A DNA stretch of 64,000 nucleotides, from positions 689,164-753,163 of the forward strand of contig NZ_KB913033.1 in the NCBI RefSeq assembly GCF_000384235.1, in the 5' to 3' direction. The notes under the pieces are model-generated. The model had not been told where the DNA came from. It did no database searches and saw only the letters and a list, made by a program, of their open reading frames with translations. Source of the stretch: Hydrogenovibrio halophilus DSM 15072 (GTDB taxonomy: Bacteria; Pseudomonadota; Gammaproteobacteria; Thiomicrospirales; Thiomicrospiraceae). Positions 1 through 64,000 of this stretch are shown piece after piece. Both the position numbers and the translations under genes were made by a program. Within the stretch, counting starts at the first letter, position 1, and each line of letters opens with the position of its first letter.

Positions 1-104
1 AAACCTTCGCTCTTTACATCCCTTCTCAGACCAAAACGGGCGCATTAAAACCGTTTGTTCAACTTGCTTCTCTGCGCCTTGCCCGGCCTGACTGGCTCAC
101 TCGC

Positions 105-182
105 TGAGCAGGTGGCGTATTCTAGCTGTTCTGACTTGGAACGCAAGGGGTTTTTTGGAAATTTTTTTGGTTTTTTTAAAGC
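105..182 (-). promoter_or_regulatory. rRNA-operon P1-type promoter
   Basis: On the minus strand an A/T-rich UP-like tract (about 147-180) is followed by -35 TTGCGT (141-146), a 16-bp spacer and -10 TAGAAT (119-124). The discriminator ACGCCACC closely resembles the GCGCCACC of E. coli rrn P1 promoters. It points out of the left edge, so a 16S rRNA gene probably begins beyond the window. A tyrS-rrn order is known in Pseudomonas and relatives. The rRNA gene itself is not visible, so this is inference from promoter form. Confidence 0.65.
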
Positions 183-199
183 ACCTGTTCTTGGTAAGC

Positions 200-225
200 A
201 AAACTGACCAGGTCTGGTCAGTTTT
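200..225 (-). terminator. tyrS: tyrS terminator, variant palindrome
   Basis: Two 11-bp perfect arms flank a 4-nt loop just after the tyrS stop, and the hairpin ends in TTTT on the minus strand. Its core ACCAGGTCTGGT (207-218) differs by one base from the palindrome repeated through the window. It separates tyrS from the rRNA-type promoter. Confidence 0.65.
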
Positions 226-253
226 GCATTGGCTGTCTTCCTGAATCCTGGCG

Positions 254-1447
254 TTACTTCAGAGTGACCCGGGCAAACTTGCGCTTGCCAACCTGATACA
301 CATCGCCGTCCGCCGTTTCGATCAGTGCGCGCGAATCGGTGAGTTTTTCACCATTGCATTTGACTGCGTTCTGCTTGACCATCCGATGCCCCTCGGAGGT
401 AGAAGCCACCAGGCCGGTTTCTCTCAACAAGTTTGCCAGCGGCATGGATGAGTCGATAGTAATTTCCGGCATCTCATCCGGGATGGCGTTTTTGCTGAAG
501 CGCGTCTCGAAATCCTGCAAGGCCTTTTGCGCGGCGTCATCCGAATGGAAACGTCCAATCAGCTCCAGCGCCAATTTGATTTTGATGTTACGGGGGTTTT
601 CGCCATCCGCCACCGTCTGTTTGTAATCGGCAATGGTTTCCAGTGACTGTAGAGACAGCAATTCAAAGTAGCGCCACATCAGTTCGTCCGACACCGACAT
701 GATCTTGCCGAACATCTCATTGGGCGGTTCCTGAATCCCAATATAGTTGTTTAGGGACTTGGACATTTTCTGCACCCCGTCCAGCCCTTCCAGAATCGGC
801 ATGGTCAAGGTGCACTGTGTAGGCTTGCCATAATGGTGCTGCAGGGTACGCCCCATCAACAGATTGAACTTCTGATCGGTCCCGCCCAGTTCGATGTCGG
901 ATTCCAGCGCCACTGAATCATATCCCTGAACCAGCGGATACAAGAACTCATGGATCGCAATCGGTGTTTTGGATTCATAGCGCTGCTCGAAGTCGTTGCG
1001 CTCCAGCATCCGCGCCACCGTCTGAGTGGAAGCCAACTGAATCATATCGGCCGCCGAAAGCTCATTCATCCAGCTGGAATTGAACACCACCCGGGTTTTT
1101 TCCGGGTCCAGAATTTTAAACACCTGAGTCTTGTAGGTATCGGCGTTGGCAACCACGTCCTCACGCGAAAGCGGTGGGCGCGTGGTGGTTTTACCGGAAG
1201 GGTCGCCGATCATGGCGGTAAAGTCGCCGATCAAAAACTGTATTTCGTGCCCCATATCCTGAAACTGGCGCAGTTTATTGATCAGCACCGTGTGCCCCAG
1301 GTGCAAGTCCGGTGCCGTTGGATCGAATCCGGCCTTGACCCGTAGAGGGCGACCGCTCTTGAGTTTTTCAATCAACTCGTCTTCGACAATGATTTCTTCG
1401 GCACCGCGTTTGATCACGGCCAGTTGCTCTTCGATACTTGGCTTCAT
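254..1447 (-). CDS. tyrS: tyrosine--tRNA ligase
   Basis: Charges tRNA-Tyr with tyrosine in the cytoplasm. The 397-aa protein has the class I signatures HLGH (near residue 50) and KMSKS (near 229), a Rossmann catalytic core with GYDSVAL and GGTDQ, and a C-terminal S4 RNA-binding domain (about 335-397). HLGH plus KMSKS marks the TyrZ-like subgroup seen in Pseudomonas rather than the E. coli TyrS type. The ATG is preceded by a weak AGAAG ribosome site. It lies 17 bp after pyrD in the same direction, so the two are probably cotranscribed. Confidence 0.97.
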
Positions 1448-1464
1448 GCGAATGTCATCTTCTC

Positions 1465-2394
1465 TTATTCGTTTAATCTCAGACGGCCAGTCAGATCGCT
1501 TACCCGACTGTAACCGTAACGTTTCATGTAGCGGCGCAAACCGCGATTAATTTTTTTGACCAGCAAAGGGTCCTTCGCCAGCGCCGTGCCCACCGCCACC
1601 ATCGAGGCACCGGCCAGCAGAAATTCAATCGCATCTTCGGCCGAGGCAATCCCTCCCAGACCAATCACCGGGACATTATGTGCCTTGGCAACCTGATAGA
1701 CCTGATGCACCTTCAGCAAGGCCACCGGCTTGATCGCTGGGCCGGACAAACCGCCCTGATTGTTGCCCAGAGTGGGCGCCTGAGTATGAATGTCAACTTG
1801 CATCCCCATCAGCGTATTAATAGCCGAAAGCATGTCGGCACCGGCATCGATCACCCGCCGGGCGCCTTCGGCAATGTCGGTCTGGTTGGGCGACAGTTTC
1901 ACAATCAGAGGCTTGGTGGTTGCCTTGCGACAGGCTTCCACTACCTGCGCCGCCATGCTCGGGTCGTTGCCGAAGGCCGCACCGCCTTTTTTGACATTGG
2001 GACAGGAAATATTGATTTCAATCGCCGGCAAGTCGGTCTGATCAAACATCCGCACCACCTCAGCGTAATCCTCCACCGTGGAGCCGGACACATTGATGAT
2101 AAACTGCGATTCGCTCAAATCCAGCTTTGGCAGAGTGTTTTCTATGATCGCCTTCGCGCCCGGATTTTGCAGACCAATCGCATTAAGCAATCCACTGGGC
2201 GACTCCATCACCCGTTCAGGTCGATTGCCGGTCCGTGGCTCCAGCGTGGTGCCTTTCAAAAAAACCGCGCCAGCATCCCGATTCGAAAAACCGGACACAA
2301 ACGGGTATTCTATGCCATAACCGGCATTGCCCGAAGCCATGGCCACCGGGCTGGAAAAATTCAGTCCGCACAAGGTCGTCGACAAATCAATCAA
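1465..2394 (-). CDS. pyrD: dihydroorotate dehydrogenase, class 1B-like catalytic subunit
   Basis: Oxidises dihydroorotate to orotate in pyrimidine synthesis. The TIM-barrel flavoprotein shows the [15 protein letters not shown] substrate loop, the EINISCPN motif whose Cys (about residue 131) is the class 1 catalytic base, and a GLGGI phosphate-binding loop near the C-terminus. Class 1B enzymes normally pair with PyrK, which is not in the window. No ATG is available. I chose TTG at 2394 (309 aa) because GGTGGGA lies 6 nt upstream; GTG at 2406 or TTG at 2418 are alternatives. The gene is divergent from trmL with almost no intergenic space. Confidence 0.9.
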
Positions 2395-2420
2395 TGGACA
2401 TCCCACCCGTTTATTCAATC

Positions 2421-2894
2421 ATGATTCATATTATTTTATACGAACCGGAAATACCTCAGAACACCGGCGCACTGATCCGGCTCAGCGCCAACATGGGGGC
2501 GCACCTTCACCTGATTCAACCCTACGCGTTCGATCTGAGCGAAAAAAAGGTGCGCCGCGCCGGACTGGACTATGCCGAACTGGCGCAACTTCAGGAACAT
2601 GCCTCACTGACAGATTGCCTGGCGACCGTGCAGCCTAATCGCGTGTTTGCACTGACCACCAAAGCCCGCCGGCTGTATACCGAACCGACCTTTCAGCCGG
2701 GGGACGCGTTTCTGTTCGGCCCCGAAACCCGCGGCTTGCCGTCGTCGGTTCTGGACGATTTCATCCCGGATCAACGCCTGACCATCCCGATGACGCCCGG
2801 CGGTCGCAGCTTGAACCTGGCCAATGCCGCTTCCATTGTGGCCTACGAAGCCTGGCGCCAACTGGACTTTGCCGGGGCCAAAACGCTCGATTGA
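2421..2894 (+). CDS. trmL: tRNA (cytidine(34)-2'-O)-methyltransferase
   Basis: A SPOUT-fold enzyme that methylates the 2'-OH of wobble nucleotide 34 in leucine tRNAs. The 157-aa protein begins with the typical EPEIPQNTG motif and carries the knot motifs FLFGPETRGLP and IPMTPGGRSLNLANAAS near its end. Start 2421 was chosen because the family begins immediately before this EPEIP segment; the longer upstream frame is the antisense of pyrD. It converges on gpsA with 27 bp between stops. In E. coli trmL also lies beside the secB-gpsA cluster. Confidence 0.93.
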   Translation: MIHIILYEPEIPQNTGALIRLSANMGAHLHLIQPYAFDLSEKKVRRAGLDYAELAQLQEHASLTDCLATVQPNRVFALTTKARRLYTEPTFQPGDAFLFGPETRGLPSSVLDDFIPDQRLTIPMTPGGRSLNLANAASIVAYEAWRQLDFAGAKTLD

Positions 2895-2921
2895 AGCGTG
2901 ATCATGGCGCTCATGCGAGCG

Positions 2922-3980
2922 TCAGAAAAACTCCAGTTCGGATTTCCCGGATCGGGCCATCAAGGCCTGAGCCGCGGCTTCAACCGACTTCTGCCCATGA
3001 ATCACCGCCCAGACTTCGGCCATGATCGGCAGTTCGATCTGGTGGCGTTCGGCAATGGTCTTGACGGCCTCGGCCGCCTTAATCCCTTCCACCACCTGCC
3101 CGATGGACTGCAAAATCGTTTTGGAGCGTTCGGCCACATCGCCGGAAGTCGCGGTCTGAGACTGGGCCAACGCCATGCCATAACGGCGATTGCGCGACTG
3201 ATTGTCGGTACAGGTCAACACCAGATCGCCCAAGCCGGACAGACCCATCATGGTTTCCTGATGCCCGCCCAGCGCATTGGCCAGACGCATCATTTCCACC
3301 ATGCCGCGACTGATCAGCGCCGCCCGGGCATTGGCTCCCAACCCCAGACCATCGGACAAACCGGTGGCAATGGCCATAATATTCTTGTAAGCCCCGCCGA
3401 CTTCCACCCCGGCCATGTCCTGCTGGGTGTACATCCGAAACTGTTCGCCGTGAAAGGCATCGGCCCAAAATTGGGCAATGTCCAAATCAGTGGACGCCGC
3501 CACCATGGCAGTCGGCAACCCCTTTGCCACCTCTCCGGCAAACGTCGGACCAGACACCACCGTTTGCGGTGTCGCAGCGCCCAACACATCCTGAGCGACC
3601 TGATGCAACAGCAGACAGGTCTCGGGCTCAAAACCCTTGGTGGCCCAGGCCACAGGCAAAGACGAGGGCAGGTGCATCGACAACCGCTGAAGCACCGAGC
3701 GAAATGCGTGACTGGGCACCACCACCAACACCGCGTGAACCCCGCTGACCGCACCAGACAAATCGGCGGTGGCATTCAGAGCACTCGGTAACGCAATGCC
3801 TGGCAGGTAACGTTTGTTTTCACGGTCCTGCTCAAGCGTCTCGGCGCGTTCCGGCTGGTGATCCCACAGCCGGATGCGATGCCCCTTGCGCGCCAGATGC
3901 ACCGCCAGAGCCGTGCCCCAGGCACCGGCTCCCAGCACAGCCATTGTCAGTGTTTGGTGCGATTCAGTCGAATCAGACAT
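2922..3980 (-). CDS. gpsA: glycerol-3-phosphate dehydrogenase [NAD(P)+]
   Basis: Reduces dihydroxyacetone phosphate to sn-glycerol-3-phosphate, the backbone of membrane phospholipids. The 352-aa protein opens with the dinucleotide-binding loop GAGAWGTALA (about 17-26), has the WATKGFE motif, the catalytic-Lys segment VGGAYKNIMAIATG, and the GLSGLGDLVLTCTD motif. It follows secB by 10 bp in the yibN-grxC-secB-gpsA order conserved in many gammaproteobacteria, so one transcript is likely. Confidence 0.97.
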   Translation of the reverse strand: MSDSTESHQTLTMAVLGAGAWGTALAVHLARKGHRIRLWDHQPERAETLEQDRENKRYLPGIALPSALNATADLSGAVSGVHAVLVVVPSHAFRSVLQRLSMHLPSSLPVAWATKGFEPETCLLLHQVAQDVLGAATPQTVVSGPTFAGEVAKGLPTAMVAASTDLDIAQFWADAFHGEQFRMYTQQDMAGVEVGGAYKNIMAIATGLSDGLGLGANARAALISRGMVEMMRLANALGGHQETMMGLSGLGDLVLTCTDNQSRNRRYGMALAQSQTATSGDVAERSKTILQSIGQVVEGIKAAEAVKTIAERHQIELPIMAEVWAVIHGQKSVEAAAQALMARSGKSELEFF

Positions 3981-3990
3981 ATTCTACGGC

Positions 3991-4437
3991 TTATTGCGCC
4001 TGTTCCGAATCGCCCTGCTGCTGCATGTGATTGGCGTACATGGCGTCAAAATTGACCGGCTCCAGCAACAATTGCGGGAACCCACCGCGAATCACCAGGT
4101 CGGACACCGCTTCACGGGCATAGGGAAACAGCGTATTGGGGCATTGCGCGCCCAGCAGATAATTCAATTCGCCTTCTTCAAACCCTTGAATGGTAAAAAT
4201 TCCGGCCTGCTCCACTTCGCACAAAAAGGCGGTGCGCTCTTCCATTTTGGTGGTTGCGGTCACCCGCACCACCACATGAAACACATCGTCTTCCAGCTTT
4301 TTGGACTCGACGTTCAAGTCCACATCCAACTGAGGCTGAAAATCGCGGGTAAACATTTCGGGCGCATTGGGCGACTCAAATGACACATTGCGCGTGTAAA
4401 TCTTTTGGATGGAAAACTGCTTTTCTTGTTCTGACAT
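3991..4437 (-). CDS. secB: protein-export chaperone SecB
   Basis: A cytoplasmic tetrameric chaperone that keeps preproteins unfolded and hands them to SecA. The 148-aa protein matches the family throughout, including IYTRNVSFESPNAP near the start, the acidic SecA-contact region DLNVESKKLEDD, the GIFTIQGF segment and the CPNTLFPYARE motif. Length is normal. The ATG lies after a weak AGGACAAT site. It is separated from grxC by 92 bp that holds a copy of the window palindrome. Confidence 0.97.
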   Translation of the reverse strand: MSEQEKQFSIQKIYTRNVSFESPNAPEMFTRDFQPQLDVDLNVESKKLEDDVFHVVVRVTATTKMEERTAFLCEVEQAGIFTIQGFEEGELNYLLGAQCPNTLFPYAREAVSDLVIRGGFPQLLLEPVNFDAMYANHMQQQGDSEQAQ

Positions 4438-4485
4438 GGTTATTGTCCTGCTGAATAAATTGGGTCAGGCTCAGCCTTCATTGTG

Positions 4486-4497
4486 ACCAGGCCTGGT
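4486..4497. repeat. perfect ACCAGGCCTGGT palindrome, secB-grxC spacer
   Basis: An exact copy followed by TAAAAAC, in the 92-bp gap between the grxC stop and the secB start. The gap lies within a presumed operon, so it could attenuate transcription or act purely as a DNA site. Confidence 0.85.
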
Positions 4498-4529
4498 TAA
4501 AAACATGGTTCTGATGATCGATCGGGCAC

Positions 4530-4796
4530 TCAATGGCCCAACAATTGATCCAACTCTCCGGAATTGTCCGCCGCCTGAAGCTCATCAAAGCCGCCGACGT
4601 GATGGTCCCCGATAAACACCTGGGGCACGGTATTGCGTCCGCTTTTTTCCTGCAGCACTTTCCACAGACTGCGGTCGGCGCCCACATCGATCACATCGTA
4701 TTCCAGTTCGCGCCCATCCAGCAGGCGCGTGGCCATGGTGCAAAACGGACAGGTCTGAGTCAGGTAAATCAAAATCGGTGGCGTGGAATCACTCAT
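4530..4796 (-). CDS. grxC: glutaredoxin 3
   Basis: A small thiol-disulfide oxidoreductase that uses glutathione to reduce protein disulfides. The 88-aa protein has the dithiol active site CPFC (residues 16-19), the cis-proline motif TVPQVFIG and the GGFDEL glutathione-binding segment. Its ATG overlaps the yibN stop by 4 bp (ATGA), which indicates translational coupling. Confidence 0.95.
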   Translation of the reverse strand: MSDSTPPILIYLTQTCPFCTMATRLLDGRELEYDVIDVGADRSLWKVLQEKSGRNTVPQVFIGDHHVGGFDELQAADNSGELDQLLGH

Positions 4797-5242
4797 GCCT
4801 TCTGCCTTTTCTGTTTTTTTTTGGAAACGGGCTTGTTGACCGGCAGGCCGGCACTTTTCCAGGCCGCGATCCCGCCTTTCAGGTTATACACATTGGAAAA
4901 ACCGTTCTTGACCAGTTTTTTGGCCACACTGGCCGAGCGCATTCCACTCTGACAATAGACCAGAATCGGCTGGTCTTTCTGGTTGGCCAGGTTTTTCATG
5001 GTTTGCTCGATTTCGGTCGGCGTCACCAGCGTGGCCTCGCCGATGAAACCGGTTTTGTACTCGCCGTCTGAACGCACGTCCAGCAACTTGGCATCCTGAT
5101 TATAAACACGCACGGCTTCGTCCGTGCCGATATTATTGATGCCGGAGATCGAGTCTCCCACATAACTCCAGATCAACATGGCCACAATCACCGCCATGGC
5201 CACAAACAGCAAAATCTGCTCTTCTACAAATTCAATAAACAT
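4793..5242 (-). CDS. membrane-anchored rhodanese-like protein (YibN family)
   Basis: The N-terminal membrane segment (about 10-28) is followed by a rhodanese domain (about 40-137) with active-site Cys97 in YCQSGMRS, and a Lys-rich tail. Rhodanese domains carry or transfer sulfane sulfur; the substrate here is unknown. The position directly before grxC and secB matches E. coli yibN. It is the first gene of the minus-strand operon and is divergent from gpmI across 240 bp. Confidence 0.9.
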   Translation of the reverse strand: MFIEFVEEQILLFVAMAVIVAMLIWSYVGDSISGINNIGTDEAVRVYNQDAKLLDVRSDGEYKTGFIGEATLVTPTEIEQTMKNLANQKDQPILVYCQSGMRSASVAKKLVKNGFSNVYNLKGGIAAWKSAGLPVNKPVSKKKQKRQKA

Positions 5243-5482
5243 TCACAAACCCTCGTCAACGCCGCCATTAAACTGTGCCCTGTCGACACCGGATCCTCCG
5301 ACCGGACCCTTGGCGGCTTTTCTGGCGCGGGTGATTTTAACAGCGAAAGCCGTTACAATAAATGAGATTTTTCAATCGGACGTTTTCAGCCGTCCCGGCC
5401 AACCGTTTCCGCCAGGCCTGCTGCCGACGCCCGACCAGCGATACCCGCTGCACCACGTTTCTCAAAAGGAAAACACAGCATT

Positions 5483-7042
5483 ATGAGTCAGTCGAAACCC
5501 TTTCCACGCCCGACCGGTCTGATTATTCTGGATGGCTGGGGACACCGTGAAGAGACCCAGCACAACGCCATCGCCCAGGCCCACACCCCCAATTGGGACC
5601 GGCTTTACCAGAATTACCCACACACACTGATCAAGACCTCCGGCGAAGCCGTGGGCCTGCCGGACGGCCAGATGGGCAACTCCGAAGTCGGGCATATGAA
5701 CCTGGGTGCCGGGCGCGTGGTGTATCAGGAACTGACCCGCATTCAAAAAGACATCGACGATGGGCGCTTCTTTCAGAACAACGCCCTGCTCAAGGCCGTT
5801 GACGCCGCCATAGATCGCGGCAAACGCGTCCACATTCTGGGCCTGCTCTCGGACGGCGGCGTGCATTCGCACATCAACCACATCAAAGCCAGCATCAAAC
5901 TGGCGCATGACCGTGGGGCCAAGGTACTGGTGCACGCTTTCACAGATGGGCGCGACACGTCTCCGCACAGTGCGATTGGCTACATCGAAGAGCTCGAAGC
6001 TTTCATGAAAGAACTCGGCGGCGGACGCATTGCTTCGATCACCGGGCGTTATTTTGCACTGGATCGCGACAACCGCTGGGACCGGGTCAAAAAAGCCTAT
6101 GACGTCATCACCTGCGGCGAAGCCGAGCAGAAAAGCACCAGTGCGGCCAAAGCAGTCGAAGCCGCTTACGAGCGAGGCGAAACCGACGAATTCATCCCGG
6201 CCACGGCCATCATGCGAAAAAACGGAAAAACGTTCAAGGTCAAGGAAGGCGATTCCCTGATCTTTATGAATTTCCGCTCAGACCGGGCGCGCCAGCTGAC
6301 TCAGGCGTTCATTGATGACGATTTCGGCGATTTTCATCGCTGCAAGACCCCGGTGCTATCCGCCTTTGTCACCTTGACCGAATACAAAAAGAGTTTTGAA
6401 AAATTCGGCGCACTGGTGGCCTACCGCCCCAACAAGCTGCGCAACACCTTCGGCGAATTCATTGCCAGCCAGAACTTGAAACAGTTGCGCATTGCCGAAA
6501 CCGAAAAATACGCGCATGTGACCTTCTTCTTCAATGGCGGGGTGGAAGCACCGAACAAGGACGAAGACCGCGTTCTGATCAATTCACCCAAGGTCGCCAC
6601 CTACGATCTGCAGCCGGAAATGAGTCTGCCGGAGTTGACCGAAAAGCTGATCGCGGCGATCGAATCCGACCAGTACGACACTTTTATCTGCAACATCGCC
6701 AACCCGGACATGGTCGGTCACAGCGGCGATTTTGATGCCTGCGTCAAAGCCGCCGAAGCCGTAGACGAAGGGATTGGAAAAATCTTGAAAGCCCTGGAAG
6801 CCGCCGGAGGCCAAGCGATTGTCACCGCCGATCACGGCAACATGGAAATGCTGTTCGACGAATCCACCGGCAAGGCGCTGACTTCTCATACCACTCTGCC
6901 GGTACCACTGGTGTACTTCAGCCAGGAAAGCGGGCAATTGCGTGAGGGCGGCGCCCTGTGCGATGTGATCCCCACCCTGCTGGACATGATGCACCTGCCT
7001 CAACCGGAAGAAATGACGGGCAAAAGCCTGCTCAAAAGCTAG
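5483..7042 (+). CDS. gpmI: 2,3-bisphosphoglycerate-independent phosphoglycerate mutase
   Basis: Interconverts 3- and 2-phosphoglycerate in glycolysis and gluconeogenesis using two Mn2+ ions. The 519-aa protein carries LDGWG near the start, the phosphoserine loop GQMGNSEVGH (Ser67), GRYFALDRDNRWDR, and the metal ligands in NIANPDMVGHSG and TADHGNMEM. AAGGAAAA lies before the ATG. gpmI next to yibN-secB is conserved in E. coli. A palindromic hairpin and a bidirectional terminator follow. Confidence 0.97.
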   Translation: MSQSKPFPRPTGLIILDGWGHREETQHNAIAQAHTPNWDRLYQNYPHTLIKTSGEAVGLPDGQMGNSEVGHMNLGAGRVVYQELTRIQKDIDDGRFFQNNALLKAVDAAIDRGKRVHILGLLSDGGVHSHINHIKASIKLAHDRGAKVLVHAFTDGRDTSPHSAIGYIEELEAFMKELGGGRIASITGRYFALDRDNRWDRVKKAYDVITCGEAEQKSTSAAKAVEAAYERGETDEFIPATAIMRKNGKTFKVKEGDSLIFMNFRSDRARQLTQAFIDDDFGDFHRCKTPVLSAFVTLTEYKKSFEKFGALVAYRPNKLRNTFGEFIASQNLKQLRIAETEKYAHVTFFFNGGVEAPNKDEDRVLINSPKVATYDLQPEMSLPELTEKLIAAIESDQYDTFICNIANPDMVGHSGDFDACVKAAEAVDEGIGKILKALEAAGGQAIVTADHGNMEMLFDESTGKALTSHTTLPVPLVYFSQESGQLREGGALCDVIPTLLDMMHLPQPEEMTGKSLLKS

Positions 7043-7055
7043 CGCCCGTCAAACA

Positions 7056-7083
7056 CCTTTTTTACCAGGCCTGGTGAAAAAGG
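7056..7083 (+). terminator. gpmI: gpmI terminator built on the palindrome
   Basis: A near-perfect 28-bp palindrome centred on an exact ACCAGGCCTGGT (7064-7075), extended by T5-6 on the left and A5 on the right. It starts 14 bp after the gpmI stop. No T-run follows the hairpin on the + strand, so terminator activity is likely but not certain. Confidence 0.55.
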
Positions 7084-7146
7084 GGTTGCGCCTTGGCATG
7101 GCACCGTACCGATGTGATCGCGCTTGGACGCAAAACATCCGGTCAC

Positions 7147-7187
7147 AAAAAAGCCCCATCTCATGAATCTGAGAATGGGGCTTTTTT
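7147..7187. terminator. bidirectional intrinsic terminator
   Basis: A6-GCCCCAT...ATGGGGC-T6 hairpin between convergent gpmI and fccB. It has a GC-rich stem, a short loop and a T-run on either strand, so it can stop transcription in both directions. Confidence 0.9.
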
Positions 7188-7209
7188 GTGGCTCGGACCT
7201 GGGTTGGGA

Positions 7210-8508
7210 TTATCCCCAGACCTCGTCGGTGATGCTGCGATACCAGCCACGGGTGTAGTTGGCCTCCAACTCCCGCTCACGTCGGGTGGCATCCATTTTG
7301 GATACGCCACCCGCGGCGTCCACTTCTTCAATAGACCCATTGACCGTGTTGTAGACCGCCGCAACGGAAATGCCATAATCCGGCGCAATCAGTGAATAAC
7401 AAGTGTTCACGTTTTTGGCCGCAATCGTTTCTTCCCCGGCCATCGTCAACACAATGTTGGCGGCCACAATCTTGCCGTGACTGGCCGCCGAGTGCCCCGA
7501 CTTGGGCATGGGCGAAGCAATGGCCGCATCGCCAATCACATACACATCCGCCACCTGCGTGGAAGCAAAGGTTTTCTGATCCACCGGACAGAAACCGCTG
7601 TCATCGGTCAGACCCATGTCGTGCGCAAGCTGCCCAGCTTTTTGCGGCGGAATGTAATTGATCACATCGCCCTCAAAATTGCCAAAGGTGGTTTCCACCA
7701 CTTTTCTGTCAGCATCAATGCCTACGGCTTCGCCGCCGTCCATTTTGGCAATCCATTGAATACGCGCGCCATAGTTTTCTTCCCAGCCTTGCATAAACAA
7801 GGCCTGCTTGGAGAATTTGTTTTTCTGATCCAGGATGATCAGCTCGGCATTGGGCTTATGCTTGCTCATGTAATGCGCCACCATCGAAGCCCGCTCGTAA
7901 GGGCCGGGCGGACAACGGAACGGATTGGGCGGGGCCACCATAATAAAGGTGCCGTCTTCGGGCATGGCCTGCAACTGGTCGCGCAGCAGCAATGTCTGCT
8001 CACCGGCTTTCCAGGCATGCGGCGTTTTTGTGGCAATGCCGGGATCGGCGCCTTCTATTTCGTTCCACTTGAAATCGATCCCGGGAGAAACCACCACCTT
8101 GTCGTAACCCAGAACCTCACCGCCAGCCAGCTTGATCGTTTTGCCGGTGGTGTCCACCGATTGCACCAGGTCGTGAACCACATCCACCCCGTTTTTACGG
8201 GCGGCATCGTAACTGTGGGTAATGGTGGTCATTTCCGCTTCGCCGCCGATCACCCAATTGGAGCCGGGGCAGGTGATGTAGGATTTTTTGGGTTCAATCA
8301 ACGTCACCGCCAGATCCGGGTTGTAGCGCTTCAGGTACTTGGCCGCACTGCTGCCACCAAAACCGCCCCCGATCACCACGATGTGACCCGCTTTTTTGGA
8401 ACCACTGTCGGAACACCCCGAAGCCAGCATCGCAGACGGCACGGCCGCCCCGGCCGCGATCAGCTTGAGCAGTTCACGACGCTTTAAACCACTGTTCAAT
8501 ACATTCAT
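7210..8508 (-). CDS. fccB: flavocytochrome c sulfide dehydrogenase, flavoprotein subunit
   Basis: Oxidises sulfide in the periplasm and passes electrons to the cytochrome subunit. The 432-aa protein has a Tat-like leader (KRRELLKL) that also contains a lipobox-like ASGC (Cys32), an FAD-binding GGGFGG loop (about 47-52), Cys80 in ITCPGSN (the position of the covalent FAD cysteine in this family) and the redox-pair candidates Cys199 (RCPPGPYER) and Cys307 (GFCPVD). [16 protein letters not shown] is the second FAD motif. AAGGAG precedes the ATG. It lies 9 bp downstream of the cytochrome gene, so the two are one operon. Confidence 0.93.
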
Positions 8509-8517
8509 ACGATCTCC

Positions 8518-8829
8518 TTACTGCCCTTGTTTGCCAATGTACTGCGCCAGCAGCTCGATTTCTTCGTCGGTGTAACCGCGTGCATGACGTGGCATGACCG
8601 TGCCATCGCGCTCACCATCGCGGTAGGCTTTCATTTGCGAGACGATCATCGACGCCGGGTAATCGGCCAAAGGGGGAATGGTCGCACCTTCGACGGTTTT
8701 GCCGTCATAACCGTGACAGGAAAAACAGCTGTTTGCCAGCAACTCCCCTTTCGACACGGGCTTTTCGGCCATCACAGGCAGTGAGGCCATTAATACGCCA
8801 GTGGTGGCGATCCATGCTTTCCAGGACAT
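8518..8829 (-). CDS. fccA: monohaem cytochrome c, flavocytochrome c haem subunit
   Basis: A 103-aa exported class I cytochrome c. A signal peptide ends near MAEKP (about residue 21), the single haem site is CFSCH (35-39), and MPRHARGY supplies the axial Met. Its place immediately upstream of fccB makes it the electron-accepting subunit. Many FccA proteins are dihaem and about 20 kDa, whereas this one is the short monohaem form. AAGGAG lies 6 nt before the ATG. Confidence 0.9.
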   Translation of the reverse strand: MSWKAWIATTGVLMASLPVMAEKPVSKGELLANSCFSCHGYDGKTVEGATIPPLADYPASMIVSQMKAYRDGERDGTVMPRHARGYTDEEIELLAQYIGKQGQ

Positions 8830-8964
8830 GGCAGCTCCTTGTTTACTGAGTTGTTCATTAAATAATTCTTAATAACTATAAACAAACTGTATGGCAATGA
8901 CCAATCAAAGCCTTTTTACAATCATAAGCTAATTTTATCCTTGCATAAATGTGCATAAAATATG

Positions 8965-8992
8965 CAAAAAAAAATCCCGCCGCAGCGGGATT
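8965..8992 (-). terminator. terminator of the first BCCT gene
   Basis: An 8-bp stem (AATCCCGC/GCGGGATT, 4-nt loop) followed on the minus strand by a run of Ts. It lies just past the stop of the 9014-10999 gene. Confidence 0.9.
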
Positions 8993-9013
8993 CCAAAACG
9001 TTTCAACACGGTA

Positions 9014-10999
9014 TCAGCGCAACACGTGCAGAAAGTGCATGTGTTTGTGATAGTGGTCGATCATGTCATTGATCATGGCCAACTTGGACCAGCCCATCAC
9101 GTCATAATCCTGCCCACCTTCACGCAAGTGCACCTCGGCCCGATAATAATGCGCCTGTTCCGACAACTGATCTTCCGGCATTTCTTCCTGACTGAATTCC
9201 GGTTTCAGATGGGAGCGACTGCGCACTTCGTAGACAAAGTCGGTTTCCTCACCGTGCTTGACCACCAGTCTGGCGCGGTCTCGCTCGGTGTCGTGAACGA
9301 CGTCCACTTCCAGTTCTTCATTGCGCAGCTCTTCGGCCACTTCCTCACAGGCCGGCACCACAATGTTTTTGATAAAGCTGCGCACCTTTTCTTCCGAAGG
9401 ATAGCCCACAATATTGTGCAGCCGACTCTTCCAGTTCTGTCCGCCGCCGGTGGCCACCGGCGCCAGATTGGTCTGCAGGGTGTCACGCTTGGTAATGTCC
9501 ACCCGCAAGGCCTTGATCAGGCCATAGGTCGCGATCAGCAACACAATCGAGAACGGCAAGGCACTGGCAATGGTCATGGTCTGAAGCGCCCCGAGACCGC
9601 CGGCCAACAGCAGAATGATCGCAATCAGCCCAATACCGATGACCCAGTACATGCGCTGCCACAGAGGGGTGTCATCACGGCCGTTGGAACACAGCATGTT
9701 CACCACCAGTGCGCCCGAATCCGCCGAGGTCACAAAGAAAATCACCACCATGACAATGGCAATGAACGACAGCACTGACCCAAACGGAAACTGGTCCAGA
9801 AAGGCAAACAGCGCCACAGCGACATCATTGGACACCGCATCGCCCAGGCTGCTCAGGCCGTCATTCAGAATCATGTCGATGGCGGAATTCCCGAAAAAGG
9901 TGAACCACATCATACTGAAACCGACCGGCACAAACAGCACACCGGTGACAAACTCGCGGATACTGCGACCACGCGAGACCCGGGCGATAAACAAGCCCAC
10001 AAACGGTGCCCACGCCAGCCACCAGGCCCAGTAGAAAATGGTCCAGCCGCCGATCCAATCGGTTTTTTCATACGCGAACAGATTAAAGGTGACGCGAATG
10101 ATGTCGGACATATAGGTCCCGGCATTCTGAATCAAAGCCTGCATCAGAAACACCGTCGAGCCCAGAAACAGCACCATAAACATCAGAATGATCGCCAGAC
10201 TCATATTCAGTTCAGACAGGCGGCGGATGCCTTTGTCCAGCCCCGTGGCCACCGAAATCGCGGCCAGACCGGTCACGGCGGCAATCAGAATGATCTGCGT
10301 AACCACACCGATCGGAATGTCAAACAGGGTATTGAGCCCGGAGTTCATCTGCAGTACGCCATAGCCCAGCGAGGTGGCGATCCCGAAAATGGTGCCGATC
10401 ACGGCAAAAATGTCCACCGCATGACCGATGGGACCATAGATTTTTTCCCCGATAAACGGATACAGCGCCGAACGCAGGGTCAAAGGCAGGCCATGGCGAT
10501 AACTGAAGAACGCCAGAATCAGCGCCACAATCGCGTAAATGGCCCACGCATGCAGGCCCCAGTGGAAAAAGGTGATCCGCATCGCCTCACGTGCGGCCTC
10601 CACCGTGCCGGATTCGGCCACCGGCGGGGACAAATAGTGCATGACCGGTTCGGCCACCCCGAAAAACATCAGCCCGATGCCCATCCCGGCTGAGAACAGC
10701 ATCGAAAACCAGGTGATCTTGGTGTAATCGGGCGAGGCATGATCCGGCCCCAGCTTGATGTCGCCATAGCGCGACAGCCCCAAAAAGGCCACGGTGATCA
10801 GGACAATGGCCACCGTCAACACGTAAAACCAGCCAAAGTTGGAAATGATCACCGATTGCAACCCATTAAAGGTCGCCTCGGCGTGGGTTGGCATCGCGGC
10901 GGCATACGCCAACAGCAAAATCACCAGGCCTGATGCCGTATAAAACACCGGCGGATTCAGCCTTGCCGGCGTTTTGGGTGTTTTATCGGGTACGTTCAT
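9014..10999 (-). CDS. BCCT-family osmoprotectant/choline transporter, BetT type
   Basis: A secondary transporter for quaternary ammonium compounds such as choline or glycine betaine in the inner membrane. The 661-aa protein has about 12 membrane segments. It retains the GMGIG loop of betaine transporters (in LFSAGMGIGLMFFGVAEP), the WWLAWAPFVG tryptophan motif and the FFVTSADSGA motif. A cytoplasmic C-terminal extension of about 150 aa is typical of BetT-like osmosensing members. GAGGAG lies 9 nt before the ATG. It faces the same way as the adjacent porin and is followed by its own terminator. Confidence 0.93.
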   Translation of the reverse strand: MNVPDKTPKTPARLNPPVFYTASGLVILLLAYAAAMPTHAEATFNGLQSVIISNFGWFYVLTVAIVLITVAFLGLSRYGDIKLGPDHASPDYTKITWFSMLFSAGMGIGLMFFGVAEPVMHYLSPPVAESGTVEAAREAMRITFFHWGLHAWAIYAIVALILAFFSYRHGLPLTLRSALYPFIGEKIYGPIGHAVDIFAVIGTIFGIATSLGYGVLQMNSGLNTLFDIPIGVVTQIILIAAVTGLAAISVATGLDKGIRRLSELNMSLAIILMFMVLFLGSTVFLMQALIQNAGTYMSDIIRVTFNLFAYEKTDWIGGWTIFYWAWWLAWAPFVGLFIARVSRGRSIREFVTGVLFVPVGFSMMWFTFFGNSAIDMILNDGLSSLGDAVSNDVAVALFAFLDQFPFGSVLSFIAIVMVVIFFVTSADSGALVVNMLCSNGRDDTPLWQRMYWVIGIGLIAIILLLAGGLGALQTMTIASALPFSIVLLIATYGLIKALRVDITKRDTLQTNLAPVATGGGQNWKSRLHNIVGYPSEEKVRSFIKNIVVPACEEVAEELRNEELEVDVVHDTERDRARLVVKHGEETDFVYEVRSRSHLKPEFSQEEMPEDQLSEQAHYYRAEVHLREGGQDYDVMGWSKLAMINDMIDHYHKHMHFLHVLR

Positions 11000-11079
11000 A
11001 ACCCTGCTCCTCTTGAATGATTGTTTCTGATGCGCTTTGACTGCAAGCGCCCTCTTTGGTTCATGTGCCTTTGCCCATC

Positions 11080-11106
11080 AAAAAACCGGCCATGAGAGCC
11101 GGTTTT
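11080..11106 (-). terminator. porin gene terminator
   Basis: A 9-bp stem (AAAACCGGC/GCCGGTTTT) with a 7-nt loop and a T-run on the minus strand, immediately after the porin stop. It separates porin and BCCT transcription. Confidence 0.85.
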
Positions 11107-11117
11107 GGTGGGATCGA

Positions 11118-12212
11118 TCAGAAGTAGAAGTCAATGGTCAGATACAAGGCACTGAAATCGCTCTCATGGCTGTCGCCATTGCGTCCGACATAGCCGCTCT
11201 GATCCAGGTATTCGGCATAAATCCAGCCCGGGCCGTAGTTGTATTTCACGCCCGGGGCGTAGGCATACACCGTCCCGGCGTCATTGCCACTGGTGTCGGT
11301 TTGTGCCCAGGAGGCATCGACGTAATAGGTCCAATTGCCCGAGCTACGCCCCAATGTGGCCGCATAGCGAGTGGTTTCTGCCTCATCTTCTGCGATGCCC
11401 GCATCGTCCACATAAGTGTCAGGCAGCTCACGTTGAGTTTTCATGACTTCGGCGTTGACAAAGGTTTTGCCAAAAGACCCTTTGTAATACAACACCCCGG
11501 CCTGATGCGAACCTTCCACATCGTGATCGGTGTTTGCCACCAGATTTTGAAGTTTGCCGGACTGCAATGACACACCAATGCGATGGTCCTCTGAAATCGG
11601 ATAGTTCAGATCCCCGACCAGGGTCTGCACTTTACGATAGGTGGTGGAAGACCCCCAGTGACCGTTGTCGTCCACGGTATCGGTACTGTCCGTCCCCCAG
11701 TCATCTTGATGATAATAAGCGGCGCTGTAGTTGACCTTGCCCATGTCTCCGGTCAGTTTCAGACCGATGTCCATCTGGTCGCCATAGCCTGCCTGCAACA
11801 GGTCTCCCGGCCAGAAGTTGGAGGTTTTCCAACCAAAGGGCACCTGGCTTTTACCAATAATGAGCTTGTGATGATCGGCAAAATCAAAGCCCAACCAGGC
11901 TTTGTGCAACGCGATCTGATCGCCGGTGGAATTGTTTTCGGTGTCGGTAAAACTGCCCGGCCCGACACGCAATTCGGCGGAATAAGACCAGTTGCCCTGG
12001 CCATCTTCTGCGGCCCCATCGGCATACAGCACCAAAGCCTCGTCCTGAAAGTTGCCGTTGTTGTCATTGTCCGCGCCGTCGGTGGTCTCGTACACATAGT
12101 TGAACCAGACACCGCCGGCAAGGTTATTACTGGCCTGTGCCGAGGCCGAGCCGGTGGCCAACAGCGCAATGGCCATCGCCCGGCCCAAAGGGGTTAAAGC
12201 GTTCGAGTGCAT
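11118..12212 (-). CDS. outer-membrane porin
   Basis: A 364-aa beta-barrel with a signal peptide ending at ASAQA (about residue 26) and a terminal Phe (DFYF), the usual outer-membrane insertion signal. Alternating Tyr/Trp-rich strands (SAAYYHQDDWG, WIYAEYLDQSGY) fit a phosphate-selective or general porin fold, but the substrate cannot be read. ATG 12212 was chosen because AGGAG lies 8 nt upstream; a longer frame begins at 12272. It lies between two BCCT transporters, so it may admit osmolytes to the periplasm (inference). Confidence 0.85.
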   Translation of the reverse strand: MHSNALTPLGRAMAIALLATGSASAQASNNLAGGVWFNYVYETTDGADNDNNGNFQDEALVLYADGAAEDGQGNWSYSAELRVGPGSFTDTENNSTGDQIALHKAWLGFDFADHHKLIIGKSQVPFGWKTSNFWPGDLLQAGYGDQMDIGLKLTGDMGKVNYSAAYYHQDDWGTDSTDTVDDNGHWGSSTTYRKVQTLVGDLNYPISEDHRIGVSLQSGKLQNLVANTDHDVEGSHQAGVLYYKGSFGKTFVNAEVMKTQRELPDTYVDDAGIAEDEAETTRYAATLGRSSGNWTYYVDASWAQTDTSGNDAGTVYAYAPGVKYNYGPGWIYAEYLDQSGYVGRNGDSHESDFSALYLTIDFYF

Positions 12213-12305
12213 ATGGAATGTCTCCTTTGCTTTCATTTTCTCTCCAATCTTTTTCCACACTTCCTTCATCATAGCAACGAAACCGTCTCGTTTTCAAACA
12301 AAAAC

Positions 12306-12344
12306 ATGTACAACCAAAAAAACATGATCACAATATTTGTACAA
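12306..12344. promoter_or_regulatory. paired TGTACA operator-like sites
   Basis: The spacer between the divergent porin and second BCCT gene holds TGTACA at 12307-12312 and 12338-12343, the latter inside the 8-bp palindrome TTGTACAA. The spacing is 31 bp, about three helical turns. Binding of one regulator to both is a guess. Confidence 0.35.
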
Positions 12345-12451
12345 TTCCTGTCTCTCAGCCCGCTCGGTCGTCACGCGCCATCCGTCCCTGGCATTTGCGC
12401 AAAAACCTTGATAGAGTGTTGAGCAATTCCAAGCAAAAGGCTCACAGTTGC

Positions 12452-14578
12452 ATGGCTCAGACAAATCCGCCGGAAACCCAAACCCGAAAGCGCTTCATCC
12501 CCCAATCCACCTTGCTTTTGCCTGTTTTCATTCCCGCCGTCAGCGTTCTGGTTCTGATGATCGTCGGTACCCTCAGCAACCCGGAACTGGCCGGCGAACT
12601 CTTTTCGGCCACGCTGTCAGCGATCACCACCAATTTCGGCTGGTTTTACATGCTGGCAGTGGCGCTGTTTCTGATTTTCATTTTCTCGGTGGCGATTTCC
12701 CCCTGGGGCAAAATCAAGCTGGGCCCCGACCACACCGAGCCCGAATACAGTTTCGGCGGCTGGTTTGCGATGCTGTTTTCCGCCGGTTACGGCATTGCGC
12801 TGCTGTTTTTCGGGGTGGCCGAGCCGGTCCTGCATTACGCTTCGCCCCCAAACGGCGCGCCCGAAACACTCGACGCGGCCAAACAGGCGATGCAAATCGC
12901 CTTTTTCCACTGGGGCTTTCATATCTGGGCGATTTACGGACTGGTGGGGCTGGTGCTGGCCTACTTTGCTTTCCGCCATGGCTTGCCCCTTTCCATGCGT
13001 TCGACCCTGTACCCGTTGATCGGCGAGCGCATTTACGGACCAATCGGGCATACAGTGGACACCTTTGCCATCCTTGGCACTGTGTTCGGGCTGGCTACGA
13101 CTCTGGGGCTGTCGGTGGCCCAGATCAACGCCGGTTTGCATTACCTGATCCCGGCGATCCCCGTTGCCACCAGTGTGCAAGTGGTGGCGCTGGGGGTCAT
13201 CACCCTGTTGGGGATCGCTTCTGTGGTCGCGGGCATGGAAAAAGGGATCAAGCGTCTGTCGCTGATCAACATCGGCCTGGCGATTGCGCTGATGGCTTTT
13301 GTGTTTCTGGCAGGGCCCACCATTTTCATTCTGGAAGTGTTTTTGCAGAACACCGGCAGTTACCTGAGCGGCATTGTCGAGCGCACCTTCAATCTGCAGG
13401 CCTACACCCGCAGTGACTGGATCGGCAACTGGACCCTGTTCATTTTCGGCTGGACCATTGCCTGGGCGCCGTTTGTGGGGCTGTTTATTGCCAAAATCAG
13501 TCGCGGTCGCACCATTCGTCAGTTCGTTTTCGGGGTGATGCTGGTGCCGACATCTTTCACCTTTTTGTGGTTCTCGGTGTTTGGCGACACCGCTCTGCAC
13601 ATGATCATGAATGAAGGCTACTCGACGCTCATAACCCAGGTGCAGGACGACCACGCCATTGCCCTGTTCAAGCTATTTGAACGGCTTCCGCTGACCGAAG
13701 TCATCTCCACCATTACCGTGTTTCTGATCATCACCTTCTTTGTGACCTCCTCCGATTCCGGCTCGCTGGTGGTCGACTCGCTGGCTTCCGGCGGCGCCCA
13801 TTACACCCCGGTCTGGCAGCGGGTTTTCTGGGCGGCCATGCTGGGGGTCATCGCCTCGGTGCTGCTGCTGGCCGGTGGCTTGAAAGCGCTGCAAACCGCC
13901 TCGATCACCTTTGCCCTGCCCTTTGCCGTGATCATGCTGATTGCGGCCGTGGGGATGTGGCGGGCCCTGACCATTGAAAGCCATCGCGAAGCCAGTTTGC
14001 AAAGTGCAATCGCCCACAGTGCCAAAAACCAGAATGGACGCAACTGGAAAGACCGCCTGTCGCACCTGATGGATTACCCAAGCGAAGCAGAAGTGGGCGG
14101 TTTCATCAACAAGGTGGCATTTGACGCCATGCATACCGTGCGCGAAGAACTCAACAAGCGCGGCTGGGATGCCGAAGTCTATTACGATGAAGACCCTTTG
14201 CGCGTGCGCATAGAGGTGCTCAAAGAAGCGGAAATGGACTTTATCTACGAAGTGCGTCGCTGCCAGTTCACCACCCCCACCTTTGCCTACCCCGAAATCG
14301 AAGCCAAGGTCCCGGACAAGGACCATTATTACCGGGCCGAAGTTTTCCTGCGTCGGGGCGGGCAGGCCTACGATGTGTACGGCTACAGTCGGGGCGACAT
14401 GATCACCGACATTCTGGATCAGTTCGAACGCTACATTCACTTCCTGCATCATTCGCCCGGCCTGTTGCCGTGGAAAATGGAAATGCACGATGAACAACTG
14501 CAACCCACCCAGCCCAAAACGCTGGAAGAGGACATCAGCAGCGAAGAAAGTCACAAAGGCCATTCTTCGCAAACCTGA
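12452..14578 (+). CDS. BCCT-family transporter with divergent substrate loop
   Basis: A second betaine/choline/carnitine-type transporter, 708 aa, with about 12 membrane segments and a C-terminal cytoplasmic extension of about 200 aa that is homologous to the first one and longer by an acidic tail. The glycine loop reads GYGIA instead of GMGIG, while WTIAWAPFVGLFIA and FFVTSSDSGS are kept, so the substrate or coupling ion may differ. ATG 12452 was preferred to an upstream TTG at 12395. It is divergent from the porin. Its stop lies next to a variant palindrome AGCAGGCCTGGT (14578-14589). Confidence 0.92.
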   Translation: MAQTNPPETQTRKRFIPQSTLLLPVFIPAVSVLVLMIVGTLSNPELAGELFSATLSAITTNFGWFYMLAVALFLIFIFSVAISPWGKIKLGPDHTEPEYSFGGWFAMLFSAGYGIALLFFGVAEPVLHYASPPNGAPETLDAAKQAMQIAFFHWGFHIWAIYGLVGLVLAYFAFRHGLPLSMRSTLYPLIGERIYGPIGHTVDTFAILGTVFGLATTLGLSVAQINAGLHYLIPAIPVATSVQVVALGVITLLGIASVVAGMEKGIKRLSLINIGLAIALMAFVFLAGPTIFILEVFLQNTGSYLSGIVERTFNLQAYTRSDWIGNWTLFIFGWTIAWAPFVGLFIAKISRGRTIRQFVFGVMLVPTSFTFLWFSVFGDTALHMIMNEGYSTLITQVQDDHAIALFKLFERLPLTEVISTITVFLIITFFVTSSDSGSLVVDSLASGGAHYTPVWQRVFWAAMLGVIASVLLLAGGLKALQTASITFALPFAVIMLIAAVGMWRALTIESHREASLQSAIAHSAKNQNGRNWKDRLSHLMDYPSEAEVGGFINKVAFDAMHTVREELNKRGWDAEVYYDEDPLRVRIEVLKEAEMDFIYEVRRCQFTTPTFAYPEIEAKVPDKDHYYRAEVFLRRGGQAYDVYGYSRGDMITDILDQFERYIHFLHHSPGLLPWKMEMHDEQLQPTQPKTLEEDISSEESHKGHSSQT

Positions 14579-14589
14579 GCAGGCCTGGT
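14578..14589. repeat. one-mismatch palindrome AGCAGGCCTGGT
   Basis: A variant of the window palindrome overlapping the last base of the BCCT stop codon and followed by CAAAAC, as at 16687. Confidence 0.6.
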
Positions 14590-14678
14590 CAAAACCATGA
14601 AAACACTGTGCAAAGCTGGACTTGAACGCCCTTTAAAGCTAATCTGAAACGGTAGTTTTCACCGAAAAGGAGATCCTC

Positions 14679-15170
14679 ATGAGTTTGAGCCAACGTTTTA
14701 TGCCCCTGCTGCTCGCCGCCCTGATCTCGCTGGGCTTTGCCTCCGCGACTCAGGCGGCCGACGAAGGGGCCAAAGTGGTTTACCACGTCGACTTCAAAGA
14801 CCCGACCCGCTATTCCGCCACCCTGACCTCGATCAACAACATCATCAACTATTATGAATCCGAGTTGATGATGCCGGAAATCCACTTGGTGTTTGTCGGC
14901 TACGGCATTCGCTTTACCACCGATGACAACCTCAAAGGCACGCCTTATGTGGCCAAAAAGCCTTTGCTGGACCGCCGCGACGAACTCAAGGGGCGCTTGG
15001 ATGCGCTGGTCAATACCCGCGGGGTCAAAGTGCATTTGTGTGACAAAACCCGCAGTGAAATCAATCTGGGCAAAGACAAACTCTATGAGTTCATCGACAC
15101 CACCGCCTCGGGCGTGGCCAAAATCGCGATGCTGCAGAGCGAAGGCTTTGCTTACCTGAAAATTCAATAG
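14679..15170 (+). CDS. periplasmic DsrE/DsrF-like protein
   Basis: A 163-aa protein whose signal peptide ends at TQAADE (about residue 26), followed by a DsrE-like alpha/beta domain. One conserved-looking Cys lies in KVHLCDKT (near residue 121). Cytoplasmic DsrE-family proteins relay sulfur; exported single-domain versions are common in sulfur oxidisers but their role is not established. A strong AAGGAGAT lies before the ATG, and a perfect palindromic terminator follows. It appears monocistronic. Confidence 0.8.
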   Translation: MSLSQRFMPLLLAALISLGFASATQAADEGAKVVYHVDFKDPTRYSATLTSINNIINYYESELMMPEIHLVFVGYGIRFTTDDNLKGTPYVAKKPLLDRRDELKGRLDALVNTRGVKVHLCDKTRSEINLGKDKLYEFIDTTASGVAKIAMLQSEGFAYLKIQ

Positions 15171-15192
15171 CCAAAACCCGGTCCCATCATAC

Positions 15193-15218
15193 AAAAACCA
15201 CCAGGCCTGGTGGTTTTT
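15193..15218 (+). terminator. 26-bp perfect palindrome terminator
   Basis: An exact ACCAGGCCTGGT (15200-15211) is extended symmetrically by AAAAACC/GGTTTTT to 26 bp with no loop bases. It lies 22 bp after the DsrE-like stop. The T5 arm suits intrinsic termination. Confidence 0.75.
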
Positions 15219-15361
15219 GCCTTTTCTTTTCCCTTCAACTCACCCGCTCAGATTGCCATAACCCCACCCGTGCTATAAAATGCCTGACATTTCAAACGTC
15301 TAACGCTGGCAGCCAGTTCGGACTCATGCCAACCGGCTGCCTGCTCGCATATGGAACGCTC

Positions 15362-15979
15362 ATGCACTCTGAACCCTCTTCGTTGCAAAGACTGGGGCTG
15401 ATCTTTTTAAGCCGCAACAACCGATTTCAAAAAACACTGGGGCACTGGACCGCCTGGCTGTCGCTGTCGCTGGTTCTGCTCTCGGCGATGGTGGTGGTGA
15501 TGCGTTACGGCTTTGACTTTGGCAATGTTGCCCTGCAGGAAACCCTGATCTACAACCACGCCATTTTCTTTATGCTGGGCATGGCTTACACCTTGCAGCA
15601 GGACGCGCATGTGCGTGTGGACGTGTTCTACAGCCGTTTTGATTTGCGCCAGAAAGCCTGGGTGAACCTGCTGGGCTCCCTGTTACTGGCCTTGCCGGCC
15701 ATGGCGTTTCTGTTTGTGGCCAGCTTTGACTATGTCACCGGCAGCTGGGCCATCCAGGAAGGTTCCAGTGAAGCCGGCGGTCTGGCCTGGCTGTACCTGC
15801 TGAAAAGTTTCATTCTGATCATGGCGGCGCTGATGATCACCCAGATCCTGGCGCTGGCCAGCGCCAGCGGCTTGCTGCTGACCCTCTCCGCTGAACAACG
15901 CCAACACCCGCTGGCACAGGCCGCCTTGAGCGACACCCTGCAGGCGCTGGACCAACATCACAACCAAGAGGTGGCGTAA
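15362..15979 (+). CDS. TRAP transporter small permease (DctQ)
   Basis: The four-helix subunit of a tripartite ATP-independent periplasmic transporter. The 205-aa protein has a membrane segment near 40-62, three more later, and GGLAWLYLLKSFI, typical of the mannitol/chloroaromatic (FcbT2-like) subgroup. Its TAA is directly followed by the dctM ATG, so translation is coupled. ATG 15362 was preferred to 15326; neither has a strong ribosome site. No binding-protein gene is adjacent; a candidate lies at 37712-38818. Confidence 0.88.
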   Translation: MHSEPSSLQRLGLIFLSRNNRFQKTLGHWTAWLSLSLVLLSAMVVVMRYGFDFGNVALQETLIYNHAIFFMLGMAYTLQQDAHVRVDVFYSRFDLRQKAWVNLLGSLLLALPAMAFLFVASFDYVTGSWAIQEGSSEAGGLAWLYLLKSFILIMAALMITQILALASASGLLLTLSAEQRQHPLAQAALSDTLQALDQHHNQEVA

Positions 15980-17356
15980 ATGGAATGGTTGGCGTTGCTG
16001 TTGTTTGTGCTGGTCTTTGCCGCACTGCTGTTTGGGTTTCCGGTGGCCTTGACGCTGGCGGGGATGTCACTGTTGTTTGCCTGGGGCGCGGAAGCCATCG
16101 GCGCGTTCGACAGCGCCTTTCTGCAAAGCCTGCCCAACCGGGTGTTCAGCATCATGCAAAACCCGACCCTGATGGCGGTGCCGCTGTTTGTGTTTATGGG
16201 CATCATGCTGGAAAAATCCCGCATTGCCGATGAACTGCTGATGGGGCTGGACCAGTTGATGCGGCATTTCCGGGGTGGCCTGGGCCTGTCGGTGATCATG
16301 GTGGGCGCGCTCCTGGCCGCCAGCACCGGCATTGTCGGCGCCACCGTGGTCACCATGGGTCTGCTCGCGTTGCCGACCATGTTGCGTCAGGGCTATTGCC
16401 CGCGTCTGGCCAGTGGCACCATCTGCGCCGCCGGCACTCTGGGTCAGATCATTCCACCGTCGATCATTCTGATTCTGCTGGGCGATGTGCTGTCCTCGGC
16501 CTATCAGGAAGCGCAACTGGCACAGGGCATCTTCTCGCCCGAACCCATTTCCGTCGGCGACCTGTTTGTGGGCGCGCTGTTGCCGGGCATGCTGCTGGTG
16601 GTGCTGTACATGACCTATGTGTTTGCGCGCAGTGTCTTCAACCCAAGCGTCGCACCGGGACTCGACCAGGCGCAACTGGACAATTCACCAGGCCTGGTCA
16701 AAAACCTGTTGGTCAGTCTGCTGCCGCCCCTGCTTTTGATTTTGCTGGTACTGGGGTCGATTCTGGCCGGTTTCGCCACGCCTTCCGAAGCGGCGTCACT
16801 CGGGGCCATCGGCGCATTGATTCTGGCCGGACTCAAACAGAAACTGTCTCTGGACGTGATGCGTTCGGTGATGCGCGGCACCCTCAAAATCACCAGCATG
16901 ATCTTTTTGATTTTCATCGGCGCGGCCTTTTTCTCACTGGTGTTTCGCGGGCTGGGCGGCGATGACCTGATTCACGAACTCCTGTCCGACCTGCCGGGCG
17001 GCACCTTTACCGCGGTGTTGATCGTCATGCTCTTTTTGTTTGTGCTCGGCTTCTTTCTCGACTTCATCGAAATCACCTACATCATTGTGCCCGTGGTCGC
17101 CCCAGTGTTGTTGATGCTGGGCGTGGACCCGATCTGGCTGGGAATCATGATTGCGATCAATCTGCAGACCGCGTTTCTGACCCCGCCCTTTGGCTTTGCC
17201 CTGTTTTACCTCAAGGGCGTGGCCCCACCGGAACTGAAAACCGCCGATCTTTATCGCGGTGTCTGGCCCTATATTCTGCTGCAACTGGGCGTGCTGGTCA
17301 TTCTCGCCATCTGGCCGGAACTGGTCACCTGGCTGCCCAGTGTGATTTATGGCTAG
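15980..17356 (+). CDS. TRAP transporter large permease (DctM)
   Basis: The 12-TM transport subunit that imports an organic acid with Na+ (family knowledge). The 458-aa protein includes the repeated half-site motifs STGIVGATVVTMGLLALPTM and PPSIILILLGD, and the C-terminal LTPPFGFALFYLKG typical of the FcbT3-like subgroup. It follows dctQ without a gap. It contains one copy of the window palindrome at 16687-16698 encoding PGLV. Confidence 0.93.
   Translation: MEWLALLLFVLVFAALLFGFPVALTLAGMSLLFAWGAEAIGAFDSAFLQSLPNRVFSIMQNPTLMAVPLFVFMGIMLEKSRIADELLMGLDQLMRHFRGGLGLSVIMVGALLAASTGIVGATVVTMGLLALPTMLRQGYCPRLASGTICAAGTLGQIIPPSIILILLGDVLSSAYQEAQLAQGIFSPEPISVGDLFVGALLPGMLLVVLYMTYVFARSVFNPSVAPGLDQAQLDNSPGLVKNLLVSLLPPLLLILLVLGSILAGFATPSEAASLGAIGALILAGLKQKLSLDVMRSVMRGTLKITSMIFLIFIGAAFFSLVFRGLGGDDLIHELLSDLPGGTFTAVLIVMLFLFVLGFFLDFIEITYIIVPVVAPVLLMLGVDPIWLGIMIAINLQTAFLTPPFGFALFYLKGVAPPELKTADLYRGVWPYILLQLGVLVILAIWPELVTWLPSVIYG
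16687..16698. repeat. palindrome inside dctM
   Basis: An exact ACCAGGCCTGGT read in the PGLV frame (protein SPGLVKN) and followed by CAAAAAC. Confidence 0.85.
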
Positions 17357-17675
17357 AACGGTTTATGGCTAGATAAATAATCCTACACGCATCGTGCTTT
17401 TCAAGTACAATGCGCGCATTCATTGATTCAGTGCTTGCCACTGTGTCAAACGCACCATGCCTACCTGTTCGTTTGAGTACGTATTGCATTAGCGGTCATG
17501 ACGACCGCTTCAGGGGAAGCGCAGTTTTTGCGCGACAGGGAGGCATTTTCAGGACAGCCGTGTGGTGAAACACCGCACGCATCCGGCCACAACCTGTCAC
17601 ACACCCAAACAATGCGGTGACGTTACCCTTTGCGCGGCACACTTTTCTGCCGACTCAAACCAACAGGAACATTTC
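17357..17675 (+). promoter_or_regulatory. long leader of the DEAD-box helicase gene
   Basis: A 319-bp non-coding stretch before the helicase ATG. It holds a TACAAT -10-like box (17406-17411) and two hairpins: AGCGGTC/GACCGCT (17491-17509) and GCGCA/TGCGC (17519-17533). CsdA/DeaD-type helicase genes often have long cold-responsive leaders. No riboswitch class was recognised. Confidence 0.45.
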
Positions 17676-19391
17676 ATGACCGAACAAACCAACGCCCCAC
17701 AACCCACCGAAAAACCCACTTTTTCCGATCTGGGCCTGCCAGAAACCATCTTAAGCACCCTTGACAGCATTGGCTATGAAACGCCCTCGGCGATTCAGGC
17801 TCAGGCGATTCCGGTGCTGCTGGAAGGCGGTGACATTCTGGGCATGGCGCAAACCGGCACCGGTAAAACCGCGGCCTTTGCCCTGCCGATTCTGGCACGC
17901 ATCGACATCAGCAACGCCAGTCCCCAGGTATTGGTGCTGGCACCGACTCGCGAACTGGCGATTCAGGTGGCCGAAGCCTTTCAAACCTTTTCCCGCGGCC
18001 TGAAGGGTCTGCATGTGCTGCCGATTTACGGCGGCTCCGACTACGGCACCCAGATTCGTGCGCTCAAGCGCGGCGTGCATGTGGTCGTCGGCACCCCCGG
18101 ACGGGTGATGGACCACATCAAAAAAGGCACACTCAAGCTGGGTGGCCTGACCAGCATGGTGCTGGACGAAGCCGACGAAATGTTGCGCATGGGCTTTATC
18201 GATGACGTGGAATGGATTCTGAAACACACGCCCAAAAGCCGTCAGATCGCGCTGTTTTCCGCCACCATGCCCAAGGAAGTCCACCGCATTGCCAACACGC
18301 ATTTGCAGAATCCGACCGAAGTCATCATCAAACAGAAAACGGCGACCGCTTCCACCATCGAACAGAAATACTGGTTGGTCAGCGGCATGCACAAGCTGGA
18401 TGCGTTGACCCGCATGCTGGAAGCCGATCCTTTTGACGGCATCATCATTTTTGTGCGCACCAAAAACGCCACGGTGGAACTGGCCGAGAAACTCGAAGCC
18501 CGCGGTTACGCCGCCGTCGCCCTCAACGGCGATGTGGCCCAGAACCACCGTGAGCGCATTGTCTCGCAACTGAAATCCGGCAAAATCGACATTCTGGTTG
18601 CCACCGACGTGGTCGCCCGTGGTCTCGATGTCGAACGCATCAGCCACGTCATCAACTACGACATCCCGCAGGACAATGAATCCTATGTGCACCGCATTGG
18701 TCGTACCGGCCGTGCCGGACGAAGCGGCAAGGCGATTCTGTTTGTGGCACCACGCGAACGCCGTCTGTTGCGCTCGATTGAAAAAACCACCAAACAGCCC
18801 ATCACCGAAATGCAGTTGCCGACCGCGTCTGAAATCAATGATTCACGGGTGGCGCGTTTCAAGGACCGCATCGTCAATGCCGCGCAGGACACCGACATTG
18901 AGTTTTATCACGAAATGATCGAGGCGATTGAAAACGATCACAACATTCCTGCGATTGAACTGGCCGCGGGGCTGGCCAAGATGCTACAAGGCGACACCCC
19001 TTTCTTTTTGAGCGAAAAGCCGATCAAGCAGTCGCGTCCGCCGCAAGAAGATTTCTCACAGCGCCGCCACAATGATAAGCCGCGCAAACCACGTCGCAAT
19101 ACGCCGCCCAATGACGGCATGGCACGTTTCCGCATTGACGTGGGCAATACCCACGGCGTGAGACCGGGCAACATCATCGGCTGCATTGCCAACGAAGCCG
19201 GACTGGATGGCGAATTCATTCAGAAACTGTCGATTCAGGACAGCTTCAGCACCATTGACCTGCCCGAAGACATGCCCACACCGGTCCTCAATGACCTGAA
19301 AAACGCCTGGGTCTGCGGTCAAAAGCTGAACATTCGCCCCGACACCGACAAAGCCAACCTCAAAAAACGTTTGAAGCCGCGCAAGAAATAA
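17676..19391 (+). CDS. deaD: DEAD-box ATP-dependent RNA helicase, DeaD/CsdA type
   Basis: Unwinds RNA in ribosome assembly and mRNA turnover, especially in the cold. The 571-aa protein has the Q motif, AQTGTGKT (motif I), PTRELA, DEAD (in LDEADEMLRMGF), SAT, ARGLD and HRIGRTGRAG, then a DbpA-like RNA-binding domain near residues 480-550 and a basic KRLKPRKK tail. A variable linker rich in Arg/Lys/Pro precedes the RBD. ATG 17676 follows AACAGGAAC; an upstream in-frame start at 17562 lies in the leader and is unlikely. Confidence 0.95.
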   Translation: MTEQTNAPQPTEKPTFSDLGLPETILSTLDSIGYETPSAIQAQAIPVLLEGGDILGMAQTGTGKTAAFALPILARIDISNASPQVLVLAPTRELAIQVAEAFQTFSRGLKGLHVLPIYGGSDYGTQIRALKRGVHVVVGTPGRVMDHIKKGTLKLGGLTSMVLDEADEMLRMGFIDDVEWILKHTPKSRQIALFSATMPKEVHRIANTHLQNPTEVIIKQKTATASTIEQKYWLVSGMHKLDALTRMLEADPFDGIIIFVRTKNATVELAEKLEARGYAAVALNGDVAQNHRERIVSQLKSGKIDILVATDVVARGLDVERISHVINYDIPQDNESYVHRIGRTGRAGRSGKAILFVAPRERRLLRSIEKTTKQPITEMQLPTASEINDSRVARFKDRIVNAAQDTDIEFYHEMIEAIENDHNIPAIELAAGLAKMLQGDTPFFLSEKPIKQSRPPQEDFSQRRHNDKPRKPRRNTPPNDGMARFRIDVGNTHGVRPGNIIGCIANEAGLDGEFIQKLSIQDSFSTIDLPEDMPTPVLNDLKNAWVCGQKLNIRPDTDKANLKKRLKPRKK

Positions 19392-19440
19392 ACACGCTCT
19401 AACGGCTCTCAACCAATCCCAACCACCCGCGCCCGGTCGT

Positions 19441-19467
19441 AAAACCACCAGGCCTGGTGGTTTTTTT
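19441..19467 (+). terminator. deaD: deaD terminator, palindromic
   Basis: A 24-bp perfect palindrome around ACCAGGCCTGGT (19447-19458) with AAAACC/GGTTTT arms, followed by additional Ts. It is nearly identical to the 15193 terminator although the genes are unrelated. Confidence 0.8.
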
Positions 19468-19514
19468 GTTTCAGGCCGACAAAGCCAATGCACCAGGCAT
19501 GACGATAACGGGCA

Positions 19515-20615
19515 TCATTGCAGTCTTAAGTGGTATTTGGTCGCACGGCCACTGCCAGAGGCCTCCAAAATTCGTTTTTCGGTTAAATCTTTTAAGTCCC
19601 TGGTCGCCGTGATATCGGTGGTATGGGCGAGGCCTTTGTATTTTTTTCGAGAAATACCATCAGCGAAATCCTCGGTTTCCAACAACCGAACCAGTAATTT
19701 TCGTTGACGTCCGTTAAGCGGCGTTTCCCGATGCCGGTCCCAGAAACGGGTCGCTTGCTGAATTTTATACAGCTTTCGATGGCTCTTTTGAGCCGCATTT
19801 GCGACCTGCTCAAGAAACCACACAATCCAGTCGGTAATATCCAAATCGCCTTTTTGTGTTTTTTCCAGCAGCTTGTAATAAGCGTCTTTATTTTTGTCAA
19901 TTTCGGATGAAAGCGAGTAGAGCCGCAGTGTGGTGTTTTCCGCTTGCGCCAGCAGGCGTTCAGCGATAATCCGTGAAAACCGTCCGTTACCGTCGTCAAA
20001 AGGGTGAATGGTGACAAACCAGAATTTGGCAATGGCCGCCTTGATATACAGCGAGACGTGCCCAGATCCATCCAGGCGATTAAGGTCATCCAGAAACGCC
20101 GCCATCTGTTTTTGTACACACGCCCTGCTTTCACAGGGGGCCTGGAAGTGCACCGTTTCTTTACCGAATCGTCCGGAAACCACCTGCATCCTGTCATCCC
20201 GATAATCGCCGATGACAAGGTCGTAAAGCGCGGGCTTTTCGGTGAAGAGCATTCGGTGCCATTTAAACAAGCCTTTTTCAGTGAGTGGTTTCTGGCAGCT
20301 TCGGATCGACTCAAGCAATACATCAATAAACGCCTGGGAAGATTTAGACAGTCGCGTGCTCTGACCGATGCCCAAACGGTTGGCAATACTGGAGCGGACG
20401 GATTCCCGATCCAGCAACTCGCCTTCGATTTTGGCCGTGGAAAGCGCTTCTTCAAGCAGAATTTGTGATTCGAGGGTCAGGCGCTTGGGTTCGTCCAGCT
20501 GACTGGCCAGGGTCGCCAAAGGTGACACGGCCCGAACGACCTTTTCCAAAACAGGCAGGAGGCGCTCGGTTTGATAGCGAAATGCTGGCCAGTGTTCGGA
20601 TTCCCAAATCCACAT
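19515..20615 (-). CDS. Fic-domain protein, class II (self-inhibited)
   Basis: Probably transfers AMP from ATP to a target hydroxyl (Fic/DOC enzyme family). The 366-aa protein has the full catalytic motif HPFDDGNGRFSR (204-215) and an N-terminal inhibitory motif TAKIEG (Thr60, Glu64), so activity should be autoinhibited. The C-terminal part (about 300-366) looks like a winged helix, suggesting DNA binding and autoregulation. GGGAAGAG lies before the ATG. No antitoxin gene is adjacent, as expected for class II. The native target is unknown. Confidence 0.9.
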   Translation of the reverse strand: MWIWESEHWPAFRYQTERLLPVLEKVVRAVSPLATLASQLDEPKRLTLESQILLEEALSTAKIEGELLDRESVRSSIANRLGIGQSTRLSKSSQAFIDVLLESIRSCQKPLTEKGLFKWHRMLFTEKPALYDLVIGDYRDDRMQVVSGRFGKETVHFQAPCESRACVQKQMAAFLDDLNRLDGSGHVSLYIKAAIAKFWFVTIHPFDDGNGRFSRIIAERLLAQAENTTLRLYSLSSEIDKNKDAYYKLLEKTQKGDLDITDWIVWFLEQVANAAQKSHRKLYKIQQATRFWDRHRETPLNGRQRKLLVRLLETEDFADGISRKKYKGLAHTTDITATRDLKDLTEKRILEASGSGRATKYHLRLQ

Positions 20616-20656
20616 AATCTCTTCCCCTTGCCTCCATGCGTCGATTCAAAGTAATT

Positions 20657-20702
20657 ATCGTATCATTTTATGATATGAAAATAACGCATAATCGTATCAT
20701 TT
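20657..20702 (-). promoter_or_regulatory. direct-repeat operator candidate upstream of fic
   Basis: Two identical 12-mers, ATCGTATCATTT, lie at 20657-20668 and 20691-20702, 34 bp apart. The first overlaps the inverted repeat TATCAT-TTT-ATGATA. They are 42-76 bp upstream of the fic start, in an A/T-rich stretch. Autoregulation by the Fic winged helix would fit but is inferred. Confidence 0.5.
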
Positions 20703-20735
20703 GATTTGCGGCCTTTAAACGCTGCAACTTCATAC

Positions 20736-20770
20736 AAAAAAACCGGTGACAAACTGGGTTTGCCACCGGT
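20736..20770 (-). terminator. TonB-receptor gene terminator
   Basis: A hairpin ACCGGTG/CACCGGT with an inner CAAAC/GTTTG stem and a T-run on the minus strand, 56 bp after the receptor stop. Confidence 0.85.
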
Positions 20771-20826
20771 CAAAGGGTCTGCCGCAGACGCGGCAAACCG
20801 GAACGTTACATGAAAAAGTCGGGGAC

Positions 20827-22998
20827 TTAGAAGTCCATTTTGTAACCCACGGTGATGGTACGGGGCATGCCACCACGAACACCGGCCGGACGACGGGCGG
20901 TCATGTATTCTTTGTCGAGCAGGTTATCGACTTTCAGGTAAGCCGCGCCGTCTTTGCTCACATTGTATTGCCCAGTCAGATCAAACACGGTATGGCTGTC
21001 GATTTTCTGGTCGCTCGGGATCGATCCGCTGCCCGCTTGCGTGCGCATTTGATCCATGTATTTGGCGGACAGAAACGCCTGCCAATCGGTTTTGACCATG
21101 CCAGCGCTCAGATACAGTTGATGCGGGGCCAGATACGACATTTTGTCGCCTTTTTCCACATCGCCCCAGAAGCCGTCACTGAAAGATGAACCGAATTCCG
21201 CGTCGGTATAGGTATAGGTGGCCATCAACGGATAGCGTGTCCCGGCCTGTTCCAACACATAGTTGAGACTGGCTTCCAGCCCTTGCACGGCCACTTTACC
21301 GGCATTGTGCTGATCCCCGATGTCGCAACCACTGCCCGTTGCGGCGGTACACTCACCCAGCAAATTGTCGAAATCGTTATAGAAACCGATCACTTCGGCA
21401 CCCAGATTGGCCGCCTGATAACGCGCACCCAGTTCGTAGTTCACGCTGTCTTCCTTGTCGGCCTCATTGTTGCCCGGACTGGCGGGCGCAAAACCTTTAT
21501 GCACCCCACCCAGCAATTGCCACCGGTCGTTCAACTGATAGGTCACGCCCGCACCCGGCACCCAGGCGGTAATGCTGTTTTTCTTGACCGCGTCTTTGCT
21601 GTCACGCCCGGTTCCCGCGTATTCGACCCGTTCGGTATCAATGGTTTCAAAGCGCAAACCGCCCTGGAAACCCCATTGGCCATAGGCCACTTGATCGTGG
21701 ACAAACGCGGAAAAGGCTTTGGCGCTTTCAACCCGGTTGGAATCACTGCCTGGCTCGCCACGGCTGTTCAGTGTCATATCACCATCGGCGCTCATGTTGT
21801 ATTCGTCCACCCACTGGAAGCGGTCCATTTCATCCTGATGATAACGCGCGCCGACGGTCATTTTGTGCTGGGCTTCGCCGGTATTGAAACGCATGCCCAG
21901 AGCGGATTGAACGCCTTCCGAAGTGTAGTCACGGTTATTGGCTTTCACATCCACTGTGCCCGCCTGATCCCCTTTGGTCACAGCCAGTGCCGTGGCATTG
22001 CCTGACGGATCGGACAGAATGTCACCGATGCTCGTCCCATCCACTTTGTCGGTCTTGTACCAGTTACGGTGAAACTGATGGTGATACACGGTGGTATCCA
22101 GTTCCAGCGCATCATTCAATTCAATGTAGTGGTTCACACTGACCGACTTGTGGTCATTGTTCATCACATCTTCCTGCGCCGCCGCATAGCGTCGATAAGG
22201 GTCACGGTCAAAATCGGATTCGGTCAGCCCCAGGTACGACATGTGCGAGGTTTCATCGGCATAACCCAGCTTGATGTTCAATTCCTGATAGCGCTCGGCG
22301 TCCGGCCCCGAATTGATGCGGAACTTGGCCATGAAATCGTTCTTGTCGAAACCGGTGTCGCCACCGCCATCTTGGTCCTTGAACCCGTCGGAACCGTAGC
22401 GCAGACCTTCGATCAGCGCACCGAAGGTTTCGGTCGAAGCCCCATAATGCCCGTGCAGTTTGTAATTCCCAAACTGCCCGCCGCTGACATCGATGCCACC
22501 GGCCTCGCTAAACGGAATCGGACGCGTGATCAGATTGACGGCCCCGGCCAGCGTGCGCGGCCCATATTGCACCATACCCGGCCCCTTGGTCACTTCCACC
22601 GCGTGGATGCGCGGTGCGGAAGGAAAGTAATACGCCGCAGGAGACGCATAAGGCGCAGGCGCGATCAAGACCCCGTCTTCCATCAGGGTGATGTTGCTGC
22701 TTCGACTGACCCCACTGCCGCGAATGCCGATATTGGGCCGCAGGCCAAAGCCTTCCTCTTCCTGAACATTGACGCCCGGCACTTCACGCAGAATCCGGTG
22801 AATATCGGTGTATTCATTCTGTTCCAGTCGTTCGTTGTCCAGGTATTGGACCGACCCGGCTTTGGCCGCCACATCGGCCTGTGAGCCAATGATCGAGATT
22901 TGGTTCAAACGCTCGACTTCTGCTTGAGCGCTCATTGATACCGCCAGCCCGATCAGAGTGGCCAGAGTTTTTTTACGAAAATGACAATGCGTTTTCAT
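20827..22998 (-). CDS. TonB-dependent outer-membrane receptor, FecA-like
   Basis: Imports an iron chelate across the outer membrane using TonB energy. The 723-aa protein has a signal peptide ending at SAQAE (about residue 27), a plug domain (about 40-160; RGSGVSRSSNITLMEDGV, GPGMVQYGPRTLAGAVNLITR) and a 22-strand barrel ending in KMDF. The plug resembles FecA-type receptors; neighbouring hemP and the Fur-type promoter point to iron or haem. The actual siderophore cannot be read. GGAAGCGAT precedes the ATG. Confidence 0.93.
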   Translation of the reverse strand: MKTHCHFRKKTLATLIGLAVSMSAQAEVERLNQISIIGSQADVAAKAGSVQYLDNERLEQNEYTDIHRILREVPGVNVQEEEGFGLRPNIGIRGSGVSRSSNITLMEDGVLIAPAPYASPAAYYFPSAPRIHAVEVTKGPGMVQYGPRTLAGAVNLITRPIPFSEAGGIDVSGGQFGNYKLHGHYGASTETFGALIEGLRYGSDGFKDQDGGGDTGFDKNDFMAKFRINSGPDAERYQELNIKLGYADETSHMSYLGLTESDFDRDPYRRYAAAQEDVMNNDHKSVSVNHYIELNDALELDTTVYHHQFHRNWYKTDKVDGTSIGDILSDPSGNATALAVTKGDQAGTVDVKANNRDYTSEGVQSALGMRFNTGEAQHKMTVGARYHQDEMDRFQWVDEYNMSADGDMTLNSRGEPGSDSNRVESAKAFSAFVHDQVAYGQWGFQGGLRFETIDTERVEYAGTGRDSKDAVKKNSITAWVPGAGVTYQLNDRWQLLGGVHKGFAPASPGNNEADKEDSVNYELGARYQAANLGAEVIGFYNDFDNLLGECTAATGSGCDIGDQHNAGKVAVQGLEASLNYVLEQAGTRYPLMATYTYTDAEFGSSFSDGFWGDVEKGDKMSYLAPHQLYLSAGMVKTDWQAFLSAKYMDQMRTQAGSGSIPSDQKIDSHTVFDLTGQYNVSKDGAAYLKVDNLLDKEYMTARRPAGVRGGMPRTITVGYKMDF

Positions 22999-23086
22999 CT
23001 TATCGCTTCCTTTTTTACATGGTTTGTCAGTTTCGCAACGTGGCTGGCTGGGGTTGGCCTGGCTGGCTGGTTGCTGGGTTGATTGT

Positions 23087-23278
23087 TTACTTGGTTAAAA
23101 TCAGTTTGTTTTCCTTGGTGCGTCTTAGTAGATACTGCTGGTCGCCATGCTGGATAATCACTTTGTCCGCCTCACCCAACAGGGCCCGCGAATCCACCTG
23201 CTTCGGTGCCTGCGCATCCACTCGATCGGACAATGACTCGTTTTCCCGACGACCTGCACCCTCACCATAAGCTTCCAT
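23087..23278 (-). CDS. hemP: hemin uptake protein HemP
   Basis: A 63-aa protein with the family core DSRALLGEADKVIIQHGDQQY and ending LRRTKENKLILTK. HemP proteins are small and accompany Fur-controlled haem/iron receptors; in some bacteria they activate receptor expression. ATG 23278 was chosen because GGGAGG lies 6 nt upstream. It is 88 bp before the TonB receptor gene, so the two form one operon. Confidence 0.88.
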   Translation of the reverse strand: MEAYGEGAGRRENESLSDRVDAQAPKQVDSRALLGEADKVIIQHGDQQYLLRRTKENKLILTK

Positions 23279-23533
23279 AATCGCCTCCCTCAATCTTGAA
23301 CGGCACAATATAGTGAATACAAACGGTGATGTCAATAGTAATAACAATGGTTATCATTGAGATAATGGAATGCCATATCGGTGATGACGGCTGACTGAAA
23401 AAACGAAGAACTCAACACCCAAAGGGGTAAGTCGAGCCACATGCCTTGTGGCATCAGAGGCATGCTAGGTCGGTGTAAATTGGTGACATATTCGGGTCGG
23501 GGATCAAAACAAGGCTGGCACGCCAAAGAAAGC
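23279..23533 (-). other. hemP leader and spacer
   Basis: With the adjoining sRNA region this stretch between hemP and the SppA-like gene exceeds 300 bp without a protein gene. The hemP-proximal end holds the Fur-type promoter; I see nothing further in about 23362-23533. Confidence 0.5.
23307..23361 (-). promoter_or_regulatory. hemP promoter with Fur box
   Basis: On the minus strand -35 TTGACA (23330-23335), 17 bp, and -10 TATATT (23307-23312) form a near-consensus promoter. Just upstream, 23343-23361 matches 13 of 19 positions of the Fur consensus, including ATGATAACCATT (11 of 12 in the core). Iron repression of hemP and the receptor is the likely result. Confidence 0.75.
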
Positions 23534-23568
23534 AAAAAAAAAAACCGACAAGCCTGAGGCCTGTCGGT
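23534..23568 (-). terminator. terminator of the candidate sRNA
   Basis: Stem ACCGACA/TGTCGGT with an inner GCC/GGC pair, followed on the minus strand by 11 Ts. It is one of the strongest intrinsic terminators in the window and no protein gene needs it. Confidence 0.9.
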
Positions 23569-23687
23569 CAAATGTTTACTTAGGAGGATATCGGAACCCA
23601 CGTTCCTGAAGAAAACGACGGAACCGACTGCCATCGAACCCTGGACAGACGCAGAGGATCGATGAAGGTCGGTCAGACCGTGATCTG
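23534..23687 (-). ncRNA. candidate Fur-controlled small RNA
   Basis: A transcript of about 154 nt is predicted from an intact promoter to a strong intrinsic terminator, with no convincing coding frame. It contains an internal hairpin and, between that hairpin and the terminator, an exposed CCUCCU (complement of 23582-23587) able to pair with Shine-Dalgarno sequences. Organisation and control resemble RyhB/PrrF iron-sparing RNAs; no sequence homology is claimed. It would be switched on when iron is scarce. Confidence 0.6.
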
Positions 23688-23693
23688 TGGTTC

Positions 23694-23736
23694 ATTCTAT
23701 TTTACTTGAATACAAATGGCAACCATTACCATTATT
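23694..23736 (-). promoter_or_regulatory. sRNA promoter overlapped by Fur box
   Basis: Minus strand: -35 TTGCCA (23717-23722), 17-bp spacer, -10 TAGAAT (23694-23699). The 19 bp at 23718-23736 match 13 of 19 Fur-box positions and cover the -35, which fits direct repression. Confidence 0.65.
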
Positions 23737-23743
23737 AATTTCA

Positions 23744-24775
23744 CTATGGTGCGTTTTCCGGCCAATAGAGATAATACTGACCGGGCTTGAGCCAACGCTC
23801 ACTCAACTCAGCGCCTGGCAACAACGACAGGGACGGCGCATAAGGCGATTGCATGCCGGGACTGTAGCGGTTGGCATTGGGATTGAGGTCAAACCGATAG
23901 GCCACTGTCTCACAGGCTTTCGCGCCTCCGAGGCGACAGGCCCGTTCCAACGTCTCCGGCAAATAAGCCACAGCATCCACCAGACCGGCGCCCACCGCCT
24001 GCTCGCCCAGATAGATTCGGGCGGTTTTGATCGACTGCATGGCCTGGTCATTCAACTGACGGCGCTCCTGCACCAGCGCGTGAAACCGCGCCGCCATCCG
24101 GTCGATCAAGCTCTGCCAATACACCGCATCTTCCGGCTGATGCGGCCGAAACGGCGATCCCACGTCCTTTTTCTCACCGCTTTTGTAGGTGTGCACTTCC
24201 ACCCCGAGCTTCCGGGTCAGCCCAGTCACATCCGCGGTCAGACTGATCACCCCCACTGAGCCGGTCAAGGTCGTCGGGTGGGCGTAGATTTCCTCCGCGG
24301 CTAGGGCAATGTAATACCCGCCCGAAGCGGCCACATCCATCATCTGCACCACCAGCTTTTTGCCTGTGTTCTGACGGAAACGCTGCAATTCCCGGTACAG
24401 AATGTCACTGGCGGTCACGCCCCCGCCCGGCGAATCAATGCGCAGCACCACCGCCACGATTTCCGGGTCTTCCGCGGCCTTGCGTAACTGCATGGTGACC
24501 CGGTCGATCATCCCCGGACGCTGGCTCAGCAAACCGCTTTCGGGCTCGTTGGCGATCATGCCTTCAATCGAAATCAGCAGGACCTTTTTTTCCGCCCCGT
24601 CTTGCGTTTCCAGCGTCTGCTCCTGCAAAGGATCCCCTGCGCCCGGTCCCAGATGAATGCTGACACAGCCGCTGAACATCAGCGACACCATCAACAACGT
24701 TGTCATTTTTACCAGGCCTGGTAAATTTTGCCTTGCTTGCCTTGACGGCCCGCCCCCATTCAACCTTGAAACCAT
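23744..24775 (-). CDS. SppA-like S49 peptidase, lipoprotein
   Basis: A membrane-associated serine protease that degrades cleaved signal peptides or related substrates. The 343-aa protein has a lipobox LMFSGC (Cys37), the S49 nucleophile Ser151 in AASGGYYIA and the probable general base Lys198 in YKSGEKKDVGSPF. The lipid anchor is unusual, since SppA proteins normally use a membrane helix. ATG 24775 was chosen because GAGGAG lies 6 nt upstream. A palindrome copy at 24711-24722 encodes PGLV near the signal peptide. It is divergent from the EF-hand gene. Confidence 0.88.
   Translation of the reverse strand: MVSRLNGGGPSRQARQNLPGLVKMTTLLMVSLMFSGCVSIHLGPGAGDPLQEQTLETQDGAEKKVLLISIEGMIANEPESGLLSQRPGMIDRVTMQLRKAAEDPEIVAVVLRIDSPGGGVTASDILYRELQRFRQNTGKKLVVQMMDVAASGGYYIALAAEEIYAHPTTLTGSVGVISLTADVTGLTRKLGVEVHTYKSGEKKDVGSPFRPHQPEDAVYWQSLIDRMAARFHALVQERRQLNDQAMQSIKTARIYLGEQAVGAGLVDAVAYLPETLERACRLGGAKACETVAYRFDLNPNANRYSPGMQSPYAPSLSLLPGAELSERWLKPGQYYLYWPENAP
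24711..24722. repeat. palindrome inside the sppA-like gene
   Basis: An exact ACCAGGCCTGGT with T5 on the left and AAATTTT on the right. It is read as PGLV in the leader (NLPGLVKM). Confidence 0.85.
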
Positions 24776-25080
24776 GCGTGTCTCCTCGTTGCGAGTCAAT
24801 TAACTGCGTCCCGTCATTATCCCTTTCTCTGTCTTGCTGCGCCATACGTCTAAGGCTTTTTCTCTTGCCGCCGTTAACCCCAATAGCGCCCGTTTAAAAA
24901 TAAAAACAGCACAAAACAAGAGGCGCACACCGTTGCCAGACCAGAAACGCAATGTGTACTCCCGTCACGCCGGCATTCAAGCCGGACCCGTGACGCATTA
25001 AACAAGGGAAATTGTTTAATTCGGAACCTTCAATCTGACCTCATGTGTCAGACAAAGGTTCCTCACAGGAGTCACTTATT
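24776..25080 (+). promoter_or_regulatory. structured leader of the EF-hand gene
   Basis: This 305-bp gene-free spacer holds four successive hairpins on the + strand. They are an ACAC/GTGT plus GTTGC/GCAAT stem (about 24932-24957), GTCACG-CCGGC/GCCGG-CGTGAC (24964-24994), ATTAAACAA/TTGTTTAAT (24997-25020) and GGAACCTT with inner TCTGAC (25023-25062). The ribosome site AGGAG follows the last stem by a few bases. No T-run follows, so these are not simple terminators. I do not recognise a riboswitch family. Confidence 0.5.
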
Positions 25081-26400
25081 ATGATCATACACGCATCCAA
25101 CATTCAGCTTGCACAGAGTCATCATTCGCAACAACTGATTGAAAGCCAGACCCGCCAACGCGCCCAAATCACCGCCAATGACGCCCCACCGGACGCGCCG
25201 CGCCGACTGATCACCGAAACCCACAGCCGGTTTGATTACCTGCAACAACATCAGGAACGCTTTCGCAGCCAAAGCCAGATCACCCATGCCGACGGTCGAG
25301 AACAGCAGCACAGCCACCACCAGAGTCTGGAGGCGCTGACCCGCTTGCATCTGTCGGGGCATCATGCACAGGCCGCGGCCATTCGGGCCTTTCCGGTGGC
25401 CAATCAGGCCGATGCCTCCGGCAAGGGGCTGGAACTGAGCGGCGAAGTCGGGTTTGAACTGACCCACCAGATGCAAATGCAAAGCGAACAGTCCTCACAA
25501 ATGGCCGCACAGGGAAACATCACGCTGGAAGACGGACGTCGGATCCGCTTTGATCTGTTCATGCAGCATCAGACCCAAACCCAACTGCATGCGATCAGCC
25601 AAACCCAACTGTCCCTGGCCACGTTTCAGGACCCGCTGGTGATCAACTTCGGCAGCGAGCGCACCCACCTGACCGATCAGGTGTTTGAGTTTGACCTCAA
25701 CAGCGATGGGCAAAACCAGTCACTGGCCAGCCTGGGCCGGGGCAGTGGCTATCTGGCCCTCGACCTCAATGACGACGGGCAGATCAATGACGGACAGGAA
25801 CTGTTCGGCCCGCAAAGCGGAAACGGCTTTACCGACCTGGCCCAATACGATGCCGACGGCAATGGCTGGATCGATGAACAGGACCCGATTTTTGACCAGC
25901 TCAAACTCTGGATGCCGCAACAGGGAGAGCAAGACGGGGCGCTGGTCAGCCTGTCCGACAAAGGGGTGGGCGCGATTTACCTGCAACAGGTCGCTCAGGC
26001 GCGCACCCATTTCAGTGAAGAAGGCGAAACCTTGGGCCAAACCCACGCAGGCGGACTGGTGCTGATGGAAAGTGGCGAAGTCAAAACCGCCGAAGCGATT
26101 GATTTGGCCGAACGCCAGACAGACGGTCAAGCTTCGCACCCTCCGGCCAGAGATCGGTTACAGGAAATGGCGGACGCCTTCAATGAGCGCCAGCGTGAAT
26201 GGGAAACACGATTCGCCGCATTATGGGGCCCCGCCCCGGAGCGTGGCACCGCCAATGGCGTTGCTCAACCCGGTGACAAAGCCAGCGACAAAGTCAGTGA
26301 AACCCGCGATTTCTTTGAGCGATTGCAGGCACAGATCGAACAGATCGTCGCCCAACGCAAAGCCCTGCTGGAAAGGGTGGAGCAACGCTACCAAACCTAG
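25081..26400 (+). CDS. EF-hand calcium-binding protein of unknown function
   Basis: A 439-aa protein without signal peptide or membrane segment. The N-terminal third is rich in Gln and His. The centre (about 200-290) has EF-hand-like loops DLNSDGQN, DLNDDGQINDGQ and DADGNGWIDEQD, next to GSGYLALDLN and ELFGPQSGNGF, a pattern widespread in proteobacterial calcium-binding proteins. The C-terminus (about 350-439) is charged and probably coiled-coil. AGGAG precedes the ATG. The function is unknown; calcium binding is well supported. Confidence 0.75.
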   Translation: MIIHASNIQLAQSHHSQQLIESQTRQRAQITANDAPPDAPRRLITETHSRFDYLQQHQERFRSQSQITHADGREQQHSHHQSLEALTRLHLSGHHAQAAAIRAFPVANQADASGKGLELSGEVGFELTHQMQMQSEQSSQMAAQGNITLEDGRRIRFDLFMQHQTQTQLHAISQTQLSLATFQDPLVINFGSERTHLTDQVFEFDLNSDGQNQSLASLGRGSGYLALDLNDDGQINDGQELFGPQSGNGFTDLAQYDADGNGWIDEQDPIFDQLKLWMPQQGEQDGALVSLSDKGVGAIYLQQVAQARTHFSEEGETLGQTHAGGLVLMESGEVKTAEAIDLAERQTDGQASHPPARDRLQEMADAFNERQREWETRFAALWGPAPERGTANGVAQPGDKASDKVSETRDFFERLQAQIEQIVAQRKALLERVEQRYQT

Positions 26401-26765
26401 CAGCCTGTCGGACCTAAGCCATTCGGGGCTGAAGCGCTCGCCTGCCTGATGATTAAAGATGAGAAAGCAACCAAAACGCCGAAAAAGAGACGCAAACGAT
26501 TGAAAAATGACAAACGCAAGGCGTAGAATTGAATCTGAAACATTCGGCTGTAACCGACTCGTCTGTTTCATGCTTTTGTACTGAGTTCACTTGGAAACCT
26601 GTTTTCACAAAGCCGTTTGCGAACAAGTATCGTGTCAGTGATTGCCACCGACTGAGAAAGCCTGCCTGAAAAACAGGTTTTGTGGAATCAAGGGCAAGTT
26701 AGGTCAATGCAAGGCATGAACCATCCGGATCAAGCCCACCCATTAAAAAATAATAAGACTTTTTG
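26401..26765 (+). other. 365-bp gene-free region before the kinase operon
   Basis: No convincing gene. An imperfect inverted repeat, ACCTGTTTTCA (26597-26607) against TGAAAAACAGGT (26667-26678), encloses about 60 bp and could fold in a leader. A 25-codon Lys/Arg-rich frame (26449-26526) has no ribosome site. Confidence 0.4.
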
Positions 26766-29700
26766 ATGCACTTTCCCATACTAGCAGACATTGCCACCCC
26801 AAACGTGGTCACCATTGACGCCAGCGAATCGGTTCGCAGCGCCATTCATCTGATGGTGTCACACAACCTCAGGGATGTCATCGTCACTCATCAGAACGAT
26901 TTGCGCATTCTGACCAGCCGTGAACTGATCGCCTTGCGACTTGAAGGCACCTCTTTCGACCGGCCTTTGTCCGACATCGGTTTGAACCCGGTGCCGACTC
27001 TGTCGTCACAGGCCAATGTGCTGGAGGCTCTGGAAGTCATCCGTCGCCACCCCAATGATCATGTCTGTGTCACCGACGCATCAGGGCATCTGAGCGGCAT
27101 TGTCAGCTACAGCGATCTGGCCACATGCCTCGACCCGGCAAATCTGGCCAAAAGCAAAACGCTGGCAGACGTTCTGAAAACGACCCAATATGTGAAAGCC
27201 GACATTGACCAATTGATGTCGGACGTGTTCCAGACACTGAACCGGGCCAACCAAAGCGCCGCAATTGTGTATGAAGGGCAACAGGCTGTGGGATTAATCA
27301 CCCAAAGCGATGCCATTCGCTTCTTTGACCGCAATGGCGACCTGAGCACCCGGGCCGGGTCGGTCATGTCAGCCCCTCTCAAAACATTCAACAGTGACCT
27401 GGCCATAGGCCATGCGCTGAGCAAAGCCAGAGACTGTCAGATCAAACGATTGGTGATCATCGACCCCAATCACGGTCAGCCTGTGGGCCTTCTTCACCAG
27501 AAAGACCTGGTATCGATGGTGTATCTGGAATGGAGTGAACGACTGGCGCAGGAAACCGAGCGCCTGAAAACCGAACGCGACCTGTTTGCGGGCGGCCCCG
27601 TCATTGTGTTCAAGTGGCGTCCGGAACCCGGCTGGCCGGTGGCCTTCGCCTCTCCCAACGTGCAACAAGTACTGGGTTATTCGCCCGACACACTGATCGA
27701 AGACCATCAGACATTCATTGATCTGGTTCACCCCGAAGACCGGGACCGAATCGGAAACGAAGTGGCCCACTATCTGGTCGAAAAGCGGGAATTCTGGGAA
27801 CAGAATTACCGTGTGATCAACGCTCAGGGAAATTACCGCTGGTTCTATGATTACACTCGCCCTCTCTACAATGATCAGGGCGAGGTGGAAGAAATTCTCG
27901 GTTACCTGGTGGATCAGACCGAAGCCCGCCATGCCCAACACAGACTGGAAGAGTTGGCCAAAAACATTCCAGGCATGATTTATGAGTTGGTCCGCTCAGC
28001 GGATGGGCACCTGGCGTTTACGTTTGCCAGCCCGGCCATTGTGGATTTGTTTGACCTGTTGCCCGAAGATGTCAGCGACGACGCACGGATTTTATTTGAG
28101 CGCATCCACCCGGATGACCATGACGCGTTAATGAACGCGGTGAACGAATCTGCAAACAATCTGACCCCCTGGTCACAGGAGTTTCGGGTGCAGTTGCCCA
28201 GCGGCCTGACCCGCTGGCTCAGCGGCCAGTCCAGCCCGACCCGCCTGGAAGACGGATCAATACTCTGGCACGGTTTTGCCTCCGACATCACCAATTCGAA
28301 ATCGGTGGAACAGGCCCTGAAGGAAAGCGAATCAAAATACCGGACCCTTCTGGAAAACCTGCCGGTTCTGATCTATCGATGCGAAGTGAACCCGCCCTGG
28401 CACATGCACCACATCAGCCAGAACGCAGCAAAGCTCTGCGGCTATGAGCCCGACGTCTTCCTGTCGGGGCAGATGACCTGGGCCGATGTCATCGAGCCAG
28501 CAGACATGCCCGAAGTGGAAGCCGCCGTGGCCGAAGGTGTCGCTCACCACTGCAAATACGAAGTCAGCTATCGGGTGCGCCATCGCGATGGCCATGTCAT
28601 CTGGGTCAATGAAATCGGGTCCGGCCAGGGGCACGATGCTCATGGAAATGCGGCTTATCTGGATGGTGTCATCACCGACATCACCGACCGGAAAGCCGAA
28701 CAGGACAAGCGGCTGGCATCTGAAAAACGCCTGCAGGATGTGATCGATGCCGCCGGAGCATACGTTTGGGAGGTCGATCTTGAAGGCCATTTTCTCTTTG
28801 CCTCGGATCAAGCGGAAACCATTCTCGGGTTGACGCCGGACCAACTTCAGCACACGCCTTTTGACCTCATGCCAGACGACGAACGCCAGAGAGTCAGTGC
28901 GTTTTTTGCCGACATCGTCGCTCAAAAAGAACCTTTTCACAACCTGGAGCATCGCTCTCTCCATACAAAAGGACACGAAGTCTGGCAACGTGTCAGTGGC
29001 GTTCCGGTGTTTGATTCAGAAGGTCAGTTGTACGCTTACCAGGGCACTTCTCTGGACATCAGCAAACACAAACACTTAATGAAATCACTGGAACAAAAAG
29101 AAACGCGCTTTGATGGCCTTTTCAAGAACACCCGCAGCGGCGTCGCCATTTTTGAGCCGGTTGAGAATGGCAAGGATTTTGTGTTCATTGACTTCAACCC
29201 CGCTGGTGAAACCATTGAAAACGTCTCCAAGGATCGCGTCCTTGGACGCAAAATCACTGATGTCTTCCCGGGTGTAAAAGAATTTGGATTGTTGTCGGTG
29301 CTGCAACGGGTGACGCGTACAGGTCAACCGGAAACCCTGCCGATCAAATCCTACAAAGATCACCGCATCCAAGGGTGGCGCGAAAACAATGTGTTTCGCC
29401 TGAGTTCAGGAGAGGTCGTAGCGGTTTACGAAGACTTGACTGAAATCAAACAAGCCCAACAAGAGGCTGAAGCGGCCAATCAGGCCAAATCCGAATTTCT
29501 GGCCAACATGAGTCACGAGATCCGCACGCCCATGAACGGCATCATTGGCCTGAGTGAAATCGCCCTGTCCGAAAAAGACCCTGACACCATGCACAGCCAC
29601 ATCAAAAAAGTACACCAATCGGGCCGCATGTTGCTGGGCATCATTAACGACATCCTCGACTTCTCCAAGATCGAGGCCGGCAAACTGTCTCTGGACCCTC

Positions 29701-31283
29701 AGCCCTTTTATATCAGCACTTTGATTGATAACCTCTACAGCCTGTTTGCCAACAACGCACACGAAAAGGGGCTTGATCTGGTGTTTGAACACGATGCACT
29801 GGATCAGACCTGCGTTGTCACCGACGAGCTGCGTCTGCGACAGGTCATGACCAACCTGATTGGCAATGCCATCAAATTCACCGAGCAAGGGCAAGTCACG
29901 GTGCATGTGAGTCAAACCGACTCTGACGCTTCCGTGCCCCGCTTTCGTTTCCAGATTTCAGACACAGGCATTGGCTTGAGCGAGGCACATCAGCAAAAGC
30001 TGTTTCAGGCCTTCAGCCAGGCCGACGCCAGCATCACGCGCAAACATGGCGGCACCGGTCTGGGTCTGGTGATCAGCCAGCATCTGGTGCAACTGCTGGG
30101 AGGCGAACGCATTCACATAGACAGCCGCCTGAACCAGGGTTCCGATTTTTATTTTGATCTGCCGATCCCTCTGTGTCACACCGGTCAGTTTCCGGAAAAA
30201 GCGGCTCCTGCCGAACCAGACCGCGTATCGGGCTCGAAGCTGAACGGACACATTCTGCTGGTGGAAGACAATGCCATCAATCAGGAAGTGGCCGCCAACA
30301 TGCTGGAACAGTCTGGACTCACTGCCACCATGGCCGAAAACGGGCAGGTGGCCGTCAACAAAGCACGCACCCACGCCTTTGATCTGATTCTGATGGACAT
30401 CCAGATGCCGGTGATGGATGGCTATCAGGCCACACGGGCGATTCGCGCGTTTGATTCCCGGGTGCCGATTGTCGCGCTGACCGCGGCGGCGATGATCGAA
30501 GACAAGGAAAAAGCACTGCAAGCGGGGATGAACGACCATTTAAGCAAGCCCATTCATGCCAAAGACTTGCACACGCTGATGAGCCGTTATCTTGACTTAC
30601 CCAGCCAGGAGAAAGACACCATGCTCGACGAATCCAGGGAACGCAAGGAGCAACCGACCTCATCCACCCCCCTGATTGACCATTCCGCCGGTCTGGCACA
30701 ACTGGGCGGCAACAAGGCCCTGTATCAAAAGCTGCTGGTGCAGTTTGACCAACAGCTGGAACACGAATACGCACAGTTACCTGAGCAATTGAAGGCTCTG
30801 GCGGCCACCGATGACCCGACACAGATCAGCGACACCACTTGGCAGGAACTGCAGCAACAAAACCACGCACTCAAGGGCGTTGCGGGCAATCTGGCCATCA
30901 TGGCCCTGTTTGAGCAGAGCCGGAAAATCGATCTGTTATTAAAGCAGCATCAGTGCCCCAGCTCCCAGCAGGTCGAAGATTATGAACAGGCGTTCACGCA
31001 GACCCAGGCCGCACTGACCCAGATACAATCGGATGCGTCGAGGGCGCGCACACCGTCACCCAAAACCGATCCATCCGGCACAGCCGATCGAAATCAGTTG
31101 CAGGCACTGCTTGAGCGCATCCGTCAAAGCGAATTCATTGAAGACGAGGAGCTGGATCAGATCGGCCAACAACTGGATGCCAGACACCAGAGCAGCTGGA
31201 CGGCCCTGGCCCAGGCACTCGAGGACTTTGAATTCGATCAGGCCGCCCGGCAACTGCAAACGATTCTGGACACACTCGACTGA
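26766..31283 (+). CDS. hybrid histidine kinase with CBS, PAS, REC and Hpt domains
   Basis: A 1505-aa cytoplasmic sensor kinase. In order: about four CBS repeats (1-260), five PAS-type sensor domains (about 275-900), HisKA with phospho-His in [10 protein letters not shown] (about 916), HATPase ([10 protein letters not shown] near 1100), a receiver with Asp in [11 protein letters not shown] (about 1211) and a C-terminal Hpt-like region with NHALKG (about 1367). CBS domains usually bind adenine nucleotides, so energy state is a possible input. ATG 26766 was used, one codon after a TTG; no strong ribosome site is seen. The stop overlaps the next start by 1 bp. Confidence 0.93.
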
Positions 31284-33355
31284 TGCCTGCGTCTGCGGCC
31301 CGTCTGAGGCAACTGAAAACCAACTGGGTGTATGCTCTACCGGCTATGATCACCGCTCTTGTGGTCTGGGGGCTGGCGCACTATTACAGCCAGGTGGCGC
31401 ATCAGAAGGCGCAACTGGAACAACGCCAGAACGTGTCGCATACGCTGGGTCAGTTGCGTATGCAGCTTGAAAGCACAATCATCAGCAGTGCCAGCCGGAT
31501 TGAGGGCCTGATTGCCTTTATCAAGTTGCACCCGCAACTGTCACAACAGCAGTACCGGAACTTTGCCGCCGAACTGATCGAAGACTACCCGCTGATTCAG
31601 AACATCGCCGCCGCCCCGGACCTGACCGTGCGCTTCATGTACCCCTATGAGGGCAATGAAGCCATAGTGGGCAAAAGCTACCTCGACATTCCAGCGCAAA
31701 AGCAAGGTGCCCTGAAAGCCCAACAGGCACGCACGCTGGTTCTGGCCGGGCCCGTCAATCTGTTGCAGGGTGGGGTCGGTTTCATTGCGCGTTATCCGGT
31801 TTTTATTCAGGACTCCGATGGGGAACGATTCTGGGGACTGGTGTCCAGTGTCATGCCCACACAGGCCCTTTACCAGAGCGCAGGCCTGACCCGAAAAACG
31901 GGCCTGAAACTGGCCATTCGCGGTCAGGATGCGACAGGAGCGAAAGGCGAAGTCTTCTTTGGTGAAGAAGACGTATTTACGTCACAACCGGTTTTGCAGA
32001 GCGTGACCCTGCCGCATGGCTCCTGGCAACTGGCTGCCCTGCCTGAAAAAGGCTGGCTGAAACACGCTCCCAGTGACTGGCAGACCCGGGTCATATTCTG
32101 GGGACTGGGAAGTTTTCTGGTGGCTCTCGCCGCCTATATCGGTCGTCTGTGGCAGCAGCGCCGCCAACATGCACTGGCGCTGGAAAAGTCGGCCAGACAG
32201 GCCCAGGCGGCCAACCGGGCCAAATCGGAATTTCTGGCCAACATGAGTCACGAAATCCGCACCCCTCTCAACGGCATTCTGGGCCTGAGTGACCTCGCCC
32301 GAAGCGAACGCAACGACAACCGGCGTGACTCGCATTTGACCCAGCTGCACCATTCCGCTGAATTGTTGCTGGCGTTGATCAATGACATTCTGGATTTTTC
32401 CAAAATCGAAGCGGGCAAGATGACGCTTGACCCACAGCCGTTTCAGTTGAAACACCTGATCAAATCCCTGACCGGACTGTTTGGACCGATGGCCCGCAAA
32501 AAAGCCCTGACACTCAAATTGGACATAAGGCTGTCGGCCAGCACCTGGCTGCTGGCCGACAGCCTGCGGCTTCGCCAGGTGTTGTCGAATCTTCTCAGCA
32601 ATGCCATCAAATTCACCCCGGACGGTCAGGTAACAATGAGCATCACAGAAACCACTCAAAATCACCAGGCCTGGTTGGTTTTCAGGGTTTCCGACACAGG
32701 CATTGGCATGACACCGGCACAACAGACCAATCTGATGCGTCCGTTTCATCAGGCAGACACGTCCATCACCCGTGAATACGGCGGAACGGGACTGGGACTG
32801 GTCATCAGCCAGCGCCTGATTCAGGCAATGGGAGGTCCGGGCTTGACATTGAACTCGACACCCGACCAGGGCACGGACGTCGGTTTTCGCATCCCCCTGC
32901 ATATTGTCAAGGCCCCGGAAAACACCGCCAATGCTTTTGAGTCATCTGCGCCTCAGCCACCGAAAACACTGCAGGGACGCGTGCTGCTGGTCGAAGACAA
33001 TGCCATCAACCAGACCGTGGCTGTGGCGCAACTGGCTCAGATCGGGCTGACGGTTGAAGTGGCCGACAACGGCCAGAAAGCGGTACAATGTATGCAAGAA
33101 AATCACTACGACGTCGTGTTAATGGACATTCAGATGCCAATCATGGACGGCTATCAGGCGACTCGCAGCATTCGTTTGTTTGACCGGGACACACCGATCA
33201 TCGCCCTGACCGCCGCAGCCATGATCGAAGACAGACAAAAAGCTCTGAATGCGGGCATGAACGACCATCTGGCCAAGCCCATCGATGCCCGACAACTCCG
33301 ACAGACCCTTTCTGATTATCTGAACACCTCTTTGCAAAAGGACGGACAATTTTGA
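31283..33355 (+). CDS. membrane hybrid histidine kinase (CHASE-type sensor)
   Basis: A 690-aa kinase with a first membrane helix (about 15-35), a periplasmic CHASE-like region (about 55-255; the FIARYPVF stretch is typical), a second helix (about 272-292), HisKA with phospho-His323 ([10 protein letters not shown]), an HATPase domain and one receiver (Asp about 615). There is no Hpt domain, so it may feed phosphate to the neighbours. It overlaps the preceding kinase by 1 bp and is followed closely by a third. A palindrome at 32664-32675 encodes QAW. Confidence 0.93.
32664..32675. repeat. palindrome inside the second kinase gene
   Basis: An exact copy read in the QAW frame (NHQAWLV), flanked by AAAATC and TGGTTTT. 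Confidence 0.85.
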
Positions 33356-33405
33356 CCGACCACAGCACGCCTAATCCTGCCAAATCAACCAGGGACGAGA
33401 CACCC

Positions 33406-36400
33406 ATGTCGCGCCCCCGGACCGGACTGAATCTGGCGCATCGACTGATGCTCTATTCCCAACTGGTCTTTGTCGGACTGACCCTGTTGGTCGGTCTGGC
33501 CATGGGGTACCTGGTGTACCAGGATTCCAAGGCGCAATTGATCCAGCAGCAAAACACACTGAATCTGCAACTGGCACACCGCATTGACGCGGAAATGCTT
33601 GACCGTCGAAACACCCTGGCACCTCTGGCCAGACAACTGACCGACGGGAAAGCACTCAAACCCTTGCCGGCCATGCAACAGGCACTGGACTCCCGGATCA
33701 AACTGCACCAGTTCTTCAATGGCGGCCTGGTGATTGCCGACGCCCGTGGCAACATTCTGCTTGATTCGCCCACGGTCGATGGGCGCGTGGGACTCAACAT
33801 CAGTGACCGCCCCCACTTTCAACGGATTCAGGCGGCCAATGGTCCTTATATCACCAACGCCTTTAACGGGCGAGCGGTCAGGGAACCGGTGTTTCACATC
33901 TATGTGCCCATCCGGGCAGAAGACCAGACCATTCTCGGCTATGTGTTTGGCGTCACCAAACTTCGCGAAGACAATTTTTTGACCAGCCTCTCTCAATCCC
34001 TGCTGCAGGACAACCACCACTTTTATGTTCTGGACATGACCGGTGAGCGTATCGTGGCTTCGACCCGCCATGAACTGGTGCTCAAAGATTTGTCAATCTT
34101 CGATGACAGTGCCGTACTGGCGGAGGCCCGATCAGGCCAATACACCGGCATCGCCGCAAGTCACTTTGGCGGCGACGTGATCTACAGTGGCAATGGCCTC
34201 GAATCGGTGGACTGGCTGGTTGTGCATACCGTGCCCAAACAGGCGGCCTTTGCCCCGGTGCAATCGCTTCTGCAGAAACTGTCGCTGCTGGCACTGCTGC
34301 TGTTCACGCTGGTGATTGCCACCAGCATCTGGTACATCCGGCGTGAACTGGCCCCACTGGAAACCATGTCCAGCCAGATTGAACGGATGGTGCAAGGCTC
34401 CCTCGCACCCGAGCCACTTGAACACGATCGAAATGACGAACTGGGACGCCTGATCGCTGCGTTCAATCGCCTCCAGGCCAAACAACAGCACACCATGAGC
34501 GAATTAAGGCAAGCCAAACAGACGTCCGATGCCGCCAATCTGGCCAAGTCGCAATTTCTGGCCAACATGAGTCATGAAATCCGCACGCCTCTCAATGCCG
34601 TCATTGGGCTGACCGAACTGCTACTGGATGACCGGTCGCTGACATCGAAAGCGGCTTACCGGATTCAACAGGTCCACGGTTCCGGCAAATTGCTTCTGGG
34701 GATCATCAATGACGTGCTGGACTATTCCAAAATCGAAAGCGGTCGTCTGGAGCTGGAAACCGAACCCTTCAAACTGAACGCCATTCTGGAACAAATGTCG
34801 GTCCTCTTTGGCGATCTGGCATCGGAAAAACGGCTTGAACTGATCTTTCACGTTCACCCGGACGTCCCCACCTCTCTGGTGGGCGACAGCCTGCGCCTGA
34901 CCCAGATCCTGACCAACCTGATCAACAATGCGATCAAGTTCACCGAGGAAGGGGAAATCGAGCTGTGCATCCGCACCACCCAAGTCACATCCACCCATGC
35001 CACCCTGGCGTTTGCCGTCAGAGACACCGGCATTGGCATGACCGATGCACAACGCCAAAGACTGTTCCACGCCTTCATGCAGGCCGATACCTCCATCACC
35101 CGCAAACATGGCGGAACCGGACTGGGTCTGGTCATCAGCCAGCGCCTGGTGCATCTGATGGGGGGCGACGCCATTCAGGTGGCATCGGAACCGAACGAAG
35201 GCTCCGTCTTTCAGTTTGAACTTACCCTGCCGACAGCAGGGCCATCACAACGTCTGGCCCATCAGTTTGACTGTGATCCCGAACCCTGTCGTGCGCTGGT
35301 AGTAGACGACCAACCCACTACTCGAGCCATTCTGGGAGAAATTCTGTCATCCTGGCGGTTTGAGGTGGACGAAGCCGAAGACGGCGCTCAGGCGGTGGAA
35401 AAGGTCATCGAGCATCAGGAAGAAGAGCGGTTTTACAAGGTCATACTCATGGATTGGGAAATGCCCAGACTCAACGGGCTCGATGCCTTGCGTCGCATCA
35501 AATCACTGTATCTGGAGTCCGGGCACGAACAGGATCTGCCAGCGCTTCTGATGGTCAGTGCGCACCACGAAAGCGAACTGAACATGCAGTCCTCGGACCA
35601 GTTTTCGTTTTTACACAAGCCCTTCAGTCCATCGCACCTGTACAACGCCATCAACACAATGCACCGGCTGGACAAGCTCGGCGTGAGCAGCCACCACACG
35701 ACCGTTGCCTTTACCGGCCAGTCAGTGCTGGTGGTGGAAGACAATGCCATCAACCGTGAAGTCATCACCGAAATTCTGAAAGGCCTGAACCTTCAGGTAA
35801 CCTGCGCCGAAGATGGGTCCGAGGGACTTCAGGCCGTCAGAAAAGGGGATTTCGACATGGTATTGATGGACATACAGATGCCGGTCATGGATGGCTATCA
35901 GGCCACTCGCGCCATCCGCAAAATCAAACCCAACCTGCCCATTGTCGCTCTGACGGCCGCCGCCATGGTGGAAGACAAGCAAAAAACCCTGGCAGCAGGC
36001 ATGGATGCGCATCTGGCCAAACCCATTGATCAGGCCGAACTCAAGCGTGTTCTCATGAACTATCTGGACTGGACCGAAACCGATGCTTCTGCGCCAGAGC
36101 CCGAAAAGAAGTCCACTCAACCCGCTCTGGACAAGGCAGCGGAACAAATGCTGGAACAACCCGGAGAAATGGAAGTGGACGCAAAAACCCATGCCGTTCT
36201 GGCGCGTACTCGCCCAACGGTACTGGTCGTGGACGACGAAGCCGCCAATGCCAAAATTCTGGCCAACGGTCTGAAAGACGACCACCGCATCAAGGTGGCC
36301 AATACTGGCCGAAAAGCCCTGAGTGTCGCCGAAACCCAACCACAACCCGACTTGATTCTTCTGGACATTCTCATGCCGGACATGGACGGCTACGAAGTCT

Positions 36401-37119
36401 GCCGGATTCTGAAAAACAACCCGAAAACCCAGTCCATCCCCATCATTTTTGTCAGTGCTCTGGACCACAATGCCGAAGAAGAAAAAGGCCTGAACATGGG
36501 GGCCGTGGACTACATTTCCAAGCCTTTTCACCTGCCGATTGTTCGCTCCAGAGTGCGCAATCACCTGGCACTCAAGCTCAAAACCGACCTGCTGGAGCAA
36601 ATGTCGCACATGGACGGACTGACGCATATTGCCAACCGACGCCAGTTTGACGAAACCCTGACCAGAGAAGCCAAACGACTGGCGCGCAGTCACGAACCAC
36701 TGGGCATCCTGATGATGGACATCGACTTTTTCAAACCCTTTAATGATCACTATGGTCACGGCCAGGGTGACATGTGCCTACAGAAGGTTGCCGAAGCTCT
36801 GCAGGGTGTGATCAAACGACCTGGCGATCTACTGGCACGCTATGGCGGCGAAGAATTTGTGGTCCTGTTGCCGGAAACGCCCATAGAAGGAGTTGAAAAA
36901 ATCGGCAACGAACTTCGCGCGGCCGTGGAAGACCTGACATTGAAGCATGAGTATTCGGAAACATCCGAATACGTGACCATCAGTGTCGGCGGCGTGTCCG
37001 GGACCGTTTCCGATGAGCAACAGGCGAAGCGTCTTCTCAAAGGCGCTGACCAGTCGCTGTATCATGCCAAAGAACAGGGGCGCAACCGGGTGGTGGTGAC
37101 TGAGGGCGGAGAGAAATAA
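33406..37119 (+). CDS. hybrid histidine kinase with three receivers and GGDEF output
   Basis: A 1237-aa protein. A membrane helix (about 10-35), a Cache-like periplasmic sensor (40-285), a second helix (about 290-312), HAMP, HisKA with His about 390 ([10 protein letters not shown]), HATPase, three receivers (about 625, 770 and 935 onward; the last with [11 protein letters not shown]) and a GGDEF domain with GGEEF (about 1147). RPGD five residues before GGEEF forms an intact inhibitory I-site. It should turn phosphorelay input into c-di-GMP. ATG 33406 was preferred to TTG 33352, which overlaps the previous stop. Confidence 0.92.
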
Positions 37120-37150
37120 AAAAAAGCCGGTCGTTCCAAGGAACGCCGGC
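37118..37150 (-). terminator. terminator of the small periplasmic gene
   Basis: Stem GCCGG-t-CGTTCC/GGAACG-CCGGC with a 2-nt loop, and eight Ts on the minus strand. It also lies just past the kinase operon stop. Confidence 0.85.
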
Positions 37151-37225
37151 AAAGGTCTGAGGAGAATCAAAAATCGTTTGCTTTTTTTGTCCCTGACGCA
37201 AACCTTCAGGGCAGATCATGCCTGT

Positions 37226-37492
37226 TTACAGAAACGAATAGGTCTCGTAAGTGCGCCCGTAAACACGGGGTTTGTCCACGGACGCATCCCATGACCAGCT
37301 ATTGACTTCGTTGTCATAAACCTCTGAGGTTTCCAGAGCGGCTTCGTCTTTGGCCTGCTTTTCCGCAGCCAGTTTTTCAATCACCGCCGGATCACCGTCA
37401 AACGCCCAAGTATCCGCCGCAGCCATCGGTGCAACGGCACTCATGCCAAATGCCATCATCAACCCAATCAACGTCTTTTTCTGTGCCAACAT
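37226..37492 (-). CDS. small exported protein of unknown function
   Basis: An 88-aa protein whose signal peptide ends at MAAADTW (about residue 26). The mature part is acidic, with Trp/Tyr-rich ends (NSWSWDASV, YGRTYETYSFL). AAGGAG lies 8 nt before the ATG and a strong terminator follows, so it is a genuine single-gene unit. I do not recognise the family. Confidence 0.7.
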   Translation of the reverse strand: MLAQKKTLIGLMMAFGMSAVAPMAAADTWAFDGDPAVIEKLAAEKQAKDEAALETSEVYDNEVNSWSWDASVDKPRVYGRTYETYSFL

Positions 37493-37650
37493 CGGTTCAC
37501 TCCTTCTTTTATTTCAGCTAACATGCGGCAACTCATTAAATATTCTTGCTCCGCATCAATATCTTCAATATTAGAGTTTACTGATATATAAACAGCATGC
37601 AAGGTTTTTTATACGGGTATCAGTTTATTTTGTGTAAATGGCTCCGGCGA

Positions 37651-37676
37651 AAAAAAAAGCGCCGGACGGCGCTTTT
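37651..37676 (-). terminator. TRAP binding-protein gene terminator
   Basis: Stem AAAAGCGCC/GGCGCTTTT with a T-run on the minus strand, 36 bp after the stop. Confidence 0.9.
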
Positions 37677-37711
37677 CGGATGTCAAAGTGGCTGATGACA
37701 GCCTGTCGGCG

Positions 37712-38818
37712 TCATAAATTACGGGCACGCATATAGGCATATTCAGACACATTGGTCCAGCGGGTGACCTGCTGGGTAAAGGCTTTCTGTGACGCCCAGA
37801 CCCGGCCCGCCAACTCGTTGCTGGCCGCCAGTTCTTCGACCACTTCGGCCGAAAGGACTTTGAGCTCCTTCAGGACCGAATCGGGGAAATGGCGCAGTTC
37901 AACACCGTGTTCGTCCACCAATGTCTGTAGAGCGCGCTGGTTTTGCGCGGTGTATTCGCTCATCATCTCCAAAGTCACCACTTTCATCGCATTGCGTACA
38001 ATGCTCTGCAAGTCTTCGGGCAAGGCGTAAAACGCCTCGGCATTGATCATGCATTCCATGGAAGTGCCGGGTTCGTGCCAGCCGGGGGTGTAGTAGTATT
38101 TGGCGGCTTTGTAAATGCCAAACGCCAGATCGTTGTAGGGACCCACCCATTCGGTCGCATCCAGCGCGCCCGATTGCATCGACGGGAAAATTTCGCCGCC
38201 GGGCAAGGACACCGGAAGGCCACCCGCGCGTTCAAACACTTCGCCGCCCAATCCCGGAATCCGCATTTTCAGCCCTTTCAAATCCGCCAGCGACTCAATC
38301 TCTTTATTAAACCAGCCGCCCATCTGAGTACCGGCATTGCCCGCCGGATTCGGAATCAGATTAAACGGGGCATAGGCTTCTTCCCACAGCTCCAGGCCAC
38401 CGCCGTGGTACAACCAGCTGTTCATCTCCGAGGCCGTCAGGCCGAAGGGCACCGAGGAAAAAAACGGGGCCGCCGGTATTTTGCCTTTCCAGTAATAGGC
38501 CCCGGCATGACCCAGCTGGGCATTGCCGCGTGAAACCGCGTCGAACACCTCAAACGCACTGACCATTTCCCCCGCGCCATACACTTTCACATTCATGCGC
38601 CCGCCACTCATGGTATTGATCAGCTCGGCCACGCGATTGGCACCCGTGCCCAGCCCCGGAAAATTTTTGGGCCAGGTGGTCACCATTTTCCATTCCACGG
38701 TTTCCATCGGTGCCAGGGTTTGAGGGGAAGCGGATTCCTTGTCACCGCAAGCGGTCAGGGACGTCACCGCTGTGGCGCCGGCCAGGGCACCGATAAAATC
38801 ACGTCGGTTCAAACTCAT
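37712..38818 (-). CDS. TRAP transporter substrate-binding protein (TakP-like DctP)
   Basis: A periplasmic binding protein of about 368 aa in the TakP/FcbT1 subgroup, members of which bind 2-oxo acids, lactate or similar carboxylates. A Tat motif NRRDFIG and a lipobox-like LTAC are in the leader; MRIPGLGGEVFERAGG and GALDATEWVGPYND are typical family stretches. ATG 38818 was chosen because GAGG lies 7 nt upstream; the in-frame ATG at 38824 sits on top of it. It has no adjacent permease; the dctQM pair at 15362-17356 belongs to the matching subgroup. Confidence 0.9.
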   Translation of the reverse strand: MSLNRRDFIGALAGATAVTSLTACGDKESASPQTLAPMETVEWKMVTTWPKNFPGLGTGANRVAELINTMSGGRMNVKVYGAGEMVSAFEVFDAVSRGNAQLGHAGAYYWKGKIPAAPFFSSVPFGLTASEMNSWLYHGGGLELWEEAYAPFNLIPNPAGNAGTQMGGWFNKEIESLADLKGLKMRIPGLGGEVFERAGGLPVSLPGGEIFPSMQSGALDATEWVGPYNDLAFGIYKAAKYYYTPGWHEPGTSMECMINAEAFYALPEDLQSIVRNAMKVVTLEMMSEYTAQNQRALQTLVDEHGVELRHFPDSVLKELKVLSAEVVEELAASNELAGRVWASQKAFTQQVTRWTNVSEYAYMRARNL

Positions 38819-38956
38819 ACTCATACCTCATTTATTCGGATCACAATGATGAAAATCAATGCGTGTATTTTGCCATGAAGTGAGGCATTTGTCCGAAGGA
38901 GTCTCAATCCGAATGTTTGAGGACAGATTTTCAGGGAAGGATTTTAACGGTGGGGT

Positions 38957-39325
38957 TCAGCGACGTGCCTCAACCTGCTGCTCACGGCTCAACTGATCAT
39001 ACACCTCATTCAGAGTCTTCTGTTCTTGAGGCAGAATGCTTTCAATCCGAAAGCAGTATAAAAACGCGTCGGACTTTGCATGGCGGCTGTGCACCACCAT
39101 TTTCGGCATGTAAACGGTTCGCCCCTCCACCTGAATAAAGCAGTCGCGCACTTTCTGATGACGTTGGAATTCGAATTCGCCGGGTCGGCCGGGCGGGCAC
39201 AAAACGCCCACGCCCTCCCGGCACAGCAACACCCCTTTCCACACCCGATCCCGGTAATGGAAACTGAACGGATGGGGAATCGGCGTGGAACGAAAAGCTT
39301 CGGCCCAATCAGGTTTGTAATACAT
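38957..39325 (-). CDS. conserved-looking hypothetical protein
   Basis: A 122-aa soluble protein with no signal peptide. The pattern of short beta-strands followed by a C-terminal helix vaguely recalls PilZ domains but lacks their RxxxR motif, so I do not assign it. It is divergent from the photolyase gene and shares the 137-bp control region with it. No ribosome site is obvious. Confidence 0.55.
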   Translation of the reverse strand: MYYKPDWAEAFRSTPIPHPFSFHYRDRVWKGVLLCREGVGVLCPPGRPGEFEFQRHQKVRDCFIQVEGRTVYMPKMVVHSRHAKSDAFLYCFRIESILPQEQKTLNEVYDQLSREQQVEARR

Positions 39326-39350
39326 AAAAACAAAGACAACCGGCTAAGAA

Positions 39351-39378
39351 TGTATAATTATTGTACAATCAATAAATA
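39351..39378 (+). promoter_or_regulatory. photolyase promoter with CarH/LitR-like 11-bp repeats
   Basis: TGTATA (39351), TGTACA (39362) and TAAATA (39373) follow each other at exactly 11 bp, close to the TnnACA direct repeats bound by the B12-dependent light repressor CarH. The array overlaps a perfect TATAAT -10 (39353-39358). ATTGTACAAT (39360-39369) is also a palindrome. No MerR/LitR gene is present in the window, so this remains a pattern match. Confidence 0.45.
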
Positions 39379-39462
39379 ACTTTTCTTCAACTGAAAAACC
39401 ATTATTAGCATTTGATTGTACGGAGCCAACTGCGGCAATCAAGTGAAACTTTGGAAAGAGCG

Positions 39463-41052
39463 ATGCAACATCCACATTCTGTGCCCATTCACCTTGTCTG
39501 GTTCAAGCGGGATTTACGGACATGCGATCACGCGGCATTGCACCAGGCCTGGTATCGGGCAAAAACGCTGTCACAACCGCTGCTGCCGTTGTGTCTTTTC
39601 GAATTCCGCCTGTGGACGCAGCCCGACACATCGGGTCGCCACAGTTGGTTCTGGGCCGACTCTGTACAGACGCTTTCACAGAGATTGCAGACCCTGGGTT
39701 CTCGGCTGGTTGTTTCCACCGCCTCTGTCACAGACGTTTTGGCACACTTGCTGGCTCAGGGTTATGCCCCCACACTGTACAGCCACCAGGAAACGGGCAA
39801 CGACGAAAGCCATGCGCGTGATCGCACAGTTGAGCGCTTTTGCCGCGCTCATCGTATTGAGTGGCATCAACCCAGGCAGCTCCCGATTCAGCGCGGACGC
39901 CACACCCGGCGTGACCGTTGGGCCTCTGAAGCGCGACACTTTTTTGACCAGGCCTGCCTGCCCGAGCCTGACCGGCTTCCAGCCTGGCCGGATTCATTGA
40001 CTGTGCCCGGGCGTATTGCTCTGCACCGACTGACCCACTACCTGCCACCGGACCCTTTGGCGAAACGGCAAGACATTCAAGCCGGCGGGCGGGACAATGG
40101 CCTGGCATTATTGAACACGTTTTTGCATCACCGCCATCACCGTTATTTGCGCACCCTGTCCAAACCGAGTTATCACGGTCAGTTCAGTTCACGCCTGAGT
40201 GCGCATCTGGCGTTTGGCACCCTGTCGATGCGCGAAGTGATTCGGGCGGCCAGACAGGCATTGGCCGATTCTCCCGCGCGGCGGGATCTGAAAGCCTTCA
40301 TACAGCGACTGCACTGGCAAAGTCATTTTATGCAGAAGCTGGAGACCGAACCCGATTTGACGCACCGGGCCCTGCACCCGGTCATGCGCGCATTGGAACA
40401 ACCCTTTAACGACACTTTTTACCAGGCCTGGTTATCCGGGCGCACCGGTTACCCGCTGGTGGATGCCTGCATGCGCTGTGTGGCGACAACCGGCTGGCTG
40501 CCGTTTCGGATGCGGGCACTGGTCATGAGCTTCGCCAGTTATCAGCTGAACCTGCCCTGGCAAACCACGTCCAAACACCTGGCCCGCTGTTTCACCGATT
40601 ACGAACCCGGCATTCATTACCCGCAGGTTCAGATGCAATCGGGCATGACCGGCATCAATGCGATGCGCGTTTACAACCCGGTCAAACAATCGATTGATCA
40701 GGATGCAGACGGTCGATTCATTGCACATTGGTTACCGGAGCTGGCCCATTTGCCCACTCACTGGCGTCATACGCCCTGGGAACTGGCCACACATCAGCGC
40801 GAAGCCCTGACATTGGCATCGCATTACCCGACCGAACCCATTGTCTGGCATCCGCCAGCTGCCCGGGCGGCCAAACAATTACGTTCGCAATGGCTGAAAA
40901 CCGATCAGGCCAAAGCCGAATCCAGAAAAGTGTACCAAACGCATGGCAGCCGTCGCCGTGCCAATGCGCGTCGCAAAAACACAACGCTTCAAAGCTCGGA
41001 CCAAAGCAATGAAAAACCCCAGGGCGATTCAGCGCAATTGCCCTTGTTTTAA
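39463..41052 (+). CDS. deoxyribodipyrimidine photolyase / cryptochrome family
   Basis: Uses blue light and FAD to split UV-induced pyrimidine dimers. The 529-aa protein begins with the antenna-domain motif LVWFKRDLR (about 12-20) and has the FAD-binding domain (about 215-470) with [18 protein letters not shown] and the Trp-rich electron path. It ends exactly in QLPLF, matching the sliding-clamp-binding pentapeptide QL[SD]LF. ATG 39463 follows GGAAAGAG; an upstream TTG at 39412 is unlikely. Two palindrome copies are inside. It is the first gene of a five-gene repair operon. Confidence 0.92.
39542..39553. repeat. palindrome inside the photolyase gene, copy 1
   Basis: An exact ACCAGGCCTGGT in the QAW frame (HQAWYR). 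Confidence 0.85.
40421..40432. repeat. palindrome inside the photolyase gene, copy 2
   Basis: An exact copy in the QAW frame (YQAWLS), with T5 on the left. A shorter variant, ACCAGGCCTGCC, lies at 39947-39958 in the same gene. Confidence 0.85.
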
Positions 41053-41065
41053 TGGAAGGTGTCAG

Positions 41066-41236
41066 ATGACAAAAACGCCGCACAAACAGGGTCGGCCGAG
41101 TAAAATCTGCCCCGTCTGCGAACGCGCCTTTCAGTGGCGCAAAAAATGGGCGCGGGACTGGTCGCAAGTGCGCTACTGCTCCCACCGCTGTCGCGCTCTG
41201 GCCAAGGCCGCAAACCGTCAGGACAGCCACGTATGA
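41066..41236 (+). CDS. DUF2256 zinc-finger-like protein
   Basis: A 56-aa basic protein with CPVCERAF (Cys pair) and YCSHRC (second pair), the four-cysteine layout of DUF2256. Members are often encoded beside photolyases; their role is unknown. GGAAGG lies 7 nt before the ATG. Its stop overlaps the next start by 4 bp (ATGA), so translation is coupled. Confidence 0.85.
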
Positions 41237-42156
41237 GCGACCAAATGTTTTCGGCGCAGACATCCGGGCGTGTCTGGCCGCCTCACCTGCCACGAAATGC
41301 TCTGGACGATCTGCCACGGACACCCGGCGTGTATTGTTTTTACAGCCCCACCGATCAGTTGCTGTATGTGGGCAAATCGGTGGACATCCGAACCCGGGTC
41401 CTGAGTCATCTGTCGGCTCATTCTGATCAGGCGGTCGACCGGAAACTGCAACAGACTCTGGCGCGGATTGACTTTACAGTCACCCCCGGCGATTTCAGCG
41501 CCCAATTGCTTGAAAGCCGCCTGATCAAACAGCGTTTCCCACTCTACAACCGCCGTCTGAAAAAAACTCAAACTCTGTTTCAATGGCAATGGAGCAACAA
41601 CGCAGAAGGTTATGCGACTCTGGCCTGCACGCCGGTCCATTGCGAACGCCCGGACTGGCACGCTTTCGGTCTGTTTCGCGGCAAGCGTGCGGCCCAATCG
41701 GCGCTGGAAACACTGGTGAGTGATCATGCACTGTGCCAGCGTCTGTGTGGCTTGGATAAAGCCCGCCGTGGTGCCTGCTTTGCCCATCAGTTGAAAAAAT
41801 GCCTCGGTGCCTGCTGTGGCAAAGAAGCACCGGAAACGTACAATGACCGACTGATGAATGCCCTGCAGAGTTATCGGCATCAGGTGTGGCCCTGGGAAGG
41901 CCCGATTCTGATCAGAGAAGTCAGCGACCACCATGACAGCCTAAGCGAACCGCCGCACCTGGTTGACCAATGGATCTATTACGGTCAGGTCAAAGACCCC
42001 AATCGTCTTTCCTGCCTCAAAAGGCCACCTTTTGATTTGGACACTTACAAAATATTACTGCGTTTCCTACTCACCGAAACACGTCAACAAAGCGCTGGTT
42101 TACGCATCAGCCCTTTGTCCGAAAACATGATGACAATCTCTGGAGGTTCACAATGA
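41233..42156 (+). CDS. Cho/UvrC-like GIY-YIG excision nuclease
   Basis: A 307-aa homologue of the UvrC N-terminal half and Cho, which makes the 3' incision in nucleotide excision repair. The GIY-YIG domain (about 30-110) has PGVYCFY, LLYVGKS, catalytic Arg in DIRTRV and Glu in LLESRLIKQ. Further on, [14 protein letters not shown] with an upstream LCG resembles the cysteine cluster that binds Fe-S in UvrC. It is fused by 4-bp overlaps to both neighbours in the photorepair operon. Confidence 0.85.
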
Positions 42157-42635
42157 GCGCACCCATGACACTGGCCCACAATCGCTGGCTCAAACCCCTT
42201 GGCTACGCCGGGCTGACCCCGTTTATCGGTTTAAGCCTGATGTTATGGCTGCAACCGGCGTTTTTGAATACCACCCTTCTGGCGCAGGCACTGCTCAGTT
42301 ACAGCGCCCTGATTTTCAGTTTTTTAAGCGGACTGCTCTGGTTCGGCAGCTTAGTGATCGGCCTGCATGATCAGCGCCAGGCCTCACAAACCCTGTGGAT
42401 CAGCGTTGTGGCCATGCTTTGGAGTTGGAGCTGGTTCTGGTGGGCCATGCTGGCACCAGGCCTGGTATTTCTGGCCGCTGGATTGTCGTACCTTCTGCTC
42501 TGGGTGTACGAACGTGAAATCCTGGCGCACTGGTATCCACAAGGGTTTTTTGCCCTGCGCAGCCGTTTGAGTCTGGTCGCGGCCTTCAGCCTGTGGCTGG
42601 CCGCAATGGCGGTGCATTTTGGTGGTGCCCTGTGA
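42153..42635 (+). CDS. DUF3429 membrane protein
   Basis: A 160-aa inner-membrane protein with about five helices and the start pattern LGYAGLTPFI typical of DUF3429. Its function is not known. It overlaps both neighbours by 4 bp inside the photorepair operon. A palindrome copy (42455-42466) encodes PGLV. Confidence 0.85.
   Translation: MSAPMTLAHNRWLKPLGYAGLTPFIGLSLMLWLQPAFLNTTLLAQALLSYSALIFSFLSGLLWFGSLVIGLHDQRQASQTLWISVVAMLWSWSWFWWAMLAPGLVFLAAGLSYLLLWVYEREILAHWYPQGFFALRSRLSLVAAFSLWLAAMAVHFGGAL
42455..42466. repeat. palindrome inside the DUF3429 gene
   Basis: An exact copy in the PGLV frame (APGLVFL). Confidence 0.85.
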
Positions 42636-44218
42636 GTCAGATTGAAACATCGGTCAACAACCTGGGCCTGATTTTCGGCGACCAGCTCAATGCAGACAGT
42701 GCACTGCTGCAACGGCTCCACCCGAAAAAAGACACGTTATGGATGGCCGAAGTCATGGCCGCGCAAACCCACTCTTCCAAAGCACGCAGTGGGGTATGTC
42801 TGAGCGCGATGCGCCATTTCCGCGACACCTTGAAGTCGAACTGGTCGCTGGATTACACCGAATTGACGGAAGGCGTGACCACCTTTACCCAAGCCCTGTC
42901 AAAAGCGATTGAACGCCATCGCCCCAACCGACTTTGCGCGGTACTGCCGGGCGATCAGTCCGTCCGTAACGAAATCCAGCAACTGGCAGACAACTATGGC
43001 CTGCCGATCGAATGGCTGGGCGACTCTCACTTTATTAGCCGTCCGGGGGAATTTCGTCAATGGCTCAAAGGCCGAAAAATGCCGCGCATGGAGCATTGGT
43101 ATCGCTATCTGCGCAAAGATAGGGGCATACTGATGCAGACCAACGGTCAACCGGAAGGCGATCAGTGGAACTTTGACAAAGCCAACCGCAAAGCCTTTGG
43201 CAAAAACGGCCCCGGCCAAATGCCGCCCCCGCTGTCCTTCCCCCCGGACGCGATCACAAAAAACGTGATCGCCGACTTAAAACACGCCTGTCCGACACTG
43301 CCCGGACACGAACCACAAGCCGAATCCTTGCCTTGGCCCGTCACCCCGGAGCAGGCGCAAGCTACTCTGGATGATTTCATCACGCACCGCCTGCCTTGGT
43401 TTGGCGACTATCAGGACGCGATCTGGCTGGGCGAACCCTGGCTCTATCACGCCCGCTTGTCGAGTGCCCTCAACCTGAAATTGCTCTCACCCATGCAGGC
43501 GATCAAAGCCGCTGAAAACGCCTACCACACTGGCAAAGCCCCTTTGAATGCGGTCGAAGGCTTTGTCCGTCAGATTCTGGGTTGGCGCGAATACGTGCGT
43601 GGACTCTACTGGTCGCATCGCGATCTCTGGCAAGCGCTCACGCAAACCGACGATCCGGGTGCGCTCAATGCCACCGCCGACCTGCCTGATTTTTACTGGC
43701 ATGGCCGCACCCATATGACCTGTCTTCGGGATGCCTTGCAGCCGGTCCTCGCGCATGGCTATGGCCATCACATCCAGCGGCTGATGGTCACCGGCCTGTT
43801 TGCTCTGCTCTGGGGTGTGCGCCCGCGCCAGATACACCAATGGTATGGCGCGATGTATGTGGACGCGGTGGACTGGGTGGAAGTGCCCAACACGCTGGGC
43901 ATGAGCCAATACGCCGATGGCGGCATCGTCGGCTCCAAGCCCTATATCGCCAGCGGTGCCTATATTGACCGCATGAGCAATGCCTGCCAACACTGTCGTT
44001 ATCGCCCCAAACTCGCGGTCGACAATCCGGCCAAAAATCACCAGGCCTGCCCTTTCACCACGCTCTACTGGGACTTTGTCGCCCGTCATGAACCGCTTTT
44101 GGCACAAAATCCGCGCCTGGGCATGCAAGTCAAAAACTGGCATCGCAAAACCGACACAGAAAAAACCGCCATCCGAAAGCAGGCCCGCTGGCTGCACGCT
44201 CACCCTGAACAGCTTTGA
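42632..44218 (+). CDS. iron-sulfur bacterial cryptochrome/(6-4) photolyase (PhrB-like)
   Basis: A 528-aa member of the FeS-BCP family (COG3046), exemplified by Agrobacterium PhrB, which repairs (6-4) photoproducts. It opens with GLIFGDQLN, and the four probable cluster ligands are Cys in MTCLRDAL, both Cys in NACQHCRY, and Cys in QACPFTTLYWD. FAD-site motifs RQILGWREYVRGLYW and GGIVGSKPYIASG are present. The start is GTG 42632, overlapping the DUF3429 stop (GTGA). With the first photolyase, the operon covers both major UV lesion types. Confidence 0.92.
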   Translation: MSQIETSVNNLGLIFGDQLNADSALLQRLHPKKDTLWMAEVMAAQTHSSKARSGVCLSAMRHFRDTLKSNWSLDYTELTEGVTTFTQALSKAIERHRPNRLCAVLPGDQSVRNEIQQLADNYGLPIEWLGDSHFISRPGEFRQWLKGRKMPRMEHWYRYLRKDRGILMQTNGQPEGDQWNFDKANRKAFGKNGPGQMPPPLSFPPDAITKNVIADLKHACPTLPGHEPQAESLPWPVTPEQAQATLDDFITHRLPWFGDYQDAIWLGEPWLYHARLSSALNLKLLSPMQAIKAAENAYHTGKAPLNAVEGFVRQILGWREYVRGLYWSHRDLWQALTQTDDPGALNATADLPDFYWHGRTHMTCLRDALQPVLAHGYGHHIQRLMVTGLFALLWGVRPRQIHQWYGAMYVDAVDWVEVPNTLGMSQYADGGIVGSKPYIASGAYIDRMSNACQHCRYRPKLAVDNPAKNHQACPFTTLYWDFVARHEPLLAQNPRLGMQVKNWHRKTDTEKTAIRKQARWLHAHPEQL

Positions 44219-44231
44219 ATCTTGCGCCGTA

Positions 44232-44256
44232 TATCTAAAAGCTATACAATTAGATA
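44232..44256 (+). promoter_or_regulatory. toxin-antitoxin operator
   Basis: The inverted repeat TATCTAA-N11-TTAGATA (44232-44238, 44250-44256) lies 18 bp before the antitoxin ATG and probably covers the promoter. It is expected to bind the ribbon-helix-helix antitoxin, as in other TacAT-like loci. Confidence 0.6.
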
Positions 44257-44273
44257 AAAAGAGAGGACATGTA

Positions 44274-44594
44274 ATGATTGAAGCAACCCAGTCAAAAAAA
44301 GCGCCGATCAATATGCGCGTGTTACCCGAACAAAAAGCCCTGATCTCAAAGGCCGCCGATTTGCTCAACATGGATCGTACCACCTTTATTTTGAATGTGG
44401 TCTGTCGCGAAGCCGAAGAGGTCTTATTGAACCAGCGCTTTTTTCATTTGAATGACACGGATTTTCAAGCCTTTGAACAGGCATTGACTGCGCCGATCCC
44501 CTCGCCCGAAAAGCTGCAGCAATTATTGTCTGAGCGGCCTGTCTGGCAGGCAGACATTGATGCTGAAAACGGCCAAACTCAGCAGACGGTCTGA
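44274..44594 (+). CDS. DUF1778 antitoxin, TacA-like
   Basis: A 106-aa protein with an N-terminal ribbon-helix-helix region (NMRVLPEQKALISKAADLLN) followed by a helix MDRTTFILNVV, the DUF1778 signature. It should neutralise the acetyltransferase encoded next and bind the operator upstream. GAGAGG precedes the ATG. The stop overlaps the toxin start by 1 bp (TGATG). Confidence 0.92.
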   Translation: MIEATQSKKAPINMRVLPEQKALISKAADLLNMDRTTFILNVVCREAEEVLLNQRFFHLNDTDFQAFEQALTAPIPSPEKLQQLLSERPVWQADIDAENGQTQQTV

Positions 44595-45100
44595 TGCTTC
44601 CCCCTCACCCGCTCACGCGTTCACACGCCGTCGAATCCTTTGATTGCGGTCAACCCATACTGGATCACTGGTTGAAAAACCAGGCTTTGAAAAACCAGGG
44701 CAATCACGCCAGCCAGACCTTCGTCGTCACCAACGAAATCGGCCAAGTGATCGGTTATTATGCCTTGGCCGCCGGCAGCGTAGAAAGACAGGCAACAACC
44801 TCTAATCTGGCGCGCAATATGCCCGACCCCATCCCCGTCGTGATCCTTGGACGTCTGGCCGTTGACCAAAGCATGCAGGGCAAATCATTGGGCAAATCGT
44901 TACTGAGGGACGCCCTGCTCAGAACAGTGAACGTGGCCGAAAACATTGGCGTGAAAGCCCTGCTGGTGCATGCTTTGGATGACAAAGCTGCGCAATTTTA
45001 TCGCAGCTTTGGCTTTCAACCGATGCCCAATGCGGACCACACCCTCATGCTTTCGGTCAAACAGCTATTGCGCCAGCTTGGCACCCCCGACACCCAATAA
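44594..45100 (+). CDS. GNAT-family toxin, TacT-like
   Basis: A 168-aa acetyltransferase of the class that acetylates aminoacyl-tRNA and stops translation. Family features are FDCGQPILDHWLKNQA near the start, GYYALAAGSV, VVILGRLAVD, the acetyl-CoA loop QGKSLGKSLL, LVHALDDKAAQFY (with the catalytic-Tyr segment) and GFQPMP. The adjacent DUF1778 antitoxin makes a type II toxin-antitoxin assignment firm. The exact tRNA target cannot be read. Confidence 0.92.
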   Translation: MLPPHPLTRSHAVESFDCGQPILDHWLKNQALKNQGNHASQTFVVTNEIGQVIGYYALAAGSVERQATTSNLARNMPDPIPVVILGRLAVDQSMQGKSLGKSLLRDALLRTVNVAENIGVKALLVHALDDKAAQFYRSFGFQPMPNADHTLMLSVKQLLRQLGTPDTQ

Positions 45101-45130
45101 ACAAACCAAGAAACAGGAGAGACACGACTG

Positions 45131-45679
45131 ATGATGTTGCCATTATTCAATACAAGCAAGCACCTGTTACCAGGCCTGGTGATTTTGGCCTCGCTACTGC
45201 TCGGCGGCTGCACTCAGGTGCCCAAAGGGGTCACGCCGGTGACGAATTTTGAGCTGGAAAAGTACCTGGGAAAATGGCATGAGATTGTGCGTCTGGATCA
45301 CAGTTTTGAAGAAGACTTGATGCAGGTCACGGCCACCTATTCCCTGCGCGAAGACGGTGGCGTGCGGGTGCTGAACCGTGGTTGGAATACGGCGGAACAA
45401 AGCTGGGAGGAAGCCGAAGGCAAGGCCTATTTTGTGGAAACGCCCGACATCGGTCGCTTGAAGGTGGCGTTTTTTGGCCCCTTTTACGGTGGCTACAATA
45501 TTCACAAACTCAGCGCCGATTATGACATGGCGTTGATCATCGGTCCCTCCAAGGACTATGCCTGGATTCTGGCGCGAAGCCCGCATCCGCCCGCTGCCCA
45601 ATGCGAACGTTTTTTACAGGCGGCGGATCAACTGGGCATTGAACGCAGTGACTGGATCAAGGTCAATGCCTGCCGCTGA
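45131..45679 (+). CDS. blc: outer-membrane lipocalin (Blc-like)
   Basis: A 182-aa lipoprotein with lipobox LLGGC (Cys about 27) and the lipocalin motifs YLGKWHEIVRLDHSFE, YSLREDGGVRVLNRGW and YAWILARSPHPP. Lipocalins of this kind bind lysophospholipids or fatty acids under envelope stress. AGGAG lies upstream. A palindrome (45169-45180) encodes PGLV in the signal peptide. It converges on pdxH across a 9-bp-stem hairpin. Confidence 0.93.
   Translation: MMLPLFNTSKHLLPGLVILASLLLGGCTQVPKGVTPVTNFELEKYLGKWHEIVRLDHSFEEDLMQVTATYSLREDGGVRVLNRGWNTAEQSWEEAEGKAYFVETPDIGRLKVAFFGPFYGGYNIHKLSADYDMALIIGPSKDYAWILARSPHPPAAQCERFLQAADQLGIERSDWIKVNACR
45169..45180. repeat. palindrome inside the lipocalin gene
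   Basis: An exact copy encoding LPGLVIL within the signal peptide. Confidence 0.85.
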
Positions 45680-45692
45680 CACCGCTATGACA

Positions 45693-45716
45693 GCGTTCTG
45701 GCAACAGCCAGAACGC
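45693..45716. terminator. hairpin between convergent blc and pdxH
   Basis: A 9-bp perfect stem GCGTTCTGG/CCAGAACGC with a 6-nt loop but no T-run. It probably serves both converging genes. Confidence 0.5.
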
Positions 45717-45727
45717 GTCAGGGACGA

Positions 45728-46423
45728 TCAGGGAGCCAGCCGCTGTTTTAACCAAGCCTGGTCATTTTTGGGGTCGCGCCGGTATTCGATCCGGTCATGC
45801 AGGCGGTTGTCGCCGCCTTGCCAGAACTCCATCACCTCCGGGACCACCCGGTAGCCGCCCCAGAAATCGGGAAACGGGATTTTGCCACGTTTGAATTTGT
45901 CCTTGAGGCGCGCAAACTCGCTCAACAAAACCTCTTTGGATGAAATCACCTCGCTCTGCGCACTGACCCAGGCCCCGAGCTGACTGCCTTCCGGGCGCGA
46001 GGTGAAATAGGACATGGATTCTTTGGTGGGGATTTTTTCCGCGCGCCCCTGAATTTTGACCTGACGCTCCAACGGCAGCCAGTTGAAATGCAGCGCCACC
46101 TGATCGTTGCGGGCCATGTCTTTGGCTTTTTGGCTGCCGTAGTTGGTGAAAAACACAAAACCGTGATCAAACTTTTTCAGCAACACCGTGCGCGTGGTCG
46201 GCATCCCGGCTTCATTGACCGTGGCCAGCACCATCGCATTGGGTTCCAGCAGCTCGGCTTCCTGCGCCTGCGCAAACCAGGTTTCAAACTGCCGCATCGG
46301 GTCGACGTCGGTGTTGTCCTCGTCCAGCCCGCCTTGCAGATAACGCCGCCTCAGATGCCCCAAATCCTGACCCGTCGCGCATTCTGGATGGCTTTCTTGC
46401 CTCGGTTTTTCCTGCTCGCTCAT
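45728..46423 (-). CDS. pdxH: pyridoxamine 5'-phosphate oxidase
   Basis: Makes pyridoxal 5'-phosphate from PNP/PMP with FMN. The 231-aa protein has PNAMVLATV, RTVLLKKFDHGFVFFTNYGSQK and the C-terminal WGGYRVVPEVMEFWQGG plus RIEYRRD motifs. Near the C-terminus, DQAWLK is encoded by a one-mismatch palindrome (45751-45762). It directly follows the CPXCG-protein gene on the minus strand. Confidence 0.96.
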   Translation of the reverse strand: MSEQEKPRQESHPECATGQDLGHLRRRYLQGGLDEDNTDVDPMRQFETWFAQAQEAELLEPNAMVLATVNEAGMPTTRTVLLKKFDHGFVFFTNYGSQKAKDMARNDQVALHFNWLPLERQVKIQGRAEKIPTKESMSYFTSRPEGSQLGAWVSAQSEVISSKEVLLSEFARLKDKFKRGKIPFPDFWGGYRVVPEVMEFWQGGDNRLHDRIEYRRDPKNDQAWLKQRLAP

Positions 46424-46636
46424 TTAATACTCCTCTTCCACGACCACACGCAAGTCGCCCTGATCGCATTGCAATACAAATTGAATGGGATGACAGCACA
46501 CATAGCAGTCTTCCACAAACCTGGCTTCTACTTCCCCTTCGTCCAGCTGTTCCAACATCGCCGGGTCCAACACCAGATCGAAAAATTCCCAGCAATGCGG
46601 GCACTGTACCGATTGCGTTTCCAGATTCAAAAGCAT
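46424..46636 (-). CDS. CPXCG-motif cysteine-rich small protein
   Basis: A 70-aa protein with CPHCWEFF near the start and CYVCCHP later, the two cysteine pairs of the CPXCG family (probable zinc ribbon). Its function is unknown. ATG 46636 is preceded by GGAG; a GTG one codon upstream is less likely. The stop abuts the pdxH start, so the two are coupled. Confidence 0.85.
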   Translation of the reverse strand: MLLNLETQSVQCPHCWEFFDLVLDPAMLEQLDEGEVEARFVEDCYVCCHPIQFVLQCDQGDLRVVVEEEY

Positions 46637-46648
46637 CACACTCTCCGT

Positions 46649-47677
46649 TTACGGTTGTTTGAGCACAGACAGCAGCGCCGGATAAAACGTTTGCGGCTGC
46701 TCCACCCATGGAAAATGGGCGCAGGCTTTCAGCACCGTCACCGAATCCAGCGTCATACTGGCCTGCATCACCGTCAAATTGGTGGGCATAAAATAATCCT
46801 GATCGCACTCGATGAAATCGACGCGCCGGTTGCCCTGATTTTGCCAGTTGCGCACCCAGTCATACCCAATCGGGTCGGCGGCGTATTCCTGCCAGGCCTG
46901 GACATTCAGGCCGGGGCGAAAATCTCCGGCGTCAAACTGCGCGGCATAGCGCCTGCCTTGCGCCATGTCGGCAAAATAGGTCGGCAGAACGTCCATTAAC
47001 TGGCGTTCGGCCAGCCGGGACTCGCTCCCCTCTGACCGACTCTCTTCGCGGTCATCGGGCCAGTCGTCCCATTCACTCGTCCGATCGGTTTGCCCCGTCA
47101 GGCGACTTCGGCGCTGATCAATCATTTCGACCAACCCCTGCATGGCCTTGCGCTCGGGATCCACCGGGTTGAGCAGCACCCACTGTGTCACCTGTTCCGG
47201 GTATTCGCGAGTGTACAGCATCGCCATCAAGGCACCCCAGGAATGGCCCACCAATATCAGCGGTCGTTCGCCAGACGCCTGATGCAGCGCACGAATCTGA
47301 CGAATCCAGATCGGCAGAATCGGCGGCGTCGCCCCCGACAGTTGGTTCAGCACCTCAACGTTTTCACCGATGCCGATCATGTCCATCGACACAACACTGT
47401 GCCCGGCCTGATGCAACCGTTTCTGAATCGGTTCCAGATTCCAGCTGGAAAAGCCGGGACCACCGCCTAACAACAATACCAGTGGAGACCCTGCCGATTC
47501 AATCGAAGACGACGAAGAGAGCAGATGAAATCGAAACGCCGGCCCGGATTCGGACAACGCCAGCGAATGGGCAGGGGACTCATAATTGGAGGCCGAACCC
47601 ATCGCACCCATCGGCGCAATCAGCCCAACCAACAGTGCGGCCAAGCGGCCCCACAGTGTGAACCCCTCCCTTTTCAT
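46649..47677 (-). CDS. secreted alpha/beta hydrolase
   Basis: A 342-aa hydrolase with a signal peptide (about 1-29). GGGPG is the oxyanion loop, GHSWGA holds the nucleophile Ser, and CAHFPWVE near the end holds the catalytic His. The pattern is that of the prolyl-aminopeptidase/proline iminopeptidase group, but export and an inserted acidic segment (DDWPDDREESRSEG) argue for another substrate, which cannot be read. It is the first gene of the hydrolase-CPXCG-pdxH unit. Confidence 0.85.
   Translation of the reverse strand: MKREGFTLWGRLAALLVGLIAPMGAMGSASNYESPAHSLALSESGPAFRFHLLSSSSSIESAGSPLVLLLGGGPGFSSWNLEPIQKRLHQAGHSVVSMDMIGIGENVEVLNQLSGATPPILPIWIRQIRALHQASGERPLILVGHSWGALMAMLYTREYPEQVTQWVLLNPVDPERKAMQGLVEMIDQRRSRLTGQTDRTSEWDDWPDDREESRSEGSESRLAERQLMDVLPTYFADMAQGRRYAAQFDAGDFRPGLNVQAWQEYAADPIGYDWVRNWQNQGNRRVDFIECDQDYFMPTNLTVMQASMTLDSVTVLKACAHFPWVEQPQTFYPALLSVLKQP
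46892..46901. repeat. ten-base palindrome core CCAGGCCTGG
   Basis: The inner decamer is intact but flanked by G and A. It is read as VQAW in the hydrolase gene. Confidence 0.7.
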
Positions 47678-47830
47678 AAATCCACCCTGTTATTTTTATA
47701 CAATACTAATACATATTTTATTCATTAACAATCGATCTCGCAGGTTGTTTGCTGAAGACCACGGACTTTTGACAGACGTCACCTGACAGCCGGAAACCCC
47801 ATGCCCGGTTTTAATTTTGTGCGCTTTGTT

Positions 47831-47859
47831 TTGCGCTTGAAGCGCTGACCCCTTACAAT
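47831..47859 (+). promoter_or_regulatory. promoter of the diguanylate cyclase gene
   Basis: -35 TTGCGC (47831-47836), 17-bp spacer, -10 TACAAT (47854-47859), with the ATG 31 bp after the -10. Confidence 0.5.
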
Positions 47860-47889
47860 CAAAGCTTTCCAGTCATTCGCCCAGGCTCC

Positions 47890-49749
47890 ATGAGTTTCAA
47901 TCCCATTTTTCAAAAAAAACGCTGGCTCTGGTTGTTACTGGGCACACTGATTATCCTGCAGGGGCTGGTCTGGTGGGGCGTATCCTACAAACAGTCATTG
48001 TATGACCAGGTTCGTCAGCAACAACTGGAACAGCGTTTGACGGCTGACATTGACCAGCAGATTCAGGAAAAACAAAAGGCCATCACCGCCGTTTCCCTGG
48101 CATTGCAAACCGCTCTGACTCCCGCACTGATTGCGCATTCCGACAACGCCGAGACCCTGTCGGAGAAAGTACAGCCTCTGTTGGAACAGATTTCCCGCCA
48201 TGCCCGCTATCAGTTCCTGTGGGTGCAGTTACTTGATGCCCGGGGGACGCCTGTTTTTCAGAGCTGGCAACCGACGCCCTCCTCTCTGGACCCGGTGATG
48301 CCCAACCGTCTGGATCTCGGCATTTACACCCAGCAGGATTCCCCGCTGATGAACATCACCACCACCAAAGACGGTCTGGGCCTGCAAATCACCTCACCCA
48401 TCGCCCACAAGGGGGAGCGAATCGGCTACCTGGATGTGATCACACGCTTTCATTCACTGCAAACCTATTTTCAAAGCAAAAACATTGTGTCTATGGCCGT
48501 GCTCAATCCCAAACACACCAGCGCCGTCCAGACCGAACTCAACGACACCCTTTACCGTATTGACGATTTCATCCTGGGCAGCTTGAACAACCAGCAGGAC
48601 ACCGTCAACCGGTTAAGCGCTCAAGTGATCCGGAAATGGCTGTCGATGAAAGCGGACTCGGCCATCTGGCAGGAGCAGCTGGTGATCCGTTATCCCCTGA
48701 GCAGCCTTTCCGGACAGGAGCTGGGCGCATTTTTGCTGTTTTACCCGCTCGACGCCACTCAGGCCACCGATACCCTGTCCGCGATTTCGCGGAACCAGAC
48801 CTGGCTGATTGCCATGGATGTTGTGGTAAGCCTTCTGCTCATTGTCGGCCTGATCGTATTGGGCTTCAAAAACCAGAAAGACTATTACCGGAACATTCTC
48901 AACAGCGAAGAAGAAATCGTCATTGTGACCACCGGATTGAAAATTTTCGATGGCAACCGGCAGTTTTTTGAGTACTTTCCGCAATTCAGGCAAAACGCCG
49001 ATCAGTGTGTCTGTAATTATTTTGAACCAGAAGAAGGCTACCTGCAGAAATTTCACAACGGCCAACTCTGGATCGATTATCTGCTGCAACGCCCGGACCA
49101 GACCCACAAGGTCAAATACGTTCACGGGGACAACACCTATATTTTCAAAATCAGCGCACACCTGTTCAACAGGGCCGAATCGCTGTCGGTGGTGATTCTG
49201 ACCGACATCACCCACCTTGAGGAACTCAATGGTCAACTGCTGGAACAGGCACAAAAGGACGTATTGACCGGCATAGGCAACCGACGGTTTTTCAATGAGG
49301 CCACCGAACAGTTGCTCAAAACCACCGATCTGGAAGAAACGCCCCTGTCATTCATCTCCTTTGACATTGACCACTTCAAACGCATCAATGACACCCATGG
49401 CCACAAAGTCGGCGACGACGTGCTCAAACACCTCACCAACACCATTGGTCGCCAGTTGCGCGATCACGACCTGTTTTTTCGGGTGGGTGGCGAAGAATTC
49501 ATGATCATTCTGCCCGGCCACACCCCCGACCGGGCCTTTGAGATTGCCGAGCGTTTGCGCCGCAGCGTGGCGGAGCAGGATTTTTCGCCGGTCGAGCAGG
49601 TCACCATCAGTTCGGGCGTGGACCAGATCGGCCAAAACGAAACTCTGGACGATCTGCTCAAGCGCCTGGATGACGCGCTCTATGCCTCCAAGGATGCGGG
49701 GCGCAACCACACCACGCTTGTCCGGCACCAATCACAGCCGAAGGACTGA
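47890..49749 (+). CDS. membrane diguanylate cyclase with periplasmic sensor and PAS
   Basis: A 619-aa enzyme that should make c-di-GMP. A membrane helix (about 15-36), a periplasmic sensor (about 40-300), a second helix (about 302-325), a PAS-like segment (335-450) and a GGDEF domain (about 455-615) with active-site GGEEF. RDHD five residues before it is an intact inhibitory I-site. Its own promoter is visible upstream, and it converges on the Mrp operon. Confidence 0.93.
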   Translation: MSFNPIFQKKRWLWLLLGTLIILQGLVWWGVSYKQSLYDQVRQQQLEQRLTADIDQQIQEKQKAITAVSLALQTALTPALIAHSDNAETLSEKVQPLLEQISRHARYQFLWVQLLDARGTPVFQSWQPTPSSLDPVMPNRLDLGIYTQQDSPLMNITTTKDGLGLQITSPIAHKGERIGYLDVITRFHSLQTYFQSKNIVSMAVLNPKHTSAVQTELNDTLYRIDDFILGSLNNQQDTVNRLSAQVIRKWLSMKADSAIWQEQLVIRYPLSSLSGQELGAFLLFYPLDATQATDTLSAISRNQTWLIAMDVVVSLLLIVGLIVLGFKNQKDYYRNILNSEEEIVIVTTGLKIFDGNRQFFEYFPQFRQNADQCVCNYFEPEEGYLQKFHNGQLWIDYLLQRPDQTHKVKYVHGDNTYIFKISAHLFNRAESLSVVILTDITHLEELNGQLLEQAQKDVLTGIGNRRFFNEATEQLLKTTDLEETPLSFISFDIDHFKRINDTHGHKVGDDVLKHLTNTIGRQLRDHDLFFRVGGEEFMIILPGHTPDRAFEIAERLRRSVAEQDFSPVEQVTISSGVDQIGQNETLDDLLKRLDDALYASKDAGRNHTTLVRHQSQPKD

Positions 49750-49768
49750 ATCTGACAGACAGCGAAGA

Positions 49769-51523
49769 CTAAACAGTCACCCAGACGCTGGCGACCAACC
49801 CCAATGCCACCAGCATCAGACCGGCGGTCACCACCGACCATTGCGACAGACGCGTCTCCCACCGGGTTCGCCAGTGACTTTTTAGCAATCGGGCCGTTTG
49901 CCAGTGACGCCAATGCCGGGCAGCCAGACGTTTGCGGGCCCGCCAGCTTCGGTGCCGTTGTTTGAAAACCCTGTGCGCATGAGCGCCCAGCCATTGGTAC
50001 CCAACCAGCACATCCCCCGGTGGCGCCTCCCACTCTGGCCAGCGCAACCGACGCCAGAGCCAGACCAGCAGCAGCGCCGTCGCAACCGAAGCAAGCCCCT
50101 GCACACTGCCCGACCAGACATGGCCCGTGCCCCAGTGACTGGTCTGCCACCAGGGCCAAACCAGTACCAGTCCTACCAGCGCGATCCAACTGAACCAGAC
50201 CCCGATCGTCATGCCTGTCAGCGTCTGATTGCCTGCCGCCGTCGGCTTGTGCCCACCCAGATCACGCAGCACCGCCACAAACCGAACCATCAGCAGCGCG
50301 GTGGCCAGACCGCCCAACCAAAGCAACGTGGATGGCACAACCGCCCCTGCATTGTCTGCCTCGGCTTTTAACGCCGTCTTGACCCAATCGCCACTGGTCA
50401 GCGGCAAACCCGCCAGCGCCAGCGCCAATACGCCAACGCCCATCCAGGTCGCCGTGCGCAACCCCGGTTGCGCCATCAGCGCCGACTGTTTGACCCAGCC
50501 CACGCTCAAAAACAGTCCGCCTTTGACCAACCCATGATGCAAGGCAAAGGCACTGAGCCAGAGCATGCCCGCTTCGGGCGTGCCCATCTGCCAGACCCAG
50601 CCCAGTCCCCAGATCAGCCAGCCCATCTGACTGATACTGGAATAGGCCAGCAGCGTTTTGGGATCGCTCTGCATCAGGCCGAACACGGCTCCGTAAAACA
50701 TCGTCAGCACACCCAGCCACAGCATGAACTCAGGCCAAGCGGTCTGCGCCATCACCTCGCCGGGCAACAACAGCCACCAACCGATGACCCCGGCCTTGAT
50801 CATCACCCCTGACAGCACCGCACTGGCCGGTACCGGGGCCGCCGGATGCGCCAGCGGCAACCACACATGCAACAACGGCACCCCGACCTTGATCGCCAGC
50901 CCCAGCCACAGACAGATCAGCACCCAATCCGCACCGGGCACCGATGACCACTCACTGAGCGTGGTGGTGCCGGTTTCGGCGGCGCGTGCCACCACGCCCA
51001 CAAACAGCGTCAGTTCGCCGATCAGCGCCAGCACCAGATACCAGCGTCCGGCGCGCTGGGCTTTGCGGCTGCCCTCATGGATCACCAGCCCCCAGGCGCT
51101 CAGGCTCATCAGGCTGAAGCCCAGATAAAAACTCACCGCATCGGCGGCCAGCACCCAGAGCAAACTGCCCGACAGACTCAGCAGAAAAAACAGCGCATAA
51201 CGCGCCTGATGTGCCGACACCATCACCAGCGAATGCAACGCCGCCAGCGTCCACACCACCAGCGTCAGGCCCAGCCAGCTGTGCGACAACGCATCCAGTC
51301 GCCACTGGCTGCCCAGCAACCAGAATGACCAGGCCTGGTCAATTTTGCCCATGGCCAAATCGGGCAAGCCCCAGGCCAGTCCCCAGAGCGCCCAGGCCGG
51401 CAGCAACGCCAACAGCAACAGCGGCATCGCCCTCCGTCGCAACAACGGCCAGGCCAGCAGAACGGCCACACCCAATGGCCACAACCATACCCAGCCAATC
51501 ATGTGCTGCATCAACGAACTCAC
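49769..51523 (-). CDS. third MrpD/NuoL-like antiporter subunit, divergent
   Basis: A 584-aa proton-pumping-type membrane subunit with about 14 helices. It keeps the TM7 Lys (LAIKVGVPLLHVWLP) and the LSGVMIKAG stretch, but the TM5 glutamate of MrpD/NuoL is missing: the place reads YLGFSLMSLSAW. A basic, Arg/Trp/His-rich cytoplasmic segment precedes the last helix. GTG 51523 overlaps the upstream stop by 4 bp. It is the last gene of the operon. A palindrome (51328-51339) encodes QAW. Confidence 0.85.
   Translation of the reverse strand: MSSLMQHMIGWVWLWPLGVAVLLAWPLLRRRAMPLLLLALLPAWALWGLAWGLPDLAMGKIDQAWSFWLLGSQWRLDALSHSWLGLTLVVWTLAALHSLVMVSAHQARYALFFLLSLSGSLLWVLAADAVSFYLGFSLMSLSAWGLVIHEGSRKAQRAGRWYLVLALIGELTLFVGVVARAAETGTTTLSEWSSVPGADWVLICLWLGLAIKVGVPLLHVWLPLAHPAAPVPASAVLSGVMIKAGVIGWWLLLPGEVMAQTAWPEFMLWLGVLTMFYGAVFGLMQSDPKTLLAYSSISQMGWLIWGLGWVWQMGTPEAGMLWLSAFALHHGLVKGGLFLSVGWVKQSALMAQPGLRTATWMGVGVLALALAGLPLTSGDWVKTALKAEADNAGAVVPSTLLWLGGLATALLMVRFVAVLRDLGGHKPTAAGNQTLTGMTIGVWFSWIALVGLVLVWPWWQTSHWGTGHVWSGSVQGLASVATALLLVWLWRRLRWPEWEAPPGDVLVGYQWLGAHAHRVFKQRHRSWRARKRLAARHWRHWQTARLLKSHWRTRWETRLSQWSVVTAGLMLVALGLVASVWVTV
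51328..51339. repeat. palindrome inside the third MrpD-like gene
   Basis: An exact copy, TGACCAGGCCTGGTCA including flanks (16-bp palindrome), read as DQAW. Confidence 0.85.
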
Positions 51524-53013
51524 AGTCCAAACTCCCGATGAATCAACCACTGCACCCAACCGAGCGTGGCGATATTGAGCCCGGCAAACAGCCCGAGCAA
51601 GACCACCAACATGGCCGTAATCAATGGCGGGAACAGCAACAGCCCATGGGTTTCAAACACTCGGCTCAGGGTTTTGGGTTGCGGCCAGGCAGGCGGTGGC
51701 GGGCCAAACCAGGCCCGATAGAGCAGGGGCAGAAAATAGGCCGCATTGAGCAACCCGGACACCAGCAGCACCGCCAACACCCAGTTGGCACCGGCTTCCC
51801 AGGCACCCAGCCCCAGATACCACTTGCTCACAAACCCGGCCAGCGGCGGGAACCCGATCATGCCCAGTGCGCCCAGGGTAAACGCCGCGGTGGTCCAGGG
51901 CATGCGCTGGCCCACACCGGACATTTCCGACACCTTGTGAATGCCCAGGGTTTCAGCGTAATTGCCCGCCGACAGAAACAGGGTGATTTTCATCACCCCC
52001 TGATGCACAATGTGAATCAAGCCGCCAATCGCCCCAAAAGGCCCGGCCAGCGCCACCCCCAGCGCCACATACGACACCTGACTCACGGTGGAAAACGCCA
52101 GTCGCCTCTTCAGATCGGTTTCAAACAGGGCGCGCCAGGACCCATAGACAATGGTCGCAGCCGCCAGTACCAGCAACAAATCCGTGACCCCGATCTCGGA
52201 TGCAAACTCAATTCCATACACTTCAAACACCAGCCGCACAATGCCAAACGCCCCGGCCTTGACCACCGCCACTGCATGCAAAAGCGCACTGACTGGAGCC
52301 GGAGCCACCATCGCTTTGGGCAACCAGCCATGCAAAGGCAGCAGCGCCGCTTTCACCCCCAGACCGATCAGCAACAGCACAAACACCACCCACAGCCAGA
52401 CCGTGGCCACGCCCTGATCCGCCAGATAGCCACCGGGGACAAAATCCGGCGTGCCCACCAGCCCATGCAGAATCACCGCCCCCAGCAGCAACACACTGCC
52501 GCTGATCAGGGTATAGCGCAGATACACCCGCCCGGCGGCCAGCGACTGAGGCGTGCCCCGATGCACCACCAGCGGCCAGGTCGCCAACGTTAACAGCTCG
52601 TAGAAAATCACAAAGGTAAACAGATTGGCCGACATCGCCACCCCGGCGGTGGCACTGACGCAAAGGCTAAAAAATCCGAAAAAGCGGGAGCGATGCGGTG
52701 AGTGTTCCAGATAACCGATTGCGTACAGCGTGGTCAGCAACCACAGCACCGCCGACAGGATCAAAAACAGCCCCGCCAGCGCATCCACTTTCAATGCCAG
52801 CGTCAGTCCCGGCATCAGCGACCACTGCCAGTGATAGGTCTCACCGGCATACAGCCCCAGCAACAGCAACACCACCAGCTGCAGCTTCACCAGTGCCGCA
52901 CCGATATTAAGCAAGCTGCGCAAGGTGCGCCGGGTTTCGGGAATAAAGAAAATGACCAGGCCTGGTAAGGCCGAACTCATCAACACCGCCAATGGCCAGA
53001 AAGACGAACTCAT
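51520..53013 (-). CDS. mrpD: MrpD-like antiporter subunit 2
   Basis: A 497-aa subunit with about 14 helices. TM5 Glu (FVIFYELLTLATWP), TM7 Lys (IGLGVKAALLPLHGWLP) and VSALLHAVAVVKAG are all present, as in active MrpD. ATG 53013 overlaps the previous stop (ATGA). It contains a palindrome at 52955-52966 encoding PGLV. Confidence 0.92.
   Translation of the reverse strand: MSSSFWPLAVLMSSALPGLVIFFIPETRRTLRSLLNIGAALVKLQLVVLLLLGLYAGETYHWQWSLMPGLTLALKVDALAGLFLILSAVLWLLTTLYAIGYLEHSPHRSRFFGFFSLCVSATAGVAMSANLFTFVIFYELLTLATWPLVVHRGTPQSLAAGRVYLRYTLISGSVLLLGAVILHGLVGTPDFVPGGYLADQGVATVWLWVVFVLLLIGLGVKAALLPLHGWLPKAMVAPAPVSALLHAVAVVKAGAFGIVRLVFEVYGIEFASEIGVTDLLLVLAAATIVYGSWRALFETDLKRRLAFSTVSQVSYVALGVALAGPFGAIGGLIHIVHQGVMKITLFLSAGNYAETLGIHKVSEMSGVGQRMPWTTAAFTLGALGMIGFPPLAGFVSKWYLGLGAWEAGANWVLAVLLVSGLLNAAYFLPLLYRAWFGPPPPAWPQPKTLSRVFETHGLLLFPPLITAMLVVLLGLFAGLNIATLGWVQWLIHREFGL
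52955..52966. repeat. palindrome inside mrpD subunit 2
   Basis: An exact copy in the PGLV frame (ALPGLVIFF). Confidence 0.85.
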
Positions 53014-54425
53014 ACGCCCTCCCAGAACCAGTGGCCGCCAAAGCCACCCATGACCCCAAGCAGCGCCAGGCACAATGCCACCCAGTCTCGTGCCACAGAC
53101 ACGGGTTTAAGCGCCTGCGGCAAACCGCGATTGACCAGACTCAGATTGAGCAGACGCCAGCCATACGCCATGGTCAGCAAACTGCCCAGCAGAGACACCA
53201 GCAACCATGCCCAGGCCTGCAATTCCCACGCCAGCGACAACAGCCACCATTTGCCCAAAAACCCCATGGTAAAGGGCAAACCGGCCAGACTGATCACCGC
53301 CAGCGCCATCGCCACCACGCTGATCGGCGAACGATGCAAGGCAAACCCGATCTGGGCCAGATAATCGCTGTCGGCCCGTTTCTGCACCGTGCCCGCCGCC
53401 AGAAACCACGCCGCTTTGGCCAGGGCATGGACGGCGATCAACCACACCAGTCCCTGCCACAGATGCACGGATGGCACCGACGAAATGGCTTTGGCCTGAA
53501 CCACCAGCGCCAGTGCCAGCACCAACATCCCGACCTGCGCCACGGTGGACCAGGCCACCAAGCGCTTGAGACGGGCCGTTTTCAGTGCCTGATACCCACC
53601 CCAAAAAATCGCCGCGCTGGCCAGAAGGCCCAACACCCAACTGGCGCTGACCGTGGCCAGAGGACCGAACACTTCCAGCCACAGACGCATCAGCCCGTAA
53701 AATGCCGCCTTGATCACCAAGGCCGACAGAATCGCGCTGACCGCTGTGAGCGCTTTGGCATGCGCCTGCGGCAACCAGCCATGCAACGGGAACACCGCGG
53801 TTTTGGCCAAAAGCCCGACCGTCATCAGCGCAAAGGCCAGCATACTGGGCCAGTCCGGTGTCATCTGTGCGGCCAGCAGCGTCATGTCCAGAACCCCATA
53901 GCGCCCATACAGCAACGCCACCCCCAGCAGAAACAGCATTGAGCCGGTCAGACTCACCAGCAGGTAACGAAACGCGGCGCGGGTCGCCCCCGCCCCCGGG
54001 GTCAAAGCCACCATCGCCACCGACGCCACGCTCAACAGCTCCAGGGTCACATAAAAATGAAACACGTCCGCAGTCAGAAACAGGGCGTTCATCGCGCCCC
54101 AGGCACCCAACCACAGGCCCCAAAAAGTCGGCGGCAACCCTTTGTCCAGCCAGGCATAGACACTGACCAGCCCGCCGACCACCGCGGTCACCCCGATCAG
54201 ACTTTGCGCCATCCCATCCAGTCGCCAGCCCAGTCCCAGCGGCGTGGACCAATTGCCAAGCACCAAGAATTGCGGCGACAGGGTCACCGCCCACACGCCC
54301 AGTCCCGCCGTAACCAGTGCCGCCAGCCCGCCTGCAACCGTCACCTGTCGTGCAGGCACCACCATGGTCAGCGCGCCCCATAACAAGGGCCAGACCACCA
54401 GTAAGGCCAACCCCCACTCAGTCAT
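53010..54425 (-). CDS. mrpD: MrpD-like antiporter subunit 1
   Basis: A 471-aa subunit of the same fold. TM5 Glu (YVTLELLSVASV) and TM7 Lys (VGLLAKTAVFPLHGWLP) are kept, and QAHAKALTAVSAILSALVIKAA is the discontinuous-helix region. ATG 54425 overlaps the mrpC stop by 8 bp. Confidence 0.9.
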   Translation of the reverse strand: MTEWGLALLVVWPLLWGALTMVVPARQVTVAGGLAALVTAGLGVWAVTLSPQFLVLGNWSTPLGLGWRLDGMAQSLIGVTAVVGGLVSVYAWLDKGLPPTFWGLWLGAWGAMNALFLTADVFHFYVTLELLSVASVAMVALTPGAGATRAAFRYLLVSLTGSMLFLLGVALLYGRYGVLDMTLLAAQMTPDWPSMLAFALMTVGLLAKTAVFPLHGWLPQAHAKALTAVSAILSALVIKAAFYGLMRLWLEVFGPLATVSASWVLGLLASAAIFWGGYQALKTARLKRLVAWSTVAQVGMLVLALALVVQAKAISSVPSVHLWQGLVWLIAVHALAKAAWFLAAGTVQKRADSDYLAQIGFALHRSPISVVAMALAVISLAGLPFTMGFLGKWWLLSLAWELQAWAWLLVSLLGSLLTMAYGWRLLNLSLVNRGLPQALKPVSVARDWVALCLALLGVMGGFGGHWFWEGV

Positions 54426-54699
54426 GCGATTCGGCCTCTTCGGCGGCCAATCGTCGCAACAGCGCCAATCCCAGCGCCAACGCACTGATCGCCACCACAA
54501 TCCCGGTCAGCACCAGCGCCTGCGGTACCGCATCGGCCGGTGGGTGCCGCGCCGCCATTGTCAGCAGCAACATAAACACGCCCGCGCTCATCACATTGAT
54601 GGCCAGCAATTGCTGCAAACCGTGATGGGCGCGTGCCAGACCATACAAGCCGATCATCACCAGCCCCAGCGCACACAGAGAATAGATCAGCCCGCTCAT
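54418..54699 (-). CDS. mrpC: MrpC/NuoK-like antiporter subunit
   Basis: A 93-aa protein with three helices, homologous to NuoK and MrpC (AINVMSAGVFMLLL, QALVLTGIVVAISALALGLAL). The start overlaps the preceding stop by 4 bp. Confidence 0.92.
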   Translation of the reverse strand: MSGLIYSLCALGLVMIGLYGLARAHHGLQQLLAINVMSAGVFMLLLTMAARHPPADAVPQALVLTGIVVAISALALGLALLRRLAAEEAESHD

Positions 54700-55625
54700 A
54701 AGGTCCCTTCCTGAAAATCCGGCATGCTCACCAGCACCATCGAAGCCAGCAACAGCCCGATGCTGAGTGCGGCCGCGCTCTCAATCAGTAATATCCAGGC
54801 CCCGGCCTGATCGGGCGGGTAGCCCATAAATCCGGCGCCCTGAAACACGCCCAGCAGACCGACCAGCAAAAACACTGTGACCCCGCCCAGCCAGCCTGCC
54901 TGGATACCAAGACGCATACCGCCCTGTTTCCGGCTCAGGCCGGGCAGCTGTGCCAGCCACAGCATCAGCCAGGCCGATGCCAGCACCGCCCCACTCTGAA
55001 ACGCCCCGCCCGGTGCGCTGCTGCCGCGCCAGAGCAGATACACCGCCACCAGAACCATCAAAGGCAACAGCGCCTTGACCGCCGTTTTCAGCACCTGCCC
55101 CTGCAGTGGATAAACCGTTTGCCGACCTGGCACAAACAATTGCTTCTGCGCCATCCAGGCCCAGAGCAGCACCGCCAGCTCCAGCGCCGTATCCAGCGCC
55201 CGAAAATTGAGCAGCACCGCCGTCACCGGATGAGTCACGCCCGAATCCGACAAGTGCGCCTGTACCTGCGGCATCAGTGACACCGACGTGGTCTGTATGG
55301 CGGCGACACCTGAGACCAGCGCCAGACCCAGCGCCCCCCAAAGCCCCCACCAGAACCAGCCCAAACCGGTTGTTTTCGCGCCTGGTGCGCGTGTTGCAGA
55401 CATCTCCGGCATCTGGCGCAAACTGGCCAACAGCAGCGCCCCCGCCAACCCCGCGCCGATCGCGGCTTCGGCCAGCGCCGCGTCCGGGGCCTGCAGACGG
55501 GTCCAGGCCAGAGCGACCAACATCCCCAACGCAATAAACACCACAATGGCCTCAAACAGATCCGTGGTCCGCACACAGTGCCAGGCCAGCGCCAGAATCA
55601 ACAACGTCAGGATCGCATCCAGCAT
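54696..55625 (-). CDS. fused MrpA-C-terminal/MrpB-like subunit
   Basis: A 309-aa protein. The first part (about 1-75) is a DUF4040/MbhD-like segment (EAIVVFIALGMLVAL, DAALAEAAIGAGL), followed by VLLNFRALDTALELAVL and an MrpB domain with SSAPGGAFQSGAVLASA. It replaces the C-terminal half of classical MrpA plus MrpB. ATG 55625 overlaps the mrpG stop by 1 bp. Confidence 0.88.
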   Translation of the reverse strand: MLDAILTLLILALAWHCVRTTDLFEAIVVFIALGMLVALAWTRLQAPDAALAEAAIGAGLAGALLLASLRQMPEMSATRAPGAKTTGLGWFWWGLWGALGLALVSGVAAIQTTSVSLMPQVQAHLSDSGVTHPVTAVLLNFRALDTALELAVLLWAWMAQKQLFVPGRQTVYPLQGQVLKTAVKALLPLMVLVAVYLLWRGSSAPGGAFQSGAVLASAWLMLWLAQLPGLSRKQGGMRLGIQAGWLGGVTVFLLVGLLGVFQGAGFMGYPPDQAGAWILLIESAAALSIGLLLASMVLVSMPDFQEGTL

Positions 55626-55930
55626 CACGGTTCTTCCTGCCTTTGCGAACACAGGCTCTGTCCGATCAAATGGCTCACCAGTGCGGCACTGACCAGCCCC
55701 AATGTCCAGACAATGATCAGTTTCAATCCGACGGCCAGCCCGGGCGCCTGCAACACCAGGCCAAACACCACCAGCCCCAGACCCAGCGTGTCCGCTTTGG
55801 TCAGCGCATGCAGCCGATTGATGCTCTGGTCAAAACGCAGCAACCCCAAAGTACCGGCCACAAAAAACCCCACGCCCAGAGCGATGACCCCGGCGCCGAG
55901 CCAGTCCAGTCCCACCATTACCCAGCTCAT
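55625..55930 (-). CDS. mrpG: MrpG antiporter subunit
   Basis: A 101-aa, three-helix protein with the family pattern GVGFFVAGTLGLLRF and RLHALTKADTLGLGL. A 4-bp overlap with mrpF indicates coupling. Confidence 0.92.
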   Translation of the reverse strand: MSWVMVGLDWLGAGVIALGVGFFVAGTLGLLRFDQSINRLHALTKADTLGLGLVVFGLVLQAPGLAVGLKLIIVWTLGLVSAALVSHLIGQSLCSQRQEEP

Positions 55931-56196
55931 CGATCCAGCTCCTCCCAGTCAGGGCGCAAACGCACAAACGCCACCCCGGTGACCCCCGCCAACAGCGCCA
56001 GCACCAACGCCACATCGCGCAAAGCCGGTTGTTGATACGCCTGAGCCGCCAGCAACAATATCGCCACCCCGGCCGTGCCCAACAGCTGGACCGCCATCAA
56101 CCGATCCGCAGGGCGCTGCCCCCAGACCAGCCGCACCAATCCCAGCACCATGCTCAACAGCAACACCAACATCATCCCCTGATAAAACCCACTCAT
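55927..56196 (-). CDS. mrpF: MrpF antiporter subunit
   Basis: An 89-aa, three-helix protein (VRLVWGQRPADRLMAVQLLG is the family core). ATG 56196 overlaps the mrpE stop by 4 bp; a longer frame upstream is antisense-like and rejected. Confidence 0.9.
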   Translation of the reverse strand: MSGFYQGMMLVLLLSMVLGLVRLVWGQRPADRLMAVQLLGTAGVAILLLAAQAYQQPALRDVALVLALLAGVTGVAFVRLRPDWEELDR

Positions 56197-56705
56197 CCGC
56201 GCTCTCCTGCCAACCGCTGCAAATGCCGTTCCAATCGTTGCAGGGCATGGGACACCGCCATTTCCCGGTCCAGCACATGCACCCGAATCCGGTTCTCTGC
56301 CACACCCACCGCCAGCGTGCCCGGCATCAGCCCGATCAGGCCGATCCACACATCTCTGGCCCAGGGCGTGCAAAGCTTCAGCTCATAATCCATCAGATAG
56401 GCGTCCGTGCGCGGAGGCATTTCAAACGCCCGAATCGCCACATCGACCCCGCCCTGAAACGCCTCCATCAGGTAAAAAATCACCAGGCCTGGTAAAAAAC
56501 GCCATTGCAATTGACTGAGCACCGCCTGACGCTGCACCCAGATGGTCAGCAACAAGCCCAACGGCACCCCCCAGATCAGGCCCGAGGCCTCGCCTTCGGT
56601 GATCGCCCACCAGCCCAGGGTCAACAGCGCCCAGAGCATCGCGCCCCGCAACCAGTAAGCCCCTGATCGGCCGAACGAAGACGTTTTCAACTGTTTGCTA
56701 CGCAC
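56193..56705 (-). CDS. mrpE: MrpE antiporter subunit
   Basis: A 170-aa membrane protein with the MrpE pattern LPGLVIFYLMEAFQGGVDVA and the C-terminal LIGLMPGTLAVGVAENRIRVHVLD. The start is GTG 56705, with GGAG upstream. It is the first gene of the minus-strand operon E-F-G-(A'B)-C-D-D-D. A palindrome (56482-56493) encodes PGLV. Confidence 0.92.
   Translation of the reverse strand: MRSKQLKTSSFGRSGAYWLRGAMLWALLTLGWWAITEGEASGLIWGVPLGLLLTIWVQRQAVLSQLQWRFLPGLVIFYLMEAFQGGVDVAIRAFEMPPRTDAYLMDYELKLCTPWARDVWIGLIGLMPGTLAVGVAENRIRVHVLDREMAVSHALQRLERHLQRLAGERG
56482..56493. repeat. palindrome inside mrpE
   Basis: An exact copy flanked by AAAAATC and AAAAAAC, in the PGLV frame. Confidence 0.85.
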
Positions 56706-56936
56706 TGGACAGGCTCCACAAATTCAAAAGACCCTTTCTTTTATACCCTGTTTTATACCAACTAAACCGCCCCCTCACAAGCTTGGGGTTCGCTTTGGGT
56801 TCGGTTTGGACTGGGTTTGGCTTTGCTTTGAAACCGGCTCTGACTCGCCCGGAATGACACCACAAAAAAATGCCAATGAAACCCGTCGATTTTTTCTATA
56901 GAATAAAGTCACGTAAGAGAAAAAGCGAAGCCAGCC

Positions 56937-57950
56937 ATGATGCCAGCCAATACGCCCGACCTGTCGCGTCGAACCCTGATCAAAAACACTTTGTTGAAAT
57001 CCGCTTTCGCCGGTTCGGCGCTGGCCGGATTCGGCATGACCGGCGGCTGCGAAAAACGGGCCGACAGCCGCTTCGGCATTCACACCTGGATCGGTTACGA
57101 AAGCCTGTTTCTGGCCGACCAGTCCGGGCGTCTGCCTCCCAATATCACCCTGTCAACCGGCCAAAATGCCAGCGACAGCATCAACGGCTTGCTTTCGGGC
57201 GAGCTGGACGGGGCAGCGCTGACCCTGGACGAAGTGTTGCAAGTCAAAAACCAGGGCATTCCGTTGCAAGTGGTGCTGGTCTTTAACATCTCCGCCGGGG
57301 CCGACAAGGTCATCGCCCGCCAGCCGGTCGCGTCTCTGAACGACATTGCCGGCCAGCGCATTGCTTACGAACACTCGGCTCTGGGCGAACTGATGCTGTC
57401 AAAACTACTGGATGCCGCGGATCTGCAACGTGACGACGTGACTCTGATTGCGTCTTCGCCCGATCGTCAGCTGGAACAATGGCAGGCCGATGCGGCCGAC
57501 ATTCTCATTACCTACGAACCCACTGCCTCGCGTTTGCAGGCGCAGGGAGGCCAGGTGATCTTCGACAGCCGTCAACTGCCTGAAACCATTCTGGACGTAC
57601 TGGCCGTTCGCAGTGACCGGGTGGACCGTTTCGGAGACAATTTGCGGGATTTGATCCGGGCCCACTTTCAGGTACTGGATGCCTTGCAGACCAATCCGGG
57701 CGATACCCTGTATCAGATTGCGACCCGCCAGAACGTGGCCCTGACCAACGTGCGCGAAGCCCTGCGCGGGGTGATTCTGCCCAGCGTGACCGCCAATATC
57801 CGTCTGCTGAAAACGGGGGGCAAGGTGCAGACCGTCGCCGACGAACTGGTGGCACTGATGCGCTCACAGGCACTGTTCCAAAACGACGTGACCGCGTCCC
57901 TGACCGACAACTTGACCACATCCCAATATCTGCCCAAGGTGATCCGATGA
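56937..57950 (+). CDS. ABC-type substrate-binding lipoprotein (NMT1/SsuA-like)
   Basis: A 337-aa periplasmic binding protein with a Tat-like start (SRRTLIKN) and a lipobox MTGGC (Cys about 38). The fold resembles nitrate/sulfonate/pyrimidine-precursor binding proteins (WIGYESLFLADQSG, LDEVLQVKNQGIPLQVVLVF). No permease or ATPase gene is nearby. Its stop overlaps the next start by 4 bp (ATGA), tying it to the giant c-di-GMP enzyme. The ligand is unknown. Confidence 0.88.
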   Translation: MMPANTPDLSRRTLIKNTLLKSAFAGSALAGFGMTGGCEKRADSRFGIHTWIGYESLFLADQSGRLPPNITLSTGQNASDSINGLLSGELDGAALTLDEVLQVKNQGIPLQVVLVFNISAGADKVIARQPVASLNDIAGQRIAYEHSALGELMLSKLLDAADLQRDDVTLIASSPDRQLEQWQADAADILITYEPTASRLQAQGGQVIFDSRQLPETILDVLAVRSDRVDRFGDNLRDLIRAHFQVLDALQTNPGDTLYQIATRQNVALTNVREALRGVILPSVTANIRLLKTGGKVQTVADELVALMRSQALFQNDVTASLTDNLTTSQYLPKVIR

Positions 57951-60900
57951 CAGGCATCGCTGGTCAAACGCGGCGTTTCCAATGCCGTCTGCAAGGCGTC
58001 ATAGCGTTATTCGCTCTCTGGCTGCTGCTCTGGGCCAGCGTTGCCCAAAGCGACTCTCAGTCGCTCACACTGGGCGTGTATGCCGACATTCCCGAAGAGG
58101 AAGCGCTGGCCCAATGGCAGCCATTGGCCGATTACCTGGATGCACAGCTGCCCGACCACCGTATTCAGCTGCAGGCCTTGAACGAGCAGGGCGTTCACGA
58201 ACGCATCTACACCAACCAAGTCGACCTGCTTTTGGTCAACCCGGTGCTGTACGAAATCGTTCGCGCCGAAAACACCCTGACCGGCGCCATTGCCACCGTG
58301 CAACGCCAGTACGACGGAATGGCCACGTCTTATCTGGGCGGGGTCATTTTTTCCCGTGCCGACAACACCAAAGCCGGTTTTATGCCCGAACTGGCCCCAT
58401 TGACCGATCAGCGCATTGCCATTGCCGAACGGGAAAGCGCAGGCGGCTTTGTGATCCCGCTGCAGGAAGTCCTGCAAAAGACCGGTCTGAACCGCAACGC
58501 CCTGAGTTTTCAGACCCTGTCCCATCAGGATGCGGTGGTCGAACAGGTCATGGCCGGGCAGGCCGATCTGGGGTTCGTGCGCACCGGTATTCTGGAACGC
58601 TGGCTGGATCAGGGGCGTCTGCAACGCCAGGACCTGAAAATTCACACGCCCAGACGCCTTAACAGCTACCCGTTCCTGCTTTCCACCACCCTTTATCCGG
58701 AATGGCCGTTTCTGGCGCTTTCGCACATAGATGAGGCCACAATCAAGCAGATTTCGGTGGCACTTTTGCGGTTGCAGGCCGACCACCCTGCCAGTCAGGC
58801 CGCTGGCATCAACGGGTTTGTGCCCGCGCGCGACTACATCTCCACCGAAAACTTGCTGCGCGACCTGCGCCTGCCGCCCTACCAGCAGTTGCCCCCTTTC
58901 AGCTGGCATGTGTTCTGGCAGACCTACCGCACCGAAGCCCTGATCGGCCTGGCTCTGCTGGTGCTTTTTACGGCCCTGTTCGCCCTCAACCTGGGCATCA
59001 GTCACCGCCTGCATCGGCTGGGCAAAGACCATCGCATACAGAAAGAGCGGCTGCACGACATCATCCGCGCCACCAATGCTGGCACTTGGGAATGGGACCT
59101 GCTCACGGACGCATTTTCACTCAATGCACAATGGGCCGACAAAATGTGCCACGGCCAGCCGCTGCCAGGCCAGCATACACTCTGGCTGGACTGGGTACAC
59201 CCGGAAGACCGGGAACGGGTCAAGGCCCATTTGCAGGCGCACCTCTCCGGTCAGCGCGAAGAATACGAATGCGAACTGCGCCTGAAAGATACCAATGGCG
59301 ACTGGCGTTGGTTTCTGGATCGCGGTCGGGCCATTGAGCATCAGACCAACGGTGAAGTTCGGCGCATGGCGGGCGCATTGTCTGACATCACACCTTTGAA
59401 ACGGCATGCCCAGTTGCTGGAACGCCAGAACCAGCGCGACAAACTGCTGCTGAACCTGCCAGCCATGCAGGCCCGCCTCAACGAGAACGCTTTTCTCCAG
59501 TACGCGCTTGATCAGATGGAACGTCTGACCGACAGCCGCATCGGCTTTGTGCACAAGGTGGACCCGGATCAGAAACGGATTGAGATGGTGGCTTGGTCAC
59601 GCCAGACCGAAACTCTCTGTCACGCCGAAAACGAAACCCATTATGACGTGGATCAGGCCGGGGTCTGGGCCGACAGCATTCGCCTGAAAAAGCCCCTGAT
59701 CAACAACGCCTTCCACCCTCCTACCCAACTCAGCCGCCTGCCCGCCGGGCATGTCACGCTCAAGCGCATCTTGACCGTGCCCGTTCTGGACAACGGTCAG
59801 GTGGTACTGTTGATTGGACTGGGCAACAAACACCAAGAGTACGCCAGCGAAGACAGCGACACCGTGGAACTGATCGGCAATCAGGTCTGGCGTCTGATGT
59901 TGCAGCAACGCAGCCAGCAGGCACTGCAGCGCCAGCAGGCCCAGTACGGCCGTCTGCTCAACGGCATCGGCCAGAACTTCTGTGCCCTGAGCCTCTCCCC
60001 CAAAACGCTGGCTTTTTCCTATCTGAGCGATTCGGTCGCCGACATCTTCGGGATTGGCAAAACCGATCTGCTGGATCGGCGCTGGGATCATGTGGTGTCC
60101 TGGGACCAGGCCGATCAGCGCAAAGCCGAACAGGCTCTGACCCGGCTGGTACAGGGCCTGGACAGCGAAAAAGCCCTGCAACTGAGCTTCACCACACCGG
60201 ACGGCGACCACCGGACGCTGCGCATGTTGCTGCACCGGGTCGAGGCACATGACCGCACCCATTCACTGGACGGGCTGATTGAAAACATCACCTACCGCCT
60301 GAAGTCGGAAAACGACCTGAAGCAGGCGGCCAATGTGTTCCGCTATGCCCAGGAAGGCATTTTCATTACCGATACCGACGGAGTGATCCTGAATGTCAAT
60401 CAGGCCTTTGAAAAAGTCACCGGCTACCGCCGTGACGAAGCCATTGGCCAGCGACCCAGTCTTTTGAAGTCCGGGCACCATGACCGGGCCTTTTATCAAT
60501 CCATGTGGCAACAGTTGCTGGATCAGGGCTACTGGAGCGGCGAGGTCTGGAACCAACGCAAGAATGGCGAGATTTACCCGGAAAAACTGACCCTGAGCGC
60601 CATTCACAATCAGCAGGGCGAACCGGTGGAATTCATTGCCCTGTTTTCCGACATTACGGTGCAGAAAAAACAGCAGCAGCAGCTGGAATACATCGCCCAT
60701 TTCGACAGCCTGACCGGGCTGCCCAATCGCTCGCTGCTGTCTGACCGGCTCAATCAGGCCATGGCTTTTGCCCGGCGCAATCACATGTCGCTGGCCGTGG
60801 CCTTTATTGACCTGGACGGTTTCAAGGCCATCAATGACCTTTACGGTCATCAAACCGGTGACCAACTGCTGGTGTCGATTGCCGACCGCTTCAAACTGAC

Positions 60901-62371
60901 CCTGCGTGAAGAAGACACCATTGCCCGTCTGGGCGGCGATGAGTTTGTGGCGGTGATGCTCGACATCAAAGACAAAACCGAAATCTACCCTCTGATGGAA
61001 CGGCTGCTGGCCAACGCCAATGCCGCGGTCACTCTGTCGGAGGTTGAGGTCAGAGTCTCGGCCAGTATCGGGGTCAGCTTTTACGACCCGCATTCCGAAC
61101 TGGATGCCGACCAGCTGGTTCGACAGGCCGATCAGGCCATGTACCAGGCCAAAACCCAGGGCAAAAACCAGGTGTTTGTGTTTGACCATGCCAGTTCCAA
61201 AACCCTGGCACGGGATTCCGAACTGCTGGCACTGGAAGAGGCCCTGCAGAATGGCGATCTCTGCCTGCATTACCAGCCCAAGGTCAACTTGCGCACCGGG
61301 GAAATTCTGGGCTACGAAGCACTGATTCGCTGGCAGCATCCGGAAAAAGGCCTGTTGGGCCCCGGGCAATTTCTGACTCTACTTAAAGATTCTCCCCTGA
61401 GCTACCAGCTGGGACTCTGGGTGATTGAAACCGCTCTGACCCAACTGGATGCCTGGCAGAAAACCGGGCTTTACACAGCGGTCAGTGTCAACATCGAAGG
61501 CGACCAACTACTGGAACCCGATTTTGCCGAGCGCCTGGCCGAACTGCTGGCGGCGTACCCGGAGATCGACCCTTCGGCCCTGACGCTGGAAATTCTGGAA
61601 ACTTCGGCGCTGGAAGACCTGTATCGCGTGGCCGAAGCCATGGGCACCTGTCAGCAGCTGGGGGTCAAATTTTCGATAGATGATTTCGGCACTGGCTATG
61701 CGTCGCTGACATACCTCAAGGCACTGCCCACGGACGAACTCAAAGTAGACAAGTCGTTTGTGCAGGATTTGCTGATTGACCCGCAGAGCTTGGCCATTCT
61801 GGAAAGCGTGGTCGGCATGGGAAGAGCCTTTGATCTGGACGTGATTGCCGAAGGCATGGAAAAAGATGAGGAAGCGGTCGTGCTGCTGAGCTTGGGGTAT
61901 GAATGGGCACAGGGCTATCACATTGCCCGCCCCATGCCGGCCAGTGACGTGATCGACTGGAAGAATCATTGGATGCCCTCCCCGCACTGGCAAAGCATTC
62001 AGCCGCTGGAAAAAAATCAACTGGCACTGCTGACCGCGGCCACCGAACACCGAGGCTGGGTCAAACAACTGGAAGACCATCTATTGGAGCGAACGCCCAC
62101 GCCACCGCCAATGGCGATCGATGCCTGCCAGTTCGGACACTGGCTGACGCATCATGGTTTTGAACATTTTCACAAAACCGAAATGTATCAGCTGCTGCAG
62201 CAGACCCACGGACAAGTGCACCAACTGGGGCAATCGTTGCTTGAACTCAAACAGGAAGGCGCCGACCGTGCCCGGATCGAGACCGGCCTGAACGAACTGC
62301 AATCACTCAAACAAACGCTTCTCAAACAACTTCAGGCCCTCTCCGACACCACGCCTTTGTACTTGCAGTAA
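57947..62371 (+). CDS. PhnD-PAS-GAF-GGDEF-EAL-CZB sensor enzyme
   Basis: A 1474-aa membrane protein that should both make and break c-di-GMP. In order: signal peptide, a PhnD-like periplasmic binding domain (about 38-310), a helix (about 332-352), PAS, GAF and two further PAS regions (to about 905), GGDEF (motif about 996-1000, I-site REED five residues earlier), EAL (GYEALIRW, DDFGTGYASL; about 1090-1335) and a C-terminal domain with CQFGHWL plus a later His cluster, resembling the zinc-binding CZB domain. Both catalytic domains look intact. It is translationally coupled to the binding lipoprotein. Confidence 0.92.
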   Translation: MTGIAGQTRRFQCRLQGVIALFALWLLLWASVAQSDSQSLTLGVYADIPEEEALAQWQPLADYLDAQLPDHRIQLQALNEQGVHERIYTNQVDLLLVNPVLYEIVRAENTLTGAIATVQRQYDGMATSYLGGVIFSRADNTKAGFMPELAPLTDQRIAIAERESAGGFVIPLQEVLQKTGLNRNALSFQTLSHQDAVVEQVMAGQADLGFVRTGILERWLDQGRLQRQDLKIHTPRRLNSYPFLLSTTLYPEWPFLALSHIDEATIKQISVALLRLQADHPASQAAGINGFVPARDYISTENLLRDLRLPPYQQLPPFSWHVFWQTYRTEALIGLALLVLFTALFALNLGISHRLHRLGKDHRIQKERLHDIIRATNAGTWEWDLLTDAFSLNAQWADKMCHGQPLPGQHTLWLDWVHPEDRERVKAHLQAHLSGQREEYECELRLKDTNGDWRWFLDRGRAIEHQTNGEVRRMAGALSDITPLKRHAQLLERQNQRDKLLLNLPAMQARLNENAFLQYALDQMERLTDSRIGFVHKVDPDQKRIEMVAWSRQTETLCHAENETHYDVDQAGVWADSIRLKKPLINNAFHPPTQLSRLPAGHVTLKRILTVPVLDNGQVVLLIGLGNKHQEYASEDSDTVELIGNQVWRLMLQQRSQQALQRQQAQYGRLLNGIGQNFCALSLSPKTLAFSYLSDSVADIFGIGKTDLLDRRWDHVVSWDQADQRKAEQALTRLVQGLDSEKALQLSFTTPDGDHRTLRMLLHRVEAHDRTHSLDGLIENITYRLKSENDLKQAANVFRYAQEGIFITDTDGVILNVNQAFEKVTGYRRDEAIGQRPSLLKSGHHDRAFYQSMWQQLLDQGYWSGEVWNQRKNGEIYPEKLTLSAIHNQQGEPVEFIALFSDITVQKKQQQQLEYIAHFDSLTGLPNRSLLSDRLNQAMAFARRNHMSLAVAFIDLDGFKAINDLYGHQTGDQLLVSIADRFKLTLREEDTIARLGGDEFVAVMLDIKDKTEIYPLMERLLANANAAVTLSEVEVRVSASIGVSFYDPHSELDADQLVRQADQAMYQAKTQGKNQVFVFDHASSKTLARDSELLALEEALQNGDLCLHYQPKVNLRTGEILGYEALIRWQHPEKGLLGPGQFLTLLKDSPLSYQLGLWVIETALTQLDAWQKTGLYTAVSVNIEGDQLLEPDFAERLAELLAAYPEIDPSALTLEILETSALEDLYRVAEAMGTCQQLGVKFSIDDFGTGYASLTYLKALPTDELKVDKSFVQDLLIDPQSLAILESVVGMGRAFDLDVIAEGMEKDEEAVVLLSLGYEWAQGYHIARPMPASDVIDWKNHWMPSPHWQSIQPLEKNQLALLTAATEHRGWVKQLEDHLLERTPTPPPMAIDACQFGHWLTHHGFEHFHKTEMYQLLQQTHGQVHQLGQSLLELKQEGADRARIETGLNELQSLKQTLLKQLQALSDTTPLYLQ

Positions 62372-62458
62372 TCATGCGTTCAGGCAGTGCCTGTCCCCTT
62401 GAAATCGCACTTTTCGCCCCCATAAAACGGGCATTGCAAAATCCAGACACGGTGACTT

Positions 62459-63418
62459 ATGGAATACAAAGATTATTACGACATTCTCGGGGTGGAACGC
62501 GGGGCCTCGGAAGCCGAGATCAAAAAAGCCTACCGCAAACTGGCGGGCAAATACCACCCGGACAAACCCACCGGGGACGAAACCAAATTCAAGGAAATCA
62601 GCGAAGCCTACGAGGTGCTCGGCGACAAGGAAAAACGCCGCATGTTCGATCAGCTGGGCCCCAACTACCACAACGGCCAGAACTTTACCCCGCCACCGGA
62701 CTTTGAAGACATGTTTGGCGGTGGTTTCGGTGGCCAGGGCGGCTTTGGCGGTCAGGGCGGTGCCGATTTCAGCGACTTTTTCGAATCGCTGTTCGGTGGC
62801 GGCTTCGGCGGCCAGCACGGAGGCCAGCAACAGGGATTTGGCGGCGGTTTCCAACAAAAGGGTGAAGATCAATCGGTCAAGGTGCTGATTTCACTGGAAG
62901 AGGCGGCCAAGGGCGTGGAAAAATCGCTGACCCTGCAGGTCCCCACCGCCGGGCTACAGGGACAGGTCACTCAGGAACGCAAACAACTGAAGGTCAAGAT
63001 TCCGGCCGGGGTCAAACAGGGATCACGCATCCGCCTCAAGGGCAAGGGCGCGCCCGGATTTGGCGGCGGACCCAATGGCGATCTGTATCTGGAAATCGAT
63101 CTGCAGAGCCACCCGCTTTACAAAGTGGAAGATAAGGATGTGCAGTTGAATCTGCCTTTGACTCCGTGGGAAGCGGCGCTTGGCACCAAAGTGTCGGTCC
63201 CGACCCTGCATGGCAGCGTCAGCCTGAACATTCCCGCTAGCACCCAGTCCGGGGCCAAGCTGCGCCTCAAAGGCCGGGGACTGGGCAAGGGCACCAGCGC
63301 CGGGCACCAGTATGTGGTGGTGCAGATTCATACCCCGCCGGCCGACACGGACGAGGCCAAAGCCTTTTATGAAAAAATGGCCGACACCCTGCCCTACAAT
63401 CCTCGCTCCCATTTTTAA
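62459..63418 (+). CDS. cbpA: DnaJ-like co-chaperone CbpA
   Basis: A 319-aa class II J-domain protein that stimulates DnaK. The J domain (1-70) has HPD (33-35), a Gly/Phe-rich linker with GGFGGQ repeats follows (about 75-135), and two beta-barrel substrate domains (140-310) lack the zinc fingers of DnaJ. The start follows GGTGACTT. An exact palindrome lies 12 bp after the stop. Confidence 0.95.
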
Positions 63419-63426
63419 GACCTGAA

Positions 63427-63450
63427 ACCCACCAGGCCTGGTAAAAAAGA
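63427..63450 (+). terminator. palindrome after cbpA
   Basis: An exact ACCAGGCCTGGT (63431-63442) with an A6 run on the right, between the convergent cbpA and proB. It is a candidate terminator for the minus-strand proB as well. Confidence 0.5.
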
Positions 63451-63483
63451 CAGCCGCTGACGACAAACGCCACCCACCAGGCG

Positions 63484-64000
63484 TCAGTCGGCAAGCACCA
63501 GATTGTCACAATGAATCAGAAATTCGCCTTCGCTGTAGCCCAGTCGGCTCAGTATCTGGCTGGAGGGATGGCCGATGATTTTGGCCACTTCGTAATGCGA
63601 ATAATTGATCAGACCGCGGGCCACTTCGCGGTTTTCCCGGTCCACGCATACCACCAGCTCACCGCGTTCAAAACGGCCCTCAAACGAGGACACGCCTACC
63701 GGCAAAAGGCTTCTGCCAGCCTGACGTAACGCTTCGACTGCGCCATCGTCCAGCACCAGCTGACCTTTGGCCTGAAGGTGGCCGGCCAGCCAGCGTTTGC
63801 GTGCGGTCATGGGGGCCAGATCGGGAATAAACAGGGTGCCCAGTTGCGCTTCGCCCTGATGCAAACGCGCCAACACCTCGGATTCACGGCCACTGGCAAT
63901 CAGCGTGGCGGTGCCGGAGCGGGCCGCGCGCTTGGCGGCCATGACCTTGGTGTACATGCCTCCGCGTCCCAGTGCGCCCCCTTCGGGACTGGCCATGTCG
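63484..64000 (-). CDS. proB: glutamate 5-kinase, 5' part missing
   Basis: Phosphorylates glutamate in the first step of proline synthesis, which also matters for osmotic adaptation. Only about 172 C-terminal residues are inside the window; the gene runs off the right edge. GRGGMYTKVMAAKRAARSG is the end of the kinase domain, and the last 80 residues (GGRSLLPVGV-like stretch, FERGELV, YEVAKIIG) form the PUA domain. Confidence 0.93.
   Translation of the reverse strand, partial: DMASPEGGALGRGGMYTKVMAAKRAARSGTATLIASGRESEVLARLHQGEAQLGTLFIPDLAPMTARKRWLAGHLQAKGQLVLDDGAVEALRQAGRSLLPVGVSSFEGRFERGELVVCVDRENREVARGLINYSHYEVAKIIGHPSSQILSRLGYSEGEFLIHCDNLVLAD

Follow-up and report, generated by a model that had tools for sequence, protein, structure and literature searches.

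Results

A candidate small RNA (sRNA) gene lies between sppA and hemP in the 64,000-nt stretch of DNA analysed here, from the sulfur-oxidizing bacterium Hydrogenovibrio halophilus, which we call the window. The gene is about 154 nt long and occupies 23534..23687 on the minus strand. Its start was set from the -10 box, hence a tolerance of +/- 2 nt. The upstream neighbour is an sppA-type peptidase gene (23744..24799, minus; TIGR00706, Pfam S49). Downstream lies hemP (23087..23278, minus; PF10636), which has its own promoter (23335-23307) and a Fur-like box at 23342-23356 with 11 of 14 consensus matches. Beyond hemP lies a TonB-dependent receptor gene (20827..22998, minus) that matches PF00593 and PF07715 and scores below the cut-off of TIGR01783. 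A sequence-only reading of this DNA had placed a set of sRNA elements between sppA and hemP, and all of them were found there, on the minus strand.

The sRNA gene is bounded by a promoter and an intrinsic terminator, both as first proposed. The sigma-70-like promoter, TTGCCA-17-TAGAAT, spans 23694..23722 on the minus strand, running from 23722 to 23694, and matches the consensus at 10 of 12 positions. Its segment GTAAAATAGAATG is invariant in Thiomicrospira sp. WB1. The frame of sppA, which is encoded on this strand too, stops 21 nt upstream of the -35 hexamer. The terminator (23534..23569, minus) has 12 pairs between 23569 and 23543 followed by 11 T, and ends the RNA some 154 nt past the promoter. 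Scanning 1.3 kb on both strands returned four promoter-like sites against 1.0 expected. Terminator-like sites numbered two against 1.5 expected, which is not above chance at the scan's threshold of 5 pairs; the sRNA terminator has 12. It is the sole terminator-like site on the minus strand between 23000 and 24300, and so probably serves sppA as well.

The gene is conserved in synteny and in sequence in WB1, which carries the nearest named relative of sppA (75% identity over the best segment); the genome falls within the Thiomicrospira group. WB1 has the sRNA at the identical place in its sppA/hemP interval, with 71% DNA identity over 191 of 207 bases. The promoter agrees between the two, and blocks of 18, 15 and 12 nt are invariant. 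The longest block, AUAUCCUCCUAAGUAAAC (23574..23591, minus), contains the putative seed AUAUCCUCCUAA at 23580-23591. When alignment columns were shuffled 20,000 times, a run of 18 was reached in 96 shuffles, and the sum of the three longest runs in none.

Stem changes between the two species preserve pairing. In the terminator, 6 of 11 pairs are altered on both sides in WB1 yet kept, and none is broken. One of the five pairs of a possible second hairpin is compensatory, again with none broken. The first hairpin, folded separately in each species, has quite different stem letters around the same loop, UGCGUCUGUCCA. These stems were counted by hand, as the automatic two-sequence alignment gave a poor first hairpin and a displaced terminator, and the comparison comprises the two available sequences, those of the window and WB1. 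With a syntenic homologue, covarying stems and an invariant seed, the sRNA gene is very probably real, and the initial proposal of a small RNA with an anti-Shine-Dalgarno seed gains support from the same evidence.

It is highly improbable that the region holds no regulator and serves only to terminate sppA, or that it encodes a small protein instead. A terminator after sppA is expected, and WB1 has a 23-codon frame running from ATG to a TAA inside the seed. Loops are invariant here while stems covary, and the conservation of 18-, 15- and 12-nt blocks is unlike a plain terminator. Two frames end within both RNAs. The first begins with an ATG in WB1 but has neither that codon nor GTG or TTG in the window; the second reaches its stop in both species without any of these three start codons ahead of it. 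The sRNA terminator is crossed by a frame of 100 aa (23332-23634, minus) that is not conserved; the aligned WB1 frame lacks that start and stops after ...LLSKP. No gene had been seen between sppA and hemP at the outset, and the comparison with WB1, where a conserved protein frame would have told against an sRNA, revealed no frame with a start in both species. Protein coding by the region is thus not supported by sequence. Judged from its promoter, terminator, covarying stems and lack of a conserved started frame, the gene appears to be a stand-alone non-coding gene with an intrinsic terminator.

The RNA is predicted to fold stably, with a seed that is masked or open depending on the fold. The calculated fold energy of the 154-nt transcript is -59.5 kcal/mol, which corresponds to a z of -5.3 and is lower than that of all 200 shuffles; the WB1 RNA likewise folds better than 200 of 200. 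In the first hairpin, the apical loop region is UGCGUCUGUCCA (23642..23653, minus), which is invariant in WB1, where the stem sequence differs. The possible second hairpin, GGAAC-GUGG-GUUCC (23593..23606, minus; AGAAC/GUUCU in WB1), appears in the best fold of WB1 and in the consensus fold, and is absent from the best fold of the window. There GUUUUCUU, a 5' stem side at 23609..23616 (minus) within the invariant 15-nt block UCCGUCGUUUUCUUC, pairs with AAGUAAAC (23581-23574), and AGGA and GGGU mask the seed. Both sides of this GUUUuCUU/AAGuAAAC stem are identical in the two species, so the comparison gives no covariation there.

CCUCCU, at 23587-23582 (minus), had been described as exposed. This holds for the best fold of WB1, which is the seed-open form, but not for the minimum-energy fold of the window, where 6 of 6 bases are paired. 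The alternative fold of the window, in which the second hairpin is present and the seed unpaired, lies at -57.7 kcal/mol, 1.8 kcal/mol higher than the best fold. Opening the 12-nt seed is calculated to cost 1.5 kcal/mol in the window and 0.2 in WB1.

The sRNA is narrowly distributed. A DNA search of 55 genomes (its own and relatives) matched two. A covariance search of relatives, suggested at the outset, turned up the WB1 homologue: across 62 genomes of the order, under Infernal's stricter filters, the model had two matches, its own source sequences. A 15-mer with one mismatch allowed matched 5 of 62 family genomes, at four places besides the two sRNA copies. Three of those four were examined and rejected as homologues, all lying in other contexts. 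A survey downstream of sppA covered seven relatives, six with a readable sppA (G004 was left out), and in these six other same-genus genomes neither the sRNA nor hemP follows sppA. None of the other nine same-genus genomes gave a hemP match at E 0.001. Given this absence after sppA in relatives, the sRNA and hemP cluster looks like a lineage-specific arrangement.

No Rfam family accounts for the gene. Rfam gave no match at gathering score in the 64-kb window. Six weak matches fell in the sRNA region, the best with an E value of 1, and RyhB and PrrF were not among them. A SprX match in WB1 (26.6 bits, E 0.0007, against a gathering score of 80) spans the terminator and runs on into the DNA beyond; we took it as chance.

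A Fur-like box makes iron control of the sRNA plausible. The box, TGGTAATGGTTGCCA (23717..23731, minus), lies partly over the -35 hexamer. It agrees at 10 of 14 positions with TGATAATNATTATCA, which we take to be the Fur box consensus and used as the reference for scoring. In a sample of the same genome, 143 of 463,706 positions have at least 10 matches. This score was reached in 2219 of 20,000 local shuffles. The corresponding box at the WB1 sRNA promoter has 9 matches, which is weak against composition-matched shuffles. We also scored the boxes with a matrix derived from other genomes, where 10 of 12 sequences upstream of hemP contributed a site with at least 10 matches. Shuffles did as well as the sRNA box in 814 of 3000 cases for the window and 1316 of 3000 for WB1; for the boxes of hemP itself the figures were 141 and 474 of 3000. 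Because shuffles so often equal the score in this AT-rich stretch, the Fur-like box alone is not beyond chance. Upstream of the hemP promoter there is a second Fur-like stretch, GATAATGGAATGCCATATC (23361-23379), which agrees at 13 of 19 positions.

Other features of the genome are consistent with iron control. It encodes two FUR-family proteins (PF01475, 142.6 and 38.5 bits), of which the one at 142.6 bits is presumably Fur itself, and it has hfq (PF17209, 100.4 bits). hemP and TonB receptors are gene kinds classically under Fur control. Of the initial description of the RNA as Fur-repressed, the position of the box over the -35 hexamer stands in both species, but its score is matched by local shuffles. 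Fur control of the sRNA is therefore a plausible reading of the box position, of the hemP and TonB-receptor neighbours and of the FUR-family genes present.

The sRNA could be real and yet answer to a regulator other than Fur, be constitutive, or be mainly processed from the 3' end of sppA, though we consider this quite unlikely. Box scores equalled by shuffles fit such a reading, as does the want of any terminator-like site between the sRNA and the sppA frame that ends so close before it on the same strand. Against it stand the promoter conserved directly before the sRNA in both species, with GTAAAATAGAATG invariant, and the neighbouring genes of classically Fur-controlled kinds.

The CCUCCU region, singled out from the start for target prediction, is predicted to pair with the ribosome-binding site of soxX. 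The seed AUAUCCUCCUAA matches UUAGGAGGAUAU of soxX in a perfect 12-bp duplex that ends 3 nt short of the AUG. Searching for the seed complement with two mismatches allowed gave 5 and 11 places (self included), with soxX present in both species. The motif TTAGGAGGA has two sites in its own genome and two in WB1, one opposite the sRNA and one at the soxX ribosome-binding site, against 8 and 6 sites respectively for the reversed-pattern control on both strands. soxX is followed by soxY and soxZ, and SoxX, SoxY and SoxZ are NCBIfam equivalogs above cut-off. SoxX is a cytochrome c and hence a heme protein.

Energy calculations rank soxX first or lower depending on how duplexes are scored. We drew 375 gene starts from 464 kb of the genome, deliberately including the soxX stretch, and ranked them by their unbroken helix with the seed region. 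soxX came first, with 13 pairs and -21.9 kcal/mol; the next gave -16.9. The modelled net energy of sRNA-soxX pairing, with both sides opened, is -13.1 kcal/mol in its own genome and -15.1 in WB1. Gapped duplex scoring of the seed region places soxX second, at -18.7 against -18.9. Gapped scoring of the RNA minus its terminator puts soxX outside the best 15. Full-length duplex scoring was not informative, as it favours long gapped duplexes.

The soxX site is ancestral. We compared 26 readable soxX leaders from 30 loci (L098-L127; G005, G056, G010 and G001 were left out). TTAGGAGGA is present in 14 of the 26, and 13 of these are in genomes without the sRNA, where 25 leaders could be read. A strong soxX ribosome-binding site, TTAGGAGGA or TTTGGAGGA, is found in 24 of the 26 whether or not the sRNA is present. 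Because the site predates the sRNA, the match of soxX to an anti-Shine-Dalgarno stretch could be due to chance. AGGAGG precedes the start at 6 of the 375 sampled gene starts, so there are few sites for such a match. With TTAGGAGGA also rare, strong Shine-Dalgarno sites are few in this genome and a CCUCCU seed is selective here. Among the readable leaders, together with that of WB1, which was read separately, a GGATAT extension is exclusive to the two sRNA-bearing species; in four relatives of the same genus it reads GGATAA. Co-adaptation of the seed and the soxX site would agree with this pattern, which is a small argument for it.

Sites other than soxX offer one possible minor target. In ilvD (L083:13206-15059, minus), AGGAGG stands before the start and pairs over 7 positions, among the best 10 of 375 by helix. 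The ilvD product is an Fe-S enzyme, and the gene is a possible minor target judging by its sequence. At 11 nt, with G-U allowed, the seed has four places besides itself and soxX. None lies before an evident gene start; one, at L161, is 20 nt inside a mechanical 174-codon frame. The apical loop UGCGUCUGUCCA, with at most one mismatch, occurs at 36 places in the two genomes, the two copies in the sRNA included, and the 30 of these 36 that were examined yielded no convincing target. The pairs L148/L157 and L150/L139 looked orthologous between the species as loop targets. They were rejected, as their own-genome copies lie opposite long frames (352 and 547 aa) and hence are not mRNA targets.

The sRNA might instead be an iron-controlled regulator with many or other targets, in which CCUCCU is a general anti-Shine-Dalgarno element for several iron-protein mRNAs and soxX is merely the strongest sequence match. 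The C-rich seeds of FsrA and IsrR act in this way (PMC9410917); the ilvD site agrees with it, and the invariant 5' loop implies further contacts. The invariant block, however, exceeds CCUCCU, extending over 18 nt, of which soxX uses the most among the sites found (12-13 nt), and few sampled starts offer an AGGAGG to pair with. We regard this reading as unlikely.

Discussion

We favour, as the probable reading, a stand-alone, iron-controlled, base-pairing sRNA that resembles RyhB, PrrF, FsrA and IsrR and blocks soxX translation in iron shortage. When iron is ample, Fur bound to the box over the -35 hexamer would silence the sRNA. When iron is scarce, hemP, the TonB receptor and the sRNA would be expressed at the same time. 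The predicted parts of the RNA are a first hairpin whose loop is conserved, a middle that can adopt two folds, the seed AUAUCCUCCUAA and a terminator whose long U tail suits Hfq. The seed would pair over 12-13 bp with the soxX ribosome-binding site UUUAGGAGGAUAUAGAAUG, which has the start codon at its end. Such pairing would block soxX translation and lower the amount of heme-bearing SoxX, perhaps of SoxYZ too. Sulfur oxidation would then be throttled and heme iron spared.

A more specific form of this proposal is possible, and we advance it tentatively. The sRNA would have been born in a small lineage alongside the hemP/TonB-receptor cluster as a dedicated iron switch on chemolithotrophic energy metabolism. 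Its main job would be to shut off soxX, its seed having evolved to fit a pre-existing strong ribosome-binding site.

The RNA is predicted to work in a manner akin to known iron-sparing sRNAs and appears to form a new, unnamed family within that kind, with soxX as its testable prediction. RyhB and PrrF, from enteric bacteria and Pseudomonas, are iron-sparing sRNAs that Fur represses and that depend on Hfq (PMC9410917). The sRNA has in common with them a Fur-like box over the promoter, an intrinsic terminator with a U tail, hfq in the genome and a predicted repression of an iron protein (PMC9410917). It differs in lacking an Rfam gathering-score match and in its predicted target, soxX. The comparison with RyhB/PrrF organisation drawn at first sight thus holds for the manner of working but not for family membership, since no Rfam match reaches the gathering score.

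FsrA of Bacillus and IsrR of Staphylococcus offer a closer parallel for the seed. Both direct a C-rich stretch against the Shine-Dalgarno sequences of iron-protein mRNAs (PMC9410917). A C-rich anti-Shine-Dalgarno seed of this type is present here, as CCUCCU within the invariant 18-nt block. Unlike FsrA, which needs the FbpABC chaperones, the sRNA occurs in a genome with hfq, and unlike IsrR, which has three C-rich regions, it has one seed (same source). FsrA and IsrR also belong to another phylum, and no Rfam match links them to the sRNA in a comparison made through the whole Rfam library, which may not hold both. The same paper, on IsrR, states that RyhB, PrrF and FsrA are no orthologues of IsrR, with which they have no synteny or sequence homology in common, and that iron-sparing sRNAs arose independently in several groups (PMC9410917).

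By its predicted target, the sRNA recalls IsaR1 of cyanobacteria. IsaR1 is an iron-starvation sRNA that lowers the main energy-gaining electron transport, in that case photosynthesis (reviewed in PMC6202907). IsaR1 is 68 nt long, has more than 15 direct targets and is conserved in cyanobacteria (PMC6202907), whereas the sRNA here is about 154 nt long, occurs in two species and is predicted to act on sulfur oxidation. Another sRNA that responds to iron is RusT of Caulobacter, whose targets are outer-membrane transporters (abstract of PMC11005374). In the titles and abstract openings of the open-access matches listed, we found no sRNA acting on sulfur oxidation and no Fur-controlled sRNA in this group of autotrophs. 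The main text of a Hydrogenovibrio paper (PMC11439405) does not contain the word sRNA.

Iron shortage may turn down energy metabolism in the bacteria that carry this sRNA, as the match of the seed to the soxX site suggests. If so, iron supply would directly set the rate of energy gain from sulfur, much as IsaR1 ties iron to photosynthesis. The pair would also exemplify how a young sRNA is fitted to a ribosome-binding site that existed before it. In the fold model, positions 23574-23616 (minus) of the window hold two competing structures separated by 1.8 kcal/mol, one masking the seed and one leaving it open, which could constitute a built-in switch.
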